64,000 bases of DNA, taken from the NCBI GenBank assembly GCA_018066245.1, contig JAGHRT010000010.1:1-64000 (forward strand), in the 5' to 3' direction. Below are positions 1-64,000 of this stretch, in pieces; positions within the stretch are counted from its first letter, which is position 1, and each line of letters starts with the position of its first letter. This DNA is from Candidatus Equimonas faecalis (GTDB lineage: Bacteria > Bacteroidota > Bacteroidia > Bacteroidales > Bacteroidaceae). The notes beneath the pieces are model-generated. The model worked only from the letters and a program-made list of their open reading frames with translations. It was not told the DNA's origin and made no database searches. The position numbers were made by a program, and so were the translations under genes.

Positions 1-31
1 GCTCTTGACTTTAGGATAGGGCAAAGAACTC

Positions 32-376
32 TTATCTTCGTTTGGTCCAGCTTCTGCCTTCATTTGTAGAGAAATATAGCCCCTTGCTTGTGCTAGCAAG
101 GAGTTCTCTTCCTCCATCAGCCAGGGAGATAAACTCTCCAGCGCTTGAGCCAGTGAAGCGTGAGGTCCAGGAGCGTCCTTCATTTGTAGAGTAGAAAATG
201 CCTTTGCTTGTTACGGCAAGGAGTTCCCTCCCATAGGCAAGCAAATCGCGGAATGTACCGGCACTTGTCCCCGAGTACCGCACAGTCCAAGAACGACCAT
301 CGTTGGTCGAAAATTCAATTTTGTTGCCGGCGCCTATTCTAATAAGCTCACGGCCATAAGAAATTAACTGTGGCAT
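32..376 (-). CDS. Small Asp-box (BNR-like) triple-repeat protein
   Basis: A 114-residue protein made almost entirely of three repeats of about 40 residues. Each has an Asp-box motif (STNDGRSW once, STNEGRSW twice), as in sialidase and photosystem-assembly beta-propellers. Three units are too few to close a propeller, so it may oligomerise or be a remnant. No signal peptide or membrane segment is visible. The repeats are also recognisable in the DNA, which suggests recent tandem duplication. It lies 57 nt downstream of the DUF262 gene on the same strand and may be the last gene of that operon. Function unknown. The fold assignment is fairly safe from the motif. Confidence 0.6.
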   Translation of the reverse strand: MPQLISYGRELIRIGAGNKIEFSTNDGRSWTVRYSGTSAGTFRDLLAYGRELLAVTSKGIFYSTNEGRSWTSRFTGSSAGEFISLADGGRELLASTSKGLYFSTNEGRSWTKRR

Positions 377-433
377 GATTTGTAAGTGTTAAAGTCGGTT
401 TAAGTTTACTGGAAGAACGATGCCATATTCATG

Positions 434-1462
434 CTATTGGGGGCTTTCATGAGAAGCGCAAAACAGCTCAAATATTCTATCAAAATCTTTTCTATTTTTT
501 ATTTCTCCATTACATAGTCTTGACAGATTGTTGAAACTCCTTTCAAGCGCAAGAGTGAAGTTCAGGATAAAGTCAATGCAACTTGGTTGGCCAAGTTCAG
601 AGTTGATTCTTTCGGTTGCATTTGATTCCCACAAAGAATTAAAGTACACTCTCAATGTATGCGTCAAGACTGCATCTTCATCTACGAAATCTTCGATGTC
701 TGAAATATGCCGGTAGATGTTTTCAAAGCGTGCTTTTACTTGTTCTATAAGCACATCTATTTCTATTGCATCCCCATAAATATGAATATTATGCATAAAC
801 TGCGCTTTAATGACTTCCAGATGAGAAGGTCTCTTTCCTCGGTTGTTCTGGAATATAAACATCTGTATGGCTTCTGCTTCACTTTTTACAATGTGGGTTG
901 TGCAAGAAGATGATGTAACGGCATTGAGTAATGCCTCTATTTTGTCCAGTTCCATAGAAGATAGCTTCTCTACAAAATAGTCATAGGCCGCTACAATGCG
1001 TTTCCCCGATGATGTTTCTATTCCATAATGATCTTTCTTTATCGTATCGATCACATAGTCACGAAAAAGCTGGTTGTCATAGTGTACAGTTGAGAATTTA
1101 TATGTGCTGCGCCTCTTGATCATATCTTCATACAAGTCACACTCATCTTCCGATAATTCCCTCAATTTTTTTAGTCGGTTGAACAAGGCACAGAGGAAAA
1201 TGATGATAGTTGTAAGTCGCTGCTGCCCGTCGATGATGGCATATACATTCTCATCCTTTTGCTCGTAGAGGAAGTGTCCGAAATAGTAAGGCGTTTCCAC
1301 CTCACTCTTCAGATAATCTTCAAGGTCAGCAAGGAAAGTGTTGACCTGCTTTTTTGAGTCGTTGTCCTTCTTGCCAGTTTCCCATGAAAAGGCTCTTTGG
1401 TAATCTGGAACGAAGATGCGATTTCCTCGCATCATTCCGCTGATGGTTGATGAAGCTTCCAT
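434..1462 (-). CDS. DUF262 (GmrSD N-domain-like) protein, short form
   Basis: A 342-residue protein with the DUF262 hallmarks: VPDYQRAFSW at 18-27, IIDGQQRLTTI with DGQQR at 78-82, and a later FIFQNNRGKRPS segment. In GmrSD-type IV restriction enzymes this ParB-like domain binds or hydrolyses nucleotide and is followed by a DUF1524 HNH nuclease domain. Here the protein stops before any HNH motif, so it is either a stand-alone DUF262 protein or a truncation. The stop lies just after a run of five C, but the alternative frame closes after only a dozen codons, so no hidden nuclease half was found. It is downstream of the exonuclease gene on the same strand (21 nt gap). A role in nucleic-acid defence is inferred from family and context. 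Confidence 0.75.
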   Translation of the reverse strand: MEASSTISGMMRGNRIFVPDYQRAFSWETGKKDNDSKKQVNTFLADLEDYLKSEVETPYYFGHFLYEQKDENVYAIIDGQQRLTTIIIFLCALFNRLKKLRELSEDECDLYEDMIKRRSTYKFSTVHYDNQLFRDYVIDTIKKDHYGIETSSGKRIVAAYDYFVEKLSSMELDKIEALLNAVTSSSCTTHIVKSEAEAIQMFIFQNNRGKRPSHLEVIKAQFMHNIHIYGDAIEIDVLIEQVKARFENIYRHISDIEDFVDEDAVLTHTLRVYFNSLWESNATERINSELGQPSCIDFILNFTLALERSFNNLSRLCNGEIKNRKDFDRIFELFCASHESPQ

Positions 1463-1483
1463 TTTGTTGTTTGTTGATAAAAA

Positions 1484-1972
1484 TTATAGAATATGTAATG
1501 CAATCGCCGCACAAGCCTCTGCATCCGCCAATGCGTGGTGATGATTCTCTAAATTATATCCACATCGTCCGGCTATGATGTCGAGGTGGTGACGGCCTTC
1601 TGGCCACACTTCTCTCGACTTCAGGAGGGTGCAATGGAACTCGTAGTCGGGATAGTCCATCTGATAGGTGCGGAAGACGGCTTTCAGGCAGTTTTCGTCA
1701 AATGCCTTGTTGTGAGCCACGAGTGGAAGTCCCTCTATGAGCGGTTCCACTTGTTTCCACACTTCAGGGAAGAGGGGAGCATCGTCGGTGTCTGCGGCCG
1801 TAAGCCCATGCACCTGGGTACACCAGTAGTTGTAGTAGTTGGGGGCTGGCTGAATGAGCGAATAGAACGTATCGACAATCTCTCCGTTCCGCACGATTAC
1901 TATGCCGACACTGCACACGCTGCTTCGTTCACAGTTGGCGGTCTCAAAATCGATTGCTGCAAAGTCTTTCAT
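1484..1972 (-). CDS. DEDDh-family 3'-5' exonuclease (DnaQ-like)
   Basis: A 162-residue, single-domain exonuclease of the DnaQ/RNase T superfamily. The metal-binding and catalytic residues are visible: Asp8 and Glu10 in AIDFETAN, Asp92 in AHNKAFDENCL, and His145 plus Asp150 in HHALADAEA, giving the full DEDDh set. It should remove nucleotides from 3' ends of DNA or RNA using two metal ions. Its start codon overlaps the stop of the upstream uracil-glycosylase-like gene by 4 nt (ATGA arrangement), implying translational coupling. It is too short to be a polymerase III epsilon subunit with its C-terminal tail. In this setting it is more likely an accessory nuclease than a housekeeping proofreader. 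Confidence 0.85.
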   Translation of the reverse strand: MKDFAAIDFETANCERSSVCSVGIVIVRNGEIVDTFYSLIQPAPNYYNYWCTQVHGLTAADTDDAPLFPEVWKQVEPLIEGLPLVAHNKAFDENCLKAVFRTYQMDYPDYEFHCTLLKSREVWPEGRHHLDIIAGRCGYNLENHHHALADAEACAAIALHIL

Positions 1973-3150
1973 AATTTTATATGCAACGTTTCTAATTGAT
2001 GAACCATATTATTTAGTTCATTAATGATGTTTAGTTTTATATCTTCTATATTTTTGCCATATTCTTTGTATTTCTTACATCCAATCCACGCATTATCAGA
2101 ATTGTCGAAATGAAATTTACCAACAAGAAGGTTTCTTATTTCTTCTGTGAACTGAGGTTGTACAGATAAGTCATTTGAATAAGCCTTTCCTTTAATTCCC
2201 TTATGCCTTATGTTAATTGAATCCTTGTCTGCTGTCGCTTCAAGACCATTGTAGAACTCAAAACGCTTTTGTTCGTTAGGTATTTTTGAATAATGCTTTG
2301 AAAGTAGCTGTATAACATCTGCTTGATTAATAGCTTGCGCATTGTTCTTGTTACAGTGTATAGATTTAATATTTTGAGTCATACACAACATTTTGATTTG
2401 GTTGTCATCAAATTGTTCATAACTTGTTGACAGCAAATAAGGCAGAACAGTTGCAATTAGCGTAATTTCCGCATTGCTTCTATAAGTTGGATGTGGCACT
2501 CCAATACATGTCCGACCATTTAACTTACCAATAAAAATATTTTCAGCAACATTTTTGAATTCAAAATCACAGATTCCCAGTTTTGATAATCTTGACAACC
2601 TTCCGAAACATGCTTTTCCACTAAGGAAAACAATAGTCTCAGGTGATGTTATATCAATAAGTCGTAATGTATCTGGCAATGTTTTACAAAGTAGTTCGTT
2701 GCTAATTGCATTTGCTTTAGGAGTGTTGAAGAATGAGGCGTTTGTAACCAATATGCCATCATCTTCATCAAGCACTTTTAGAAGTGAAGTGTTTGCAAAG
2801 TACCGTCTTAAACCACTCCAGTATTTCCATTTCGTATGTAATTCCCACGAAGAAGGTTCTCCGTCGGCATGGCAATAGTTTCCTTTTAAAATGTGATTTG
2901 GGGAATGAATATCCTCGAACAAGTAGCTCCAGTTCTGGTTTTGACATTGGTCTGAAAAGGAACCTGTAGAGCCTGGGTTAATACCAATAATGCATAGTTT
3001 TGGACGACCTGTCAATTTGGTCAAATCAGATTGGGTATAAAAAGCAAAGTCTGCATTATTGCAAGGATCTGAGGCTAAGCAAATGTAATTCGACATTGTC
3101 GTCACAGCCCAATCATATAGCTGTTTCTGCAAATCAAAGTTGTTTGTCAT
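1969..3150 (-). CDS. Uracil-DNA-glycosylase-superfamily-like protein with C-terminal extension
   Basis: A 393-residue protein whose first ~250 residues resemble the UDG fold: GINPG at 56-60 matches the active-site motif region, LVTNASFF at 134-141 fits the central strand, and HPTYRS at 220-225 resembles the HPS minor-groove loop. The remaining ~140 residues have no family I recognise. Classical UDGs are about 230 residues, so the extension is unusual. The gene is markedly AT-rich compared with most of the window. It starts 1 nt after the WYL gene stop and overlaps the exonuclease gene by 4 nt, so the three are almost certainly one transcript. Glycosylase activity is inferred from motifs only; a non-catalytic nucleic-acid sensor is also possible. 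Confidence 0.55.
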   Translation of the reverse strand: MTNNFDLQKQLYDWAVTTMSNYICLASDPCNNADFAFYTQSDLTKLTGRPKLCIIGINPGSTGSFSDQCQNQNWSYLFEDIHSPNHILKGNYCHADGEPSSWELHTKWKYWSGLRRYFANTSLLKVLDEDDGILVTNASFFNTPKANAISNELLCKTLPDTLRLIDITSPETIVFLSGKACFGRLSRLSKLGICDFEFKNVAENIFIGKLNGRTCIGVPHPTYRSNAEITLIATVLPYLLSTSYEQFDDNQIKMLCMTQNIKSIHCNKNNAQAINQADVIQLLSKHYSKIPNEQKRFEFYNGLEATADKDSINIRHKGIKGKAYSNDLSVQPQFTEEIRNLLVGKFHFDNSDNAWIGCKKYKEYGKNIEDIKLNIINELNNMVHQLETLHIKL

Positions 3151-3151
3151 T

Positions 3152-4063
3152 TTAGTCTGTTTTATATTTATTCCACATTCGTTTAATTTTTCCAGCTATT
3201 TCCTTACGGAGCCATATTGGTTTAAGCACTTCCACATCTTCACCATTCCAAAGAATCTCCTGCTGGAAGTCAAAGGTGGGACGGATGTTGAGCTCGAAGA
3301 TGCTGTATTCGTCGTTCTGCTCCGTTTCACGCTGTGATGAGTGCAGGGGGAGGTCTCTCAGATAGTTGGCTTGTCCGGCACTTACCTTCAACACCACATG
3401 TTCAACATTCGTTCCGTCTCCTGCCATGATGCCATAGCAGTCCTTGAAGAAGCATTGCCCGTCAAAATCATCGGGATATTTGAATGTACGTTCCGACTTC
3501 CTGAGCTCAGACATCCTGTCAAGGGAATAGACCAGTACGGCATTTGCACCAAGCATCTTCCCGACCATATACCAACGCTGGCGGAAGATCTTCACGCAGT
3601 ATGGCTCTACGCAATGCCGGCGGTAGTCATCACGCCAATAATTGTAATAGGTGAAATGTATGAGACGGTTCTTCTTCATCGCGTCTATTATGGACTGCAG
3701 GTGTTCTCTTCCCGAAGGTACATCTTCAAGAAGAATGCGGTCGCTGAGACTTCGGTTCTCCAGCAGGAGGTTGCTCGTACTGATGGTGTTCAATAGCCAT
3801 GAGCGCATTCCTCCCTTGGTTATCACGTCTTCGTTCTCGATGTAATAGCGGTACTCCCCGCGCTTTTCGTTCTCGATAATCAAGCCGAACATCTCTTCCA
3901 CGGCTATACGCCATTTGTGGAACGTGCGCAGGGGAAGTTCAACGCCTTCGCTGAAGTCTTCGTCGTCCAGCCATTTGCGGTTGATTTCCTCATACAAAAT
4001 TTTATGCGCCCGGTAGATGGTTTCCACCAACCATACATACTTATTGATAATGTTCATTGCCAT
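3152..4063 (-). CDS. WYL-domain transcriptional regulator
   Basis: A 303-residue protein with an N-terminal winged-helix-like region (about 1-110), a WYL domain around 130-220 (IHFTYYNYW, then RQRWYMVGKM) and a C-terminal WCX-like extension ending in a basic helix. WYL proteins sense ligands, probably nucleic acid or nucleotides, and many (BrxR, CapW) repress phage-defence operons. Here it is the first gene of a compact minus-strand operon, the position expected of an autoregulator. The start at 4063 is supported by a promoter-like -7 element about 28 nt upstream; an internal Met at residue 3 is an equally possible start. Confidence 0.85.
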   Translation of the reverse strand: MAMNIINKYVWLVETIYRAHKILYEEINRKWLDDEDFSEGVELPLRTFHKWRIAVEEMFGLIIENEKRGEYRYYIENEDVITKGGMRSWLLNTISTSNLLLENRSLSDRILLEDVPSGREHLQSIIDAMKKNRLIHFTYYNYWRDDYRRHCVEPYCVKIFRQRWYMVGKMLGANAVLVYSLDRMSELRKSERTFKYPDDFDGQCFFKDCYGIMAGDGTNVEHVVLKVSAGQANYLRDLPLHSSQRETEQNDEYSIFELNIRPTFDFQQEILWNGEDVEVLKPIWLRKEIAGKIKRMWNKYKTD

Positions 4064-4090
4064 AATCGTACTGTTCTGTCGGTTACGAAT

Positions 4091-4099
4091 GCAAAATTA
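4091..4099 (-). promoter_or_regulatory. Putative -7 element of the WYL operon
   Basis: On the minus strand this reads TAATTTTGC, matching the Bacteroidetes -7 consensus TAnnTTTG. No good TTTG element is present 20 nt upstream. It would start transcription about 20 nt before the WYL gene. Confidence 0.4.
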
Positions 4100-4162
4100 C
4101 TTCAAAGGTGTGCCGAATGAGGGCATTGCTTTCGGGAAAAATGATTTTATTTTATAGGAAAG

Positions 4163-4196
4163 CGCCCCCGAAAGTTAGCGCTTGCTCTCGGAGGCG
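4163..4196 (-). terminator. Hairpin downstream of purL
   Basis: CGCCCCCGA at 4163-4171 pairs with TCGGAGGCG at 4188-4196 with one mismatch. On the minus strand an A/T-rich stretch follows. The position fits termination of purL transcripts before the WYL operon. Confidence 0.4.
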
Positions 4197-4203
4197 TGCT
4201 ATA

Positions 4204-4284
4204 TGCAAATTCGCAAATGGGTAAATTGGCAAATTCGCAAATGGGGGAATGGGGTAATTTGCTAATTCGTTAATTTGCTAATTT
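4204..4284. repeat. AT-rich AATTTGC/AATTCGC short-unit repeat array
   Basis: Irregular tandem units of the type GCAAATTCGCAAATGGG, giving way to GCTAATTCGTTAATTTGC. The same vocabulary recurs at 50436-50606 and near 54830. The array overlaps the 3' end of purL and contributes its last codons and stop. Confidence 0.7.
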
Positions 4285-7200
4285 CTGATGCTCCTGACAC
4301 CAGCGGCGGGCGTTGGTGAAGGCTTCAAGCCACGGCGTACACTCGGCCTCGGGGCAGGGATAGTAGGGATTCTGCCACGGGAGGAAGGCACGCTCCAAGT
4401 GGGGCATCATGGCCAGATGGCGACCGTCGGGAGTGCAGATGCCGGCGGTGGCGAAGTCGGAGCCGTTGGGGCAGCCGGGGTACTGGTCGTAGGTGTAGCG
4501 GAGGACGATGTTGTAATCGGCCTCGGTGCCGGGGAGGGAGAACTTGCCCTCGCCGTGGGCCACCCAGATGCCGAGTTTGCTGCCGGAGAGCGGACCGAAC
4601 ATCACGCTGCCGTTCTCGGGGATGGTGACGCCGAGGAACTGCGACTCAAACTTGTGCGAAGTGTTGTGGATCATCTTGGCTTTGGCCTCGCCGGCGGTGG
4701 TGCCTACCAGTCCGAGTTCCACCATCAGCTGGCAGCCGTTGCAGACACCGAGGGAGAGGGTGTCGGGGCGGCTGTAGAAGCGGTCGAGGGTGGCCTTGGC
4801 TTTCGGGTTGTAGAGGAAGGCGCCGGCCCAGCCCTTGGCAGAGCCGAGGACGTCGGAGTTGGAGAAGCCGCCGCAGAAGACTATCATCTGTATGTCGTCC
4901 AGCGTTTCGCGGCCCGTGGTGAGGTCGGTCATGGTTACGTCCTTCACGTCGAAGCCGGCCAGATGGAGGGCATAGGCCATCTCCCTCTCGCCGTTGGTGC
5001 CCTTCTCGCGGATGATGGCGGCACGCACGCCGCTCTTGGTGCGGCGGTCGGGGTTGGCCCCGAGGTCGGCCAGACGGCCGGTGAAGGCAGCGGGCAGGCT
5101 GTATTGCAAGGGTTGCTGCTTATAGTTCTTATAGCGCTCGTCGGCCTGCCCATTGAAGGACTGCTTGCGGTCGAGGAGCCAAGAGGTTTCGTACCACACG
5201 TCGCGGAGACCCTCTATATCTTCCTTAAAGGGAGACTTTCCGTCAGGGAAGGTAATGTTGATGACGCGCTCGGAGGCGGGTTCGCCGATTTGCACGGCGA
5301 GGACGCCGTGCTCGTCGAGGATTTCGGCGAAGCGGTCGGTGTCGCGCACCTGCACCACCACGCCCGGGTTCTCGGCGAAGAGCAACTTGGCAGGGTCGGT
5401 CTCGGCAAAGGCGGAGAGGTCGATGTTCAGGCCGCCCTCGGTGTTGGCGAAGCACATTTCGAGGAGCGCGGTAATAAGGCCGCCGGCGCTGATGTCGTGG
5501 CCCGCCACAATCACGCCTTCCTTCACGCACTGCTGTACGGCCTGGAAGGCTGCGCGGAAATAGTCGGGGTCGGCCACGGTGGGTACGTCGCTGCCCACAC
5601 GCCCCTGACTCTGCGCCCAAGCGCTTCCGCCGAGGCGCAGATCGTCGCAGGAGAAGTCAATATGGTAGAGCAGGCCTTCGGACTGAAGGGGAGTGCTGAC
5701 CGTGAGCTTTACGTCGCTCACCTCGCCGCCGGCGCTGACAATCACGGTGCCCGGAGAAATGATTTTTTCGCCGCCCGGATATTGCTGGCTCAGGCTGAGG
5801 GAGTCCTTGCCCGTGGGGACATTGACGCCTATGGCACAGCAGAAGTCGGACAGGGCCTCCACGGCGGCATACAGGCGGGCATCCTCGCCCTTCTGGCTGC
5901 GGCAGGGCCACATCCAGTTGGCCGACAGGCTCACGCTGTCCATACCCTCGCTGAGCGGTGCCCACACGAGGTTGGTGAGGGCTTCGGCCACGGAAAGCAC
6001 GGAACCCTTGGCAGGGTCGGCCAGTCCGGCCTGCGGCGCATGGCCTATGGCGGTGGCTATGCCCGCCTTGCCCCGATAGTCGAGAGCCACCACGCCGCAG
6101 TCGTTCAGCGGCAGCTGGAGCGGGCCGGCAGTTTGCTGGTGGGCCACCTTTCCCGTTACGGAGCGGTCCACCTTGTTGGTAAGCCAGTCCTTGCAGGCCA
6201 CGGCTTCGAGGCGCAGCACGGCTTCCAACTGCTTCCGGAGGTCGGAGGAGCCGGCCGTGGGGTCGGCATAGCGGCGCTCCACGGTATCGTCGGTCATCAC
6301 GGTCTTAGGACTGTGGCCGAACATCTGGCTGACATCGAGGTCGAAGGGGCGGCAGCCGTCGCCCTGCTGGAAGGCAAAGTGGGCATCGCCCGTACACTCG
6401 CCCACCACATAGAGCGGTGCGCGTTCACGCTCGGCAATCTGGCGCACATGGTCTATATGCTTCTCGTCGATGAGCAGGCCCATGCGCTCCTGGCTCTCGT
6501 TGGCTATGATTTCCTTGGCGCTGAGGGTGGGGTCGCCCACGGGGAGCTGTGTCATGTCAATCAGGCCGCCGCACTCCTCCACCAATTCGGAGAGGCAATT
6601 GACGTGGCCTGCTGATCCGTGGTCGTGGATGCTGACCACAGGATTGACCTCCTCTTCGCACAGGGCCCGCACCAGGTTGTTGGCACGCTTCTGCATCTCG
6701 GGATTGGCCCTTTGCACGGCATTCAGCTCAATGCCCGAACTGTAGCGACCGGTATCTACCGAGCTCACGGAGCCGCCTCCGAGGCCGATGCGGTAGTTGT
6801 CGCCGCCCACCACGACGACCTTGTTGCCCTTCTGGGGGGTGCCCTTCAGGCAGTCGCGCTTTGTGCCGTAGCCCACGCCGCCGGCGAGCATGATGACCTT
6901 GTCGTAGCCATACTTCTCGCCGTTTTCCTGATGCTCAAAGGTGAGCACGGAGCCGGCAATGAGGGGCTGGCCGAACTTGTTGCCGAAGTCGCTGGCTCCG
7001 TTGCTGGCCTTGGTGAGGATTTGCTGCGGAGTCTGATAGAGCCACTGGCGGACGGGCAGCACTTGCTCCCAGATGCCGGGTGTTTCGCGCAGGCGGGGAT
7101 AGCTTGTCATATAGACAGCCGTTCCTGCCAGCGGCCAGGAGCCCACGCCGCCGCCCATGCGGTCGCGTATTTCGCCGCCGGTGCCGGTGGAGGCTCCGTT

Positions 7201-7965
7201 GAAGGGTTCTACGGTGGTGGGGAAATTGTGGGTCTCGGCCTTGAGGGAGATGACCGACTGGATGTCGCGGATGATGAAGTAGTCGCTGGTGCTGTGGTCG
7301 GCGGGAGCGAACTGTTCCACTACGGGGCCTTCGCTGAAGGCTACGTTGTCTTTATAGGCCGAGAGGATGCGGTGGGGATTCTCGCGGGTGGTCTTCTTTA
7401 TCATCTGGAAGAGGCTGGACTCCTTCTCCTTGCCGTCGATGATGAAGCTGCCTCCGAAGATTTTGTGGCGGCAGTGTTCGGAGTTGATTTGGGCAAAGCC
7501 GAACACCTCGGAGTCGGTGAGCTGGCGGCCCAGCTGGCGTTCCACGCCGTGGAGGTAGTCTATTTCGGCGGGTGAGAGTGCGAGGCCCTCCTGCTCGTTG
7601 TAGGCTTCCAGGTCGGTGATGTACTGGATGGCAGCGGGCTGGAGATTGACGGTGAAGATGCTCTGGTCGAGACCCTCGTACTCGCGCTGCAACATGGGGT
7701 CAAACTGGCCGTCGTTGGGGTAGTACTCCTCAATGCGGGTTATGCCGCCAAGGCCCATGTTCTGGGTGATCTCTACGGCGTTGGTGCTCCACGGCGTAAT
7801 CATCTCGCGGCGCGGGCCTACGAAGCGGCCTTCCACGGTGTCGCCCTCAAGGGGTGTGGCGTTGCCATAGAGCCACTGGAGGGCAGCGGTTTCCTGAGAG
7901 GTGAGCGTGTGGTCCACTTCGGTGGCGATGATGCTGGGCGTGGATGTTTGGAAAAAGCGTATCAT
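4270..7965 (-). CDS. purL: Phosphoribosylformylglycinamidine synthase (single-chain PurL)
   Basis: A 1231-residue FGAR amidotransferase that converts FGAR plus glutamine and ATP to FGAM in de novo purine synthesis, in the cytoplasm. The large form fuses the synthase part (AETHNFPT near residue 243, followed by glycine-rich AIRS nucleotide loops) to a C-terminal glutaminase domain with the nucleophile in GVCNGCQLM near residue 1073 and HGEGKFS further on. Length is close to other large-type PurL enzymes, so no separate PurQ or PurS is needed. The last residues and stop codon fall in an AT-rich repeat, so the extreme C-terminus is probably not conserved. The YqeY-like gene lies 63 nt upstream on the same strand. 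Confidence 0.97.
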   Translation of the reverse strand: MIRFFQTSTPSIIATEVDHTLTSQETAALQWLYGNATPLEGDTVEGRFVGPRREMITPWSTNAVEITQNMGLGGITRIEEYYPNDGQFDPMLQREYEGLDQSIFTVNLQPAAIQYITDLEAYNEQEGLALSPAEIDYLHGVERQLGRQLTDSEVFGFAQINSEHCRHKIFGGSFIIDGKEKESSLFQMIKKTTRENPHRILSAYKDNVAFSEGPVVEQFAPADHSTSDYFIIRDIQSVISLKAETHNFPTTVEPFNGASTGTGGEIRDRMGGGVGSWPLAGTAVYMTSYPRLRETPGIWEQVLPVRQWLYQTPQQILTKASNGASDFGNKFGQPLIAGSVLTFEHQENGEKYGYDKVIMLAGGVGYGTKRDCLKGTPQKGNKVVVVGGDNYRIGLGGGSVSSVDTGRYSSGIELNAVQRANPEMQKRANNLVRALCEEEVNPVVSIHDHGSAGHVNCLSELVEECGGLIDMTQLPVGDPTLSAKEIIANESQERMGLLIDEKHIDHVRQIAERERAPLYVVGECTGDAHFAFQQGDGCRPFDLDVSQMFGHSPKTVMTDDTVERRYADPTAGSSDLRKQLEAVLRLEAVACKDWLTNKVDRSVTGKVAHQQTAGPLQLPLNDCGVVALDYRGKAGIATAIGHAPQAGLADPAKGSVLSVAEALTNLVWAPLSEGMDSVSLSANWMWPCRSQKGEDARLYAAVEALSDFCCAIGVNVPTGKDSLSLSQQYPGGEKIISPGTVIVSAGGEVSDVKLTVSTPLQSEGLLYHIDFSCDDLRLGGSAWAQSQGRVGSDVPTVADPDYFRAAFQAVQQCVKEGVIVAGHDISAGGLITALLEMCFANTEGGLNIDLSAFAETDPAKLLFAENPGVVVQVRDTDRFAEILDEHGVLAVQIGEPASERVINITFPDGKSPFKEDIEGLRDVWYETSWLLDRKQSFNGQADERYKNYKQQPLQYSLPAAFTGRLADLGANPDRRTKSGVRAAIIREKGTNGEREMAYALHLAGFDVKDVTMTDLTTGRETLDDIQMIVFCGGFSNSDVLGSAKGWAGAFLYNPKAKATLDRFYSRPDTLSLGVCNGCQLMVELGLVGTTAGEAKAKMIHNTSHKFESQFLGVTIPENGSVMFGPLSGSKLGIWVAHGEGKFSLPGTEADYNIVLRYTYDQYPGCPNGSDFATAGICTPDGRHLAMMPHLERAFLPWQNPYYPCPEAECTPWLEAFTNARRWCQEHQKLAN

Positions 7966-8028
7966 ATTTTCTGGTACTTGGTTTTTTATGAGCGGCGTGC
8001 GGCAAATGATGCGGCGTGCAGAGCCTGG

Positions 8029-8475
8029 TTAGGCCAGCAGGCGCTTTACGAGTTGGCTGATGGCTCCTCCGTCGGCTCGTCCGGCCAGCCGTTTGGAGGC
8101 GGTGCCCATCACTTTGCCCATGTCCTTCATGGAGGTGGCGCCGACTTCGGCTATGATGGCCTGAACCTCGGCTTCGAGTTCCTCGGGGCTGAGGGCTTTG
8201 GGCAGATATTCCTCGCACACGGCGGCCTGGGCGTTCTCCTCCTCGGCCAGGTCGGGGCGTCCCTGCTGGGTGTAGAGGTCGGCGGTGTCGCGCCCCTGCT
8301 TGGCGAGCTTGGCGAGGATTTTGATGGCCGCCTCGTCGGGCAGCTGGTCGTTGGCTCCCGGGGCGGTCTTGGCCTCGATGAAGTATTTCTTGATGTTGCG
8401 CAGGGCCTGAAGGCGTACTTTGTCCTTAGCCTTCATGGCGGCTACGATGTCTTGGCTTATTTGGTCGAAAAGCAT
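8029..8475 (-). CDS. GatB/YqeY family protein
   Basis: A 148-residue protein of the YqeY family (Glu-tRNA amidotransferase tail-like fold): N-terminal helical MLFDQISQDIVAAMKAKD, then the EEYLPKALSPEEL and MGKVMGTASKRLAGRADG segments typical of the family. Its biochemical role is not established; resemblance to the GatB tail suggests tRNA-related binding. It may share a transcript with purL downstream (63 nt) and the Spy-like gene upstream (56 nt). Confidence 0.9.
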   Translation of the reverse strand: MLFDQISQDIVAAMKAKDKVRLQALRNIKKYFIEAKTAPGANDQLPDEAAIKILAKLAKQGRDTADLYTQQGRPDLAEEENAQAAVCEEYLPKALSPEELEAEVQAIIAEVGATSMKDMGKVMGTASKRLAGRADGGAISQLVKRLLA

Positions 8476-8531
8476 GGTTTAATGTACGATGAAGAATGTA
8501 TAATGTATAATTGAGGTTCAGGGCTGAGCGC

Positions 8532-9047
8532 TTAGAAGCGTCCGGGGCCGCCACGGAAGCCGCCCATCGGGCCGCCGGGGAAACCGCCACGGCGCATACG
8601 GTCGCCGTCCTGGCGGTCGCGCTGTCCCTGCCTACCCATGGCGGGACCCATGAACACGAGCATCATCTGCTTGGGGGTGAGGCGTGTGCGGAACTTTTCG
8701 TAATAGGCACGCTTGACGGCCACCTGCTGCTCCTCCATGCTGAACTGGTTGAGAATCATCTGCTGTGCCTCCACGTCGGAGTACTGCTTCATTTCCTTCA
8801 TGCCGTTCACCTCCTCAGGCTGGCTTTGGGGGCGGAGCGCATCGCGCAGGGCGTTGAGCGAATCCTGATACTCGATGTAGAGCGTCTTGAACCAGTCCTC
8901 ATCCTCGTCGGTGAGCTTCATGTTCTTCACGAGCTGGGCGGCACGCTTCTGCGTCCATTCGGCGCGGCGCTCTGCATAGTCTTCCTTCTGGGCGAAGGCG
9001 TTGCCGGCCAACAGCACGAGGGCCAGCATCATCAGTAGCTTTTTCAT
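8532..9047 (-). CDS. Secreted Spy/CpxP-like helical protein
   Basis: A 171-residue protein with a clear signal peptide (MKKLLMMLALVLLAGNAFAQ), then a charged all-helical region (EWTQKRAAQLVKNMKLTDED ... LTPKQMMLVFMGPAMG) like the LTxxQ-bearing Spy/CpxP stress chaperones and small Bacteroidetes DUF4890-type proteins. The tail is glycine- and arginine-rich (repeated GG and GR). Likely periplasmic, perhaps binding unfolded protein or metal. Family assignment is by character rather than strict motif. Confidence 0.65.
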   Translation of the reverse strand: MKKLLMMLALVLLAGNAFAQKEDYAERRAEWTQKRAAQLVKNMKLTDEDEDWFKTLYIEYQDSLNALRDALRPQSQPEEVNGMKEMKQYSDVEAQQMILNQFSMEEQQVAVKRAYYEKFRTRLTPKQMMLVFMGPAMGRQGQRDRQDGDRMRRGGFPGGPMGGFRGGPGRF

Positions 9048-9144
9048 TGCTTTTTAGGTGTTATGTGTTTGTTGTTTATACTGTTGGCAAGACTGGCCCT
9101 GACACTTCCTCTTATTTCCCGCAAGAGAGCAGGAACGGAGGGGA

Positions 9145-9260
9145 GGATAGTTTTTCGCGGTCTATAGGGGAGTTTTGCGTAGTCTATAGGATAGCTTTTC
9201 GCGGTCTATAGGAGAGTTTCCACTGCCGTACAGGATAGTTTTTCGCGGTTTATGGGGCAG
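9145..9260. repeat. CTATAGG-type module cluster between spy-like gene and cysD
   Basis: Five degenerate copies of a ~22-nt unit built on TCTATAGG followed by GATAGTTTTTCGCGG or similar. The 237-nt gap between the Spy-like gene and cysD holds little else. Confidence 0.8.
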
Positions 9261-9284
9261 GCCGTCCTTTCCGGGCGGAAGCAT

Positions 9285-10196
9285 TCAGAAGTAGCCTTCG
9301 CGCTTCTTCTGCTCCATTGAGCCTTCCTGGTCGAAGTCGATTACGCGCGTGGTTCGCTCACTCTGCGTGGCCGTCATCATCTCCTCCACAATCTTCTCAA
9401 TGGTGTCGGCCTCACTCTCAATGGCCCCGGTCAGCGGCCAGCAGCCCAAGGTGCGAAAACGCACCTTGCGCATTTCAATGCGGCTGCGATACTCTTCCGG
9501 CAGGCGGTCGTCGTCGGGCATAATCAGCTGGCCGTCGAGATTTATCACGGGCCGCTCCTTGGCAAAATAGAGGGGCACGATGGGTATCTTCTCAAGGCGT
9601 ATGTACTGCCACACGTCCAGTTCCGTCCAGTTGCTGAGCGGGAACACGCGAATCTCCTCGCCACGGTTCACGCGGGTATTATAGATATCCCAAAGCTCAG
9701 GGCGCTGGTTCTTGGGGTCCCACTGGTGCTGCGCATCGCGGAAGGAGAATATGCGCTCCTTGGCGCGGCTCTTCTCCTCGTCGCGGCGGGCTCCGCCAAA
9801 GGCGGCATCGAACTTATGCTTGGAGAGCGCGGCGAGCAGAGCCTTGGTCTTCATGAGGTCGGTGTGCACCTTCGATCCATGAGTGAAGGGTCCCACGCCA
9901 GCGCGGTAGGCCTCCTCGTTGCTCTCCACGATGAGCTGCCAACCATGCTCCCGCGCGTACCAATCGCGGAACTGAATCATCTCCTTGAACTTCCACTTGC
10001 TGTCGATGTGCATAAGGGGGAAAGGCACTTTCCCTGGGGCAAACGCCTTTTCGGCAAGGCGGAGCATCACGCTCGAATCCTTACCGATACTGTAGAGCAT
10101 GACAGGATTTTCGAATTCGGCGGCCACTTCGCGCATTATATATATGGACTCGGCTTCGAGTTCCTTCAGGTGGCTGAGGTTGTAGGCTTCTGACAT
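9285..10196 (-). CDS. cysD: Sulfate adenylyltransferase subunit 2
   Basis: The 303-residue ATP-pyrophosphatase-type subunit of ATP sulfurylase, which makes adenosine 5'-phosphosulfate from sulfate and ATP. The PP-loop is visible as [11 protein letters not shown] near residue 35-45, with [16 protein letters not shown] further on, both conserved in CysD. Length equals the family norm. It lies 51 nt downstream of cysNC on the same strand, so the CysD and CysN subunits should be co-expressed. No sulfate permease, APS/PAPS reductase or sulfite reductase lies nearby. Confidence 0.97.
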
Positions 10197-10214
10197 TGGG
10201 GGCTGGGTAGTCTG

Positions 10215-10250
10215 GATTTTCTAGATATTCTAGATTTTCTAGATATTCTA
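10215..10250. repeat. Two exact 18-bp tandem repeats between cysNC and cysD
   Basis: GATTTTCTAGATATTCTA occurs twice back to back. The second copy supplies the TAG stop codon of cysNC (minus strand). Confidence 0.85.
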
Positions 10251-12128
10251 GATTATATTAAGGATTTGGCTGACACATTCATCCACCGTAAGGCGGCTGG
10301 TGTCCAGCGTAAGGGCAGGATGTTCGGGTGCTTCAAAGGGTGCGCTCACTCCCGTGAACTCTTCCACCTCGCCGCGGCGGGCTCGGGCGTAGAGGCCCTT
10401 CACGTCGCGTTTCTCGCAGACTTCCAGCGGCGTGCTCACGTATATTTCCTTGAAGTCGGCGGGGCCTACAATCTGGCGGGCCATCTCGCGCAACTCGCGG
10501 GTGGGGCTGACAAACGAGCACAGGGTGATGATGCCCGTATCTACAAACAGGCGGCCCACCTCGGCGACGCGGCGGATGTTCTCGCGGCGGTCGTCGGAGC
10601 TGAAGCCCAGCCCCTTGTTGATGCCGGCACGCACGTTGTCGCCGTCCAGCAGGCGGCAGAGGCGGCCCCGCCGATGGAGTTCACGCTCCACGGCCAGAGC
10701 GACGGTACTCTTGCCGGCCCCGCTCAGTCCCGTAAGCCACAGGAGCTGGCCGCGCTGGCCGAGGAGTTCCTCGTGGGCGGCGCGTGGGAGCATTTCGGTG
10801 AGGGGGTAGATGTCGCCAAGCGCGGCGGCATCGTCGGCGAGGGCTTCGCGTATCATGCCCACGGCTGCTGTATTGTTCGTCAGGGGGTCGATGAGCACGA
10901 AGGAGCCTGTGGGCTTGTTGTCCTGGTAGGCGTCGAAGATAAGGGGCTTCTGCGTGGCGAAGCGCACGCGCCCTATCTCGTTGAGCAGGAGGCGGTCGGC
11001 CGGGTGGTGCGCCATGGTGTTCACGTCCACGCGATAGTCGATGCCGTCAATGTGGCAGCGCGTGGTGCAGGTGGCCTGCTTGATATAGTAGTCCTTGGAG
11101 GCATCCATAGCCTCCTCGTCCATCCACACAAGGGTGGCCTCGAACTTGCGGCTCTGCCGGGGCTGGGTGCCATCGGCCTTCACGATCATCTCGCCGCGCG
11201 AGATGTCGATTTCATCTTCCAACTGGAGCGTAACGCTCTGCGGCGGGAAGGCATAATCCAAGGTCCCGTCGTAGGTAACGATGGACTTGATGCGGCTCTC
11301 CTTGCCGGAGGGCAGGGCTCTCACCCTGTCGCCACGGCGTATTATGCCGCTGGCCACTTTTCCGCAGAAGCCCCGGAAGTCGAGGTTGGGGCGGAGCACA
11401 TACTGCACGGGGAAGCGGAAGTCGGTGAGGTTGTGGTCGTGGCCCGTTTCCACCGTTTCGAGGTACTGGAGCATGGTGGGGCCGTCGTACCAGGGGGTAT
11501 GGGCGGAGTGCTCCACCACGTTGTCGCCGTGCTTGGCCGAGAGGGGTATGCACCTCACGTCGGGGATGCCGAGGGGCTGGACGAAGGCTTTGTAGTCGGC
11601 CACGATGCTGTCGAAGGTGGCCTTGGAGAAATCCACGAGGTCCATCTTGTTGACGGCCAGTACGACATGTTTGATGCCGAGCAGGCTGACGAGGAAGGAG
11701 TGGCGGCGTGTCTGCGTGATTACGCCGGTGCGTGCATCCACGAGTATGACGGCGAGATTGGCGGTGGAGCCTCCCGTTATCATGTTGCGGGTGTACTGTT
11801 CATGCCCGGGGGTGTCGGCGATGATGAACTTGCGGCGGTTGGTACTGAAGTAGCGGTAGGCCACATCGATGGTGATGCCCTGTTCACGCTCTGCCTTGAG
11901 GCCGTCGAGAAGCAGGGCGTAGTCTATTTCGCCCGCACCGGCATTGCCCACCCGCGCACTGTCGCGCTGAAGGGCCGATAGCTGGTCTTCGTAGAGTTTC
12001 TTGGAATCGAAGAGGAGGCGTCCTATGAGCGTGGACTTGCCGTCGTCCACGCTGCCTGCGGTAAGGAATCGGAGCAAGTCCTTACGTTCGTCTTGGTCGA
12101 GGTATTCGGATATGTTTGTCGTAGCCAT
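10248..12128 (-). CDS. cysNC: Bifunctional sulfate adenylyltransferase subunit 1 / APS kinase
   Basis: A 626-residue fusion. The N-terminal ~440 residues are the CysN GTPase ([35 protein letters not shown]), which drives APS formation with CysD. The C-terminal ~190 residues are an APS kinase ([17 protein letters not shown]) that phosphorylates APS to PAPS. A longer reading frame extends upstream to 12269, but the start at 12128 ([10 protein letters not shown]) is preferred: a complete promoter lies at 12151-12183, inside the longer version, and the first 47 residues of that version look non-coding. Transcription runs cysNC then cysD. Confidence 0.95.
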
Positions 12129-12143
12129 AGTTGGTTTCGTACA

Positions 12144-12258
12144 TTCTGCTGCAAAGTTACGAATAAGCGAGGGAAATCCCAAATTTCTTTGAGGATTTCC
12201 GAGCGCAAGTAACTTGGGGCGCAGCACAGCGAAGCCCTGAGTTACGAATAAGCGGGGG
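12144..12258. repeat. Promoter-bearing repeat (copy A) upstream of cysNC
   Basis: Read on the minus strand, this segment shares an ordered series of blocks with 49865-50022 upstream of ssrA: GCTTATTCG, AACT(C)nGGGCTTCG, GCCCCAAG, GCTCGGAAA, an AAATTTGGGA-like block, then CTCGCTTATTCGTA with TTTGCAGC. It contains the full cysNC promoter. Confidence 0.65.
12151..12183 (-). promoter_or_regulatory. cysNC promoter
   Basis: On the minus strand TTTG (12180-12183), a 20-nt spacer, then TAACTTTGC (12151-12159): a perfect Bacteroidetes sigma-ABfr-type promoter. The predicted transcript begins about 15-20 nt before the ATG at 12128. Confidence 0.75.
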
Positions 12259-12289
12259 AAAAGCTGCACAAGTGCGCCGATAGCCTTTC

Positions 12290-12367
12290 TTAGTCCGCCG
12301 ATAGGAAAAACAAGTCCGCCGACAGGAAAAACTATCGGCGGACTAATTTTTGCTACCCTATAGGGCA
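12290..12367. repeat. Mixed module cluster between cysNC and lpd
   Basis: Three TCCGCCGA modules, two direct and one inverted (TATCGGCGGACTA), followed by a CCCTATAGGG palindrome. The inverted pair can fold into a hairpin ending in ATTTTT and could act as a terminator. Confidence 0.85.
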
Positions 12368-12386
12368 GCCTGGCGGCACGCGGCGC

Positions 12387-13742
12387 TTAGGAACGCGCGG
12401 CGGCGAGGATGATTTCGCTGAGGGAGGGATGGGCGTGAACCATCTGCCGAAGCCCGTCCACGGCGGTGCCGGCCTGCATGGCGAGGGCAAGCTCGTGGAT
12501 CATGTCGGCGGCATGGGCTCCAAGGATGTGGGCTCCGAGGATGCGGCCTCCGTCGGGCGTGGCGAGTATCTTCACCAGGCCGTCGTCGGCCTCCATGCTG
12601 AGGGCGCGGCCGTTGGCGCGATAGAACGACTTCAGGGCGCGATACTCCTGTCCCTGGGCTTCAAGCTGCTCCTCGGTCTGCCCCACCATGGCGCACTCGG
12701 GCGTGGTGAACACGGCAGCGGGGATGATGTCCAGACGCACGGCGGAGGGTTCGCCACAGATGTGGGCCAACGCCTTGTAGCCTTGGAACGTGGCGGCATG
12801 GGCCAACTGGCAGAGGCCGTTTACGTCGCCCACGGCGTAGATGCCGGGCACGGAGGTCTGCATGTCGGCATCTACCTTGATGCCGCGCGGCGTGAAGTCG
12901 ATGCCGGCGGCGGCCAGATTGAGGCTGTCCACGTTGGCGGCACGCCCCACGGCCATGAGCACGAGGTCGGCCTGCACTTCCTTCACCTTGTCCTTCTGGG
13001 AATAAACCACGGTGGCGGAGCCGTCGGCTTCGTCGCGCACCTCGGTCACGGCGGCACCGACCTCGAAGCCGATGCCCCGCTTCTTGAGCGAAGTGCGCAG
13101 GCGCTTGGCAATGTCGCGGTCGAACTGCGGCAGAATTTCCTTGCAGTACTCCACCACGGTTACCTCGGAGCCGAAGCTGCGGTATATGCTGGCAAATTCC
13201 AGCCCGATTACGCCGCCGCCTATCACGGCAAGGCGGCGCGGCACCTCGGTGAGTTCCAGCATCTCGCGGCTGGTTACGACACGCTGGCCGTGGGCTCCTG
13301 CGATGGGAAGGTACTTCGTTACGCTGCCCGTGGCGATGACCACGGCGGGAGCGGTATAGGCCGTATCATCCACCAGTACGGTGTGCGGATCGCCCTCCTT
13401 GAAACGGGCCTCGCCCTGCACCACGGTGATGCCGGGCGTCTGCATGAGCGCGGCTATTCCTGCGCGGAGCTTCTCCACTACGCCGTCCTTGCGGGCCATG
13501 GCGGCGGTAAGGCTGAACTTCACCTCGCCCGTCTCCACGCCCAGCGCACCGGCGGCGCGGACTTCGTCCAGAACTTCGGCGGAGTGGCACAGGCACTTGG
13601 TGGGGATGCAGCCCTCGTTGAGGCAAGTGCCCCCGAAGTGGCTGCGCTCCACCACGGCCACGCTGCGCCCTTTATGCGCGGCCTCAACGGCTAACTCATA
13701 GCCGCCGGGGCCCGCACCTATTATAATAATATCTACCTGCAT
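12387..13742 (-). CDS. lpd: Dihydrolipoyl dehydrogenase (glycine cleavage L-protein)
   Basis: A 451-residue FAD-dependent disulfide oxidoreductase. It has the N-terminal FAD loop IIGAGPGGYE, the redox-active pair in GGTCLNEGCIPTKC (cysteines near 40 and 45), the NAD loop VIGGGVIGLEFASIY, and the C-terminal HAHPSLSEI that places the catalytic His-Glu at the partner active site. It reoxidises dihydrolipoyl-GcvH with NAD+. It starts 6 nt after gcvPB as the last gene of the gcv operon, so glycine cleavage is its main partner here. It may also serve 2-oxoacid dehydrogenases elsewhere. Confidence 0.95.
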   Translation of the reverse strand: MQVDIIIIGAGPGGYELAVEAAHKGRSVAVVERSHFGGTCLNEGCIPTKCLCHSAEVLDEVRAAGALGVETGEVKFSLTAAMARKDGVVEKLRAGIAALMQTPGITVVQGEARFKEGDPHTVLVDDTAYTAPAVVIATGSVTKYLPIAGAHGQRVVTSREMLELTEVPRRLAVIGGGVIGLEFASIYRSFGSEVTVVEYCKEILPQFDRDIAKRLRTSLKKRGIGFEVGAAVTEVRDEADGSATVVYSQKDKVKEVQADLVLMAVGRAANVDSLNLAAAGIDFTPRGIKVDADMQTSVPGIYAVGDVNGLCQLAHAATFQGYKALAHICGEPSAVRLDIIPAAVFTTPECAMVGQTEEQLEAQGQEYRALKSFYRANGRALSMEADDGLVKILATPDGGRILGAHILGAHAADMIHELALAMQAGTAVDGLRQMVHAHPSLSEIILAAARS

Positions 13743-13748
13743 GGGGCG

Positions 13749-15230
13749 TTACGACTGAAAGGCTTTGAAAGTAAAGTGGGGCTCCTTCACGGCCTTCACG
13801 TCGTCGAGGCGGCGCACGGGAGTGGTATGGGGAGCCGTGCGAACCATCTCGCGCTCGTCGCGGGCCTCTACGGCAATCTTCTGCATCACGCCGATGAACT
13901 CATCCAGCGTGTCCTTGCTCTCCGTTTCCGTAGGCTCAATCATCAGGGCCTCATGGAAGAGGAGCGGGAAGTAGATGGTGGGGGCATGGAAGCCGTAGTC
14001 AAGCAGGCGCTTGGCCACGTCGAGTGTGGTCACGTGGCCGTCGTCGTGATGGTCGCCGCCGTATTCGGCACGCAGGCCGTCGAACACGAACTCGTGCTTG
14101 CAAAGGCCGTCAATCGGAAGCTGGTAGTAGTCCTTCAGACGCTCCTTAATGTAGTTGGCATTCAGCACGGAGAGCTTGCCGGCCATGGGTATGTTCTCCT
14201 TGCCCAAGGAGAGCAGGTAGCAGTAGGCACGGGTGATGACGGCAAAGTTGCTGAGGTGATAGCTGATGCTGCCGAGGGACTCCTTGCCGTAGTCGAGGCC
14301 ATAGCCATACTCCGACTTGATCACGCGGGGGCTGGGCAGGAAATCCTCAAGCCCCTTGCGCACGCCCACAGGGCCGCTGCCGGGACCACCGCCGCCGTGA
14401 GGCGTTGAGAAGGTCTTATGGAGATTGATGTGCATCACGTCGAAGCCCATGTCGCCCGGGCGGCAAACGCCCAGCATCGGGTTGAGGTTGGCTCCGTCGT
14501 AGTACATAAGTGCGCCGCACTCATGGACAAGGCGTGCTATCTCGGGGATGCGACGCTCGAAAATGCCGAGAGTGTTGGGATTCGTCATCATCATGGCGGC
14601 TACGTCGGGGCCAAGGTGCGTCTTCAGGTCGTCCACATCGACGGTGCCGTCGGGAAGCGACTTCACCTGTACCACCTGGAGACCGCACACGGCGGCAGAA
14701 GCGGGATTAGTGCCGTGGGCCGAGTCGGGCACCAGCACCTTGACGCGTGCGCCGTCGCCGTTGTGCTCATGGTAGCGGCGGATAACCATCAGGCCCGTAA
14801 GCTCGCCGTGGGCTCCCGCATAGGGGTTGAGCGTGAACTCGCTCATGCCGGCAATCTCGGAGAGCATCTGCTGCGTCTGATAGTATATGCCAAGGCAACC
14901 TTGTGCGGCATCTACGGGCGTCTGGGGGTGGATATTGAGCTCGGGGAGCTGGGCCAGTTCCTCGTTGATTTTAGGATTGTACTTCATGGTGCATGAACCA
15001 AGAGGATAGAACCCCGTATCTACGCCAAAGTTGTTGTTGGACATGTTGGTGTAGTGGCGGACCACCGTGAGCTCGTCGGTCTCAGGAAGAAGGGTACCGC
15101 TCTGGCGCTTCTGCTCCTCGGGGAGCTGCATGGCACATTCGGCGGGATAGTTATTCTCGGGCAGGGAATAGCCTACGCGACCCTGACGAGAGTGCTCAAA
15201 GATGAGCTTACCGTAATACTTGTTATTCAT
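13749..15230 (-). CDS. gcvPB: Glycine dehydrogenase (decarboxylating) subunit 2
   Basis: The C-terminal half of P-protein as a separate subunit of 493 residues. It carries the PLP-binding lysine in HINLHKTFSTPHGGGGPG (about residue 270) and the SDGNTGGxx-like SxAHGTNPASA loop. With GcvPA it decarboxylates glycine and passes the aminomethyl group to lipoyl-GcvH. The frame is open further upstream to 15275, but the start at 15230 (MNNKYYGKLIFEHS) follows the gcvPA stop by 14 nt and matches the family N-terminus. Part of the operon gcvT-gcvH-gcvPA-gcvPB-lpd. Confidence 0.95.
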   Translation of the reverse strand: MNNKYYGKLIFEHSRQGRVGYSLPENNYPAECAMQLPEEQKRQSGTLLPETDELTVVRHYTNMSNNNFGVDTGFYPLGSCTMKYNPKINEELAQLPELNIHPQTPVDAAQGCLGIYYQTQQMLSEIAGMSEFTLNPYAGAHGELTGLMVIRRYHEHNGDGARVKVLVPDSAHGTNPASAAVCGLQVVQVKSLPDGTVDVDDLKTHLGPDVAAMMMTNPNTLGIFERRIPEIARLVHECGALMYYDGANLNPMLGVCRPGDMGFDVMHINLHKTFSTPHGGGGPGSGPVGVRKGLEDFLPSPRVIKSEYGYGLDYGKESLGSISYHLSNFAVITRAYCYLLSLGKENIPMAGKLSVLNANYIKERLKDYYQLPIDGLCKHEFVFDGLRAEYGGDHHDDGHVTTLDVAKRLLDYGFHAPTIYFPLLFHEALMIEPTETESKDTLDEFIGVMQKIAVEARDEREMVRTAPHTTPVRRLDDVKAVKEPHFTFKAFQS

Positions 15231-15244
15231 ATTCGTGTCAGGGA

Positions 15245-16696
15245 TTAGGCGTTTTCGCAGGAGCATCCGGCACACTTGCCGTGAGCCTCTTCTGTCATAG
15301 TTTCAATTTCCTTATTGTATTCGTCGAGGTCGGCCTGCGTCATGGGGAAGAACAGGCGCTCCTCGGGCCACTCGGCCACGAGTTCGAGATAGCGGTCAAG
15401 GTCTTCGCGGGTGTATTTCTCCGTTACGGCAATCGTTACCTGGTCGGCTGCCACGGCCACGCCGGCCAGTATGCCGTGCTGGAGCATGTAGTCGATGAAG
15501 AGGGGGGCAAGCACGCCGTCCTTCAGGCGGAGCGTGAACTCGTTGGTATAGAGCTGGCCCGGATAGGCCTCCTCGAAGATATTGGTCTTAATGAGCGCAT
15601 CGTGCAGATAGTGGGCTCCTGCGTAGCTCAGCTGGCCGGCTTCGCGCAAGCCCTTTTCTCCCATCAACGAGAGGTAGGCTGCTACGTAGAGGCACATGAA
15701 TCCTTGCGCGGTGCATATATTGGAAGTGGCCTTCTCGCGGCGGATGTGCTGCTCGCGGGCTTGCAAGGTGAGCACGAAGGCACGCTGGCCGTTCACGTCG
15801 GTAGTGGCACCGACGAGGCGTCCCGGCATTCTGCGCACGAGGGCTTCCTTCACGCAGAGGTAGCCTATGTAGGGTCCGCCGTAGCCTACCGGTATGCCGA
15901 GGCTCTGGGCATCGCCGCAGGCAATGTCGGCTCCCCACTCGCCGGGAGTGCGTAGGATGGCGAGGTCGGCGGCTACGCTGTTGATGGCCAGCAGGGCTTT
16001 GTGGGCGTGGCACGCATCGGCCAGGCCGGAGAAGTCCTCGATGAGGCCGTAGCGGTTGTGCTGGCAGCAGATGAGGCCGGCCACGTCGTCGGCCTCAAGC
16101 AGGGCTATGGCGGCCTGCTTGTCCATCACGCCGTCCTTCTCGGGGACGCGTATGAGTTCCACGCCGTGGTAGTGGGCGTAGGTGGCGACTACGTCGAGCA
16201 CCTGGGGGAGGAAGGTGGCGGAGATAAGCACCTTGTTGCGCTTCTTGGCGTTGGCCACGCACATCATCATAGCTTCGGCGGTGGCGGTGGAGCCGTCGTA
16301 CATGGAGGCGTTGGAGATGTCCATACCGGTCAGGTCGGCCATCATCGTCTGGTACTCGAAAATGTATTGCAGGGTGCCTTGGCTGATTTCTGCCTGATAG
16401 GGGGTGTAGCTGGTGCTGAACTCTGAGCGCGAGGCGATGTAGGGGACGACGGAGGGCTGGTAGTGGTCGTAGGCGCCGTTGCCGGCGTAGCAGGCCTCCA
16501 CGGGCTGGTTGTCGGCGGCAAGGCTGCGCACGGCGTTCCTAACCTCGACTTCGCTCATCGCGCTGGGGATGTTGAGCGCACCCTGGTACTTGAGCTCTTC
16601 AGGAACCTCGGCGTAGAGTTCCTCCAAAGAGCCCACGCCGATGACATCCAGCATCTGGCGGACATCATCGGCGGTGTGGGGAAAGTATTTGAACAT
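15245..16696 (-). CDS. gcvPA: Glycine dehydrogenase (decarboxylating) subunit 1
   Basis: The N-terminal half of P-protein as a separate subunit (483 residues), starting MFKYFPHTADDVRQML as in other GcvPA proteins. Conserved YTPYQAEISQGTLQ and NASMYDGSTATAEA are present. Residue 1 is placed at 16696 because the six codons upstream in the open frame belong to the gcvH-gcvPA gap. Unusually, the protein is about 40 residues longer than typical GcvPA and ends in a cysteine-rich tail, HGKCAGCSCENA, which could bind metal. It pairs with GcvPB encoded next. Confidence 0.95.
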   Translation of the reverse strand: MFKYFPHTADDVRQMLDVIGVGSLEELYAEVPEELKYQGALNIPSAMSEVEVRNAVRSLAADNQPVEACYAGNGAYDHYQPSVVPYIASRSEFSTSYTPYQAEISQGTLQYIFEYQTMMADLTGMDISNASMYDGSTATAEAMMMCVANAKKRNKVLISATFLPQVLDVVATYAHYHGVELIRVPEKDGVMDKQAAIALLEADDVAGLICCQHNRYGLIEDFSGLADACHAHKALLAINSVAADLAILRTPGEWGADIACGDAQSLGIPVGYGGPYIGYLCVKEALVRRMPGRLVGATTDVNGQRAFVLTLQAREQHIRREKATSNICTAQGFMCLYVAAYLSLMGEKGLREAGQLSYAGAHYLHDALIKTNIFEEAYPGQLYTNEFTLRLKDGVLAPLFIDYMLQHGILAGVAVAADQVTIAVTEKYTREDLDRYLELVAEWPEERLFFPMTQADLDEYNKEIETMTEEAHGKCAGCSCENA

Positions 16697-16704
16697 ATCA
16701 GTCT

Positions 16705-17082
16705 TTACTTGCAAATGGCTTCGTAGGCGGCAGCGTCCATCAGGTTTTCGACTTCGGCGGGATCGCTGAGCTTCACCTTCATTATCCAGTTCTCAAAAGC
16801 GTCCTGATTGACCAACTCGGGCTCGTCTTCGAGGGCTTCGTTGATTTCTACCACGGTGCCGCTGACGGGGCTGATGAGGTCGCTGGCGGCCTTCACGCTC
16901 TCCACGGCTCCGAACACTTCGCCTGCGGCTACGTCGTCGTCCACCTCGGGCATATCTACATAAACTACGTTGCCGAGCTGGTTCTGTGCATAGTCGGTGA
17001 TGCCGACGTAACCATACTCGCCGTCCACGCGGACGTACTCATGACTCTCTGCATAGTAGAGTCCTTCAATTACTTTTGCCAT
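16705..17082 (-). CDS. gcvH: Glycine cleavage system H protein
   Basis: A 125-residue lipoyl carrier. The lipoylated lysine lies in GAVESVKAASDLISPVSG, the family signature. It shuttles the aminomethyl group from P- to T-protein and is reoxidised by Lpd. The open frame extends further upstream, but MAKVIEGLYYAESHEYV at 17082 is the family start and sits 25 nt after the gcvT stop. Lipoylation could be done by the ligase encoded just upstream of the operon. Confidence 0.97.
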   Translation of the reverse strand: MAKVIEGLYYAESHEYVRVDGEYGYVGITDYAQNQLGNVVYVDMPEVDDDVAAGEVFGAVESVKAASDLISPVSGTVVEINEALEDEPELVNQDAFENWIMKVKLSDPAEVENLMDAAAYEAICK

Positions 17083-17107
17083 AATGTTATTGGGGGTTTG
17101 GTTTGTA

Positions 17108-18196
17108 TTATTTCTTATAGGACTTTTGATAGAAGCGCTTCTTGGTGACGATGCCGTTGTGGAGCTTGCGGTGGATGCGCACCTGGACGGGCGTGTCCAG
17201 CTTGGCGTAGGCAATGTCCACGAGGGCCATGCACACGCTCTTGCCGGTCATGATGCTGTTGTAGCCGGTGGTAACGTGTCCTACTACTTCGTCGCCCACT
17301 ACGACTTCGTAGCCGTGGCGCGGAATGGCTTTGCCTTCGAGTTCGATGCCGACGATCTTGCGCGTCAGGCCTTCTGCCTTTTGCCTGGCCACGGCTTCTT
17401 TTCCGACGAACTCGGCTTTGTCGAGCTTGCAGAACATTCCGAGGCCGGCCTCCAGGGGTGAGAGGTCGTCGGTCAGCTCATCGCCGTAGAGGGGCAGGCC
17501 CACTTCGAAGCGGAGGGTGTCGCGGCAGCCGAGGCCGCAGGGCTTTACTTCGCCGGAGGCGAGGAGTTTGTCCCAGGCCTGCTGTATGTAGGCGTGGGAG
17601 CCGTAGATTTCAAAGCCGTCCTCGCCTGTGTAGCCGGTGCGGCTGATGATGATGACTTCGCCTCCTACTTCTATTTTCTTGAAGGTGTAGAAGGTCAGTT
17701 CCTTGCACGCGAGGCCGAGTACGCTCTCTACGATGCGCTCGGTGTCGGGGCCTTGCACGGCCACCTGGCCGTAGTATTCGCTCTGGTTTTCGGCCTTGAC
17801 GTCGTACTTCTCGGCTTCGGAGCTGATCCAGGCGTAGTCTTTGTCGATGTTGGCGGCGTTGATGACGAGGAAGTAGCGGTCGGCGGCTTCCTTATATACG
17901 AGGAGGTCGTCGATGGTGCCGCCTGTTTCGTGGAGCATCATACCGTAGAGGATTTGGCCGGGCTGGATAGTGGTTACGTCGTTGGTGAAGATGTGCTGCA
18001 CGAAGCGCTCGGCTTCTGCGCCCGTAACGAGGACTTCGCCCATGTGGCTGACGTCGAACACGCCGCAAGCCTTGCGCACGGCGAGGTGCTCATCTGTGAT
18101 GTCGGTGTACTGGATGGGCATTTCAAAGCCTCCGAAGGACACCATTTTGGCACCGAGGCCGATGTGTTTGTCGTAAAGACAGGTTCTTTTGTCCAT
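17108..18196 (-). CDS. gcvT: Aminomethyltransferase (glycine cleavage T protein)
   Basis: A 362-residue tetrahydrofolate-dependent enzyme that releases ammonia from the aminomethyl-H-protein and forms 5,10-methylene-THF. GAKMVSFGGFEMPIQY, DVSHMGEV, and ISRTGYTGEDGFEIY are typical GcvT motifs. The start at 18196 (MDKRTCLYDKHI) was chosen over the open upstream frame by family fit. It is the first gene of the gcv operon. No glycine riboswitch could be recognised in the 284-nt gap upstream. Confidence 0.97.
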   Translation of the reverse strand: MDKRTCLYDKHIGLGAKMVSFGGFEMPIQYTDITDEHLAVRKACGVFDVSHMGEVLVTGAEAERFVQHIFTNDVTTIQPGQILYGMMLHETGGTIDDLLVYKEAADRYFLVINAANIDKDYAWISSEAEKYDVKAENQSEYYGQVAVQGPDTERIVESVLGLACKELTFYTFKKIEVGGEVIIISRTGYTGEDGFEIYGSHAYIQQAWDKLLASGEVKPCGLGCRDTLRFEVGLPLYGDELTDDLSPLEAGLGMFCKLDKAEFVGKEAVARQKAEGLTRKIVGIELEGKAIPRHGYEVVVGDEVVGHVTTGYNSIMTGKSVCMALVDIAYAKLDTPVQVRIHRKLHNGIVTKKRFYQKSYKK

Positions 18197-18254
18197 AGGA
18201 TATTGTTGTTTATTGGGTAAAAGGCGTGTATGTGCCGTGTGTGGCAATTCTGCG

Positions 18255-18263
18255 GCAAATATA
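18255..18263 (-). promoter_or_regulatory. Putative -7 element of the gcv operon
   Basis: On the minus strand TATATTTGC, matching TAnnTTTGC, about 60 nt upstream of gcvT. A TTTG (18276-18279) is present but too close (12 nt), so the -33 element is weak. Confidence 0.5.
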
Positions 18264-18363
18264 CTAATAATTTTTCAAATGCAAGGCTTCTGACCGCTAT
18301 TTTTAGACTTCCGTGTGCTATTTCGGCAAATAATCGCTCGAAATGCTCCGATGAGCCGTCTTT

Positions 18364-18460
18364 GTCCGCCGATAGTTTGTCCTATCCTATAGGACAGTTT
18401 TTCCTACCGTATAGAGTAGTTCGCCCTGCCGTATAGAGTAGTTCGCCCTGCCGTATAGGC
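18364..18460. repeat. Mixed module cluster between gcvT and lplA
   Basis: One TCCGCCGATAG module, then TCCTATAGGACAG, then two near-identical CCGTATAGAGTAGTTCGCCC units and a partial third. Confidence 0.85.
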
Positions 18461-18480
18461 CATGCGCAAGGGGTGCTCCG

Positions 18481-19593
18481 CTACTGCTGCAGCAACTGCC
18501 GCAACTGTTCAGCAGTCAGGTTGCGAATCTCACGCTCGGGGTGATGAAGCTCCACGGCCTTACTGAGTGCGTCGGGCGTGAAGGGGATGCCGGCGAAGGC
18601 TCGGCTGAAGGCTTCGGAGGCTCGGCCTTCCAGTTCGAAATAGTCGCCCGTGAGCCGCACGCCGCGCACGATGGAGCCTTTCAAGTCGAAGTGGAGCTTC
18701 AACTCGCCCACGCCCTGGACGCGCCCGCCCAGCGACACGTCGGTGGCCGCGCTGCTGCCGTAGAGGAAGTCGGGGGTGCGGTACTCGCGCTCCATGCTTT
18801 CCACTTCGGCTATGTCGGCGGGCGTGAGGCTCACGCTGCGGTCGGTGAGCAGGGGTATCAGGCTGCTGCGCAGGCCTTCGGGGCCCAGGCTGATGTAGTC
18901 CTTGAGCAAGGCCACACGCGAGCGGACGCTCTTCACGCCCGCGCTCCGCAGCTTGCTCACATCGGGGTGGAGGGCTCCCTGCATCAGGCGCGGGTTGGTG
19001 TCGTAGAGCATGGTGCCGTGGGCTATATTACGGTCGGCCAGATGGTAGAAGGCGTTGCCGCACACCTTGCCGCCCGGGATTTGCGTGCCGTCGGGGAGTG
19101 TGAGCGGGTCGAGCACGATGTCGTTGCGCCCACTCACGGAGGTGGGGGCACCCAACTTGCGCAAGGCATCGCTCACGGCGTGGGCGTAGGCCTGGAAGGT
19201 GGTCTCCACGTCGCCGCCCGGCGTGATGAGCGAAAGCATCAGGTTGTCGGGGTCGGCAAACACGGCTCCGCCTCCGCTTTTCCGGCGGGTAACGTCGATT
19301 CCTTCGCGGCGGCAGAAATCCAGGTCCACTTCCTGATGGGCCACTTGGTTGCGGCCCATCACCACCGTAGCGGGCAGTCGCCACGTGAAGAAGTAGGCTT
19401 CGGGGCGGCCGTCGGCGGCGTATGCGGGGCAGTGCTGCGCCACATACTCCTCCACGGCCAGATAGAACGTGCAGGTGCGCCCTTCGCAGCCCTCCGGCAG
19501 AAGGACGTGGCATGCGGGGAAATAACCCAGCGCCCCCGCAGGCTTCGGCGCTTCGGCGGGGGCCGGTTTTGTGTTGTCGGTCATTGCGTTCAT
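18481..19593 (-). CDS. lplA: Lipoate-protein ligase A family protein
   Basis: A 370-residue protein with the biotin/lipoate ligase fold: FFTWRLPATVVMGRNQ, then RRKSGGGAVFADPDNLMLS, the lipoate-binding RRxSGGGxV signature, and a C-terminal accessory domain. It activates lipoate with ATP and attaches it to carrier lysines. It sits directly upstream of the gcv operon, whose GcvH is the obvious acceptor, yet only 80 nt downstream of infB, so it may be transcribed from the rimP-nusA-infB promoter. The first ~25 residues are Ala/Pro-rich and lack homology; Met4 is an alternative start. Confidence 0.9.
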   Translation of the reverse strand: MNAMTDNTKPAPAEAPKPAGALGYFPACHVLLPEGCEGRTCTFYLAVEEYVAQHCPAYAADGRPEAYFFTWRLPATVVMGRNQVAHQEVDLDFCRREGIDVTRRKSGGGAVFADPDNLMLSLITPGGDVETTFQAYAHAVSDALRKLGAPTSVSGRNDIVLDPLTLPDGTQIPGGKVCGNAFYHLADRNIAHGTMLYDTNPRLMQGALHPDVSKLRSAGVKSVRSRVALLKDYISLGPEGLRSSLIPLLTDRSVSLTPADIAEVESMEREYRTPDFLYGSSAATDVSLGGRVQGVGELKLHFDLKGSIVRGVRLTGDYFELEGRASEAFSRAFAGIPFTPDALSKAVELHHPEREIRNLTAEQLRQLLQQ

Positions 19594-19673
19594 AGGGGTT
19601 TGAAACCCGTGGCGGCTCCCCTTGGAAAGAGGAGCCGTCGGCGGGCATTGAGTATATAAATGTGCTTGGGTTC

Positions 19674-22652
19674 TTAGAGCTTCTGCTTGATTTCAATCTC
19701 GTGGAAGGTCTCAATGAGGTCGCCCTCCTTGATGTCGTTGCAGCCCTGTAGGGATATGCCGCACTCGAAGTTGGTGGACACTTCCTTCACGTCGTCCTTG
19801 AAGCGCTTCAGGGCGGCAATGCTGCCCGTAAACACGACTATGCCGTCGCGGATGAGGCGGGCTTTGTCCGAGCGGCTGACCTTGCCATCGACAACGTAGG
19901 CACCGGCCACCTGGCCCACCTTCGAGATGTTGTACACCTGGCGCACTTCCACGTTGGCCGTAACTTCTTCCTTCAGAATCGGCTTGAGCATTCCTTCCAT
20001 CGCCTCCTTCACATCCTCTATGGCATCATAGATGACACTGTACTGGCGAATCTCCACGCCTTCCTGCTCAGCAAGGCCGCGTGCCTGCTTGGAAGGACGC
20101 ACTTGGAAGCCCACGATGACGGCGTTCGCAGCCTTAGCCAGCGTTACGTCGTTCTCGCTGATTTGTCCCACACCCTTGTGGATAACCTTCACTTGGATAG
20201 TCTCCGTCGAAAGCTTGATGAACGAATCGGACAGTGCTTCCACTGAGCCGTCCACGTCGCCCTTGACGACGATGTTCAGCTCCTGGTAGTCGCCAAGCTG
20301 GAGTCGGCGTCCGATTTCGTCGAGTGTGAGCGTCTTCTGGGTGCGCAGGCTCTGCTCGCGGGCCAGCTGTTCGCGCTTGCCGGCAATTTCGCGGGCCTCC
20401 TGCTCCGTCTCCATGGAGTTGAGCTGGTCGCCTGCCTGCGGAGCCCCGTTCAGGCCCAAGATGGTGGCGGCCTGTGAGGGGCCGCACTCCTTCACGCGCT
20501 GGCCGCGCTCATTGAAGAGAGCCTTGACGCGGCCGTAGTTGGTGCCGGCCAGCACCACGTCGCCCTGGCGGAGCGTACCGTTGCTCACGAGTACCGTGGC
20601 CACATAGCCGCGCCCCTTGTCGAGCGACGACTCTATGATTGTGCCCACGGCTCGGCGGCTGGGGTTGGCCTTGAGCTCCAGCATGTCGGCTTCGAGCAGG
20701 ACTTTTTCCAACAGTTCGTACACGCCGGTGCCTTTCTTGGCCGCAATGTCCTGGCTCTGGTACTTGCCGCCCCACTCTTCCACGAGGTAGTTCATCGAGG
20801 CCAGCTCCGTTTTCACGGCATCGGGGTTTGCGCCGGGCTTGTCTATCTTATTGATGGCAAAAACGATGGGCACGTTGGCATTGGCGGCGTGGGCGATGGC
20901 CTCCTTGGTCTGGGGCTTCACGCCGTCGTCGGCCGCGATGATAATAATGGCGATGTCGGTAACCTGTGCGCCTCGGGCACGCATAGCGGTAAAGGCTTCG
21001 TGGCCCGGGGTGTCGAGGAAGGTGATGTGGCGCCCCGACTTAGACAGCGTTACGTTATAGGCTCCGATGTGCTGGGTTATGCCTCCGGCTTCACCGGCTA
21101 TGACGTTGGCGTTGCGTATCTGGTCGAGAAGTGATGTCTTGCCGTGGTCCACGTGGCCCATCACGGTAACTATGGGGGCGCGGTCTACCAAATCCTCGGG
21201 ATTGTCCTCCTCTTCGGCGATGGCTTCCTGTACGTCGGCGCTGACGAACTCGGTGGTAAATCCAAATTCCGAAGCGACGAGTTCAATGGTCTCAGCGTCC
21301 ATGCGCTGGTTGATACTGATCATGATGCCTACGCTGAAACAAGTGCTGATGACTTTGGTTACAGGGATGTTCATCATGGTGGCCAGTTCGTTGGCGGTTA
21401 CGAACTCCGTGAGCTTGAGCACCTTGCTTTCGGCCTGTTCGGCGATGAGTTCTTCCTCGCGGGCTTCGCGGGCTGCGTCGCGCTTGTCGCGGCGGTACTT
21501 GGCTCCCTTGTTGTTGCCCTTGGAGGTGAGGCGGGCGAGTGTCTCGCGCACCTGCTTGGCCACATCCTCGTCGCTGATTTCCTGACGGACGGCCTGCTGC
21601 GGCTGGTTCTTCTTTTTCTTGTTCTTGGAGCCGGCCTGCTGGTTGCCCTGGTTGCGCTGGTTGTTGCCGCCGCCTCCAGCCTGTGCGCCGGAGCCGGCCT
21701 GCTTCTGCTTGCCCACCTCGGCGTTGATGTCCACGCGGCTCTTGTCGATGCGCTGGCGCTTTTTCTTGGCGGCATCCTGCTGCTGGCCTTGCTGGGCACG
21801 CTCCTTGCGCTTCTCTTCCTTGGACTTGCGCTTGGGACGGGTGGAGTCGTTGATGGCGCTCAGGTCGATGGTGCCCAGCACCTTGGGACCGGTGAGCTCG
21901 GGCTGCGACTTGAGGCGCACGGTGCCGTCCTCGTTTGTCGTAAGGAGGGCTGCGGCCCGTTCTTCAACGGAGGCCTTGTGCTTTTTGGGGCGGGAGCCGT
22001 CGGCGGGAGCGGTTTCGGCCTTGGCGGCAGCAGGCTGCTGCCCACTGCCGGCGGGCTTGTCTGAACTGCCGGCGGGAGAGTTTTTACTATCGGCGGACTT
22101 GTCAGAACTATCGGCGGACTTCTTTTCACTATCGGCGGACTTGTTTTCACTCTCCTTAGAGGCCTGTTCGGCAGCCTTGCGGCGGGCTTCTTCCTCGGCC
22201 TTGCGCTGTGCCTCTTCTTCGGCCTTGCGGGCGGCTTCGGCCTGCCGGCGGGCTTCCTCTTCGGCCTTGCGCTGCTCGGCTTCGGCGGCCAGACGGGCCT
22301 CTTCGGCCTTGCGCTGCTCTGCTTCGCGGCGGGCGGCTTCTTCGGCGGCTTTGCGCTGGGCCTCTTCCTCGGCCTTGCGGGCAGCTTCGGCTTCGGCGGC
22401 CTTGCGGGCGGCTTCGGCGGCTTCAGCCTTGGCTTGCTGCTTTTCGGCGGTGCGGCCCCCGATGAGCTCGGCGGCTTCGGCCTTGGCCTCTTTGTCGCCC
22501 CTGAATTTCGCAGCTATGAGTTCGTAGCTCGCATCGTCAATCTTGGCATTTATATTGCTTTCCACCTCCACGCCGTTCTTGGCGAGGAAGTCCACTACGC
22601 GGTCAAGGCCGATGTTGAACTCCTTGATGACTTTATTTAATCGTATGCTCAT
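19674..22652 (-). CDS. infB: Translation initiation factor IF-2
   Basis: A 992-residue GTPase that brings initiator tRNA to the 30S subunit. The N-terminal IF2-N domain is followed by a long Ala/Glu/Lys-rich coiled region (about 55-170), a KSADS-type repeat linker (171-204), a second IF2-N-like segment (about 410-490), then the G domain with [13 protein letters not shown] near residue 500, [15 protein letters not shown] and NKIDKPGA, and domains II-IV. It is longer than the 890-residue E. coli protein because of the linker. Last gene of the rimP-nusA-infB set, 84 nt after nusA. Confidence 0.98.
22047..22153. repeat. In-frame interspersed-repeat modules inside infB
   Basis: Three exact ACTATCGGCGGACTT modules and two variants (CTGCCGGCGGG) separated by 6-9 nt spacers. 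Read on the minus strand they encode the repeated KSADS/KSPAGS linker, residues 171-204 of IF-2. The core is identical to the intergenic modules elsewhere in the window. Confidence 0.85.
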
Positions 22653-22736
22653 GCAAATTTTCGGTTAAAGGGTTAATAATTAAGTGAGGGGATAATATGT
22701 TGTACGCGCGGCCTTGTGGCCTGCGGTGCTTAATTA

Positions 22737-24095
22737 TTAACTCTCGGCCTGCTCTTCGGGAGCGGCTTCTTCGGCGGGGGCTTCAGGCTCGGCTGCGGGG
22801 GCTTCAGGCTCGGCTGCGGGGGCTTCCTCTTCGTCGTCTTCAAATTCGCTGCGGAGCACGGCGAGGAAGTTGTCCACGGTGGACTCTTCGAGGTCGGCCT
22901 TTTCGATGAGCGTCTCGCGGGGGGCGGCCAGCACCTCGCGTGCGGTTTCGTAGCCCAGGGCCTTGACTGCGTCGATGACCCACTGGTCCACTTCGTCGTT
23001 GAACTCGTCGAGGTAGATGTCGTCTATATCGTCCACGCCCTGCGGCATATCGCGGAACACGTCTATCGTACAGCCCGTGAGCATGGAGGCCAGCTTGATG
23101 TTCAAGCCTCCCTTGCCTATGGCCATGCTGACCTGCTCGGGTTCGAGGAACACCTGCACGCGGTTTTCCTCCTCGCTGTATTCGAGGCGCAGGATGCGGG
23201 CCGGTGCCAAGGCACGCTCAATGAAGATTTCGCGGTTGGCGGAATAGCGCATCACGTCTATGCTCTCGTTGTGAAGTTCCTTCACGATGCCGTGTATTCG
23301 GCTGCCCTTGATGCCCACGCAGGCACCGACGGGGTCGATGCGGTCGTCGAAGCTTTCCACGGCCAGCTTGGCTCTTTCGCCCGGAATGCGGGCAATGCCT
23401 TGCAGCCTTATGATACCGTCGGCTATCTCAGGGATTTCCTGTTCCAGCAGGCGACGGAGGAAAAGGTTGCTTGTTCTGGAGAGATATATCTTAGGGTTGC
23501 CGTTGCTGTTGTCCACGTGGTCGATGACGGCGCGTATGGTGTCGCCTTTGTGGAAGTAGTCGCGGGGAATCTGCTGGTTTTTGGGGAGGAGCATCTCGGT
23601 ACCGTCGTCGTCGATGAGGAGGGTTTCGTTTTTCCAAGTCTGATAGACCTCAGCGGTAACCAGCTCTCCCTCGCGCTCTTTGTACTGATTGTAGAGCGCA
23701 TCGTGCTCCAGCTCGAGAATCTTGCTGGACAAGGTCTGACGGAGGGTGAGGATGGCGCGACGACCGAACTTCGCGAACTCAATCTTCTCGGTGAAGTCTT
23801 CACCCACCTCGTAGTCGTCGTCCACGGCCTGCACCACGGAGAGAGCAATCTGCTTGTTCTCGTTCTTAACGTCGCCGTCGGCCACCACTTCGCGGGTGCG
23901 GTAGATTTCACAGTCGCCCTTGTCAGGATTAACGACGACATCGAAGTTCTCGTCGGTGCCAAAGAATTTAGCAATTACGTTGCGGAAGCTCTCTTCCAGC
24001 ACGCCCTGAAGCGTGGCGCGGTCAATGTTTTTCGTCTCCTTAAATTCGGAGAACGTCTCCAGCATAGTAGCTGTTTCTGTCTTTTTCTTAGGCAT
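22737..24095 (-). CDS. nusA: Transcription termination/antitermination protein NusA
   Basis: A 452-residue RNA polymerase-binding factor. An N-terminal NusA domain, an S1 domain, and two KH domains (VGACVGIKGSRIHGIVKEL, then AIGKGGLNIKLASML) are visible. The C-terminus is an acidic Ala/Glu/Pro tail of about 35 residues with a repeated AAEPEAP unit. Met11 (MLETFSEFKE) is an alternative start. It begins 23 nt after rimP, in the standard order. Confidence 0.97.
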   Translation of the reverse strand: MPKKKTETATMLETFSEFKETKNIDRATLQGVLEESFRNVIAKFFGTDENFDVVVNPDKGDCEIYRTREVVADGDVKNENKQIALSVVQAVDDDYEVGEDFTEKIEFAKFGRRAILTLRQTLSSKILELEHDALYNQYKEREGELVTAEVYQTWKNETLLIDDDGTEMLLPKNQQIPRDYFHKGDTIRAVIDHVDNSNGNPKIYLSRTSNLFLRRLLEQEIPEIADGIIRLQGIARIPGERAKLAVESFDDRIDPVGACVGIKGSRIHGIVKELHNESIDVMRYSANREIFIERALAPARILRLEYSEEENRVQVFLEPEQVSMAIGKGGLNIKLASMLTGCTIDVFRDMPQGVDDIDDIYLDEFNDEVDQWVIDAVKALGYETAREVLAAPRETLIEKADLEESTVDNFLAVLRSEFEDDEEEAPAAEPEAPAAEPEAPAEEAAPEEQAES

Positions 24096-24118
24096 ATCTG
24101 TCGTACTTTCTGATTTTC

Positions 24119-24586
24119 TTATTTGAAGTCGAGATGATATTTTGTCCAGGCCACGTCGTCGAAGCGCAGGGCGTGTGGCACGTCCTCCAGATGGGGGCGC
24201 TTTTCGCCCTCGGCCTTGATTTTTTCCTGGACGACAAGGGTGAAGCCCTCGGCGGTTACGTCGGCGAGGGTGCCGCAGAGCTTGTGCCCGTCCTTGAGTT
24301 GCACATCGACCTGGTGGCCCTGATGTATTTCGTACTGGCGGAGCACCTTGAAGGGCTGGCCCAGCCCGGCGCTGCCCACTTCCAGTTCGAAGTCGTCGGC
24401 TTCGCGGTCGAGCGCGTCCTCTATGAAGCGCGAGAGGGCTACGCAGTCGTCAATCCACACGCCGTCCTGGTGGTCAATCTCCACGAGGATGCGGTTGTCG
24501 GTCGTTACGCTCACGTCGCACAGGAAGTAGTCGCGGCCCTGGAGCCACTGCGCGGCAAGTTCTTTCACTTTGGATTGTTCAATCAT
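24119..24586 (-). CDS. rimP: Ribosome maturation factor RimP
   Basis: A 155-residue RimP/YhbC protein needed for 30S assembly. Family features include VEIDHQDGVWIDDCVALSR and the FELEVGSAGLGQPFKVLRQY strand pair near the middle, followed by a C-terminal Sm-like half. First gene of the rimP-nusA-infB operon, with a strong promoter about 80 nt upstream. Confidence 0.95.
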   Translation of the reverse strand: MIEQSKVKELAAQWLQGRDYFLCDVSVTTDNRILVEIDHQDGVWIDDCVALSRFIEDALDREADDFELEVGSAGLGQPFKVLRQYEIHQGHQVDVQLKDGHKLCGTLADVTAEGFTLVVQEKIKAEGEKRPHLEDVPHALRFDDVAWTKYHLDFK

Positions 24587-24667
24587 TCGGCTGTTTGTTT
24601 TGAGGTTGCGGTGCCCAAACGAAGAGTGAGAGCGGCTCGCTGTGGAGCGCCCTCACTCTGGACGTGT

Positions 24668-24700
24668 GCAAAGGTACGAAGATTTCGGCGTACCGCCAAA
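24668..24700 (-). promoter_or_regulatory. Promoter of the rimP-nusA-infB operon
   Basis: On the minus strand TTTG (24697-24700), a 20-nt spacer, then TACCTTTGC (24668-24676): a perfect match to the Bacteroidetes housekeeping promoter. Leader of about 75 nt before rimP. Confidence 0.75.
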
Positions 24701-24796
24701 CTTTTTTTCACTTTTTTTAGGGATAGTCCGTTTTTTCGTAGCCACGGCACTCCTTATTTATAATAAGAGAGCGCACTGTCCTATGCGGCAGCGACC

Positions 24797-24923
24797 ACTG
24801 TCGGCGGACCCGTGTTTCCTATCCTATAGGATAATTTTTCCTGTCGTATAGAGTAGTTTCGACTGCCGTATAGAGTAGTTTCGACTGCCGTATAGAGTAG
24901 TTTTGACTGTCGTATAGGGCAGT
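24797..24923. repeat. Mixed module cluster between rimP and dacB
   Basis: One TGTCGGCGGAC module, a TCCTATAGGATAA palindrome, then three 23-nt tandem units (CGTATAGAGTAGTTTCGACTG type) and a partial fourth. The 357-nt gap 24587-24943 holds only the rimP promoter and this cluster; no further gene or RNA was recognised. Confidence 0.9.
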
Positions 24924-24943
24924 GGCGAGGGGGCCGCAGGGAG

Positions 24944-26233
24944 TCAGAGGGGGGCCGTGAGCTGTTCTTCCGACTCGTCGGGCAGGGGCAAGGGGTCCTG
25001 GGCCGGGTCGGGGAGGTCGGCGGCAGGCGTGCAGACAAGGGGCCGGCACAGGGCCTGGCATACGGCGTCCTGGAACCTGTGGGCTTCGCCCGAAGAACTG
25101 ATGCCCTGATTCATAATGGCAAAGGCCAGCATGTGGCCGTTGGCCGCCAAAGCGTAGCCGGCCAGCGTAGAGACGCCCGTCAGCGTGCCTGTCTTGGCCA
25201 TCACGTTCCGGCAGGCAGGGCCGCCCGTCATACGCTTGGACAGCGTGCCGTCGTAGCCGGCCAGCGGCAGGGCGGGCTGCAGGTGGCGGTAGAGCGGGGG
25301 CGTGCGGTAGGCGTGGCGGAGCAGGGCCACGAGGCTGGCCGGCGTGGTGTAGTTGTAGAGCGACAGGCCGGAGCCGTCGGCCACCTCGTTGCCCTCCATG
25401 TCCACTCCTGCCGACCGCAGTACGGAGAGCATACGCTGCGCCACCTTCTGGCGCGAGGGCCCCATCTGGTAGAACAGGCTTTCGGCATACTGGTTGTCGC
25501 TACGCTTCATCATGCGTTGCAGTATGCGGTCGATGGACACGCGTGTCTGGCTGAGCGTGTGGCCCTTCACAGGGCTGAGGCTCTCCCGCACCTGCCCCGC
25601 CAGCACTATGCCTGCGGCGGCCAGCGCGTCGGTGAAGGCGCGTGCAAAGTCGTCGCGGCCCTGATAGGTGAGGGGCGTGAGGGGGCGGTCGTCGTCGTCC
25701 CAGCACCATCCCCATCCCAGCCGCAGGCCGTCCTTCATGCTGAGGTCGAGGATGAGGTCGCCGTCCAGGGTGTCGGCTCCCAGCCCGCGCACGGCGCTGA
25801 CGAAGGTTTGCAGGTCCTGCCGCCCGAACTGCGGGTCCATGCCGCCGCGCACGGCGAGCGACCCGTGCCAATGGTTGGCAGGGGGCGGCGCTGAGGCGAG
25901 CGTGTCGGCACGCAGGGTGTCGGCGGGCAGGGCGAGGAGGGTGGTGGTGTACTGATAGTCGCCGCCCAGCAGGGACAGGGCGCACACGGCGGTGAAGAGC
26001 TTCTGCGTGGAGGCGGGCCGCAGGTGCTGGCGGGAGCCGCAGGCATACACGGCGGTGTCGGCGGTGAGGTCGTACACGCTGAGGCCGAGCTGCGACCGCT
26101 CCAGAAACTGCGCATAGCCGTTCCTGACGCTGTCTATCCGGCGGCCTATCTCAAGGGTCAGGCTGTCGGTCCTCACGGCTCCTGCCGCGAGGCTCCCTGC
26201 CAGCAGGATGAGGAGCAGTAGTGTGCGTCTCAT
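24944..26233 (-). CDS. dacB: D-alanyl-D-alanine carboxypeptidase/endopeptidase (PBP4 family)
   Basis: A 429-residue class C penicillin-binding protein that trims or cross-link-cleaves peptidoglycan in the periplasm. It has a signal peptide (MRRTLLLLILLAGSLAAGA), the SxxK motif ASTQK at 75-78, SDN near residue 244 and KTG near 346. The region between SxxK and SDN is the usual PBP4 insertion, shorter than in E. coli. Flanked on both sides by repeat clusters, so probably a single-gene transcript. Confidence 0.92.
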   Translation of the reverse strand: MRRTLLLLILLAGSLAAGAVRTDSLTLEIGRRIDSVRNGYAQFLERSQLGLSVYDLTADTAVYACGSRQHLRPASTQKLFTAVCALSLLGGDYQYTTTLLALPADTLRADTLASAPPPANHWHGSLAVRGGMDPQFGRQDLQTFVSAVRGLGADTLDGDLILDLSMKDGLRLGWGWCWDDDDRPLTPLTYQGRDDFARAFTDALAAAGIVLAGQVRESLSPVKGHTLSQTRVSIDRILQRMMKRSDNQYAESLFYQMGPSRQKVAQRMLSVLRSAGVDMEGNEVADGSGLSLYNYTTPASLVALLRHAYRTPPLYRHLQPALPLAGYDGTLSKRMTGGPACRNVMAKTGTLTGVSTLAGYALAANGHMLAFAIMNQGISSSGEAHRFQDAVCQALCRPLVCTPAADLPDPAQDPLPLPDESEEQLTAPL

Positions 26234-26240
26234 GTTTCGT

Positions 26241-26347
26241 AGCCTATAGGATGGTTTTTCCTGTCGTATAGAGTAGTTTTGACTGTCGTATAGAGTAGTT
26301 TTGACTGTCGTATAGGGTAGTTTCGACTGTCGTATAGGGTAGTTTCA
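26241..26347. repeat. Tandem CGTATAG-type modules upstream of dacB
   Basis: A CCTATAGGA palindrome followed by four tandem ~23-nt units of TGTCGTATAGAGTAGTTTTGAC type with small changes. No TCGGCGGA module here. Confidence 0.9.
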
Positions 26348-26388
26348 ACGATGCTATGGTTCTGATTTCAGGGAAGGCCGGACAGGTG

Positions 26389-27348
26389 TCACTGGGCCTC
26401 CCTGTAGCGGTTCTCGTCCTTATCCTGGAGCATGGAGAGGTAGGACTGGTAGCGGCTCTGGGCGATGCGGCCCTCACTGAGGGCGGCCCTCACGGCACAA
26501 CCCGGCTCCCGGGTGTGCGTGCAGTCGGAGAAGCGGCACTCCTGCCCCGTCCGGAAAATCTCGCGGAAGTAGTGGCCCAGCTCCTCCCGCTCCATGTCGA
26601 ACGTACCGAAGCCCTTGATGCCCGGCACGTCGATGAGCGCACCGCCCCCGGGCAGGTCGTAGAGCGCGGAGTAGGTGGTGGTGTGCTGTCCCGTGCCGTG
26701 CGCCTCGCTTATGGCGGCGGTACGTGCCTCTGCTCCGGGGACAAGGGCGTTCAGCAGGGTACTTTTTCCCACGCCGCTATGGCCTGCCAGCAACGTGGTG
26801 CGGCCCTGCAGCACCTCTTTTATAACGGCGCGTGCGCGAGTGTCGGGACGGTCGCCGCCCAGCCGCCGTGCCGACAGCCTGAGGCAGCGGTAGTCCAAGC
26901 TCTCGTAGAGCCCTTGCAGGCGGTCGGCGGCCTCGCGCTCGCCAGCGGTGAGCAGGTCGTCCTCCTTATTGAGGACAATCACCACGGGTATGCGGTAAGC
27001 CTCGGCTGAGGCAAGGAAGCGGTCGATGAACGTCGGGGTGGTCTCCGGCCTCGCCACGGTGGCGAGGAGCAGGGCCTGATCCACGTTGGCGGCCAGTATA
27101 TGGCTCTGCTTCGAGAGGTTGGACGCTCGTCGGATGACGTAGTTAGTGCGTTCGTCTATCTCGGTGATGAAGGCCACTCCGTCGGGGCCGGGCCGGCCTA
27201 TCGTTACGCCGTCGCCCACGGCCACGGGGTTGGTGGTGCGCAACCCACGGAGGCGGAAGTTTCCCTTTACCTTGCAGGGCACCAGCCCGCCTTCGTCGGT
27301 GCGCACGTCATACCATGAGCCCGTGCTGCGTACTACTCGTCCGTGCAT
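26389..27348 (-). CDS. rsgA: Ribosome small-subunit-dependent GTPase A
   Basis: A 319-residue circularly permuted GTPase for late 30S maturation. The order is an N-terminal OB fold, then the G4 motif (VLNKEDDL) before the P-loop GHSGVGKSTLLNAL near residues 188-196, and a C-terminal zinc motif CRFSDCTHTREPGC. It starts 6 nt after frr, so the two translation genes form an operon. Confidence 0.96.
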   Translation of the reverse strand: MHGRVVRSTGSWYDVRTDEGGLVPCKVKGNFRLRGLRTTNPVAVGDGVTIGRPGPDGVAFITEIDERTNYVIRRASNLSKQSHILAANVDQALLLATVARPETTPTFIDRFLASAEAYRIPVVIVLNKEDDLLTAGEREAADRLQGLYESLDYRCLRLSARRLGGDRPDTRARAVIKEVLQGRTTLLAGHSGVGKSTLLNALVPGAEARTAAISEAHGTGQHTTTYSALYDLPGGGALIDVPGIKGFGTFDMEREELGHYFREIFRTGQECRFSDCTHTREPGCAVRAALSEGRIAQSRYQSYLSMLQDKDENRYREAQ

Positions 27349-27354
27349 GTCGGC

Positions 27355-27915
27355 CTACACGGTCATGATTTCCTTGGCTTTGGCGGCGAGGAGCTCCTCC
27401 ACTTTTTTCACCTGGCGGTCGTGTATTTTCTGGAGGTCGGCTTCTGCGTCTTTCTCAAGGTCTTCGGAGAGGCCCTCCTTGACTGCTTTCTTCAAGCGGT
27501 CGATTCCGTCGCGGCGGGCGTTGCGTATGCTGACCTTGGCCTCCTCCCCTTCTTTGTTGCACTGCTTTGTGAGGTCACGGCGGCGCTCTTCGGTGAGCGG
27601 GGGTATGGCCAGGCGGATGACCTCGCCGTTCGACTCGGGCATAATGCCTACGCTGCTGTCGATAATCGCCTTTTCAATGGGACGGAACATACTTTTGTCC
27701 CACGGCTTGATTGCGATAGTGCGTGCGTCCGGCGTAGTGATGGCGCTTACTTGATTGAGGGGAACCATTGAGCCATAGGAATTGACGCGCACCTCGTCGA
27801 GTATGTGCACGTTGGCCTTGCCTGCGCGGATGTGTCCCAGGGTTTCTTCGAGGTGCATCACGCTCAGTTCCATCTTCTCCTCGCATTCTGCGAGCAATTG
27901 CTTAGGGTCTGTCAT
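27355..27915 (-). CDS. frr: Ribosome recycling factor
   Basis: A 186-residue protein that, with EF-G, splits post-termination ribosomes. VRVNSYGSMVPLNQVSAI and RIAIKPWDKSM-like segments and the C-terminal helical bundle (RNARRDGIDRLKK) are family hallmarks, and the length is exact. First gene of the frr-rsgA pair. Confidence 0.97.
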   Translation of the reverse strand: MTDPKQLLAECEEKMELSVMHLEETLGHIRAGKANVHILDEVRVNSYGSMVPLNQVSAITTPDARTIAIKPWDKSMFRPIEKAIIDSSVGIMPESNGEVIRLAIPPLTEERRRDLTKQCNKEGEEAKVSIRNARRDGIDRLKKAVKEGLSEDLEKDAEADLQKIHDRQVKKVEELLAAKAKEIMTV

Positions 27916-27984
27916 TGTTCTTTAGTTATAGGGGTTAATTGTGTGCGGAGGGGGCGTTGCGGAGCAGGACTTCGCTTTGTCGGC

Positions 27985-27993
27985 GCAAAGTTA
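27985..27993 (-). promoter_or_regulatory. Putative -7 element of frr-rsgA
   Basis: On the minus strand TAACTTTGC, about 70 nt upstream of frr. No TTTG at the expected -33 distance. Confidence 0.45.
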
Positions 27994-28037
27994 GTAAGAT
28001 TTTTCGGTATGAGGGCTACTCTTTGCGCTTTTTTTGC

Positions 28038-28046
28038 TAATTTTGC
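28038..28046 (+). promoter_or_regulatory. Putative -7 element of priA
   Basis: TAATTTTGC ends 14 nt before the priA ATG; the leader would be very short. The -33 element is poor (CTTTG only 12 nt upstream). Confidence 0.4.
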
Positions 28047-28060
28047 GGGGATTTTAGTTT

Positions 28061-30307
28061 ATGTTGGTCGCCGACGTCATACTTCCACTCGCCCTTCAGG
28101 GCACACTCACCTACCTTGTGCCCGAAGCCCTCGCCCCGCAGATTCGCGTGGGGCAGCTTGCCATCGTGCCCGTCCGCCGCAAGCACTACACCGCCGTAAT
28201 AGCAGGCTTGCGCACCGCAGGCCCCGTGGATGCTGCCGCCAAGGAGGGTGAAAACAAGTCCGCCGACAGGAAAAACTATCCTATAGGGGAGGAAAAACTA
28301 TCGGCGGACTACGAAAAACTGTCGGCGGACTACGGCACAGGGGCGGCGAAGGCCGCCAAACCGAAGGCCGGCGCCCTGAGCCAGCTCCGCCCGCTGACCA
28401 GCCTCGTGGAGCCCTCGCCGCTCGTCCTTCCGCAGCAGTTGCGCCTGTGGCGCTGGATGGCCTACTATTACCTTTGCTCCGCCGGCGAAGTGGCCACCGC
28501 CGCCCTCCCCGCCCTGCTGAAGGACGAAGAAAAGGCGGGCCGCGCCGTGGCCAAGGCCGACAAGGAAGCCGAAGCCCTGCTCTCGGCACCCCTCAAGGCG
28601 GTGCCCGCCCAGCTCCAGCACCTCCTGTCGCCCGCCCAGCAACGGGCCGCCGAAGGCATCCGCCGAGCATGGGCCGAAGGTGAGGGAGCGCCCCGCCCCG
28701 TCCTGCTCCACGGCGTAACCTCGTCGGGCAAGACGGAAGTCTATGTGGAGCTCATCAAAGAGGCCCTGCAACGCGGCGAACAGGTGCTCTACCTCGTGCC
28801 CGAAATCGCCCTCACCACGCAGCTCACCTCCCGCCTGGGCAAAGTGTTCGGCGACCGCATGGGCATCTGGCACAGCAAGTTCACCGCCCTCCAGCGCATG
28901 AAACTCTGGCGCCGCCAGCTCTCCGACCAGGCCCTCCCCCTCATTCTCGGAGCCCGCTCCGCCGTGTTCCTGCCGTGGCAGAAGCTCGGCCTGGTGCTGG
29001 TCGATGAAGAACACGAAGCCAGCTACAAGCAAGCAGACCCTGCACCGCGCTACAATGCCCGCGACGTAGCCATCATGATGGCTCACCTGCAAAACACCGG
29101 CCCCGCCGCCGACCGTGCGCCCGCCTGCCGCGTGCTCCTCGGCAGTGCCACGCCGTCGCTCGAAAGCTTCACCCATGCCCGCAGCGGTAAGTACGGCTAC
29201 GTCAGCCTTGCGGAACGCTACGGCGGCGTAGAGATGCCCGAAATCATCGTGGAGGACATGAAAGAGCTGCGGCGGAAGCGCCTTCTCACCTCCCCCTTCT
29301 CGCCGCGCCTGACCGACGAGACGCGCACCGCCCTTGCCGACGGGATGCAGGCCATCCTCTTCCAGAACAGGCGGGGCTATGCACCCGTCATCACCTGCCG
29401 CACCTGCGGCTGGACGCCCCGCTGCACCCGCTGCGACGTGAACCTGACTTTCCACAAGGCGGCCGCCGAGGCACACATCCAGGCCGAGGGCAGGCTGGTG
29501 TGCCACTACTGCGGCAACAGCTACCCCGCCCCGCGCCAGTGCCCCCAGTGCGGCGACACGGACTTGCGCGACGTGGGTTACGGCACGGAGAAGATTGAGG
29601 CGGCGGCCCGTAGCGTCTTTGCCAACTCCCGTATTCTGCGCATGGACCTGGACACCACCCGTTCGCGCCGCTCCTACGAGGAAATTATCCAGGCCTTTCA
29701 GACGGGAAACAAAAACCTGCTTGTGGGCACGCAGATGGTAACTAAGGGCCTCGACTTCGCCCGCGTGAAAATCGTGGGCATCCTCAGTGCCGACCAGATG
29801 CTGAATCAGCCGGACTTCCGCGCCTATGAGCGCTCGTTCCAGACGCTTTCGCAAGTGGCGGGGCGGGCCGGGCGCCGCTCGGGGCGGGGGCGCGTCATCC
29901 TCCAGACGGCCCAGCCCGACCTGCCCGTGGTGAGGCACGTCGTGGAGAGCGACTACGAGGGCTTCTACGCCGACGAGATGGAGGAGCGCAGGGCCTTTGG
30001 CTTCCCGCCCTGCACGCGGCTCATCTACATCTACGTCAAGTCGCCGAAAGACACCGTGGCGGAGACGGCGGCCCGCGTCATGGCCGAACTGCTCCGCCCC
30101 CACTTCGCCGCAGGCTACGTGCTGGGGCCGGAACGCCCCTTTGTGCAGCGCGTGGCCCTGCAGTACATCCGCCGCCTGCTTGTGAAGGTGGATGCCGCCG
30201 CCCACCCCTCGGAAGTGCGCCGCCACCTGCTGGCCGCACGCCAGTACCTCGTGGGACAACCCGACCTGAAGGGCGTAAACATCTACTTCGACGTGGACCC
30301 CATTTAG
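28061..30307 (+). CDS. priA: Primosomal replication restart helicase PriA
   Basis: A 748-residue 3'-5' helicase that reloads the replisome at stalled forks. It has the N-terminal DNA-binding domain, Walker A HGVTSSGKTEVY near 217-224, a DEEH box (VDEEHEASYK), four CxxC pairs binding two zincs (CRTCGWTPRCTRC ... CHYCG ... CPQCG, about 446-510) and C-terminal motifs including GTQMVTKGLDF and QVAGRAGR. Odd feature: residues 66-91, in the N-terminal domain, are encoded by interspersed-repeat DNA and read KSADR...EKLSADYEKLSADY. The frame stays open, so the protein evidently tolerates this insertion. Confidence 0.97.
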   Translation: MLVADVILPLALQGTLTYLVPEALAPQIRVGQLAIVPVRRKHYTAVIAGLRTAGPVDAAAKEGENKSADRKNYPIGEEKLSADYEKLSADYGTGAAKAAKPKAGALSQLRPLTSLVEPSPLVLPQQLRLWRWMAYYYLCSAGEVATAALPALLKDEEKAGRAVAKADKEAEALLSAPLKAVPAQLQHLLSPAQQRAAEGIRRAWAEGEGAPRPVLLHGVTSSGKTEVYVELIKEALQRGEQVLYLVPEIALTTQLTSRLGKVFGDRMGIWHSKFTALQRMKLWRRQLSDQALPLILGARSAVFLPWQKLGLVLVDEEHEASYKQADPAPRYNARDVAIMMAHLQNTGPAADRAPACRVLLGSATPSLESFTHARSGKYGYVSLAERYGGVEMPEIIVEDMKELRRKRLLTSPFSPRLTDETRTALADGMQAILFQNRRGYAPVITCRTCGWTPRCTRCDVNLTFHKAAAEAHIQAEGRLVCHYCGNSYPAPRQCPQCGDTDLRDVGYGTEKIEAAARSVFANSRILRMDLDTTRSRRSYEEIIQAFQTGNKNLLVGTQMVTKGLDFARVKIVGILSADQMLNQPDFRAYERSFQTLSQVAGRAGRRSGRGRVILQTAQPDLPVVRHVVESDYEGFYADEMEERRAFGFPPCTRLIYIYVKSPKDTVAETAARVMAELLRPHFAAGYVLGPERPFVQRVALQYIRRLLVKVDAAAHPSEVRRHLLAARQYLVGQPDLKGVNIYFDVDPI
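28257..28333. repeat. In-frame interspersed-repeat modules inside priA
   Basis: One GTCCGCCGACAGG module, a TCCTATAGGGG module and two inverted modules (CTATCGGCGGACTACG, CTGTCGGCGGACTACG), i.e. the same mix and spacing as intergenic clusters, but translated as PriA residues 66-91. Confidence 0.9.
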
Positions 30308-30365
30308 CCGAGAGGAGCCCCTCGGCCGCCGCTCCGCCAGCGGTGGCCGCCGAGGCCGGTCCTCC

Positions 30366-30447
30366 CCCTATAGGACAGCAAAAATTAGTCCGCCGACAGG
30401 AAAAACTATCGGCGGACTAATTTTTGCTGTCGGCGGACTAAGACAGA
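30366..30447. repeat. Mixed module cluster between convergent priA and the small membrane gene
   Basis: A CCCTATAGGACAG module, then TCCGCCGACAG, then inverted TATCGGCGGAC and TGTCGGCGGAC modules. It ends at the stop codon of the minus-strand gene. Confidence 0.9.
30381..30426. terminator. Bidirectional hairpin built from repeat modules
   Basis: Arms 30381-30400 and 30407-30426 are 20 nt each and complementary apart from one position (G-U in the minus-strand RNA), with a 6-nt loop. Outer A5/T5 ends give a U-tract in either direction. It sits between the 3' ends of two convergent genes, where a two-way terminator is expected. Confidence 0.7.
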
Positions 30448-30837
30448 CTACCTTGAAAGGCGCATCTCCCCGACCACCAGTATCACTTCCTCGCGCAGGG
30501 CAGGCGGCAGCTCAATGCCGCGCAGTTGGAGCGAGCGCACCCAGCCGGGCACGTCGGCGGGGAGCATGGTGTCGAACACCTCCCGAAATTCAGCCTCCTC
30601 CGCCTCGGTGTAGTCCTCGGGGCGGGTGCAGCGGAAGCGGTCCAGGTGCTCATCGTCGTAGTATTCAATCTCTTTCGACAGTCCGGCCAGCAGCGACTCT
30701 TTCTCGCACACGGCGTGCTGGCCGCAGCAGCCTGCGGGACGGGCATCGGACACGGGAGCTGCGCCTTTCCCCTTGAAAAGGTAAACCACAAGGCCGAGGG
30801 CGGCCAGCGCGGCAAGGAAAATCAGTATTATCGTCAT
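30448..30837 (-). CDS. Small membrane-anchored protein with CCGxHxVC motif
   Basis: A 129-residue protein with one N-terminal membrane helix (MTIILIFLAALAALGLVVYLF), then a possible metal-binding motif CCGQHAVCEK at 37-46, then a soluble acidic region (YYDDEHLDRFRCTRPEDYTE). The frame is open much further upstream into aroA, but the ATG at 30837 overlaps the aroA stop (ATGA), indicating translational coupling. Similar small proteins occur beside aroA in other Bacteroidales to my knowledge; function unknown. Confidence 0.75.
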   Translation of the reverse strand: MTIILIFLAALAALGLVVYLFKGKGAAPVSDARPAGCCGQHAVCEKESLLAGLSKEIEYYDDEHLDRFRCTRPEDYTEAEEAEFREVFDTMLPADVPGWVRSLQLRGIELPPALREEVILVVGEMRLSR

Positions 30838-32039
30838 GGTTGCAAATGCTTTCGGAGGCGGTGGAACTCCTGCCAGAAGGCAGGGAAACTCTTGCTCACC
30901 ACCTCGGGACGGTCGAAGCGGAGGGCGGGCCAGCGCAGCAGGCAGGGGGCAAACGCCATGGCCATGCGGTGGTCCTCGTAGGTAAGGAGCTGCGCCGCCG
31001 TGTCGGGGACGTGCTGACGGCCGTCCCACTCCAGCGTGCCCTCGGCGGGCTCGGTGAGCGTCCAGCCCAACTTGGCGCACTCGGCCCGGAGGGCGGCCAC
31101 ACGGTCGGTCTCCTTGATTTTCAGGCTCTCCAGACCCGTAAAACGGAACGGCCTTCCAGCCAGGGCGCAGGCCACGACAAGCGTTTGCGCCACGTCGGGA
31201 ATGTCGGCGAAGTCGGCCTCAAGGCAGGCGGTCGGCGGGAGAGCCTGCCCCACCCTCCGGATGCGCAGCCCTTCGGCTACGGGCGTGGCCTCCACTCCGA
31301 AGGCCGTGCGGAAGAGGTCGGCCACGCGGCTGTCGCCCTGCACGCTGGGCAGGGTCAGGCCGCCGAGCAGGAGGGCGGGTGCGGCAGGATGGGTGGCCGC
31401 CACGCTGAAGAAGTAGCTGGCCGCGCTCCAGTCGGGCTCCACGGCGTAGGGCTCCTCGCGCGTGTACGGGCGTGCGTATATATATAAGGAGTGGTCGTCC
31501 AGCCAAGTGGCCTGTGCGCCCCACGCGGCCATGAGGGTGCGCGTCATTTCAAGGTAGGGACGCGAGGCTATCGGGCCTTGGAGGCGGAGCGTGAGCGGAC
31601 TGCTGAGCGCGGGCCCTACCATCATCAGTGCGCTCAGGTACTGCGAACTGACGTTGGCGGCGATGCTGACTTCGCCTCCGCCGAGGTGCCGCCCCCTGAT
31701 GCGGAGAGGCGGAAAACCTTCACGGCCCGCATAGTCGATGTCGGCTCCAAGCTGGCGGAGGGCACCGACGAGGGGGCCTATGGGGCGTTGGAGCATACGG
31801 GCCGTACCGGTGAGGGTGCGCCGGCTGCCGGCAGTGGCAGCCAGCAGGGCGGTGCTGAAGCGCATGGCCGTGCCGGCAGCTCCTATGTCGCCGCCGCCGT
31901 GCAGCACGGCTTGGAGGGCTCGTGTGTCGTCGCAGTCGGACAGGTTTTGCAAGGCGCAAGGCCGGGCCGTCAGGGCGTTGATGACGAGAGCCCGTGCGGA
32001 AATGCTCTTGCTGGGCGGGAGGGCGATGAGGTGGGGCAA
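30834..32039 (-). CDS. aroA: 3-phosphoshikimate 1-carboxyvinyltransferase (EPSP synthase)
   Basis: A 401-residue enzyme of the shikimate pathway that joins shikimate 3-phosphate with PEP. LPPSKSISARALVINAL, GTAMRFSTA, SSQYLSALMM, LKIKETDRVAAL and TYEDHRMAMAFA are all present. It is slightly shorter than the usual ~427 residues because of a trimmed N-terminal region, as in other Bacteroidales. The stop overlaps the start of the next gene. Confidence 0.95.
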   Translation of the reverse strand: MPHLIALPPSKSISARALVINALTARPCALQNLSDCDDTRALQAVLHGGGDIGAAGTAMRFSTALLAATAGSRRTLTGTARMLQRPIGPLVGALRQLGADIDYAGREGFPPLRIRGRHLGGGEVSIAANVSSQYLSALMMVGPALSSPLTLRLQGPIASRPYLEMTRTLMAAWGAQATWLDDHSLYIYARPYTREEPYAVEPDWSAASYFFSVAATHPAAPALLLGGLTLPSVQGDSRVADLFRTAFGVEATPVAEGLRIRRVGQALPPTACLEADFADIPDVAQTLVVACALAGRPFRFTGLESLKIKETDRVAALRAECAKLGWTLTEPAEGTLEWDGRQHVPDTAAQLLTYEDHRMAMAFAPCLLRWPALRFDRPEVVSKSFPAFWQEFHRLRKHLQP

Positions 32040-32073
32040 GGTGGTTTGAACGGTTGGCTGTGAGACGTTTACT

Positions 32074-32150
32074 TAGTCTATAAGAGAGTGCTTCGTAGTC
32101 CGCCGATAGGAAAAATTAGTCCGCCGACAGTTTGTCGTAGTCTATAGGCC
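32074..32150. repeat. Mixed module cluster upstream of aroA
   Basis: TCTATAAGAG, then GTCCGCCGATAGG, GTCCGCCGACAG and TCTATAGGCC modules. Confidence 0.85.
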
Positions 32151-32163
32151 GGGTGTTACGGGC

Positions 32164-32216
32164 GCTCCGGAGGCTCAGGCTTCCTTTGGGGAAGGCTCCG
32201 CTCCTCTTGGAGGAGT
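32164..32216. repeat. Short GC-rich palindromes (CTCCTCTTGGAGGAG type)
   Basis: CTCCGGAG, TTCCTTTGGGGAA and CTCCTCTTGGAGGAG lie in a row downstream of the CNNM/CorC-like gene. Comparable CCnnGGGGAG-type DNA is seen at 47515-47575 and inside the NRPS A1 domain. Possibly terminator-like. Confidence 0.45.
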
Positions 32217-32247
32217 GAAAGGCGGGCCGTGGGGAGGGGCCGGCAGC

Positions 32248-33534
32248 CTATTGGGCAGGCTCGGCGGGTTCTACGCGGCGCACCACGATTTTATCGATGC
32301 GCGTGCCGTCCATCTCCACCACTTGGAACTCGAAGGTCTCCCAAGTGAGACGCTCGCCGCGCGAGGGAATGTGCTCCAGCTGGTCGAGAATCAGGCCGCC
32401 TACGGTGGTGAACTCCGTGTCGTAGAGTTCTTCCGCGTCGAAGTAGGCCAGGAAATCGTAGAAGAGGCATTGTCCGCTCACCACCCACGATGCGTGGTCG
32501 GAGCGCACGATGATGTCGGGCAGTTCCTCGGGTTCGTCGATGGAGCCGACCAGTCCTTCCATGATGTCGCGCAGGGAGATGAGCCCCTGTAGGGAGCCGA
32601 ACTCGTCGCATACGAGTGCGAGGCCCGTGGGTATGAATTTGAGTTTTTCGAGCGCCTTATAGACGGTCATGTTGTCGGGGAAATAGACGGGGGCCGCCGC
32701 TATGTCGCGCAAGTTGAAGTCCGGCTGGTGGAGGTGGAAGACCAGGTCCTTCAGGGTTACGATGCCTATGACCTCGTCCACCGAGCCGTCCACCACGGGG
32801 AAGGCATTGTGGGGCTGGCGCTGGAGTGCGTCCTTCACCTCCTCGGACGAGAGCCTCACGTCCAGGGTGGCGAGGTCGTTGCGGTGGGTCATGAGCGCCT
32901 CCACGCGGAGGTCGCCGAGCACGAGGGTACGCTCCATGATGTCCTGCTCCACTTCCTTCACCTCGCCGCTCTTTGCGCTTTCAGAGATGACGCTCTTGAC
33001 TTCCTCCTCGGTAACCTTCGTGTCCTGCGGCTTGAGGCGGAGCACACGGGTCAGGAAGTCGGTGTTCTTAGTCAGGAACCAGATGACGGGCTTGCCTACC
33101 TTAGCCATCGCCATCATAGGGATGGCCGTGTACTTGGCCATGGAGTCGGCAATCTCGATGGCCACCCGTTTGGGGAAGAGCTCCCCGAGTTCCACCTGAA
33201 GGTAGGTGGCCACGATCACGATGAGGGTCTGGGCCAGACCGGGGGCGAGGGAGGCGTTGAAGCCCCAGCCCACGAGGAGCGCGGCGAAGCCGTCGGCCAG
33301 AGCCTCGCCGGAGTAGATACCCGTGAGGATGCTCACGATGGTAATACCCACCTGCGCGGTGCCAAGGAAGGTGTCGGGGTCGTCCATAAGGGCGAGGGCG
33401 ACGCGTGCGGAGCGGCTTCCGTTCTTGGCGTCCTGCATGAGGCGGGGCCGCCGAGCCGAGATAAGGGCCACTTCACTGAGGGAGAAGAAACCGTTGAAGG
33501 CTACAAGGATGAGGATGACTATAAGGTCAAGCAT
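32248..33534 (-). CDS. CNNM/CorC-HlyC family integral membrane protein with CBS pair
   Basis: A 428-residue protein with an N-terminal DUF21 transmembrane domain (MLDLIVILILVAFNGFFSLSEVALISARR and further helices to ~180), a CBS domain pair (MTHRNDLATLD ... IGIVTLKDL; SLQGLISLRDIMEGLVG) and a C-terminal CorC/HlyC transporter-associated domain (TVGGLILDQLEHIPSRGE). Relatives export Mg2+ or Co2+ or affect ion homeostasis; 'hemolysin' in database names is historical. Transcribed alone, with repeat clusters at both ends. Confidence 0.92.
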   Translation of the reverse strand: MLDLIVILILVAFNGFFSLSEVALISARRPRLMQDAKNGSRSARVALALMDDPDTFLGTAQVGITIVSILTGIYSGEALADGFAALLVGWGFNASLAPGLAQTLIVIVATYLQVELGELFPKRVAIEIADSMAKYTAIPMMAMAKVGKPVIWFLTKNTDFLTRVLRLKPQDTKVTEEEVKSVISESAKSGEVKEVEQDIMERTLVLGDLRVEALMTHRNDLATLDVRLSSEEVKDALQRQPHNAFPVVDGSVDEVIGIVTLKDLVFHLHQPDFNLRDIAAAPVYFPDNMTVYKALEKLKFIPTGLALVCDEFGSLQGLISLRDIMEGLVGSIDEPEELPDIIVRSDHASWVVSGQCLFYDFLAYFDAEELYDTEFTTVGGLILDQLEHIPSRGERLTWETFEFQVVEMDGTRIDKIVVRRVEPAEPAQ

Positions 33535-33577
33535 AGGAGTTTGGGGGATGGATTAGCGGGGTGGATAGGGAAAGGGT

Positions 33578-33678
33578 TCGTGGTTTATAGGGTAGCGGGA
33601 ATTAGTCTATAGGAGAGTTTTTCGCAGTCCGCCGATAGGAAAAATTAGTCCGCCGACAGTTTTTCGCGGTCTATAGGG
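33578..33678. repeat. Mixed module cluster at the 3' end of topB
   Basis: TTTATAGGG, TCTATAGGAG, TCCGCCGATAGG, TCCGCCGACAG and TCTATAGGGC modules. The last one encodes the final Ala-Leu and TAG stop of topB on the minus strand. Confidence 0.9.
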
Positions 33679-35575
33679 CGGAGGCTCCTGGCGCTTCGGA
33701 GGTGCCGGCTGCCTTAGGGGCTGCGTTCTTCTCCTTTCGGGAGGAGGCGGAAGAGGGCTTGGGCTCGGGGCTGCCGGTCCTCAACCTCGGCGAATTGTCG
33801 GCAAGGACCTGGTTCACTACTCCCGTAACCATCTGCTTGAGTTCGCCCACGAATTGCGCGGCGTCGTACTCCCGTCGCTCTATCTGGCGGAGCTTTTTCT
33901 CCCAGATGCCGGTGAGTTCGGCGCTCTTCAGGAGTTCTTCGCGGATAAGGCCGATGAGGTTCACGCCCGTGGGCGTGGCGGCCAACGACTTGCGCTGCCG
34001 CACGATGTAGCCGCGTCGGAAGAGCGTCTCGATGATGGCTGCGCGTGTGGAGGGGCGGCCTATGCCGTTCTCCTTCATCGCGTCGCGCAACTCCTCGTCC
34101 TCCACGAGTTTGCCGGCCGTTTCCATGGCACGCAGAAGGGTGGCCTCGGTGTAGGGCTTGGGGGGCTGTGTGAACTTCTGCGTGAGGGAGGGCGTGTGAG
34201 GCCCGCTCTCGCCTTTCGTGAAGGCGGGCAGGGTGCGCTCCTCCTCGGCCTGCTTGTCGTCCTTCGGCTCTTTCTTTTCCTTCGGGAAGACGAAGCGCCA
34301 GCCCTCGGCGAGAATCTCCTTACCGCTCACCTTGAACTCAATCTTGGCCGCTTCGCCCTTCACCGTGGTGGTGGCGAAGTGGCAATCATCGTAGAACACG
34401 GCGATGAAATGCCTGGCCACGAGGTCATAGACGTTGCGCTCCGTGTCGGTCAGGCTGCGGGCGGGCACGCCGGTGGGTATGATGGCGTGGTGGTCCGTTA
34501 CCTTTGAGCTGTCGAACACCTTCTTTGATTTCTTCAGGGGGCGGCCCCGCAGCGGCTGGAGCAGGTCGGCGTACTGCTCCTTTATGCCGTTGAGAATCTT
34601 GCCGCAGGTGGGATAGACGTCGTCGGGCAGGAAGGTGGTATCCACGCGGGGATAGGTCGTTACCTTCTTCTCGTAGAGCGACTGGATTATATTGAGCGTG
34701 GTTTCTGCCGTATAGCCGAACTTTTTGTTGCACTCCACCTGTAGCGCCGTGAGGTCGAACAGGCGGGGCGGGGCCTCCGTGCCTTTCTTTTTCTCCACCG
34801 ACGTGATGGTGAAGGGCACCGAGGAGATGGCCTCCATCGCCTCCTGTCCTTCCTTCTCGTCCTTCACTTTCTGCGTGCTGCTGAATGTTACGTCGCGATA
34901 GACGGTTGAGAGCACCCAGTAGGGCTCCGGCACGAACTGCTCTATTTCCTGTTGGCGGCGCACTATAAGGGCGAGCGTAGGGGTCTGCACGCGGCCTATG
35001 GAGAGGGGCTGACGGTTTTTCGTCCAGGGGCCTCCGTACTTCATGGTGTATAGGCGGGTGGCGTTCATCCCCAGGAGCCAGTCGCCGATGGCGCGGCACA
35101 GGCCGGCCTCGTAGAGGCTCTGATAGTTGTCGGAGGGCTTGAGTGTGGAGAAGCCCTCGCGTATGGCCTCGTCGGTCATGGATGAGATCCAGAGGCGCTC
35201 CACGGGGCAGTGGGCTCCGGTGAGTTGGAACACCCATCGCTGGATGAGTTCGCCCTCCTGCCCGGCATCGCCGCAGTTCACTACGCGCTCGGCGGCCTTC
35301 ATCAGCCGCTGTATGACCTCGAACTGGTGCTGCACGCCCTTGTCCTGCTTCAGGCGTATCTGGAAGCGGGGCGGAATCATGGGCAGGGCACCCAGGCTCC
35401 ACCGCTTCCACTCGGGGGTGTAGTCCTCGGGGTACTTGAGTTCACAGAGGTGGCCGAAGGTCCACGTTACCTGATAGCCGTTGCCCTCATAGTAGCCGTC
35501 GCGCTGGGCGGTGGCACCGATGATGCGGGCTATGTCCTTGGCAACCGAGGGTTTCTCGGCGATACATACTGTCAT
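33671..35575 (-). CDS. topB: DNA topoisomerase III
   Basis: A 634-residue type IA topoisomerase: N-terminal Toprim domain (MTVCIAEKPSVAKDIARIIG ... NCGDAGQEGELI), the linking fold with the catalytic Tyr region SIGRVQTPTLALIVRRQ ... VTTYPRVDTTFLPDD, and a basic, low-complexity C-terminal tail without zinc fingers. It resolves recombination intermediates and decatenates DNA. It follows the ABC ATPase gene by 15 nt. Chromosomal form, not an obvious conjugative-element TopB, as no transfer genes are near. Confidence 0.95.
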   Translation of the reverse strand: MTVCIAEKPSVAKDIARIIGATAQRDGYYEGNGYQVTWTFGHLCELKYPEDYTPEWKRWSLGALPMIPPRFQIRLKQDKGVQHQFEVIQRLMKAAERVVNCGDAGQEGELIQRWVFQLTGAHCPVERLWISSMTDEAIREGFSTLKPSDNYQSLYEAGLCRAIGDWLLGMNATRLYTMKYGGPWTKNRQPLSIGRVQTPTLALIVRRQQEIEQFVPEPYWVLSTVYRDVTFSSTQKVKDEKEGQEAMEAISSVPFTITSVEKKKGTEAPPRLFDLTALQVECNKKFGYTAETTLNIIQSLYEKKVTTYPRVDTTFLPDDVYPTCGKILNGIKEQYADLLQPLRGRPLKKSKKVFDSSKVTDHHAIIPTGVPARSLTDTERNVYDLVARHFIAVFYDDCHFATTTVKGEAAKIEFKVSGKEILAEGWRFVFPKEKKEPKDDKQAEEERTLPAFTKGESGPHTPSLTQKFTQPPKPYTEATLLRAMETAGKLVEDEELRDAMKENGIGRPSTRAAIIETLFRRGYIVRQRKSLAATPTGVNLIGLIREELLKSAELTGIWEKKLRQIERREYDAAQFVGELKQMVTGVVNQVLADNSPRLRTGSPEPKPSSASSRKEKNAAPKAAGTSEAPGASAL

Positions 35576-35590
35576 GCTATGGTCTGGGTT

Positions 35591-36226
35591 CTACAGGGTG
35601 AGTTCCGCGTCGGCCAGGGGGCGGGCGGCGTCGAGGTCGTGGGTCGATACGATGACGCAGCGGCCTTGGTCGGCCAGCTGGCGGAGGAGTTGGAAGTGGT
35701 GGTGGCGGCTGTCGTAGTCGAGGAAGGCCGTGGGCTCGTCGAGGAGCAGGCAGGGTGCTTCCTGGGCCAGGGCGGCGGCTATCATGACGCGCTGCCGCTC
35801 GCCGTCGGACAGGCGGAGGAAGGAGCGGTCGGCATAGTCGGTAAGGCTGCACTGCCGCAAGGCTTCGTCCACGGCGGCTTGGTCGCCGGCGGTGAGCCGA
35901 CGGTCGAAAGCGGTGTGGGGCATACGTCCCATTTCCACCACTTGGCGCACCCGCAGTTCTACGGGCGTGCAACGTGTCAGTACCAATGCTCTGAGCCGGG
36001 CCAGGTGGCGGCTGTCGTAACTGGCGAGAGGGCGGTCGCGCAGCAGGAGCGTGGAGGGCGGCGACAGGGGGGGCAGCAAGCCGGCCAGGGTGAGGAGCAA
36101 GGTGCTCTTGCCTGCGCCGTTGCGCCCCGTGAGCAGGGTGAGCGTGCCCGCACGGAAATGGTGCGAGAGCCCCGATGCCACCACGCGGCGGCGGTGTCCT
36201 ATGGCGAGTTCCTGGCAGAGGTACAT
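35591..36226 (-). CDS. Orphan ABC transporter ATP-binding protein (FecE/BtuD-like)
   Basis: A 211-residue ABC ATPase: Walker A GRNGAGKSTLLL, a Q-loop region, signature LSDGERQRVMIAAAL and Walker B CLLLDEPTAFLD, ending with the H-loop VSTHD. The sequence style resembles siderophore/cobalamin importer ATPases. No permease or binding protein is adjacent; instead topB starts 15 nt downstream. It may serve a permease encoded elsewhere. Confidence 0.9.
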   Translation of the reverse strand: MYLCQELAIGHRRRVVASGLSHHFRAGTLTLLTGRNGAGKSTLLLTLAGLLPPLSPPSTLLLRDRPLASYDSRHLARLRALVLTRCTPVELRVRQVVEMGRMPHTAFDRRLTAGDQAAVDEALRQCSLTDYADRSFLRLSDGERQRVMIAAALAQEAPCLLLDEPTAFLDYDSRHHHFQLLRQLADQGRCVIVSTHDLDAARPLADAELTL

Positions 36227-36310
36227 TTCGTGCTTGGGGAGCCCCCGCTGCTGCCCCGGGAGGGGGACGCGGCGTAGGAGCAGGGGGAAGATGTTTATGG
36301 GGAAGCGGAA

Positions 36311-36417
36311 ATTAGTCTATAGGATAGTTTTTCCTGTCGTATAGGGTAGTTTTCCGTAGTCTATAGGATAGTTCCGCGTAGTCTATAGGATAGTTCCGCG
36401 TAGTCCGCCGACAGTTC
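36311..36417. repeat. CTATAGG-type cluster downstream of the alkaline phosphatase gene
   Basis: Three TCTATAGGATAGTT units, one TCGTATAGGGTAG unit and a final TCCGCCGACAG module, in the gap between the phosphatase and ABC genes. Confidence 0.9.
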
Positions 36418-36425
36418 GTTCTTAT

Positions 36426-37841
36426 CTATTGAGTGATTTCCCATCCCGCTGCTCGGGCGATGGCTTTCGGTATGTCGGTGTTGTCCATGCGCCCGTGGAA
36501 CAGTTCCGCCCCTGCGCCGATGGCGAAGCACGGCACGTAGCTGTTGCTGTGGCTGCCCGTGGCCCAACTTACTTCGGCCCGCTCGTTCAGTATTTGCTTG
36601 GCCGTGTTGGCCAGAGCGTTCTCCACGGCGTAGAGGCTGCGGCTCTCTTCGGCCACGCCGCTCATTATGTCGTCGTAGGCCTTGCGCAGGCGTTGCTCCT
36701 GCTTTTCCGTGAGGGGCACCTCGGCCCCCAGTCCCCAGTTGCGGCTGATGTCGGAGCGCACAAGCTCCCAGGTGAAGCCGTCGCCCAGGGTCTGGCGCAA
36801 CTGCCCGACGTGGTGCGTGTAGGCTTCGGCGCTCATTTTCTGGTACTGGAGGTATTGCAGGTGCTGGCTGTAGTGTCCGCGCCCCAAGACGAGGCCTCCG
36901 GTCTCGTGGTCGGCGGCCACGACGATGAGGGTCTCCTCCGGATGCTTCAGGTAGAAGTCGTAGGCCACCCGCACCGCCTCGTCCATGTCGCACACCTCCC
37001 TGAAGGCGGCTCCGGCGTCGTTGGCGTGGCACGCGTGGTCGATTGAGCCTCCCTCCAGCATGAGGAAGAAGCCCTTGCGCCGCTCGCTGCGCTTCTTGCG
37101 CTCAAAGCCGGCGAGGTAGTCCACGGCGGCTCGGCAGATGTTGGCCAGCGTGAGGTCGCCGGGCTGGCGGTCGATGGCGTAGGGCAGGCTGCCGCTGGAA
37201 CGCCGCTGGGCCGTCTCGGGCTGGAGCAGCAGGAGGCGGCGGGCCTGGCGGCGCACCTTGTTGTAGTCCGCCACGCCGCGCAAGATGCCGAAGCCTGCGC
37301 CCTCCAGGGCCTGGTAACAGTCGGCCGAGGGCTTGGCCACGTCGGAGCCGGCGGCGAAGTCGAGGGTCGAGGCGGCGAGTTGCTCGTCGATGCGGTCGGT
37401 CATGCTGCGGTAGGGCACATGAGCGTAGAAGGCCGAGGGGGTGGCGTGGTCGATGGTTACGGTGGTGCCCACACCCACGGCGGCTCCGGCCCTGTGGGCC
37501 CAGTCGGCCACCGACGCGAGGGCGAGGGTGTCGAGGCTCACGCCGAGGGCGCCGTTGTAGGTCTTTGTGCCCGTGGCCAGCGCGGTGGCGGCGGCGGCAC
37601 TGTCGGTAACGCCGTGGCTGCCGGACTGCGTGGTGATGAACGCGCTGTGGGGGAACGAAGCGAAGCACAGCGGCGAGGTGCCGATGCGCCCTTCCAGAGC
37701 GGCGAGGTAGGCTTCGGTGCCGTTCACCTGCGCAGTGCCCATGCCGTCGCCTATGAAGAGGAACACGTAGCGTGCGTGGCCTGCGGCCATCGAGGCCAGG
37801 CCCAGCAGCACGCCAAGGAGGAGGAGAAATGCTTTTTTCAA
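36426..37841 (-). CDS. Secreted alkaline phosphatase
   Basis: A 471-residue PhoA-family enzyme: signal peptide (MKKAFLLLLGVLLGLASMAAG), metal ligand motif FIGDGMG at 29-35, catalytic Ser81 in TDSAAAATALATG, and DHETGGLVLG plus a later WATGSHSNSYVP segment carrying further metal ligands. It releases phosphate from monoesters in the periplasm. No Pho-box-like site could be identified upstream. Confidence 0.95.
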   Translation of the reverse strand: MKKAFLLLLGVLLGLASMAAGHARYVFLFIGDGMGTAQVNGTEAYLAALEGRIGTSPLCFASFPHSAFITTQSGSHGVTDSAAAATALATGTKTYNGALGVSLDTLALASVADWAHRAGAAVGVGTTVTIDHATPSAFYAHVPYRSMTDRIDEQLAASTLDFAAGSDVAKPSADCYQALEGAGFGILRGVADYNKVRRQARRLLLLQPETAQRRSSGSLPYAIDRQPGDLTLANICRAAVDYLAGFERKKRSERRKGFFLMLEGGSIDHACHANDAGAAFREVCDMDEAVRVAYDFYLKHPEETLIVVAADHETGGLVLGRGHYSQHLQYLQYQKMSAEAYTHHVGQLRQTLGDGFTWELVRSDISRNWGLGAEVPLTEKQEQRLRKAYDDIMSGVAEESRSLYAVENALANTAKQILNERAEVSWATGSHSNSYVPCFAIGAGAELFHGRMDNTDIPKAIARAAGWEITQ

Positions 37842-37875
37842 GGGTCGTGAATTGAGGAATGGGGAGCGGTGCGCC

Positions 37876-37980
37876 CTGCCCTATGGCACAGCGGGAACTG
37901 TCGGCGGACTAATTTTTCCTGTCGGCGGACTAAGGAAAACCGTCGTATAGGACAGTGCGCACCGTCCTATAGGGCAGGGA
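37876..37980. repeat. Mixed module cluster between fumarase and alkaline phosphatase genes
   Basis: CCCTATGGCACAG, two direct TGTCGGCGGACTAA modules, a TCGTATAGGACAG and a TCCTATAGGGCAG module. Confidence 0.9.
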
Positions 37981-37992
37981 AAACGCTCGGTA

Positions 37993-39615
37993 TCAGAGTT
38001 TTTTGAAGAAGTCGTTGCCTTTGTCGTCCACCAGGATGAAGGCGGGGAAGTCCTCCACCTCTATCTGCCAGATGGCCTCCATGCCCAACTCGGGGTACTC
38101 CACGCACTTGATGCTCTTGATGTTGTTTTGCGCGAGTATGGCAGCGGGGCCACCGATGGAGCCGAGGTAGAAACCCTTGTGCTTCCGGCAGGCATCGGTT
38201 ACGGCCTGCGAGCGGTTACCCTTGGCGAGCATGATGAGAGAGCCGCCGTGGTCCTGAAATTCGTCCACGTAGGGGTCCATGCGCCCTGCGGTGGTGGGGC
38301 CCATCGAACCGCACGCCATGCCTGCCGGTGTCTTGGCGGGGCCTGCGTAGTAGATGGGGTGCTCCTTCAGGTATTGGGGCATCTCCTCGCCTGCATCGAG
38401 GCGGGCCTTGATCTTGGCGTGGGCGATGTCGCGCCCTACGATGATGGTGCCGTTCAGTGAGAGGCGCGTGCTTACCGGGTACTGCGACAGCTGCCGGCAT
38501 ACCTCAGCCATCGGACGATTCAAGTCCACCTTCACCGCATCGCCCTCGCCGGCCTGACGCAGGCTTTCGGGGATAAGCTCATAGGGGCGGTCGTCCATCT
38601 TCTCAATCCACACGCCGTCAGCGTTTATCTTAGCCTTGATGTTGCGGTCGGCGCTGCACGACACGCCCAGGCCGATGGGGCAGCTTGCGCCGTGGCGGGG
38701 CAGACGTACCACACGCACGTCGTGCGCCATGCACTTGCCTCCGAACTGCGCTCCGAGGCCTATTTTGCGCGTCTCCTCCAGGAGTTGCTTCTCCAGGGCG
38801 GTGTCGCGAAAGGCACGGCCCGTCTCGTCGCCCGTGGTGGGCAGGGAGTCGTAGTAGTGGGTGGAGGCCAGCTTCACGGTCAGCAGGTTCTTTTCAGCCG
38901 AGGTGCCGCCGATGACAATGGCGATATGGTAGGGCGGGCAGGCCGCCGTGCCGAGGCTCTTCATCTTCTCGACGAGGAAAGGCACCAGCGTGCCCGGGTT
39001 TTGGATGCGTGCCTTCGTTTCCTGGTAGAGGTAGGTCTTGTTGGCAGAGCCGCCGCCCTTGGTAACCATCAGGAAGCGGTACTCGCAGCCCTCGGTGGCC
39101 TCGATGTCAATCTGGGCGGGCAGGTTGCAGCGGGTGTTCACCTCGTTGCACATATCGAGGGGGGCATTCTGCGAGTAGCGCAGGTTCTCCTCGGTGTAGG
39201 TCTTATAGACGCCACGCGACAGGGCCTCCTCGTCGCAGAAGCCCGTCCACACCTGCTGGCCCTTCTCGCCGTGGATGATGGCGGTGCCGGTGTCCTGACA
39301 GAGGGGGAGCTTGCCCTTCGCAGCCACCTCGGCGTTGCGCAGGAAGGTGAGGGCCACGTACTTGTCGTTGTCGGAGGCTTCGGGGTCGTTGAGGATGGCG
39401 GCCACTTGCTCATTGTGGGAGCGGCGCAGCAGGAAGCTCACGTCGCGGAAGGCAGCGTTGGCCATGCTCGTCAGGGCTTCGGGGGAAACCTTCAGTATTT
39501 TGTGGCCTTCAAACTCGCTGACGCTTACGCCTTCCTTGGTAAGGAGGTAATACTCAGTGGTGTCTTCGCCCAACTGGAACATGGGCGCGTACTTGAAATC
39601 GGGGGTTGTTGCCAT
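37993..39615 (-). CDS. fumB: Fumarate hydratase, class I
   Basis: A 540-residue iron-sulfur fumarase that interconverts fumarate and malate; class I is shown by the fused alpha and beta halves (N-terminal [15 protein letters not shown] and [15 protein letters not shown]-terminal [21 protein letters not shown]). The long upstream extension of the reading frame (to 39843) crosses repeat DNA and the promoter, so [14 protein letters not shown] at 39615 is the start. It is divergent from a fumarate/succinate antiporter gene, suggesting fumarate respiration. The suffix B is by analogy only. Confidence 0.95.
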
Positions 39616-39645
39616 TTTCTTGTTGCTTTGGTTTGACTTATCCGT

Positions 39646-39654
39646 GCAAAAATA
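39646..39654 (-). promoter_or_regulatory. Putative -7 element of the fumarase gene
   Basis: On the minus strand TATTTTTGC, 31 nt upstream of the chosen start, which supports that start. No clear -33. Confidence 0.5.
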
Positions 39655-39800
39655 CAAAAAAAACGCGACTTGCGCGGCTCGTGCGCTGAAAAAGTGCGCC
39701 TTACCCCCGTTGCAGCGCCCAAAAGTGAAAGAACAGAAGGCATCAGTCGCCCCACGCGGCAATTTTTCCGCCCTGCGGCTCTTCTTTCCGCTTTTTTTAG

Positions 39801-39809
39801 TATATTTGC
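39801..39809 (+). promoter_or_regulatory. Putative -7 element of dcuB
   Basis: TATATTTGC matches the -7 consensus. The leader to dcuB would be about 165 nt and contains a repeat cluster. No clear -33. Confidence 0.45.
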
Positions 39810-39825
39810 ACGGCATTTTGGAGAA

Positions 39826-39906
39826 AACTATCCTATAGACCACGAAAAACTGTCGGCGGACTAAGAAAAACTCTCCTATACGCCCGTTTCCACTCCCCTA
39901 TAGACC
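39826..39906. repeat. Mixed module cluster in the dcuB leader
   Basis: TCCTATAGACC, TGTCGGCGGACTAAG, TCCTATACG and CCCTATAGACC modules. The 364-nt gap 39616-39979 holds two divergent promoters and this cluster only. Confidence 0.85.
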
Positions 39907-39979
39907 TCTGCCCCCTACGCCTGGCCGAACTCCCCCTTTCGGCGCGGCAGACGGAGGCCTCCCTAAACCACCCACCGCT

Positions 39980-41332
39980 ATGCTACTCATGATTATTGAA
40001 CTCCTTGTCGTATTGCTGGCCCTCTACGCAGGGTCGCGCTACGGCTCGCTGGCCCTCGGTGCCATATCGGGCATCGGGCTCGCCCTCCTCGTGTTCGGAT
40101 TCCACCTCAAGCCAGGAACGCCGCCCACCGACGTGATTTACATCATCATAGCCGCCGTAACCTGCGCCGGAATGCTACAGGCCGCAGGAGGCATGGACTG
40201 GCTCATACAACTGGCCGAGCGCATACTGCGCAGCAACCCCAAGGCCATCACCTTCCTCGCCCCCCTCTGCACCTTCTTCCTTACCATAATGGTCGGCACA
40301 GGCCATGTGGTCTATACGCTCATGCCCATCATCTGCGACATCGCCCTGAAAAACGGCATCCGCCCCGAAAGACCCTGCGCCGTGGCCAGCGTAGCCTCGC
40401 AGGTCGGCATCACCTGTTCGCCCATAGCCGCCGCCGTGGTGTCGTTCGTAGCCATCTCGTCAAGTTTCGGCTTCGAGACCACCACCCTTCAGGTGATGGC
40501 CGTCAATCTGCCCGCCTGCCTCTGCGGCCTCGGCGTGGCCGCCCTCCTCAGTACCCGCCGGGGACTCGACCTCGACAAGGACCCCAAGTTCCAGGCCCGC
40601 CTCAACGACCCAGAAATCAAGCACTACATGTACGGCAACGCCGCCACGCTTCTCGACAAAGCCATCTCGCGCGAAGCCAAGCTCTCCGTGTATGTGTTCC
40701 TCGCCGCCCTGGCCAGCATCGTGCTTTTCTCCGTGTGCCAGATTCTCGGCTGCGACATACGCCCCACCTTCCCCGACGGCGACACCCACAAACCCCTCTC
40801 CATGAGCCTTATCATACAAATTGTTATGCTCTCCGCAGCCGCACTCATGGTAATACTCGCCAAAGCCAAGCCCAAGCAAGCCATCCTGGGTTCAGTGTGG
40901 CAGTCGGGCATGGTAGCCGTAGTGGCCATCTACGGCATAGCATGGATGTCCGACACCTACTTCAGCAACTACCTCACCGAAATCCAGTCCACCTTCGGCA
41001 GCCTCGTAGCCACCCATCCGTGGGCCATCTCGCTGGTGTTCTTCATCACGTCCATGCTACTCAACTCACAGGGAGCCGTAATCGTGTCCATGCTCCCACT
41101 GGCCTACCAACTGGGCATACCCGGCCCCGTGCTGATGGGCGTGCTCCCATCCATCTACGGCTACTTCTTCATACCCACCTACCCCTCCGACATAGCCACC
41201 GTGAACTTCGACCGCTCAGGCACCACCGTCATCGGTAAGTACCTGCTCAACCACTCTTTCATGATGCCCGGCCTCGTTAGCGTGGCGGTCAGTTCCCTCG
41301 TAGGCTACTTCATAGCCACCGCCCTTTTCTAA
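39980..41332 (+). CDS. dcuB: Anaerobic C4-dicarboxylate transporter (Dcu family)
   Basis: A 450-residue inner-membrane protein with about 10-12 hydrophobic segments. Family sequence is clear: LYAGSRYGSLALGAISGIGL at the N-terminus, AGGMDWLIQLAERILRSNPK, and a C-terminal SMLLNSQGAVIVSMLP. It exchanges fumarate, aspartate or malate for succinate. Divergent from the fumarase gene, which fits a shared role in fumarate-based anaerobic metabolism. DcuA versus DcuB cannot be decided. Confidence 0.93.
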   Translation: MLLMIIELLVVLLALYAGSRYGSLALGAISGIGLALLVFGFHLKPGTPPTDVIYIIIAAVTCAGMLQAAGGMDWLIQLAERILRSNPKAITFLAPLCTFFLTIMVGTGHVVYTLMPIICDIALKNGIRPERPCAVASVASQVGITCSPIAAAVVSFVAISSSFGFETTTLQVMAVNLPACLCGLGVAALLSTRRGLDLDKDPKFQARLNDPEIKHYMYGNAATLLDKAISREAKLSVYVFLAALASIVLFSVCQILGCDIRPTFPDGDTHKPLSMSLIIQIVMLSAAALMVILAKAKPKQAILGSVWQSGMVAVVAIYGIAWMSDTYFSNYLTEIQSTFGSLVATHPWAISLVFFITSMLLNSQGAVIVSMLPLAYQLGIPGPVLMGVLPSIYGYFFIPTYPSDIATVNFDRSGTTVIGKYLLNHSFMMPGLVSVAVSSLVGYFIATALF

Positions 41333-41389
41333 ATCCCCCGCCCCACCGCCGTACAAACTCCTCAACCCCTAATAAAAACTCACAAAACC

Positions 41390-41950
41390 ATGATTTACAT
41401 TCTCCTTGCCAACGGTTTCATGGAAACCGAGACCTGCGCCCCCCTCAACATACTGCGCCGCTGCGGAGCCGCCGTGCAGCTTGTCAATGTCAGCGGAGGC
41501 CCCTACGTGGAAGGCAGCAACGGCCTGCGCGTCATACCCGACATCGACTTCGCCGACCTCCAGACAGAACAGGCCGAGGCCATCGTCCTCCCGGGCGGGA
41601 TGCCCGGAGCCTCCAACCTCGGACAGGACGAGCGCGTCATAAGCCTCCTCCAACAGCAAGCCAAGCGCGGCGGACTGATTGCCGCCATCTGCGCCGCACC
41701 CTTCGTGCTGGGCAAAGCCGGCATACTGACCGGGCACAAGGCTTGCGCCTATCCGGGATTCGAAGCCTATATGGCGGGCGTAACCCTCTGCCCCGACCTT
41801 GTCGTCGAGGATGGGCAGTTCATCACCGCCAACGGCCCCAGCGCAGCCTTCGCCTTCGGCTTCGCACTCGCCAGCCGCCTCTGCCCCGCCGAGAACGTAG
41901 AGGCCGTGTTCCAAGGTATGCAGATGCCGCAGCTCAAAGCACGGCTCTGA
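41390..41950 (+). CDS. DJ-1/PfpI (YajL-like) family protein
   Basis: A 186-residue DJ-1-superfamily protein. The nucleophile-elbow cysteine is seen in IAAICAAPFVLGKAGI and a conserved acidic residue early (ETCAPLNILRR). Length and the GFxExE-like FMETETCAPL start fit DJ-1/YajL proteins, linked to protein deglycation or oxidative stress. It follows dcuB by 57 nt on the same strand, so may be co-transcribed. Confidence 0.92.
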   Translation: MIYILLANGFMETETCAPLNILRRCGAAVQLVNVSGGPYVEGSNGLRVIPDIDFADLQTEQAEAIVLPGGMPGASNLGQDERVISLLQQQAKRGGLIAAICAAPFVLGKAGILTGHKACAYPGFEAYMAGVTLCPDLVVEDGQFITANGPSAAFAFGFALASRLCPAENVEAVFQGMQMPQLKARL

Positions 41951-42007
41951 TGTCCCGGCCGCCGACCGCGCCACTCCTTAATATATATACGCACGCACGA
42001 GCATATA

Positions 42008-42043
42008 AAATTCCCCTGCCGACCGAAGCCGGCAGGGGAATTT
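42008..42043. terminator. Bidirectional terminator between the DJ-1 gene and gap
   Basis: A perfect 14-bp inverted repeat (AAATTCCCCTGCCG at 42008 and its complement ending at 42043) with an 8-nt loop between two convergent genes; A/T-rich ends on both sides. Confidence 0.8.
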
Positions 42044-42085
42044 ATGTAGGGCTGCCCACAACTGCGGGCAGGAGCGTCGCTCTTA

Positions 42086-43153
42086 TTACTTGAGTTCGGC
42101 GAGGTACTTGATGGTGCGTACCATCTGGCTGGTGTAGCTGTTCTCATTGTCGTACCAGCTGACAACCTGAACCTGATAGGTGTCGTCATCAATCTTGCTG
42201 ACCATGGTCTGCGTAGCGTCGAAGAGAGAACCGAACTTCATGCCGATTACGTCGGAGCTTACGATCTGGTCCTCGGTGTAGCCGAAGCTTTCGTTGGAAG
42301 CTGCCTTCATGGCGGCGTTGATGCCTTCAACGGTGATGTCCTTACCCTTAACGACGGCAATCAGTATGGTAGTGGAGCCGGTGGGGGTGGGAACGCGCTG
42401 GGCGGAGCCGATGAGCTTGCCGTTCAGTTCGGGAATAACGAGGCCGATAGCCTTGGCAGCACCCGTGCTATTGGGCACGATGTTCTGAGCGCCGGCGCGG
42501 CTGCGACGGAGGTCGCCCTTGCGCTGGGGGCCGTCGAGAATCATCTGGTCGCCGGTATAGGCGTGGATAGTGCTCATGATGCCGCTCTGGATGGAGGCGT
42601 ACTTGTTCAGAGCATCAGCCATGGGGGCGAGACAGTTGGTGGTGCAGCTGGCAGCGGAGATGATGGTGTCCTCAGCGTTCAGCGTCTTGTGGTTGGTGTT
42701 GTAAACGATGGTGGGGAGGTCGTTACCGGCAGGAGCGGAGATAACTACCTTCTTGGCACCTGCCTGTATGTGGGCGGCAGCCTTGGCCTTGGAGGTATAG
42801 AAGCCGGTGCACTCGAGCACTACGTCCACGCCGAGTTCGCCCCAGGGGAGTTCAGCAGCGTTGGGCTTGGCGTAGATGGTGATTTCCTTGCCGTCCACAG
42901 TGATGGAGCCGGGGGTTACTACGGTCTTGCCGTCTTCGGCGAGAACGGCATCCTTGTACTCTACGGTGTGCTTGCCTTCGCCGTACTTGCCGGCGAAACC
43001 GCCCTGAGCGGTGTCGTACTTCAGAAGATGGGCGAGCATCTTGGGGCTGGTGAGGTCGTTGATGGCGACCACTTCGTAACCTTCGGCCTCGAACATCTGA
43101 CGGAAAGCGAGGCGACCGATACGGCCAAAGCCGTTAATAGCAACTTGTGTCAT
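42086..43153 (-). CDS. gap: Glyceraldehyde-3-phosphate dehydrogenase, type I
   Basis: A 355-residue glycolytic enzyme: NAD loop [14 protein letters not shown], catalytic cysteine near residue 168 in [12 protein letters not shown], phosphate-binding [13 protein letters not shown] and [13 protein letters not shown] at the C-terminus. About 20 residues longer than the E. coli enzyme. Strongly biased codon use in the sequence suggests high expression. Confidence 0.98.
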
Positions 43154-43196
43154 TTTGATTGTTTTGATTTTGGGGTTGATTTGTCCTTATTCGCCT

Positions 43197-43205
43197 GCAA
43201 AAATA
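43197..43205 (-). promoter_or_regulatory. Putative -7 element of gap
   Basis: On the minus strand TATTTTTGC about 44 nt upstream of gap. No clear TTTG at -33. Confidence 0.5.
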
Positions 43206-43268
43206 AGTTTTTTTGGGCTTATTACGAAATTTTCCTGCTTAAGACGCACGTCTTTAGCGAATTATTTT

Positions 43269-43277
43269 TAACTTTGC
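43269..43277 (+). promoter_or_regulatory. Putative -7 element of mscL
   Basis: TAACTTTGC, 39 nt upstream of the mscL ATG. No clear -33. Confidence 0.5.
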
Positions 43278-43316
43278 ACCGAAATTGATAACCAAACTTA
43301 CTAATAATACAAAACC

Positions 43317-43736
43317 ATGGGTAAATTCCTTGAAGATTTCAAAGCCTTTGCCATCAAAGGCAACGTGATTGACATGGCTACCGGTGTTATCATCGGCGGC
43401 GCGTTTGGAAAAATCGTCAGCTCCCTTGTAGATGACATCATCATGCCCCCGATTGGCTACCTCATCGGCGGGGTGAATTTCACCGACCTGAAGTTTGAAC
43501 TGCCCAAAGTAACCGTGGAAGGCGTTGAGCTGGCTCCTGCCACCATCAACTACGGCAACTTCATCCAGACATCCCTCGACTTCATTATCGTGGCCTTCTG
43601 TATCTTCATGCTCCTCAAGGGCGTGATGAAGCTCTCAAAGAAGAAGGAGGAAGAGGCTGCCCCCGCCGCCCCCGCAGGGCCTACCCAGGAAGAACTCCTC
43701 GCCGAAATCCGCGACCTGCTGAAGGAGAAGAAATAA
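43317..43736 (+). CDS. mscL: Large-conductance mechanosensitive channel
   Basis: A 139-residue inner-membrane channel that opens under osmotic downshock. The start [20 protein letters not shown] and first helix [25 protein letters not shown] segments are diagnostic; a second helix ([16 protein letters not shown]) and a C-terminal helical bundle ([15 protein letters not shown]) follow. Length is as expected. Confidence 0.97.
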
Positions 43737-43762
43737 CGCTCCGCACCACGCCAGGCATTATG

Positions 43763-43795
43763 CCCTCCTCCAGCTTCCACAGGCTTGGAGGAGGG
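43763..43795 (+). terminator. Hairpin after mscL
   Basis: CCCTCCTCCA pairs with TGGAGGAGGG around a short loop. There is no U-tract, so it may attenuate rather than end transcription into the PspC gene. Confidence 0.4.
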
Positions 43796-43835
43796 TGCGT
43801 GCTCTCACCACACTCCTCACAAACATCACCCCGCC

Positions 43836-44033
43836 ATGGACAAAAAGACCCTGACCCTTTCGCGCGACTGTAAGGTGGCCGGCGTGTGCAGCGGCCTGGC
43901 CGAATACTTCGGCTTCGACCCCACGCTCGTCCGTGTGGCCTACGCCCTGCTGACCCTCCTCTCCGCCGCCTTCCCCGGCGTGCTGCTCTACATCATCTGC
44001 TGGATAGTCATGCCCAGGCCTAACACGCCATAG
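43836..44033 (+). CDS. PspC-domain small membrane protein
   Basis: A 65-residue protein: TLSRDCKVAGVCSGLAEYFG, then one membrane helix (VAYALLTLLSAAFPGVLLYI) and CWIVMPR, the canonical PspC domain. The frame is open upstream to 43785, but MDKKTLTLSRD is the natural start. PspC proteins sense membrane stress; no PspA/B is nearby. Confidence 0.9.
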   Translation: MDKKTLTLSRDCKVAGVCSGLAEYFGFDPTLVRVAYALLTLLSAAFPGVLLYIICWIVMPRPNTP

Positions 44034-44060
44034 ACCTTCCCTTGAGGGTAGCCTTCCCTA

Positions 44061-44134
44061 CCCTATACGACAGTTCGCCTTAGTCCGCCGATAGTTTCCC
44101 CTGTCGGCGGACTAATTTTTCCTATCGGCGGACG
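44061..44134. repeat. Mixed module cluster between the PspC gene and galE
   Basis: CCCTATACGACAG, TCCGCCGATAG, and two inverted modules TGTCGGCGGACTAA and TATCGGCGGAC. The outer pair can fold into a hairpin with a T5 stretch. Confidence 0.9.
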
Positions 44135-44201
44135 AATAACCCGCTTCAGCAGGTTGCAGATGCCTCAAAAGGGCGGAAAGCGGAGTTTTCTAGGGGAAGG
44201 C

Positions 44202-44233
44202 TTGGCCGTCTCGCAACATTTGCGTAATTTTGC
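44202..44233 (+). promoter_or_regulatory. galE promoter
   Basis: TTGG (44202-44205), 19 nt, then TAATTTTGC (44225-44233). The -7 is a full match, the -33 a near match. About 42 nt upstream of galE. Confidence 0.6.
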
Positions 44234-44275
44234 AGCAAGTTTGTAACGCCTTATCCTATTTCAAATAAAACTGAT

Positions 44276-45289
44276 ATGAAAATCCTGCTCACTGGCGGTG
44301 CCGGCTTCATCGGAAGCCACACCCTCATCGAACTCACCGAAGCCGGCCACGAGGCCGTCGTGGTGGACAACCTCAACAACTCCTGCCCCATCGCCCTGGA
44401 GCGCGTGGAGAAAATCATCGGCAAGGCCGTGCCTTTCTACAAGGTCGATATCCGCGACCGCGAGGGCCTGCAGAAGGTGTTCGACGCCCACCACTTCGAC
44501 GCCTGCATCCACTTTGCCGGCCTCAAGGCCGTAGGCGAGAGCTGCTCCAAACCTCTGGAGTATTACGAAAACAACATGAACGGCACCTTCGTGCTCCTCG
44601 ACGTGATGCGCAAGAACGGCTGCAAGAACATTATCTTCTCCTCCAGCGCCACAGTCTATGGCGACCCCGCCATAATTCCCATCACCGAGGACTGCCCCAA
44701 GGGCCACTGCACAAATCCCTACGGCCAGACAAAATCCATGCTTGAGGAGGTGCTCATGGACGTGCAGAAGGCCGACCCCGAGTGGAACGTCGTGCTCCTG
44801 CGCTACTTCAACCCCATCGGAGCGCACAAGAGCGGCACCATAGGCGAGAACCCCAACGGCATACCCAATAACCTGATGCCCTACATCACGCAGACTGCCG
44901 TGGGCAAGCGTGCCGAACTGGGTGTCTTCGGCAACGACTACGACACTCACGACGGCACCGGCGTGCGCGACTACATACACGTCGTGGACCTGGCCCGTGC
45001 CCACGTGGCCGCCCTCAAAGCCATACGCGAAAAGAAAGGCATTGCCATCTACAACATCGGCACGGGCCACGGCTACAGCGTGCTGGACGTGGTGAACGCC
45101 TTCATAAAGGTGAACGGCGTGGACGTGCCCTACAGCATCAAGCCCCGCCGTCCGGGCGACATAGCCACCTGCTTCTGCAACCCCGCCAAGGCCAAGGCCG
45201 AACTCGGATGGGAAGCGCAATACGGCATCGAGGAGATGTGCCGCGACTCCTGGCATTGGCAGAAGAACAACCCCAACGGGTTTGAGTAG
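44276..45289 (+). CDS. galE: UDP-glucose 4-epimerase
   Basis: A 337-residue extended short-chain dehydrogenase that interconverts UDP-glucose and UDP-galactose. NAD loop TGGAGFIGSHT at 6-16, FSSSATVYG, the YxxxK pair in NPYGQTKSMLE, and the DLARAHVAAL and IKPRRPGDIATC family segments are present. It is single, without other gal genes. Confidence 0.96.
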   Translation: MKILLTGGAGFIGSHTLIELTEAGHEAVVVDNLNNSCPIALERVEKIIGKAVPFYKVDIRDREGLQKVFDAHHFDACIHFAGLKAVGESCSKPLEYYENNMNGTFVLLDVMRKNGCKNIIFSSSATVYGDPAIIPITEDCPKGHCTNPYGQTKSMLEEVLMDVQKADPEWNVVLLRYFNPIGAHKSGTIGENPNGIPNNLMPYITQTAVGKRAELGVFGNDYDTHDGTGVRDYIHVVDLARAHVAALKAIREKKGIAIYNIGTGHGYSVLDVVNAFIKVNGVDVPYSIKPRRPGDIATCFCNPAKAKAELGWEAQYGIEEMCRDSWHWQKNNPNGFE

Positions 45290-45319
45290 CCGCCCACCGC
45301 GTGGACACCTCATTGCCCA

Positions 45320-45368
45320 GCCCCAAAGGGGCGGTATAACGGAGGGTAGGGCGTAAGCCCTATCATCC
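45320..45368 (+). repeat. Left REP unit
   Basis: Palindrome GCCCCAAAGGGGC, a GG(T)ATAAC spacer, GGAGGGT, then AGGGCGTAAGCCCT. The same order is found inverted at 45917-45965; about 36 of the first 43 positions match. Confidence 0.75.
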
Positions 45369-45389
45369 AGTCTCATCCCTACCCTTTCA

Positions 45390-45402
45390 GCCCCGAAGGG
45401 GC
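45390..45402 (+). repeat. Extra REP palindrome adjoining the transposase gene
   Basis: GCCCCGAAGGGGC followed by GGCATAATAC, 18 nt before the transposase start codon. It lacks the second (AGGGC) palindrome. Confidence 0.65.
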
Positions 45403-45420
45403 GGCATAATACATAGCATC

Positions 45421-45873
45421 ATGCCGCAATCTTTGAGCAAGCAATACCTTCACCTCGTGTTCTCCACCAAAGGCCGCACGGACACCCTGCCCAAAAGCAA
45501 CCTTTCGGAGGTACATGCCTATGTAGCTGGTATTCTCAACGAGACAGGTTGCCCTACAATAGCTGTGGGCGGCACATCCAACCACCTTCACTTACTGTTT
45601 GTACTTTCCCGTACTACTGCACTTTCCGACGTAGTAAGAACAGTCAAGTCAAACAGTGCGAAATGGCTCAATGCGCGAGGCGGCCTGCTCCACCACTTTG
45701 CCTGGCAAGACGGCTATGCCGCCTTCAGCATTAGCCAGAGCCACGTGAAAGCCGTGCGACAATACATCTTTACGCAGGAAGAGCACCACAAGCGCGTGAA
45801 ATTTCAAGATGAGTATCGCAGATTGTGCCGGCTCTACGATGCCGGGCTGGACGAACGATACGCGTGGGATTGA
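45421..45873 (+). CDS. REP-associated tyrosine transposase (IS200-like Y1)
   Basis: A 150-residue Y1 transposase. The HUH metal site is NHLHLLF (His55, His57) and the nucleophile is Tyr115 in AVRQYIFTQEEHHK; the N-terminal HLVFSTKGR strand is typical. These enzymes cut and join single-stranded DNA at hairpins. The frame is intact, so the protein could be active. No TnpB partner is present. Confidence 0.92.
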   Translation: MPQSLSKQYLHLVFSTKGRTDTLPKSNLSEVHAYVAGILNETGCPTIAVGGTSNHLHLLFVLSRTTALSDVVRTVKSNSAKWLNARGGLLHHFAWQDGYAAFSISQSHVKAVRQYIFTQEEHHKRVKFQDEYRRLCRLYDAGLDERYAWD

Positions 45874-45916
45874 AAAATATCGCACCTACGGCGCTTCCTC
45901 ATACAATAAGGCCTCC

Positions 45917-45965
45917 AATCAGTAGGGCTTGCGCCCTACCCTCCATAATGTCGCCCCTACGGGGC
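45917..45965 (-). repeat. Right REP unit (inverted)
   Basis: On the minus strand it reads GCCCCGTAGGGGC, GACATTAT, GGAGGGT, AGGGCGCAAGCCCT: the inverted partner of the left unit. It ends 26 nt before thyA. Confidence 0.75.
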
Positions 45966-45991
45966 TTTCACCTTACCGCACACGACCATTC

Positions 45992-46789
45992 ATGCAACAA
46001 TACCTCAACCTTCTCCAGCGCATACTTGACGAGGGCGTACAGAAAGGCGACCGCACCGGCACGGGCACGCTGTCCGTGTTCGGCCATCAGATGCGCTTCC
46101 GCATGGCCGACGGCTTCCCGCTGCTGACCACGAAGAAGCTCCACCTGAAAAGCATCATCCACGAGTTGCTCTGGTTTCTCCAGGGCGACACTAACGTGCG
46201 CTACCTGCAAGAGCACGGCGTGCGCATCTGGAACGAGTGGGCCGACCCCGCGACCGGCGAACTCGGCCCCGTGTATGGCCATCAATGGCGCTCATGGCCC
46301 GACTACAAGGGCGGCACGATTGACCAAATCAGTCAGGCGGTGGAGCTCATCCGCCACCACCCCGACTCGCGCCGCATACTGGTGAGCGCATGGAATCCTG
46401 CCGAGGTCGATGAGATGGCCCTGCCCCCGTGCCACTGCCTCTTCCAGTTCTACGTGGCCGAAGGCCGCCTCTCGCTGCAACTCTACCAACGCTCTGCCGA
46501 CACATTCCTCGGCGTGCCCTTCAACGTGGCCTCCTACGCCCTCCTCTTGCAGATGATGGCGCAGGTCTGCGGACTGGAGTGCGGCGACTTCATACACACC
46601 ACGGGCGACACCCACCTCTACCTCGACCACTTGGAGCAGGCGCGGCTGCAACTCACCCGCGAGCCGCGCCCCCTGCCCCGCATGGTCATCAATCCCGACG
46701 TGAAGGACATCTTCTCCTTCCGCTACGAAGATTTCCAGCTTGAAGGCTATGACCCGCACCCGCACATCAAGGCCACTGTCAGCGTGTAA
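45992..46789 (+). CDS. thyA: Thymidylate synthase
   Basis: A 265-residue enzyme that methylates dUMP with methylene-THF. [17 protein letters not shown], catalytic Cys147 in [33 protein letters not shown] and [11 protein letters not shown] are present. The open frame extends 21 codons upstream into [21 protein letters not shown] is the family start. No folA (dihydrofolate reductase) follows; instead a lipoprotein gene overlaps its end. The gcv operon in this window produces the same folate cofactor. Confidence 0.97.
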
Positions 46790-47411
46790 GTGGCTGCTGT
46801 GCCTGCTGGCACTTTCCGCCTGCAGCCGTCTGGAAATCGGCGACATGGAGGAGAAAGGGCAGCAGACGCCCGCGACCGACACGTTGAGCATAGCCGAGGC
46901 CCTGAGCGTGGCCGAAGCCCTGAAGGCCGAACAGGGGAAGGAAGTGGTGGTGGCGGGCTACTACGTCGGCTTCGTGAACGGCACGGCCCTCTCCAACGTA
47001 GTGTGGGCACAGAGCCTGGAGAAGGCTAACACCAACCTGCTTCTGGCCGACGACCCCACCCTCTACGACGAAGACAAGAGCCTGCCCGTGGAACTCTCCA
47101 CGGCACGAGGCATACGCTCCCAGCTGAACACTTTCGACAATCCTGCACTCTTCCGCCAACGCCTGCTCATAAGAGGCACCGTCAGCCCATACTTCGGCGT
47201 GAACGGCCTGAAAAGCGTTACGGCCTGGCGGCTGACAGGCGACGACGAATGGGAAGAACAGGACCAACAGGACAAGGATGACGACGGACCTGAGGGCGAG
47301 GGCGACAACCCTGCGCCCCAGCCCGACACCGGCGAGGGCGACAAGCCGCAACCCGTCGTAACGGGTCTGCCGCGCATCCTGCCCACGGGTTCGGCCCGTC
47401 GCGGACGATAG
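46749..47411 (+). CDS. Putative lipoprotein with OB-like domain
   Basis: A 220-residue protein with a lipoprotein signal ([12 protein letters not shown], lipobox LSAC) and a globular part (about 45-165; [15 protein letters not shown] ... [17 protein letters not shown]) that resembles the DUF6359/OB-fold lipoproteins of Bacteroidetes. The C-terminus is an acidic, proline-rich low-complexity tail. The ATG at 46749 lies inside thyA (41-nt overlap); a TTG at 46740 is an alternative start. Function unknown. Confidence 0.7.
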
Positions 47412-47420
47412 CCTCACGCA

Positions 47421-47502
47421 GCCTATAGGCCACGGCAAACTGTCGGCGGACTAATTTCAACTATCCCATAGGTTAGGAAAAACTCTCCTATAGACTAATT
47501 TC
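47421..47502. repeat. Mixed module cluster downstream of the lipoprotein gene
   Basis: CCTATAGGCC, TGTCGGCGGACTAA, TCCCATAGG and TCCTATAGAC modules, followed by GC-rich palindrome-like DNA to 47575. Confidence 0.85.
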
Positions 47503-47588
47503 CACTCCTCCGCTTCCCCCTCTTCCCCGCCCTACCGGGAGGCTCTCCCCTCGGGACGGCAGGAGGAAGTTCTCCCTCTTCTGCAAAA

Positions 47589-47627
47589 AGTCCTCCGCCC
47601 CTGCTGCAAAGGCAAGGGCGGAGGACT
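47589..47627. terminator. Strong terminator of the decarboxylase gene
   Basis: A perfect 12-bp stem (AGTCCTCCGCCC at 47589 and its complement ending at 47627) with a T5 tract on the minus strand and a T4 tract on the plus strand, between convergent genes. Confidence 0.8.
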
Positions 47628-47660
47628 GCATTTTCCCATCGGCCTGTCAGTCGCAGGAGC

Positions 47661-48833
47661 CTACATGCAGTGCAGGTCGTCAAGGAAGGTGTCGATGGCC
47701 TCACGGGTGGCGTGCTGCATCACTACGATGTGCGACAGCGCCCCGCCAAAGCGCTCGTCGTAGCCGCAGGCCAGATGGTATTTCTCCACCACCTTGTCCG
47801 ACGGACGCTTGAAGAACACCGTGTTGCTCAGCTCATTGACCCAGTAGGGGTAGGCCAGTTCCTCCAAGCGGCGGCAGAGGTAGGCCGTGTTCTGCAAGAG
47901 GGTGTAGGCCTGCGCCTGCCATGCCTCGGTGCCTATATGCTTGATGAGCCAATAGAACTTCAGGGGATTGAAGGCGGAGCGGGAGCAATTTATCATCTTC
48001 ATGTCCTGATTCACGTAGGCTATGCGGAAATGATCCTGCGCATCGTAGATGTCGCGCGTCGTCAGGAACAGGCCCGCCGGATTGCCCGTGCCGAAAAACT
48101 TGTGGCCGCTCACGGCAATGGACTGGAAGCCCTGCTTCTGCTGGCTTACGATGTCGGCATACTGGGAGAAGGCCAGATAGCCGCCAAACAGGGCGGCATC
48201 GACGTGGCGGTACACCTCCATGCGGGGGTGCCGGGCCAGCACGGCGTTGAGAGCCGCCTGGTCGTCGATGGCCCCCTTGAAGGTGGAGCCCATGGCGTAC
48301 ACGATCAGGCAGGGCCGCTCCGGCGTGAGACATTCGGCGAGGGCTTCGGGCTGCATCCGCCCCATGGCATCGCAGGCCACGAGGCGCACCTCCAGATTCT
48401 GCAAGTGGGCCAACCGCATGTTGGAATAGTGGGCCTCCTCGCTGACGTAGAACACGGGCTCGCGCCCCGTCCGTCCACGCAGGTAGCTCGCGCCGAAATA
48501 GATGCCGTGATTGTTGCCGTCGGTGCCGCAACTGCTCACCAGCCCCCAGAAGCTGTTGGGGGCGAAGCCATAGAACGGCGCGAAGTATTCCAGGACCTCA
48601 CGCTCGAAACGGTGGGACGACATGCGCGAGGCCGCGCTGGAGAAGGGGTCGCCGGCGTTGTTGAGACACACGCGGTCAAGGCCGTTGGCCGAATACCACT
48701 CAAAGAAATCGCCCAGTTGGATGTCCTGATTGCCAGGGTAGCCCAACTCGCACTCACTCTGCGCATAGGCTTCCCTTGCCCATTCGTCGAGTTCAGGGAT
48801 GCCCGACAGGCGTTTATCCTCCATATCTTTCAT
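47661..48833 (-). CDS. PLP-dependent histidine/serine-type decarboxylase (group II)
   Basis: A 390-residue fold-type I decarboxylase. The PLP lysine is Lys245 in VSGHKFFGTG, the ring-stacking His135 is in EEAHYSNMR, and Asp212 in HVDAALFGG pairs with the pyridine nitrogen; SSCGTDGNNHGIYFGA binds phosphate. The motif set matches the bacterial PLP histidine decarboxylase and plant serine decarboxylase group rather than glutamate or aromatic decarboxylases. The amine product cannot be fixed from sequence. No histidine/histamine antiporter lies next to it. Confidence 0.85.
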   Translation of the reverse strand: MKDMEDKRLSGIPELDEWAREAYAQSECELGYPGNQDIQLGDFFEWYSANGLDRVCLNNAGDPFSSAASRMSSHRFEREVLEYFAPFYGFAPNSFWGLVSSCGTDGNNHGIYFGASYLRGRTGREPVFYVSEEAHYSNMRLAHLQNLEVRLVACDAMGRMQPEALAECLTPERPCLIVYAMGSTFKGAIDDQAALNAVLARHPRMEVYRHVDAALFGGYLAFSQYADIVSQQKQGFQSIAVSGHKFFGTGNPAGLFLTTRDIYDAQDHFRIAYVNQDMKMINCSRSAFNPLKFYWLIKHIGTEAWQAQAYTLLQNTAYLCRRLEELAYPYWVNELSNTVFFKRPSDKVVEKYHLACGYDERFGGALSHIVVMQHATREAIDTFLDDLHCM

Positions 48834-48870
48834 GTTTTTTAAAGCTTAAGTCCGTACCATGCAGCCGCCC

Positions 48871-49674
48871 CTATCGCACCGTCCGGCCGTGGCCGGGCAG
48901 ATTGCGGTAGGCGTTGCGTATGCTCCGGTTGTCCAAGGTGTAACGGCGGCAGACCGGGCGGCCCTCCTGATTGAGGTTGTGCTCCAGCAGCCACTCATAC
49001 ATTTCATGACGGTAGAACAGCCGCGCAGGCTGGCCGTGGTCGATGCCCGGCAACCGGGTGAAGATGAGCCTCTCGCCCTTATTGATTTGGCGGATGCGCT
49101 GCACAACGCGCTCACTGCAACTGATAGGCACGGGGCGGTCGGCCGTGCCGTGCAGAATCCAGAGGGGAAGCGTGGCCAGCGGGTCGATGGGCGCATTCAC
49201 TCCGCCGCAAATGCCGATGGCAGCCGCCACCTGCGAGGCGTAGGCCGAAGCGAAGTCCAGCGTGCCGTAGCCACCCATCGACATACCTATTACATATACG
49301 CGCGTAGAGTCTATACGGTGCTGGCTCTTCACCCACTGCACGGTGTTCATCACCTTCTGAGCGTTCCACCCGCCCCTGCACTGCGGCGCAAGGACGTAGG
49401 CGGGAATGTCCAGCCCCTTATGCACCGCGTCGAGCGGGCCATAGCGCTCCACGCGCTTGAGGTCGGACCCCTGCAGGCTGGCCCCATGGAGGAACACAAT
49501 CAGCGGCACGCGGGCCGTGTCCTTTCCGGCCACATCGGGCGTGTAGAGCATGAAGTTGTAGCCACCCGTGGCAGAGGCGTTGCGATGGGCCTTTATGCTC
49601 CACGCGCCTGCCCCCTGGCAAACCACGAGGAGCAGGGCGAGCATTGCGGCAAGTCTGCCTTTACTCAAAATCAT
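48871..49674 (-). CDS. Secreted alpha/beta hydrolase (esterase/PHB-depolymerase-like)
   Basis: A 267-residue exported hydrolase. After the signal peptide (LALLLVVCQGAGA) come VPLIVFLHGASLQGSD (oxyanion hole), the nucleophile elbow GMSMGGYG, LHGTADRPVP (catalytic Asp) and GIDHGQPARLFY (catalytic His). The type resembles LpqC/phospholipase-carboxylesterase proteins. Substrate unknown. The promoter at 49678-49709 would leave almost no leader, so Met11 (49644) is a possible true start. Confidence 0.85.
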   Translation of the reverse strand: MILSKGRLAAMLALLLVVCQGAGAWSIKAHRNASATGGYNFMLYTPDVAGKDTARVPLIVFLHGASLQGSDLKRVERYGPLDAVHKGLDIPAYVLAPQCRGGWNAQKVMNTVQWVKSQHRIDSTRVYVIGMSMGGYGTLDFASAYASQVAAAIGICGGVNAPIDPLATLPLWILHGTADRPVPISCSERVVQRIRQINKGERLIFTRLPGIDHGQPARLFYRHEMYEWLLEHNLNQEGRPVCRRYTLDNRSIRNAYRNLPGHGRTVR

Positions 49675-49677
49675 GCT

Positions 49678-49709
49678 GCAAATTTACAAAAAATTCTTTA
49701 ACTGGCAAA
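49678..49709 (-). promoter_or_regulatory. Promoter of the hydrolase gene
   Basis: On the minus strand TTTG (49706-49709), 19 nt, then TAAATTTGC (49678-49686). It almost touches the ATG at 49674. Confidence 0.6.
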
Positions 49710-49734
49710 TCGGCGTACTGGGGAATTGGCGAAA

Positions 49735-49818
49735 ACTGTCGGCGGACTACGAAATACTACCCTATAGACAAGGAAAAACCATCGTATAGGACAGAAAACG
49801 GCATCGTATAGGACAGGG
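49735..49818. repeat. Mixed module cluster between hydrolase gene and ssrA
   Basis: TGTCGGCGGACTACG, CCCTATAGACA, and two TCGTATAGGACAG modules. Confidence 0.9.
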
Positions 49819-49864
49819 AAACGCACGCCATAAGCGTTGTGCTTTTAGGCTGTACGCCACAATT

Positions 49865-50022
49865 CCGCTCGGAAAAGCGCAAATTTCGCTGCGCTCAATT
49901 TGGTTTTTCACTCGCTTATTCGCAACTCTGGGCTTCGCCCCAAGATACTCCCGCTCGGAAAAGCACAAATTTCGCTGCGCTCAATTTGGTTTTTCACTCG
50001 CTTATTCGTATCTTTGCAGCCG
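49865..50022 (+). repeat. Promoter-bearing repeat (copy B) with internal duplication, upstream of ssrA
   Basis: A 58-nt segment (49865-49922) recurs at 49951-50008 with one mismatch. Only the second copy continues into a good -7 (TATCTTTGC); the first reads CAACTCTGG. Block order matches 12144-12258. With the module cluster at 49735-49818 and the hydrolase promoter this fills the 357-nt gap 49675-50031. Confidence 0.85.
49985..50017 (+). promoter_or_regulatory. ssrA promoter
   Basis: TTTG (49985-49988), 20 nt, TATCTTTGC (50009-50017): a perfect Bacteroidetes promoter, 14 nt before the mature 5' end of tmRNA. Confidence 0.8.
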
Positions 50023-50031
50023 CTTTACGCA

Positions 50032-50430
50032 GGGGCCGACTGGATTTGACAGCGGGCCGGACGTATGAGTAAGCATGCAGTGCGGGCGTGAACGGGCACT
50101 TAAATCTCGGTTCTCAACAATTTAACTGGCAACAACAGCTATGCTCTCGCTGCCTAACCGAAGTACAGTAGGTTAGCTTCATCCCCGCTCCAGGAGTAGG
50201 GACGAGACGTCGCCCAAGCGCCCTTTTCCCGAGGCGGCTTGAACCGGCGGCGCAGATAAATCGGGAATAGCCAGCGGCCCGTCTCCGGCCTAAGGCGAAG
50301 CTCCTATGGAGACTAAGGCAGAGGTTGGTGGCTCTGGTCTTGCCGCTGCACGAAAAACCAGTCAGAGATAAGCATGTAGAAAGCTTGTGCTTTCCCCGTT
50401 TGGACGAGGGTTCGATTCCCTCCGGCTCCA
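50032..50430 (+). ncRNA. ssrA: Transfer-messenger RNA (tmRNA)
   Basis: A one-piece tmRNA. The 5' end GGGGCCGACUGGAUUUGACAG pairs with the 3' CGGCUCC (one G-U), and GGTTCGATTCCCTCC forms the T arm. The tag frame starts at GGC 50128 and reads GNNSYALAA then TAA (50155-50157). CCA is not encoded: the gene ends CGGCTCCA then CA, so the end would be added. It rescues stalled ribosomes with SmpB and marks peptides for degradation. Confidence 0.95.
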
Positions 50431-50435
50431 CATTA

Positions 50436-50606
50436 GAATTAGCAAATGAGAGAATGAGCAAATGAGCGCAGGGCTGGCCACGGCACCGCCCCCACCGTCA
50501 ATTCTCCCATTTGCTAATTTGCCAATCTCCCCCCGATTTACTCATTTGCTACCCCCCAATTTGCCAATTCGCTAATTTGCTCATTCCCTCAATTCGCTAA
50601 TTTCCC
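50436..50606. repeat. AT-rich AATTTGC/AATTCGC repeat array between ssrA and comM
   Basis: Irregular 7-9 nt units (ATTTGCTA, ATTTGCCA, ATTCGCTA, with CTCATT variants) interrupted by a short GC-rich piece (50465-50500). It ends next to the comM start codon. Same type as 4204-4284. Confidence 0.75.
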
Positions 50607-50608
50607 CC

Positions 50609-52159
50609 ATGCTTGCAACCGTACACACAGCAGCCTTAAACGGTCTCACCGCCATGCACGTCTTCATCGAGACCAATGTAAGGCGCAGCAACGGCGACAC
50701 CAACTTCTTCATGGTGGGCCTGCCCGACAGCGCCGTGCGGGAAAGCCGCACACGCGTCATGGCCGCACTCCAAAGCAGCGAAGTATGCCTGCCGCCCAAC
50801 ATGAACGTGGACATCAACTTCGCCCCCGCCGACGTAAGGAAAGAAGGCACCGGCTACGACCTGCCCCTTGCCATAGCCCTCGTCAGCGGCGCAGGGATGC
50901 TGCCCACCGACATGCTGGAACAAACCATGTTCGTGGGGGAACTGGGCCTCGACGGTACACTCCGCCCCGTGCGCGGTGCCCTGCCCATAGCCATCAAGGC
51001 TCGGGAAATGGGTTTTGAGAGGCTCATTCTCCCCACCCAGAACGCCCGCGAAGCCGCCGTGGTCAATCGTCTGAAAGTGTTCGGCGCAGGCAAGCTCTCG
51101 CAGGTAATCGGTTTCCTGCGCAGCGAGGCCGATTTGGAGCAGACCGAGGTTGATACGCGCGGCGAGTTCTTTGCCTCACAGCCCCGCTACGCCTACGACT
51201 TCGCCGAAGTGAAAGGCCAGCAGACAGCCAAGCGGGCCATGGAAGTGGCCGCTGCGGGCGGACACAACATCCTGCTCGTGGGTTCACCCGGCTGCGGGAA
51301 AAGCATGATTGCCAAGCGACTGCCCAGCATTCTTCCGCCCCTCACCCTGGCCGAAAGCCTGGAGACCACGCAGATTCACTCCGTGGCCGGAAAACTCTCG
51401 CCCACCGACACGCTCATCAAGGAGCGCCCCTTCCGCGCCCCTCACCACACCGTGAGCGACGTCGCCCTCATCGGCGGCGGCACCACCTTCCAGCCAGGCG
51501 AAATCAGCCTCAGCCACAACGGCGTGCTTTTCCTTGACGAATTTCCCGAGTTCAGCCGCTCCGCACTGGAGACCATGCGCCAGCCGCTGGAAGACCGCGT
51601 GATACAAATCAGCCGCGTGAAATACAGCATCACCATGCCCTGCTCCTTCCAGCTGGTGGCCGCCATGAATCCCTGCCCCTGCGGCTACTACAACGACCCG
51701 CAGAGGAAATGCACCTGCAACCCGGGACAAATCCAACGCTACATGAGCCGCATCAGCGGGCCGCTTCTCGACCGCATCGACCTGCAGGTGGAAGTCCTCC
51801 CCGTGCCGCTGACCGACCTCGCCTCCGCCCCCGCCGGCGAACCCAGCGCCGCCATCCGCCAGCGCGTCATCGCGGCCCGAACCATCCAGAGTGAGCGCTT
51901 CAAACGCGAGAAGGGCATCCACTGCAACGCGCAGATGAACACCCGTCTCCTCAATCTCTATGCTCAACCCGTACCCGAGGCCATGGACTACCTGATGAAG
52001 GCCATGACGCGCCTCCAACTCTCGGCACGAGCCTACGAGCGCGTTCTCAAAGTGGCCCGCACCATCGCCGACCTCGCGGCTTCCGCCGACGTTACGAAAA
52101 CGCACATCGCCGAAGCCCTCTCCTACCGCAACCTTGACCGTTCCTCATGGGGAGAGTAG
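50609..52159 (+). CDS. comM: YifB/ComM family Mg-chelatase-like AAA+ ATPase
   Basis: A 516-residue protein: an N-terminal Lon-protease-like domain (VGLPDSAVRESRTRV, YDLPLAIALV), Walker A GSPGCGKSMIAKRLPS near residue 225, FRAPHHTVSDVALIGGG, Walker B GVLFLDEFPEF and a Cys-rich MNPCPCGYY ... CTC zinc-like motif. ComM is a branch-migration helicase that aids integration of transforming DNA. No competence genes are adjacent. Confidence 0.93.
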   Translation: MLATVHTAALNGLTAMHVFIETNVRRSNGDTNFFMVGLPDSAVRESRTRVMAALQSSEVCLPPNMNVDINFAPADVRKEGTGYDLPLAIALVSGAGMLPTDMLEQTMFVGELGLDGTLRPVRGALPIAIKAREMGFERLILPTQNAREAAVVNRLKVFGAGKLSQVIGFLRSEADLEQTEVDTRGEFFASQPRYAYDFAEVKGQQTAKRAMEVAAAGGHNILLVGSPGCGKSMIAKRLPSILPPLTLAESLETTQIHSVAGKLSPTDTLIKERPFRAPHHTVSDVALIGGGTTFQPGEISLSHNGVLFLDEFPEFSRSALETMRQPLEDRVIQISRVKYSITMPCSFQLVAAMNPCPCGYYNDPQRKCTCNPGQIQRYMSRISGPLLDRIDLQVEVLPVPLTDLASAPAGEPSAAIRQRVIAARTIQSERFKREKGIHCNAQMNTRLLNLYAQPVPEAMDYLMKAMTRLQLSARAYERVLKVARTIADLAASADVTKTHIAEALSYRNLDRSSWGE

Positions 52160-52207
52160 GCTTTTCGCTATCCGAGCTACCCTCTCCTTTTTTATTTCAT
52201 AATCCAC

Positions 52208-53521
52208 TCACTGATTCTGTCGGTTGGCCACACGGACAATCGTCTGGGGCCATTTTGCCCAGAGGTAGGCGGTGCGCACGATGAGGTGAGCCAAATAGCC
52301 GGCATACACGGCGTGTACGCCCCAGAAGGAGTACAGCGCCAGATAACTCCCCACAAAGCCCAGAGCTGCCAGCAACATGCAGTCGCGCACCTGACGGCCT
52401 GCCGTTGCGCCTATATAAATGCCGTCCCACATAAAGGCGGCGCAGCTCACTATGGGCATGGCTACGAGCCAGAGGAGCAGGGGGGCGGCATCGTGGCGCA
52501 CGGCAACATCGGTGGTAAAGAGGTTCACCATGCCCTGGCCCCACACAGCATAAAGGACGGTGAACACCAGTCCTACGCCAAGGCACCATATCATGAGCAG
52601 GCGCACGGCTTGCCGCGTGCGGAGCGCATCGTGTGCGCCGATAAAGCGCCCCACCAGGGCCTCGCCTGCATAGGCGAAACCATCGACGAAGTAGCTGAAA
52701 AGCATCATCAGCTGCATCATCACGGCTCCCACGGCGAGAGCCACATCGCCATAGGCGGAAGTGAGAGCCGTGAAGCCTACGTACACCACCATAAAGCCCA
52801 GGGAGCGCAACATCAGATGGCCTCCGAGATGCGTCATACGCCGCAGGCGTTGCCAACGAAGGCCCTCACGGATTTGCAGGATTTGCAGGATGTCGCGGCG
52901 ATAGCCTGCCACCAGCAGGAATACGGCCACAGCCAAACCTGTCCACTGCGCCACCACCGTGCCGTAGGCCACGCCGAGCGGCCCCAGCGGAGTGTGGACG
53001 GCCAGCGCATAGCTGCATACGATGTTCGTAAGATTCACCGCCACGTCCATCACCATAGGGCCCACCGTGTTTTGCGAGCCGATGAACCAGCCCTTCAAAG
53101 CCATGAGCGAGAGGGTGGCGGGAGCAGCCCAAATGCGAATGTGGTAGTAGCTGCGGGCGAAGGAGGCCACTTCATCGGTGCAGGGCACGCAGAGCAGGGC
53201 CACCTCCACGATGAGCCAGCCCGTCAGTATGAGCAGCAGCGCACTGCCCAGGGCCAGCGTCAGGCTTTGCACGAGCAGCGCGGCGCGGTCAGCATTGTCG
53301 CCTCTTCCGAAAGCCTGTGCAGTCAGGCCTCCCGTCCCCACGCGCAGAAACCCAAAGTTCCAGTAGAGCAAAGTGAACAGCATTGTGCCTATGGCAATGC
53401 CGCCCATGGCAGAGGCATCGGCAATGTGGCCGGCTATGGCCATGTCCACCATACCGACAAGCGGCACGGTTACATTGGCCAGTATGCTTGGCAGAGCCAA
53501 GCGCAGAATTTCCTTGTTCAA
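52208..53521 (-). CDS. MATE family multidrug/toxin exporter (DinF-like)
   Basis: A 437-residue inner-membrane protein with about 12 helices. ALPSILANVTVPLVGMVDMAIAGH at the N-terminus and TGGLTAQAFGRGD are MATE signatures. MATE proteins expel cationic compounds in exchange for Na+ or H+. Alone between convergent comM and the next minus-strand gene. Confidence 0.92.
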   Translation of the reverse strand: MNKEILRLALPSILANVTVPLVGMVDMAIAGHIADASAMGGIAIGTMLFTLLYWNFGFLRVGTGGLTAQAFGRGDNADRAALLVQSLTLALGSALLLILTGWLIVEVALLCVPCTDEVASFARSYYHIRIWAAPATLSLMALKGWFIGSQNTVGPMVMDVAVNLTNIVCSYALAVHTPLGPLGVAYGTVVAQWTGLAVAVFLLVAGYRRDILQILQIREGLRWQRLRRMTHLGGHLMLRSLGFMVVYVGFTALTSAYGDVALAVGAVMMQLMMLFSYFVDGFAYAGEALVGRFIGAHDALRTRQAVRLLMIWCLGVGLVFTVLYAVWGQGMVNLFTTDVAVRHDAAPLLLWLVAMPIVSCAAFMWDGIYIGATAGRQVRDCMLLAALGFVGSYLALYSFWGVHAVYAGYLAHLIVRTAYLWAKWPQTIVRVANRQNQ

Positions 53522-53616
53522 GACCGTAAGTATTGAAAGGCAAAAAAACAGGAATGAGCCGTAAGCGATGAAAGCACTTCCCGCCAGCCCCGTTTACTCA
53601 TTATATATATTAAGCC

Positions 53617-54744
53617 TCACCCTATCAGCGCCCAAACCCAGTGAGCCACCACGCCAGCACAGATACCGCCTATAGTGTGGGCGGCAATGGCCTTGGAAGT
53701 GAGCTGGCGGTAACCCAGAGAATCGAGCATGGCCGTGTGGGTGCTGAGATAGCCGCTCCAACACATGCCAATGGCAGTGAACACGGCAATGGCGTTGTCA
53801 TCAATCCAACCTTGAGCGGCGAAGTTGGGAACAAGACCAAGGGCGGCACCCACGGCACCGAGGGCCGTGATGGGGAAAGCTATCTGATGCGGGTCATTGA
53901 AGCCGAACAGCCATTCAAACACCACGGAGCATCTCTCCGCCAGCCAAGGGAGGAGTTCCACGCCCTCGTAGGCAGCACCCGTAAAGTCCCCCGTCTTGCT
54001 GGCTCCGAAAGTGAGAATCATCACGGAGGTGCTGATGACCAGAACGCCCGGAATGATGGCCAAGCCTATTTCCACGCCGGCCTTTCCGCCGTCGAGGATG
54101 GCATCGAGGATGCGCATAAAGAGACCTTTCTTCTCCTTTTCGCCCTTGACGGCCGCCAGCTTCTCATCGTCATACACCTCCACTGCCATTTCCGTGCGGA
54201 AGTCAGGATAGACCTTGCAAGTGAAATACTGCATAATGCGCGTGCTGACAATGCAGCCGCAGAAAGCGCCGAACAGTCCGACAAAGGGAGCCGTGGTGTA
54301 GCCCTGCCCCACCATGAACACGATAACCAAAAGGCCCATGCCGAAGGCCGTACCGAAGTTGGTGAGGGATATAAACTGATATTTACGGAAAAAGCGTGCG
54401 AACTTCTTGTCGTGGGCCAGAGTAATGATAGCGGGGTTGTCGCTCAAAAAGGTAAGTACCGCACCGAGGGAAGCCGTTCCGGGAAGATTGAAGAGCGGCT
54501 TCATAAGGGGACGCAGCAGTTTTTCAAAGAGGCTCACCACGCCGAACTTACTGAATATCTTGCCCAAAGCGCCCGTTATCACGCAGATAGCCATCAGGAA
54601 GAAGCAGGTATTGATGAGCAGGTCGAAGGCTGTGTGCATGATGGTGTTCATCATGTTGGCCACGCCCATAATACGGCCAAGGTAGCCGAAGATAAGGCCA
54701 ACTACAAGAAGGCAAATGATGCCGTCGGGAATATACTTTTTCAT
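53617..54744 (-). CDS. Nucleoside-recognition (Gate) domain membrane protein
   Basis: A 375-residue polytopic membrane protein with two Gate-domain halves (GVVSLFEKLLRPLMKPLFNLPGT-like and GAALGLVPNFAAQG-like segments) resembling the SpoIIIE-independent SpmA/B and YjiH-type families and CD0519-type proteins. A helix hairpin with SDNPAIITLAHDKKFARFF is conserved. Its transport substrate is unknown. Confidence 0.75.
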   Translation of the reverse strand: MKKYIPDGIICLLVVGLIFGYLGRIMGVANMMNTIMHTAFDLLINTCFFLMAICVITGALGKIFSKFGVVSLFEKLLRPLMKPLFNLPGTASLGAVLTFLSDNPAIITLAHDKKFARFFRKYQFISLTNFGTAFGMGLLVIVFMVGQGYTTAPFVGLFGAFCGCIVSTRIMQYFTCKVYPDFRTEMAVEVYDDEKLAAVKGEKEKKGLFMRILDAILDGGKAGVEIGLAIIPGVLVISTSVMILTFGASKTGDFTGAAYEGVELLPWLAERCSVVFEWLFGFNDPHQIAFPITALGAVGAALGLVPNFAAQGWIDDNAIAVFTAIGMCWSGYLSTHTAMLDSLGYRQLTSKAIAAHTIGGICAGVVAHWVWALIG

Positions 54745-54848
54745 AATGAAGACCCTGCACCCCCTTAGGGGGCTTTCTGTTAGGGTTAATGTTTTATTTT
54801 ATTTTTGAATCCACAAGGGTTCCTAATTTACTCACTTCCTCCATTTGC

Positions 54849-55931
54849 TCATTTCCCAAACTTGAACTGCTGTTTCAGGTTGAGGAAGTCGAAGCGGAAG
54901 GTCAGGCCCAGCTTGACTATGCTTTCATTGCCCTGCCACACACCGGCGGGATTGCCATTCGTACCCCACACTCGGGCATAGCTCGCATGGAAGCGCACGT
55001 CGCGGCGGCCTTTCAACGGATAGAACTCGGCTCCGGCTTGAAGATGGTGGAGCCTTGTCCCCGGGCGCACCAGGAAATCGCTGCCATCCCCGCTGTTGTG
55101 GTCCCATACATATTTCACAAAGAGATTGAGAGGCTGGACGGGCTGCACATGAAGTTCGCCGCTAAGGGTGAAGTCGCCGAAGAAAGAGGCTCCCCAGCCG
55201 CCGGCGTAACGGTTTGTCCAATCCACGACGAACTGGCCGCAACCGAAATCAAAACGGTTGCCCAGCGCGAGAAAATGAATCCAATGCCCGGGCGTGGCTT
55301 CAAAGAGCTGCGTGGACCACAGGCTGTTGTAGCAGCCATGGTGCCCCACCCACTGGAGGCCGAAGCCGTACATGTCCGCAGCGTTCCCGCGGAAAGGGCT
55401 CTGGGTGGCCTGAACGACAAAGCGGTCGGCGGGCGAAAGGTTATAGGCTGCGCTGACACCTATCTGATAGCAGGAAATGTTGCTCAGATACTCGGAATAG
55501 TGATACACGTCAATAGGCGCCTTGTCGTAGGCAAAGCCGCCAATGGCCAGACACTCCTTACCGGCCGAAAATTCCCAGCGCTCGTTGGGCTTGTAAGTGA
55601 GGTACAGCCAGTCGGTAGCGTTGAAGAATCCGTCGCTCAGCGTCTGCTTGGAAAGGCGTTGCCTGTAAGCGTAGCTCCAATGGCTGCCTATATGGCCTCC
55701 CAGCACCACATTGATAAAATCGCCGAAGAAGCCGCTTTTTTCGGCCTGTTTCCGGCTGCCTGCCCAGTCGCGCTGCCAACTGAAGCGCGTTTCAAGTTTG
55801 GCCGTGGTCAGAAGGCCGTGTTCAGGACGGCTTTCGGAATCAGTTTCCACAAGGGTGGTGTCGGCATCCAGAGCCGAAGCGCTGCCCGGCATAAGGACAA
55901 GGAGCAGCAAGAGGGTAAGGAGTTTTTCCAT
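54849..55931 (-). CDS. Outer-membrane beta-barrel protein (porin-like)
   Basis: A 360-residue protein: signal peptide (MEKLLTLLLLLVLMPGSASA), then alternating amphipathic strands rich in aromatic residues (HWSYAYRQRLSK, DWLYLTYKPNERWEFSAGKE, LNLFVKYVWDHN) and a C-terminal strand LGLTFRFDFLNLKQQFKFGK. It looks like a phosphate-selective-porin-type barrel. The open frame extends to 56135, but the signal peptide fixes the start at 55931. The stop lies in an AT-rich CATTTGC repeat. Confidence 0.75.
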   Translation of the reverse strand: MEKLLTLLLLLVLMPGSASALDADTTLVETDSESRPEHGLLTTAKLETRFSWQRDWAGSRKQAEKSGFFGDFINVVLGGHIGSHWSYAYRQRLSKQTLSDGFFNATDWLYLTYKPNERWEFSAGKECLAIGGFAYDKAPIDVYHYSEYLSNISCYQIGVSAAYNLSPADRFVVQATQSPFRGNAADMYGFGLQWVGHHGCYNSLWSTQLFEATPGHWIHFLALGNRFDFGCGQFVVDWTNRYAGGWGASFFGDFTLSGELHVQPVQPLNLFVKYVWDHNSGDGSDFLVRPGTRLHHLQAGAEFYPLKGRRDVRFHASYARVWGTNGNPAGVWQGNESIVKLGLTFRFDFLNLKQQFKFGK

Positions 55932-55947
55932 GATGTCAAGAGGAGCT

Positions 55948-55956
55948 GCAAAGTTA
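55948..55956 (-). promoter_or_regulatory. Putative -7 element of the porin-like gene
   Basis: On the minus strand TAACTTTGC preceded by GCTTATTCG, the same words as at the cysNC and ssrA promoters. No TTTG at -33. It lies 17 nt upstream of the ATG and supports the chosen start. Confidence 0.5.
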
Positions 55957-56037
55957 CGAATAAGCACGCGAAAAGCCTGCATCAGCCAAGCCAAAAGTGA
56001 ATAATACGCGACAAATCGCGAATTGCCGGCAATGATT

Positions 56038-56070
56038 TTTGGCGAATTGGGAAAATATGCGTAAATTTGC
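56038..56070 (+). promoter_or_regulatory. Promoter of the STAS gene
   Basis: TTTG (56038-56041), 20 nt, TAAATTTGC (56062-56070): a perfect Bacteroidetes promoter about 84 nt before the STAS start codon. Confidence 0.75.
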
Positions 56071-56153
56071 CGCGTCCTGACGAATCCTCCCACGAGGTTT
56101 AGCAGAGAGTACGTCGCACATACATTATCACACACTTAAAAACTTCACACCCC

Positions 56154-56456
56154 ATGACCCTAAAAATTACCAAAGGCCACGATGCCATTGTCGCTCACAT
56201 GAGCGGAAGTCTCGACACCCTCGCAGCCGAGCAGATTGAACCCCAAGTGGAAGAACTTGAAGCCCTGACCGCCCAGCCCATCACAATCGACTGCACCGAC
56301 CTGGCCTACATTGCCAGCTCCGGCCTGAGGCTCTTCATCCGCCTGCGCAAGGCCGCTTTCACCCACGGACAGAAAATCACCCTGAAAGGCGTCAATGCCA
56401 ACGTAATGGAAGTGCTGCGCATCACGAACTTCGACAAGATGTTCGTCATCGAATAG
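56154..56456 (+). CDS. STAS-domain anti-sigma factor antagonist
   Basis: A 100-residue single STAS domain: VAHMSGSLDTLAAEQIEPQV, TIDCTDLAYIASSGLRLFIRL with the phosphorylatable serine in IASSG, and ALRITNFDKMF-like ending. In partner-switching systems it binds an RsbW-like kinase and is switched by a PP2C phosphatase; neither is in view and may lie past the right edge. It directly precedes the NRPS gene (133 nt) on the same strand, with a terminator in between. Confidence 0.92.
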   Translation: MTLKITKGHDAIVAHMSGSLDTLAAEQIEPQVEELEALTAQPITIDCTDLAYIASSGLRLFIRLRKAAFTHGQKITLKGVNANVMEVLRITNFDKMFVIE

Positions 56457-56462
56457 CCCTCT

Positions 56463-56505
56463 CCCCCTGCCCCGTTTCACCGGAACGGACAGGGGAGTTT
56501 TTTTT
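56463..56505 (+). terminator. Intrinsic terminator between STAS and NRPS genes
   Basis: CCCCTG...CCGTT pairs with AACGG...CAGGGG (56465-56495), then AG and eight T. It would end most STAS transcripts or act as an attenuator before the NRPS. Confidence 0.8.
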
Positions 56506-56589
56506 CACCGCCGGGCGTTTTCAGGCAGCCGGGGCACAGTCTCCTGCTTGAAAACCCGTTATACATACCCCCATCCTCCCACACGAGCT

Positions 56590-59500
56590 ATGGAAAACAA
56601 AGCCCCCCTTACCCAAACCCAGCTGGGCATCTACTTCGAGAGCATCATGCACGAAGGCGAGGCCTACTACAACACGCCCAAGCTGTTCCGCCTCGCACCC
56701 TCCCTCTCATTGGAGCGGTTGGCCCGCGCCCTGGAAACAGCCGTGGCGGCCCACCCCGCACTGGGCGCACGCATCCGGCAGGAAGCCGACGGCACGCCAA
56801 TGATGGTGCAGGCAGAAACTTTCGCCCCCGGCTGGCTGACGGTGGAAGACCTCAGCGAGGACGAACTGGTTCAGCTGAAGTCCCGGCTCATGCAGCCGTT
56901 CCATTTGGCTACAGACCGCCTGTTCCGCATCCGTCTGCTGAGAACGGAAAGGGGAGCCTACATGTTCATGGATTTCCACCACGTCATTTATGACGGAACG
57001 TCCATGCGTATTTTCCTGTCCGACGTAGATCGCGCCTATCGCGGCGAGACAGTGGTTCCCGAAAGCTTTACGGCCTACGATGTCGCCCGCGAGGAAGTTG
57101 CTCTGCGCCAGACGGAGGCTTACACCCAGGCCAAGGATTGGTACCTCGGGGAGTTCGGCGACTGTCCTGAACCCATTTTAGGCGAGGCCATAGGACAGGA
57201 AGACGACGGGGAGCCTCTCTACGGCGAGGTCGATACCGTCATCAGCACCACGAGGGAGGAAGTGAGCCGCTTCTGCCGCGCCATAGGCATTACCCCGCAC
57301 GTGCTCACCACGGCGGCCTTCGGACGACTGCTTGGCGTAGTGCAGGGCAAGACCGACGTAGCCTTTGCCACCATCTATATGGGGCGCAAGGACGAGCGCG
57401 TAGCCCGCACGATGGACATGATGGTGAAGACTTTGCCCGTGCGTTGCCGCATGGATGACAAGGCGCTGACCGTGCGCCAGTACCTCGCCACCCAGCACGC
57501 GCAGATGCAGGGTTGCCGCCAGCACACCTTATACTCCTTCGCCGAACTCTCAGCCCAGACGGGACTGACCGCCGACGTGCTCTTTGCATGGCAAGCCGAA
57601 ATACTGTCCCTGCCCACCATAGGCGGCACCAGCCTGGAGCGCCTGCCCCTCAGTTTCAATGCCACGGGCGCGTCCCTCAGCCTTCAGTTGAGCGCACAGC
57701 CCGACGGCATGCACCTCAACACTCAATACCGCATCGGGCGCTTCACGGAAGACTTCATACGCCGCCTTGCCGATTCCTACGATGCCGTGCTGCACGCATT
57801 CATCAGCCAGCCCGACACCCTGCTCAGGGCCACCTCCATCGTGTCGCCCCGCCAGGCCGAGGAACTGGAAGGCTTGCGCCAGACCTGCCTCGAAAAGAGC
57901 GCACGCCGCTTCGACTATTTCCATCAGGCCTTGGAGTATTGGGCCGAAACCACGCCTGAGGCTACGGCAGTCGTGGCCTGCGACGCCACGCTCAGCTATG
58001 CCGAGTTGAACCGTCAGGCCGACGCCATAGCCCATGCCCTGCGGGAACGTGGCGTGAGAGGGGGCGACCGCGTGTGCCTCCTGCTCCCGCGCCGTTCCTT
58101 CTACCTCGCCGCCATGTTCGGCGTGATGAAGGCCGGAGCCGCCTACATTCCCTGCGACCCCGAGTACCCCGCCGAGCGCATACGCCTGATTACGGAGGAC
58201 AGCCACGCCCGATTCATCATCACCACGCCCTCCTCCTCTTCACCCGAGGGGGAGAGCCTTAGCGCGGGCCTGCAATCGCCCTTGGTTCTCATCCCCGGAG
58301 AGCAATCTGAAAGGGGCCACGAAGAGGCCGCAAACGGAAAGGATGCCTTACCTCCCTTCGGGGAAGATGGAGGGGAGGCCTTAGCCTACCTCATCTACAC
58401 CAGCGGATCCACGGGCCGTCCCAAGGGCGTGATGCTCCGCCACAGAGGGATTTGCAACTACCTCACGCCGCATCCCGAAAACCGCCACATCTACGCCATG
58501 GACGCGCTGTGCCGCACGATGCTGGGCATCACCACCGTATCTTTCGACCTCTCGCTGAAAGAAATCGGCGCAGCCCTTTTCTGCGGCAAGACCCTGGTGT
58601 TTGCCAACGAAGACGAGACTGTCGACCCCTTGGCTCTCGCCGCCCTGATGCAGCGCACGGGTGTAGATGGCTTCAGCGGCACACCCTCGCGCCTGAAGAT
58701 GTTCCTCGAATCTCCCGAGTTCCAGGAAGCCCTCAAGCATTGCCGCTACATTGTGCTGGGCGGCGAGAAATACCCCCCTACCCTCCTTCCCCAACTCCAG
58801 CAGCTGTTGCCCCAAGCCCGCCTTTTCAACACCTACGGCCCCACCGAAATAACCGTAAGCAGCAACGCCTGTGAACTCACCCGGGCCAAGGACATCACCA
58901 TTGGCCGCCCGCTTCTCGGCGTGAAGGAGTATGTGGTGGACAACGACCTGAACGAACTCCCCGTGGGCGTTACGGGCGAACTGCTCATTGGCGGCGAAGG
59001 CGTAGGCGCCGGCTACAACGGCCTGCCCGACAAGACCGCCGAAGCCTTCATCACCTACCATGGCGAGCGGTGCTACAAGTCGGGCGACTATGCCTACTGG
59101 ACGCCCGAGGGCCATGTAGTTATACTCGGACGCAAAGACCACCAAATCAAGCTCAACGGCCTGCGCATTGAACTCGGCGAAGTGGAAACGGCGCTCAACC
59201 GCCAACCGCAGGTAAAGACGGGCGTGGTAATGATAAAGAGCGTAAAGGGACGCGACCTGCTGGTGGCCTACTATGTACCCTCCTCCCCCGTGGAGCCTGA
59301 CCGGCTCAAGGAGCAGATGAGCCGGAGCCTGACGCACTACATGGTGCCCTCCGTATTCATTCCCTTGGAGCGGATGCCTATTTCGCCCAATGGCAAGACC
59401 GACCTCAAGGCCCTGCCTGAGCCCGCCCTCTTCGGCCAAGCCGGCCAAGCCGCCGCGAAGAAGGCCGAACAGCCTGCCTCCCCCGACGAGGAAGCCTTGA

Positions 59501-62500
59501 AGAAGGTGGCAGCCAAGGTCATCGGCACCGGCGACTTCGGCGTAACGGACAACCTCATCTCCGCAGGCCTCACCTCACTCCTAAGCATACGCCTCAGCAT
59601 CCTCGTGAAAGAGGATATGGGTCAAACTCTGGCCGTGAAGGACATTATGCGAAACCCCACCGTCAGGGAACTGGCCAAACGCCTCGTAAGGAGCGACGAA
59701 ACTGTCGGCGGACTAAGCGAAACCACCGGCGGACTAAGTGAAACTGTCGGCGGACTAGGAAACGCCACTGTTACCGCCCCTGCAACCGTGCCTGCGGGCG
59801 TGAAACTCCTCTACCCCCTGAGCGAAAACCAGCGCGGCGTTTACATCGACTGGGAGCTGCACCGCGATGCCCTGCAATACAACATGCCCAGCCTCACCCT
59901 GCTGGAAGGCATCGATGCCGAGCGGCTGCAAAAGGCCATCCGTGCCGCCGTCAATGCCCACCCCTACATGAAAACCCGCCTCGTGCAGTTGGGCGACGAC
60001 GTCATGCAAGAGCCGCACCCCGACGAGGAGGTCCGCGTCAGCATAGTCGATTTGGCGGACACCCCCGTGGGCGAGAAGCTAGCCGCCGACCTCCACGCCT
60101 CCTTCTGGCAGGAACTCGTGCGCCCCTTCGACCTCTTCCACGACTGCCTCTACAGGTTCAGCATCTATCTGGCAGGCCGGAAGACCATTCTCTTCGCCGA
60201 CCGCCACCACATCATCAGCGACGGACTGTCCAACGGCATACTGGAGCGCGACATCTGGCAGGCCTACGACGGCGAACAAATCCAGCCCGAAGCCTACACC
60301 GCCCTCGACAACGCCGCAGCCGAAAAGGCCCTCGCCGCCACATCCCAGTATGCCGAGGCCGAAGCCTATTTCGACGGCCTCCTTTCCGGCGTCGAGACCA
60401 CAGTCTATCCCCACGCCCTCGCGCAGCCCGACACCACAGGCAAGCGCACCCTTACGCTGGACCTCCCCGCCACGGCCATCAGTCCTTTCTGCCGCGCCGA
60501 AGGCATCACGCCCAGCAACTTCTTCCTCACGGCCTTCTGCCTTGTGCTCCACCGAGCCACCCACGAGGAGAGCATATTCCTCACGACCGTCGATAACGGG
60601 CGCGACGACCTCCGACTGAACCGCAGCATAGGCATGTTCGTCAAGACGCTGCCCGTGGTGTTCAGCAGGCCCGAAGGCACCAAGCCCTCCGTAAGGGAAG
60701 CCCTCCACGCCATGCAGGAGCAGCTGTTCAACACCCAGGCCAACAACTTCTACCCCTTCACGCGCATGGTGGAGCGCCACGGCGTGCGGCCCGAAATAAT
60801 GTATGTGTTCCAAGGCGGACTGGAAAGCACCCCCCGAGGCACGAAATTGCCCCTCAGCCTCGACACGGCCAAGATGCCCCTCGAACTGATGGTGTTCACG
60901 CCCACTGCCGACACCTTCCGCCTGCACCTGAACTACGACTCCGCACTCTACGACGAAACCGCCATGCAGCAACTCCTCAGCATCATGGCCACCGCCGCGC
61001 AGAACCTCACACGGTGTGAGAGCCTGGCCGCCGTATCGCTCGTATCGCCGGAGGAGCACGCCCGCATAGCCTCCTTCCACGAAGGTCCCAAGGCCGAAGT
61101 GCCCATACGCCTCTACCACAAGCTGCTGGAAGCCAGCGTGGAGGCCCACCCCGACAGCCTCGCCCTCGTCGCCACCGACGGGACGTTCACCTACGACCAG
61201 ATGAACCGCCAGATGAACCGCATAGCCCATGCCCTCATCCAGCGCGGCGTGCAGCGTGGCGACCGTGTGGCCCTGCTCCTGCCACGTACCAGCCGGCTCA
61301 TTCTCTCACAGTACGGTGTGCTGAAAGCAGGCGGTGCCTACATCCCCTGCGACCCCAACTATCCCACGGAGCGCATCAACCTCATCCTCGGCGACTCGGC
61401 CTCCACTTTCATTATCACCACGGCCGACCGCTGTGCCGAGTTTGGCAGCAAAGCGTTGGACGTGGAGGAACTCCTCCTCTGCACCGATGAAGGGAACCCC
61501 TGCGTGGAAGTACGGCCCGACGACCTCGCCTACCTCATCTATACCTCCGGCTCCACAGGCCGTCCGAAGGGTGTGCAGCTCATGCACAAAGGCGTGTGCA
61601 ACTACCACTGTCCCGAAAATCTCATCCAAAGCGCCCTCGCCGCAGAGTGCAAGGCAGCCCTCGCCATCACCACCATCTCCTTCGACATGTCGGTATGGGA
61701 GACCGGCTCTCCCCTCATGCTGGGCAAGACGCTCGTACTGGCCGGCGACGACCAGTGCAACGACCCCGTGGCCCTGGCCTCCCTCATCTCTGCCTACGAC
61801 ATAGGCTGCATCACGGCCACCACCTCGCGCTTCATGCAACTCCTGGAGTGCGAAGAGTTTGAGCAGGCCTTCCGCCGCCACATCCGCATGGCCTATCAAG
61901 GCGGCGAGGCCCTGAGCAGCGCCCTCCTCACCAAGCTGCAAGCCTACGGCGTGCGCATATTCAACGGCTACGGACCCACCGAAACCATCGCCAACAGCCA
62001 CGCCGCCGAACTCACCCGGGCCACGTTCCCCCATATCGGCCGCCCGTGCTGCAACTACACCAACTACATCGTGGACACCGACGGCAACGAATTGCCCATC
62101 GGCATGACGGGCGAACTCCTCATTGGCGGCGACTCCGTGGCGCGTGGCTACAACAACCTGCCCGAGCAGACCGCCGAGCGCTTCGTGGCCGACCCCGCCA
62201 CGGGCGAGCGCATCTACCACTCCGGCGACTATGCCCGCTGGCTGCCCGACGGCAACGTGGCCGTGCTGGGACGCAAGGACAATCAGGTGAAACTGCGCGG
62301 CCTGCGCATAGAACTGGGTGAAGTGGAAGCCGCCATCACGCGCGTCAGCGGTATCAAGAGTGCCACGGCCCTTATTCGCAAAATTCAGGGCCGCGACCAT
62401 CTGTGCGCCTGGTTCACCGCCAACCGTACCGTGGATATTGAGGCCCTGAAACTGGAACTGAAGCAGACGCTGACGGCCTATATGATTCCCACGGCCTACC

Positions 62501-64000: not shown

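Follow-up and report, generated by a model that had tools for sequence, protein, structure and literature searches.

The window analysed here, a 64,000-nt stretch of DNA from Candidatus Equimonas faecalis, starts at the end of a contig (C44), so that DNA past base 1 is out of view. Near this end, the ORF coordinates bore out the earlier note's description of four minus-strand genes with a 1-nt gap, a 4-nt overlap and a 21-nt gap between them. The operon's first gene encodes a 303-aa WYL-WCX transcriptional regulator (3152..4063) and is followed by genes for a 393-aa UDG-superfamily (Brig-like) protein (1969..3150), assigned by its motifs, fold match and dN/dS, a 162-aa DEDDh 3'-5' exonuclease (1484..1972) and a truncated, 342-aa GmrSD-like (DUF262) protein (434..1462). 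Pfam confirmed the gene types as WYL plus WCX (E 3.1e-14 and 1.8e-12), RNase_T/DEDDh (E 9.7e-21) and GmrSD_N, which corresponds to DUF262 (E 5.5e-28); the UDG match was weak. No HTH domain was scored by Pfam in the 303-aa regulator, whose sister copies are adjoined by restriction genes. On the same strand, positions 32..376 encode a 114-aa Asp-box (BNR) repeat protein, a possible accessory gene, copies of which (65–70% identity) adjoin DEDDh genes in loci L118, L132, L224 and L225. No PLD gene lies within the window, which stops at the contig end.

The GC content was 47% for the WYL gene, 35% for the UDG-like gene, 52% for the DEDDh gene and 40% for the DUF262 gene, against 63% for the adjoining purL. 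The AT-richness relative to the flanks described earlier was thus clear for the two effector-type genes (35% and 40%) and mild for the WYL and DEDDh genes. The purL gene was recovered in 18 of the 20 genomes searched, and its flank was read in six same-genus genomes (L231–L236, 11–12 kb each). In these six flanks the next gene is a different one, and WYL, UDG-like and DEDDh genes are all absent from the stretch read. We therefore rejected housekeeping synteny downstream of purL, and the gene set stands outside such synteny, as the proposal of a defence operon had presupposed.

The 393-aa protein consists of a glycosylase-like domain (about residues 1–240) and a family-specific C-terminal domain (about residues 265–393). 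It missed the curated PF03167 cut-off of 24.3 bits, scoring 17.0 bits (E 0.0064); the highest score among its relatives was 24.1 bits (L171). The protein carries G56INPG60, which we take to be motif A (GxxPG-type), N137, presumably the recognition Asn, and H220-P221, presumably motif C (HP/NP). E. coli Mug carries an identical GINPG. Residues G56, I57, N58, G60 and N137 were invariant in 12/12 aligned UDG-like sequences and P59 and H220 were nearly so, with motifs A, C and N137 kept even in short forms without the C-terminal domain. Structure prediction, proposed earlier as a check, gave a UDG-superfamily fold: the 50 listed of 420 Foldseek matches all belonged to the UDG superfamily (top match 4zbx, probability 1.00, E 2.4e-3). 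We call the match modest because none of these 50 listed matches reached E 1e-3 or better. The predicted model had a mean pLDDT of 71.8, with values below 50 at residues 59–61 beside motif A and of about 40–72 per ten residues from 261 onward. Comparison of the UDG profile with PDB chains gave weak matches among those listed, the top-scoring UDGs having E values of 0.09 and 0.1. The dN/dS of 0.125 between the window gene and its counterpart in L180 indicates purifying selection. The predicted fold and the motifs fit a glycosylase. The C-terminal domain is confined to the window UDG-like family and L173_10; the idea that PDDEXK_4 effectors share it was rejected, as profile comparison gave no match. 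A weak DpdH match (E 0.0096) was also seen for this domain.

UDG-like matches were found in 7/301 family genomes at E 1e-3, the window's own genome included, and at E 1e-8 in 1/395, the window itself. The UDG-like alignment had zero matches in viral_contigs, and the single 393-aa protein had zero in plasmids. A WYL gene lay near the UDG-like relative in 7 of 11 loci against 0.19 expected, a figure that presumes a 20-kb flank per locus when several loci have less; four of the 11 have no visible WYL gene (L184, L186 and L188 are on short or cut contigs). Co-occurrence elsewhere, which the earlier note had asked about, was found in L180, L181, L171 and L183, where WYL, UDG-like, DEDDh and GmrSD types recur together. 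In L180, a Paludibacteraceae MAG, the order WYL-UDG-DEDDh is that of the window, albeit with a frameshifted DEDDh gene and a UDG-like protein missing its C-terminal domain. The order is WYL-DEDDh-GmrSD-GmrSD-UDG in L181 (Bacteroides). L171 holds WYL, DEDDh, GmrSD and UDG-like genes together on one 7.9-kb record, of which L183 is a near copy; WYL and the UDG-like gene lie on opposite strands in L171, L182 and L183, 2–4 kb apart. The DEDDh and UDG-like genes of L189 (Pedobacter) overlap by 4 nt, as in the window.

The DEDDh exonuclease is related to PolC and the epsilon exonuclease. It occurs in 187/301 family genomes, and 77 of 97 DEDDh genes stand without WYL; in sister islands it is the conserved partner of WYL. 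An own clade of WYL-linked DEDDh genes was rejected (16 changes versus a shuffled mean of 17.5, with 95 of the 97 genes passing the length filter). The GmrSD-like gene encodes GmrSD_N only. No remnant of the GmrSD C-terminal part was found in window positions 1–5000, and a 564-aa same-genus relative has both GmrSD_N and GmrSD_C. In the window, the effector places are taken by the UDG-like protein and by this DUF262 protein, which has lost the GmrSD_C nuclease half of its relative; judged by its sequence, the window gene is probably inactive.

Relatives 55–64% identical to the window WYL protein stand at the head of sister islands, in which a WYL or WYL-DEDDh frame receives GmrSD, McrBC, Mrr, PDDEXK_4 or a second protein of UDG type, often with a PLD nuclease downstream. 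The effectors are mostly modification-dependent nucleases (GmrSD, McrBC, Mrr and PDDEXK_4), and closeness to known defence genes was borne out in that these islands are rich in restriction genes. Since GmrSD, McrBC, Mrr, PDDEXK_4 and UDG are swappable within a shared frame, their common theme appears to be attack on modified DNA. Type IV or UDG cargo adjoined 16/20 DEDDh genes with WYL versus 2/77 without (Fisher p 8e-13), a comparison in which the islands themselves supplied the cargo models and WYL served to choose 13 of the 20 WYL-positive loci. GmrSD_N was the commonest cargo, adjoining 11/20 WYL-linked DEDDh genes. UDG cargo was counted at 4/20, including L044_3; this protein, flagged by a small profile, was unconvincing as a second-type UDG, being without the motifs of the other three, and 16/20 holds without it because L044 also has a PDDEXK_4 gene. 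Twenty loci (L035–L054) were chosen through WYL. A further 80 (L085–L164) were taken by rank from the DEDDh match list, with nine listed places omitted before the last taken; among those omitted is G149:C16, where the coordinates put a WYL match directly upstream. Stop-to-stop ORFs were used for the cargo count because in 13 of these 80 loci the ORF caller did not pick up DEDDh. From the sister-island comparison, we rejected the four genes as one fixed system: the locus exemplifies a modular type of Bacteroidales island in which WYL and DEDDh frame swappable effectors. The dedicated four-gene operon proposed earlier did not survive, as the UDG-like gene is rare cargo, DEDDh is mostly without WYL and the nuclease half of the DUF262 protein is gone.

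Upstream of the WYL gene lies a 27-bp palindrome, AAGCAATGCC-N7-GGCACACCTT (4105..4131, minus strand), which scored 23.3 bits as a held-out site. It is followed by TAATTTTGC (4091..4099, minus strand), a candidate −7 promoter box that presumably fits the Bacteroidales −7 consensus; the same box follows most sister sites. The palindrome is the sole exact match to the consensus pattern in its own genome, and only the exact match counts there because up to two mismatches gave 22 matches versus 10 for the reversed pattern. Strict sites in the 301 genomes numbered 15 versus 1 for the reversed pattern. In 1.95 Mb there were 45 sites of at least 17 bits where 1.0 was expected, a count that includes the training sites and takes the near copies L171 and L183 separately, as the cargo count does. 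The palindrome stands before many island WYL genes and again before internal modules. A leave-out test placed it in the top 1.5% of controls for only 8/22 WYL upstreams, and 14/22 held-out upstreams had no good site within 150 nt; a wider scan found sites further upstream in L046 and L052. Three matches in viral_contigs were dismissed because they fall within ORFs and the contigs are unrelated. Most sites have a TTTG box after them at near-constant spacing; exceptions, without a clear box, are those in L148 and ahead of the UDG-like gene of L183. Because of this box and its spacing, we prefer to read the palindrome as an operator rather than a terminator or recombination site. The palindrome, as a putative WYL operator, is a new finding of this analysis.

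Taken as a whole, we infer an anti-phage defence role for the locus and lean towards a modular Bacteroidales anti-phage island under WYL control, in which UDG-like excision of modified phage bases is followed by exonuclease attack. The WYL-WCX protein would bind the palindrome that immediately precedes the −7 box of its own gene and repress the operon until, upon infection, a ligand relieved the repression. The UDG-like protein, to judge by its fold, its motifs and the Brig precedent, would then flip out and excise a modified phage base, leaving abasic sites, and the translationally coupled DEDDh exonuclease would digest DNA starting at the nicks or ends that arise. Such a course, base excision first and 3'-5' degradation after it, may reasonably be supposed. 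As N137 (12/12) seems to occupy the position of Brig1 E147 and Brig3 D127, we predict that the targets are dU, hmU or hypermodified T, that is, uracil- or thymine-type bases rather than hmC.

Brig1–3, anti-phage DNA glycosylases, are likewise UDG-superfamily proteins amid defence genes, a likeness drawn from the available descriptions (PMC11078745, PMC13160076). The S. tokodaii UDG, given by the Brig1 authors as the best match for Brig1 in the available text (PMC11078745), is the best structural match for both Brig1 and the window protein. The Brig3 pocket residues named in the accessible parts of these papers, N50 and P51, parallel the Asn-Pro of the window GINPG, whereas Brig1 has Glu (E147) and Brig3 Asp (D127) where the window seemingly has Asn (N137). 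Unlike Brig, the window protein has an extra C-terminal domain and its gene is linked to WYL and DEDDh; its host group, Bacteroidales, goes unnamed in the available passage of PMC11078745 on Brig1 homologues. BrxR-type WYL regulators, as excerpted from PMC9122601, also stand beside GmrSD-family type IV restriction genes, but here the family is a Bacteroidales WYL-WCX one, the palindrome is repeated before internal modules and the linkage is to DEDDh and PLD, not BREX. With GmrSD type IV enzymes the sister-island cargo shares GmrSD_N, the window copy being without GmrSD_C. The window DEDDh matches the PADLOC candidate PDC-S48, which has a DEDDh domain, over model positions 4–164 (E 1.1e-30); the 162-aa protein covers none of the other positions of the 411-position model and is therefore not a PDC-S48 protein as defined by DEDDh plus a C-terminal region (411–512 positions). 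A 170-aa PLD protein of the sister islands matches DISARM DrmC (2e-10), with no other DISARM genes among the cargo named by Pfam.

We consider it unlikely that the genes form a stress-induced repair operon, in which a uracil glycosylase and a proofreading-type exonuclease serve host base excision repair under a WYL-WCX regulator of the DNA-damage type, like PafBC (described in PMC9122601). The WCX domain, Foldseek matches to repair UDGs and a widespread DEDDh gene that is often alone agree with such a role; the rarity and patchiness of the UDG-like gene, the restriction nucleases partnering the sister islands and the AT-rich cargo do not. Less likely still, the UDG-like protein may be a reader of modified DNA, or may hit host DNA to abort infection, leaving cutting to DEDDh or other nucleases: the weak PF03167 score, the low pLDDT of the motif A loop and the extra C-terminal domain would suit this, but motifs A, C and N137 are conserved, in short forms too. 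That the island is decaying, its GmrSD-like effector broken and WYL, UDG-like and DEDDh residual without a defence role in this strain, is very improbable, for despite the truncated GmrSD-like gene, the damage in L180 and remnants such as L105 (a palindrome and WYL tail with no WYL gene), the window has uninterrupted frames for UDG-like, DEDDh and WYL, and the UDG-like gene is under purifying selection.

Returning to the anti-phage island, we tentatively put forward an undescribed Bacteroidales class with one WYL repressor, a repeated 27-bp palindrome, a WYL-DEDDh(-PLD) frame and swappable modification-dependent effectors. One such effector would be a Brig-like glycosylase of a new family that has a C-terminal domain of its own, targets uracil- or thymine-type phage bases and passes abasic DNA to a dedicated exonuclease. 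A shared operator, if true, would make sister defence modules findable by DNA pattern. Immunity by base excision is so far known from few Brig enzymes. If the reading is true, the residue that recognises the base, Asn versus Glu or Asp, would give a testable rule for which phage bases are attacked, and a glycosylase with a dedicated exonuclease under a common switch would extend base-excision immunity to a major gut phylum.

The earlier note had described four minus-strand ORFs between 434 and 4063, and their coordinates, strand and spacing were borne out on the window sequence: WYL (3152–4063), UDG-like (1969–3150, 393 aa), DEDDh (1484–1972) and GmrSD-like (434–1462). Base 1 of the window is the very end of contig C44. 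The GC contents of these genes were 47%, 35%, 52% and 40%, respectively, compared with 63% for purL. Pfam searches returned WYL and WCX, RNase_T and GmrSD_N domains and a sub-threshold UDG match, and the DEDDh protein was similar to PolC-type and epsilon proofreading exonucleases. The closest relative of the GmrSD-like gene, from the same genus, encodes 564 aa and carries both GmrSD domains; the window copy ends at 342 aa, a search of window positions 1–5000 revealed no remnant of the C-terminal part, and the protein is probably nuclease-dead. Short AT-rich aatttgc-like units are repeated between purL and the WYL promoter (4190–4290), and a tmRNA gene with the tag peptide GNNSYALAA lies at 50032–50431.

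In an alignment of the UDG-like protein and 11 relatives (12 sequences in total), G56, I57, N58, G60 and N137 belong to 11 invariant columns, and P59 and H220 are almost invariant. The GINPG motif is also present in E. coli Mug. In a profile comparison with Mug, the C-terminal half alone aligned (E 0.006, 6% probability); against PDB chains, 11 weak matches were obtained, headed by T. maritima UDG (E 0.09), with S. tokodaii UDG at rank 5 (0.33) and unrelated chains between the two. An AlphaFold2 model built from the 12 sequences (mean pLDDT 71.8, pTM 0.62) matched the UDG superfamily (family-4 UDG, UdgX, TDG, SMUG1) in all 50 matches listed of 420; the best was S. tokodaii UDG (E 2.4e-3), and none in this search reached E 1e-3 or better. 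Compared with L180, a Paludibacteraceae MAG locus, the UDG gene showed a dN/dS of 0.125 (dS 0.88), a sign of purifying selection. A 353-aa protein in locus L173 (10568–11629) joins the C-terminal domain of this family (34% identity) to a different N-terminal domain.

Within the genus, 4 of 58 genomes had a UDG-like match, and within the family 7 of 301, counting the window's own genome, which was the only one of 395 phylum genomes to match at E 1e-8; in the same-genus genome G035 the match lies on a 21,119-bp contig. An alignment-based scan of 84,980 species' genomes confirmed 11 UDG-like loci, and seven of these (L180–L183, L187, L189 and L190) had a WYL gene within the fetched flank, where the number of WYL genes in the genomes concerned predicts 0.19. 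L180 has the same WYL-UDG-DEDDh order as the window (82% identity for UDG, 64% for WYL) and retains the 4-nt UDG-DEDDh overlap, though the C-terminal domain is missing from its UDG and a frameshift interrupts its DEDDh gene. The order is WYL-DEDDh-GmrSD-GmrSD-UDG in the Bacteroides locus L181; Pedobacter (L189) has a 4-nt overlap between DEDDh and UDG-like, and in Epilithonimonas and Kaistella the UDG-like gene comes first, then one other gene, then WYL. WYL, DEDDh and GmrSD, with UDG-like on the opposite strand, are present both in L171 (MT837679.1, 7.9 kb, deposited as phage) and in L183, a near copy of it. L183 is a MAG contig labelled Erysipelotrichaceae with nearly the same Bacteroidales-type island; this label and the phage label of L171 both look doubtful. 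A second UDG-superfamily protein, with motif A GRA(T/N)N and motif C EHP, is cargo of three further WYL islands (L036 7917–8651, L047 7523–8221 and L051 6715–7395); its PF03167 matches (E 8e-5 to 0.004) fall under the cut-off. L175 (G334:C32) contains a partial UDG-like gene in the vicinity of genes for a DnaB-like helicase, a PHP-domain DNA polymerase III alpha paralogue and an AAA ATPase.

Twenty regions surrounding the family's best WYL relatives showed a recurrent order, which starts with WYL and no more than three variable genes, continues with DEDDh (if present) and variable effectors and ends with accessory genes; a 170-aa PLD protein stands between effectors and accessory genes in 7/20. 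Effectors named by Pfam were GmrSD proteins, an McrBC pair, an Mrr nuclease, PDDEXK_4 nucleases and RhuM/Fic proteins; in PADLOC, the PLD protein was linked with DrmC, and one of the PDDEXK_4 proteins with PDC-S26. Among 97 DEDDh genes in the loci covered, type IV or UDG cargo lay nearby on the same strand for 16 of the 20 with WYL versus 2 of the 77 without, and PLD for 10/20 versus 1/77. By selection route, cargo accompanied 3/3 DEDDh-picked loci with WYL and 2/77 without, 9/13 WYL-picked loci, 3/3 UDG-picked loci and the window (1/1). At one site within a single genus, DEDDh stands alone in two genomes (L106 and L139) and is surrounded by an island in a third (L036). The WYL-linked DEDDh genes do not form a single clade: 16 changes were counted, compared with a mean of 17.5 after shuffling, and 82 of the 500 shuffles gave a value this low. 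It therefore seems that islands are gained and lost around DEDDh, or else that DEDDh outlives them. A 114–115-aa Asp-box repeat protein adjoins DEDDh in the window (32–376), L118, L132, L224 and L225 (65–70% identity), and the order in the last two is BNR-like, a 483–485-aa protein, DEDDh and GmrSD. The WYL island of L043 includes a Porphyromonas-type peptidyl-arginine deiminase family protein (4698–5534), and in L178 (8912–11395, G000:C40) another WYL paralogue of the window's genome comes after an AT-rich 523-aa DUF723/CapR-like gene.

Many island WYL upstream regions share a palindrome with 10-nt arms around 7 nt, directly before a TAnnTTTG box. A matrix from 11 training sites was tested on 22 other WYL upstreams against 1741 control upstreams, which may include neighbours of true sites. 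For 8/22, a site ranked among the top 1.5% of controls: the window (23.3 bits), L171 and L183 (25.1), L180 (20.5), L108 (29.5), L047, L051 and L101; the 14 upstreams missed at this level are mostly more distant ones. Across 1.95 Mb of fetched loci, 45 sites scored at least 17 bits, training sites counted, versus 1.0 in Markov shuffles. Perfect or near-perfect palindromes also precede internal modules, in most cases followed some 8 nt further on by a TTTG box: after PLD (L043, L045, L046), the second UDG (L047, L051) and PDDEXK_4 (L048). In L183 and L171, where UDG-like is transcribed separately, a weaker palindrome of 18.8 bits, without a clear box, lies 5' of that gene. The strict palindrome occurred 15 times in 13 of the 301 family genomes, versus once for the reversed control; 12 occurrences were judged to have island-type surroundings, two of them only through likeness to L175, and three (G219, G333, G120) lie outside such surroundings. 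For the pattern of the window palindrome, the window's genome contains no second exact match. In L175 the palindrome sits at the start of the AAA ATPase gene.

Beside the observed anatomy, conservation and association of the locus, we infer WYL repression, a substrate for the UDG-like protein and a defence role. WYL would repress the operon at the putative operator 4105–4131, infection would release this repression, the UDG-like protein would excise a modified base and DEDDh would then degrade 3'-5'. By motif alignment rather than superposition, the base-recognition position seems to be filled by N137. In published work this position is N82 in S. tokodaii UDG, and the anti-phage DNA glycosylases Brig1 and Brig3 differ in carrying Glu/Asp (E147 and D127). 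The Asn suggests uracil- or thymine-type bases as the predicted substrates. Because Brig1 immunity, as reported in PMC11078745, was independent of the host AP endonucleases tested, abasic sites alone may, by analogy, be sufficient and DEDDh merely additive. Full-text literature searching, with most subscription papers outside its coverage, did not find the WYL-DEDDh-UDG island, nor did word searches of the accessible text of PMC11078745, PMC13160076, PMC9122601, PMC7641849, PMC11090510, PMC12839542 and PMC4012209. We rate the locus as putative Brig-like base excision inside a WYL-regulated, type IV-rich defence island, its role in defence being predicted.
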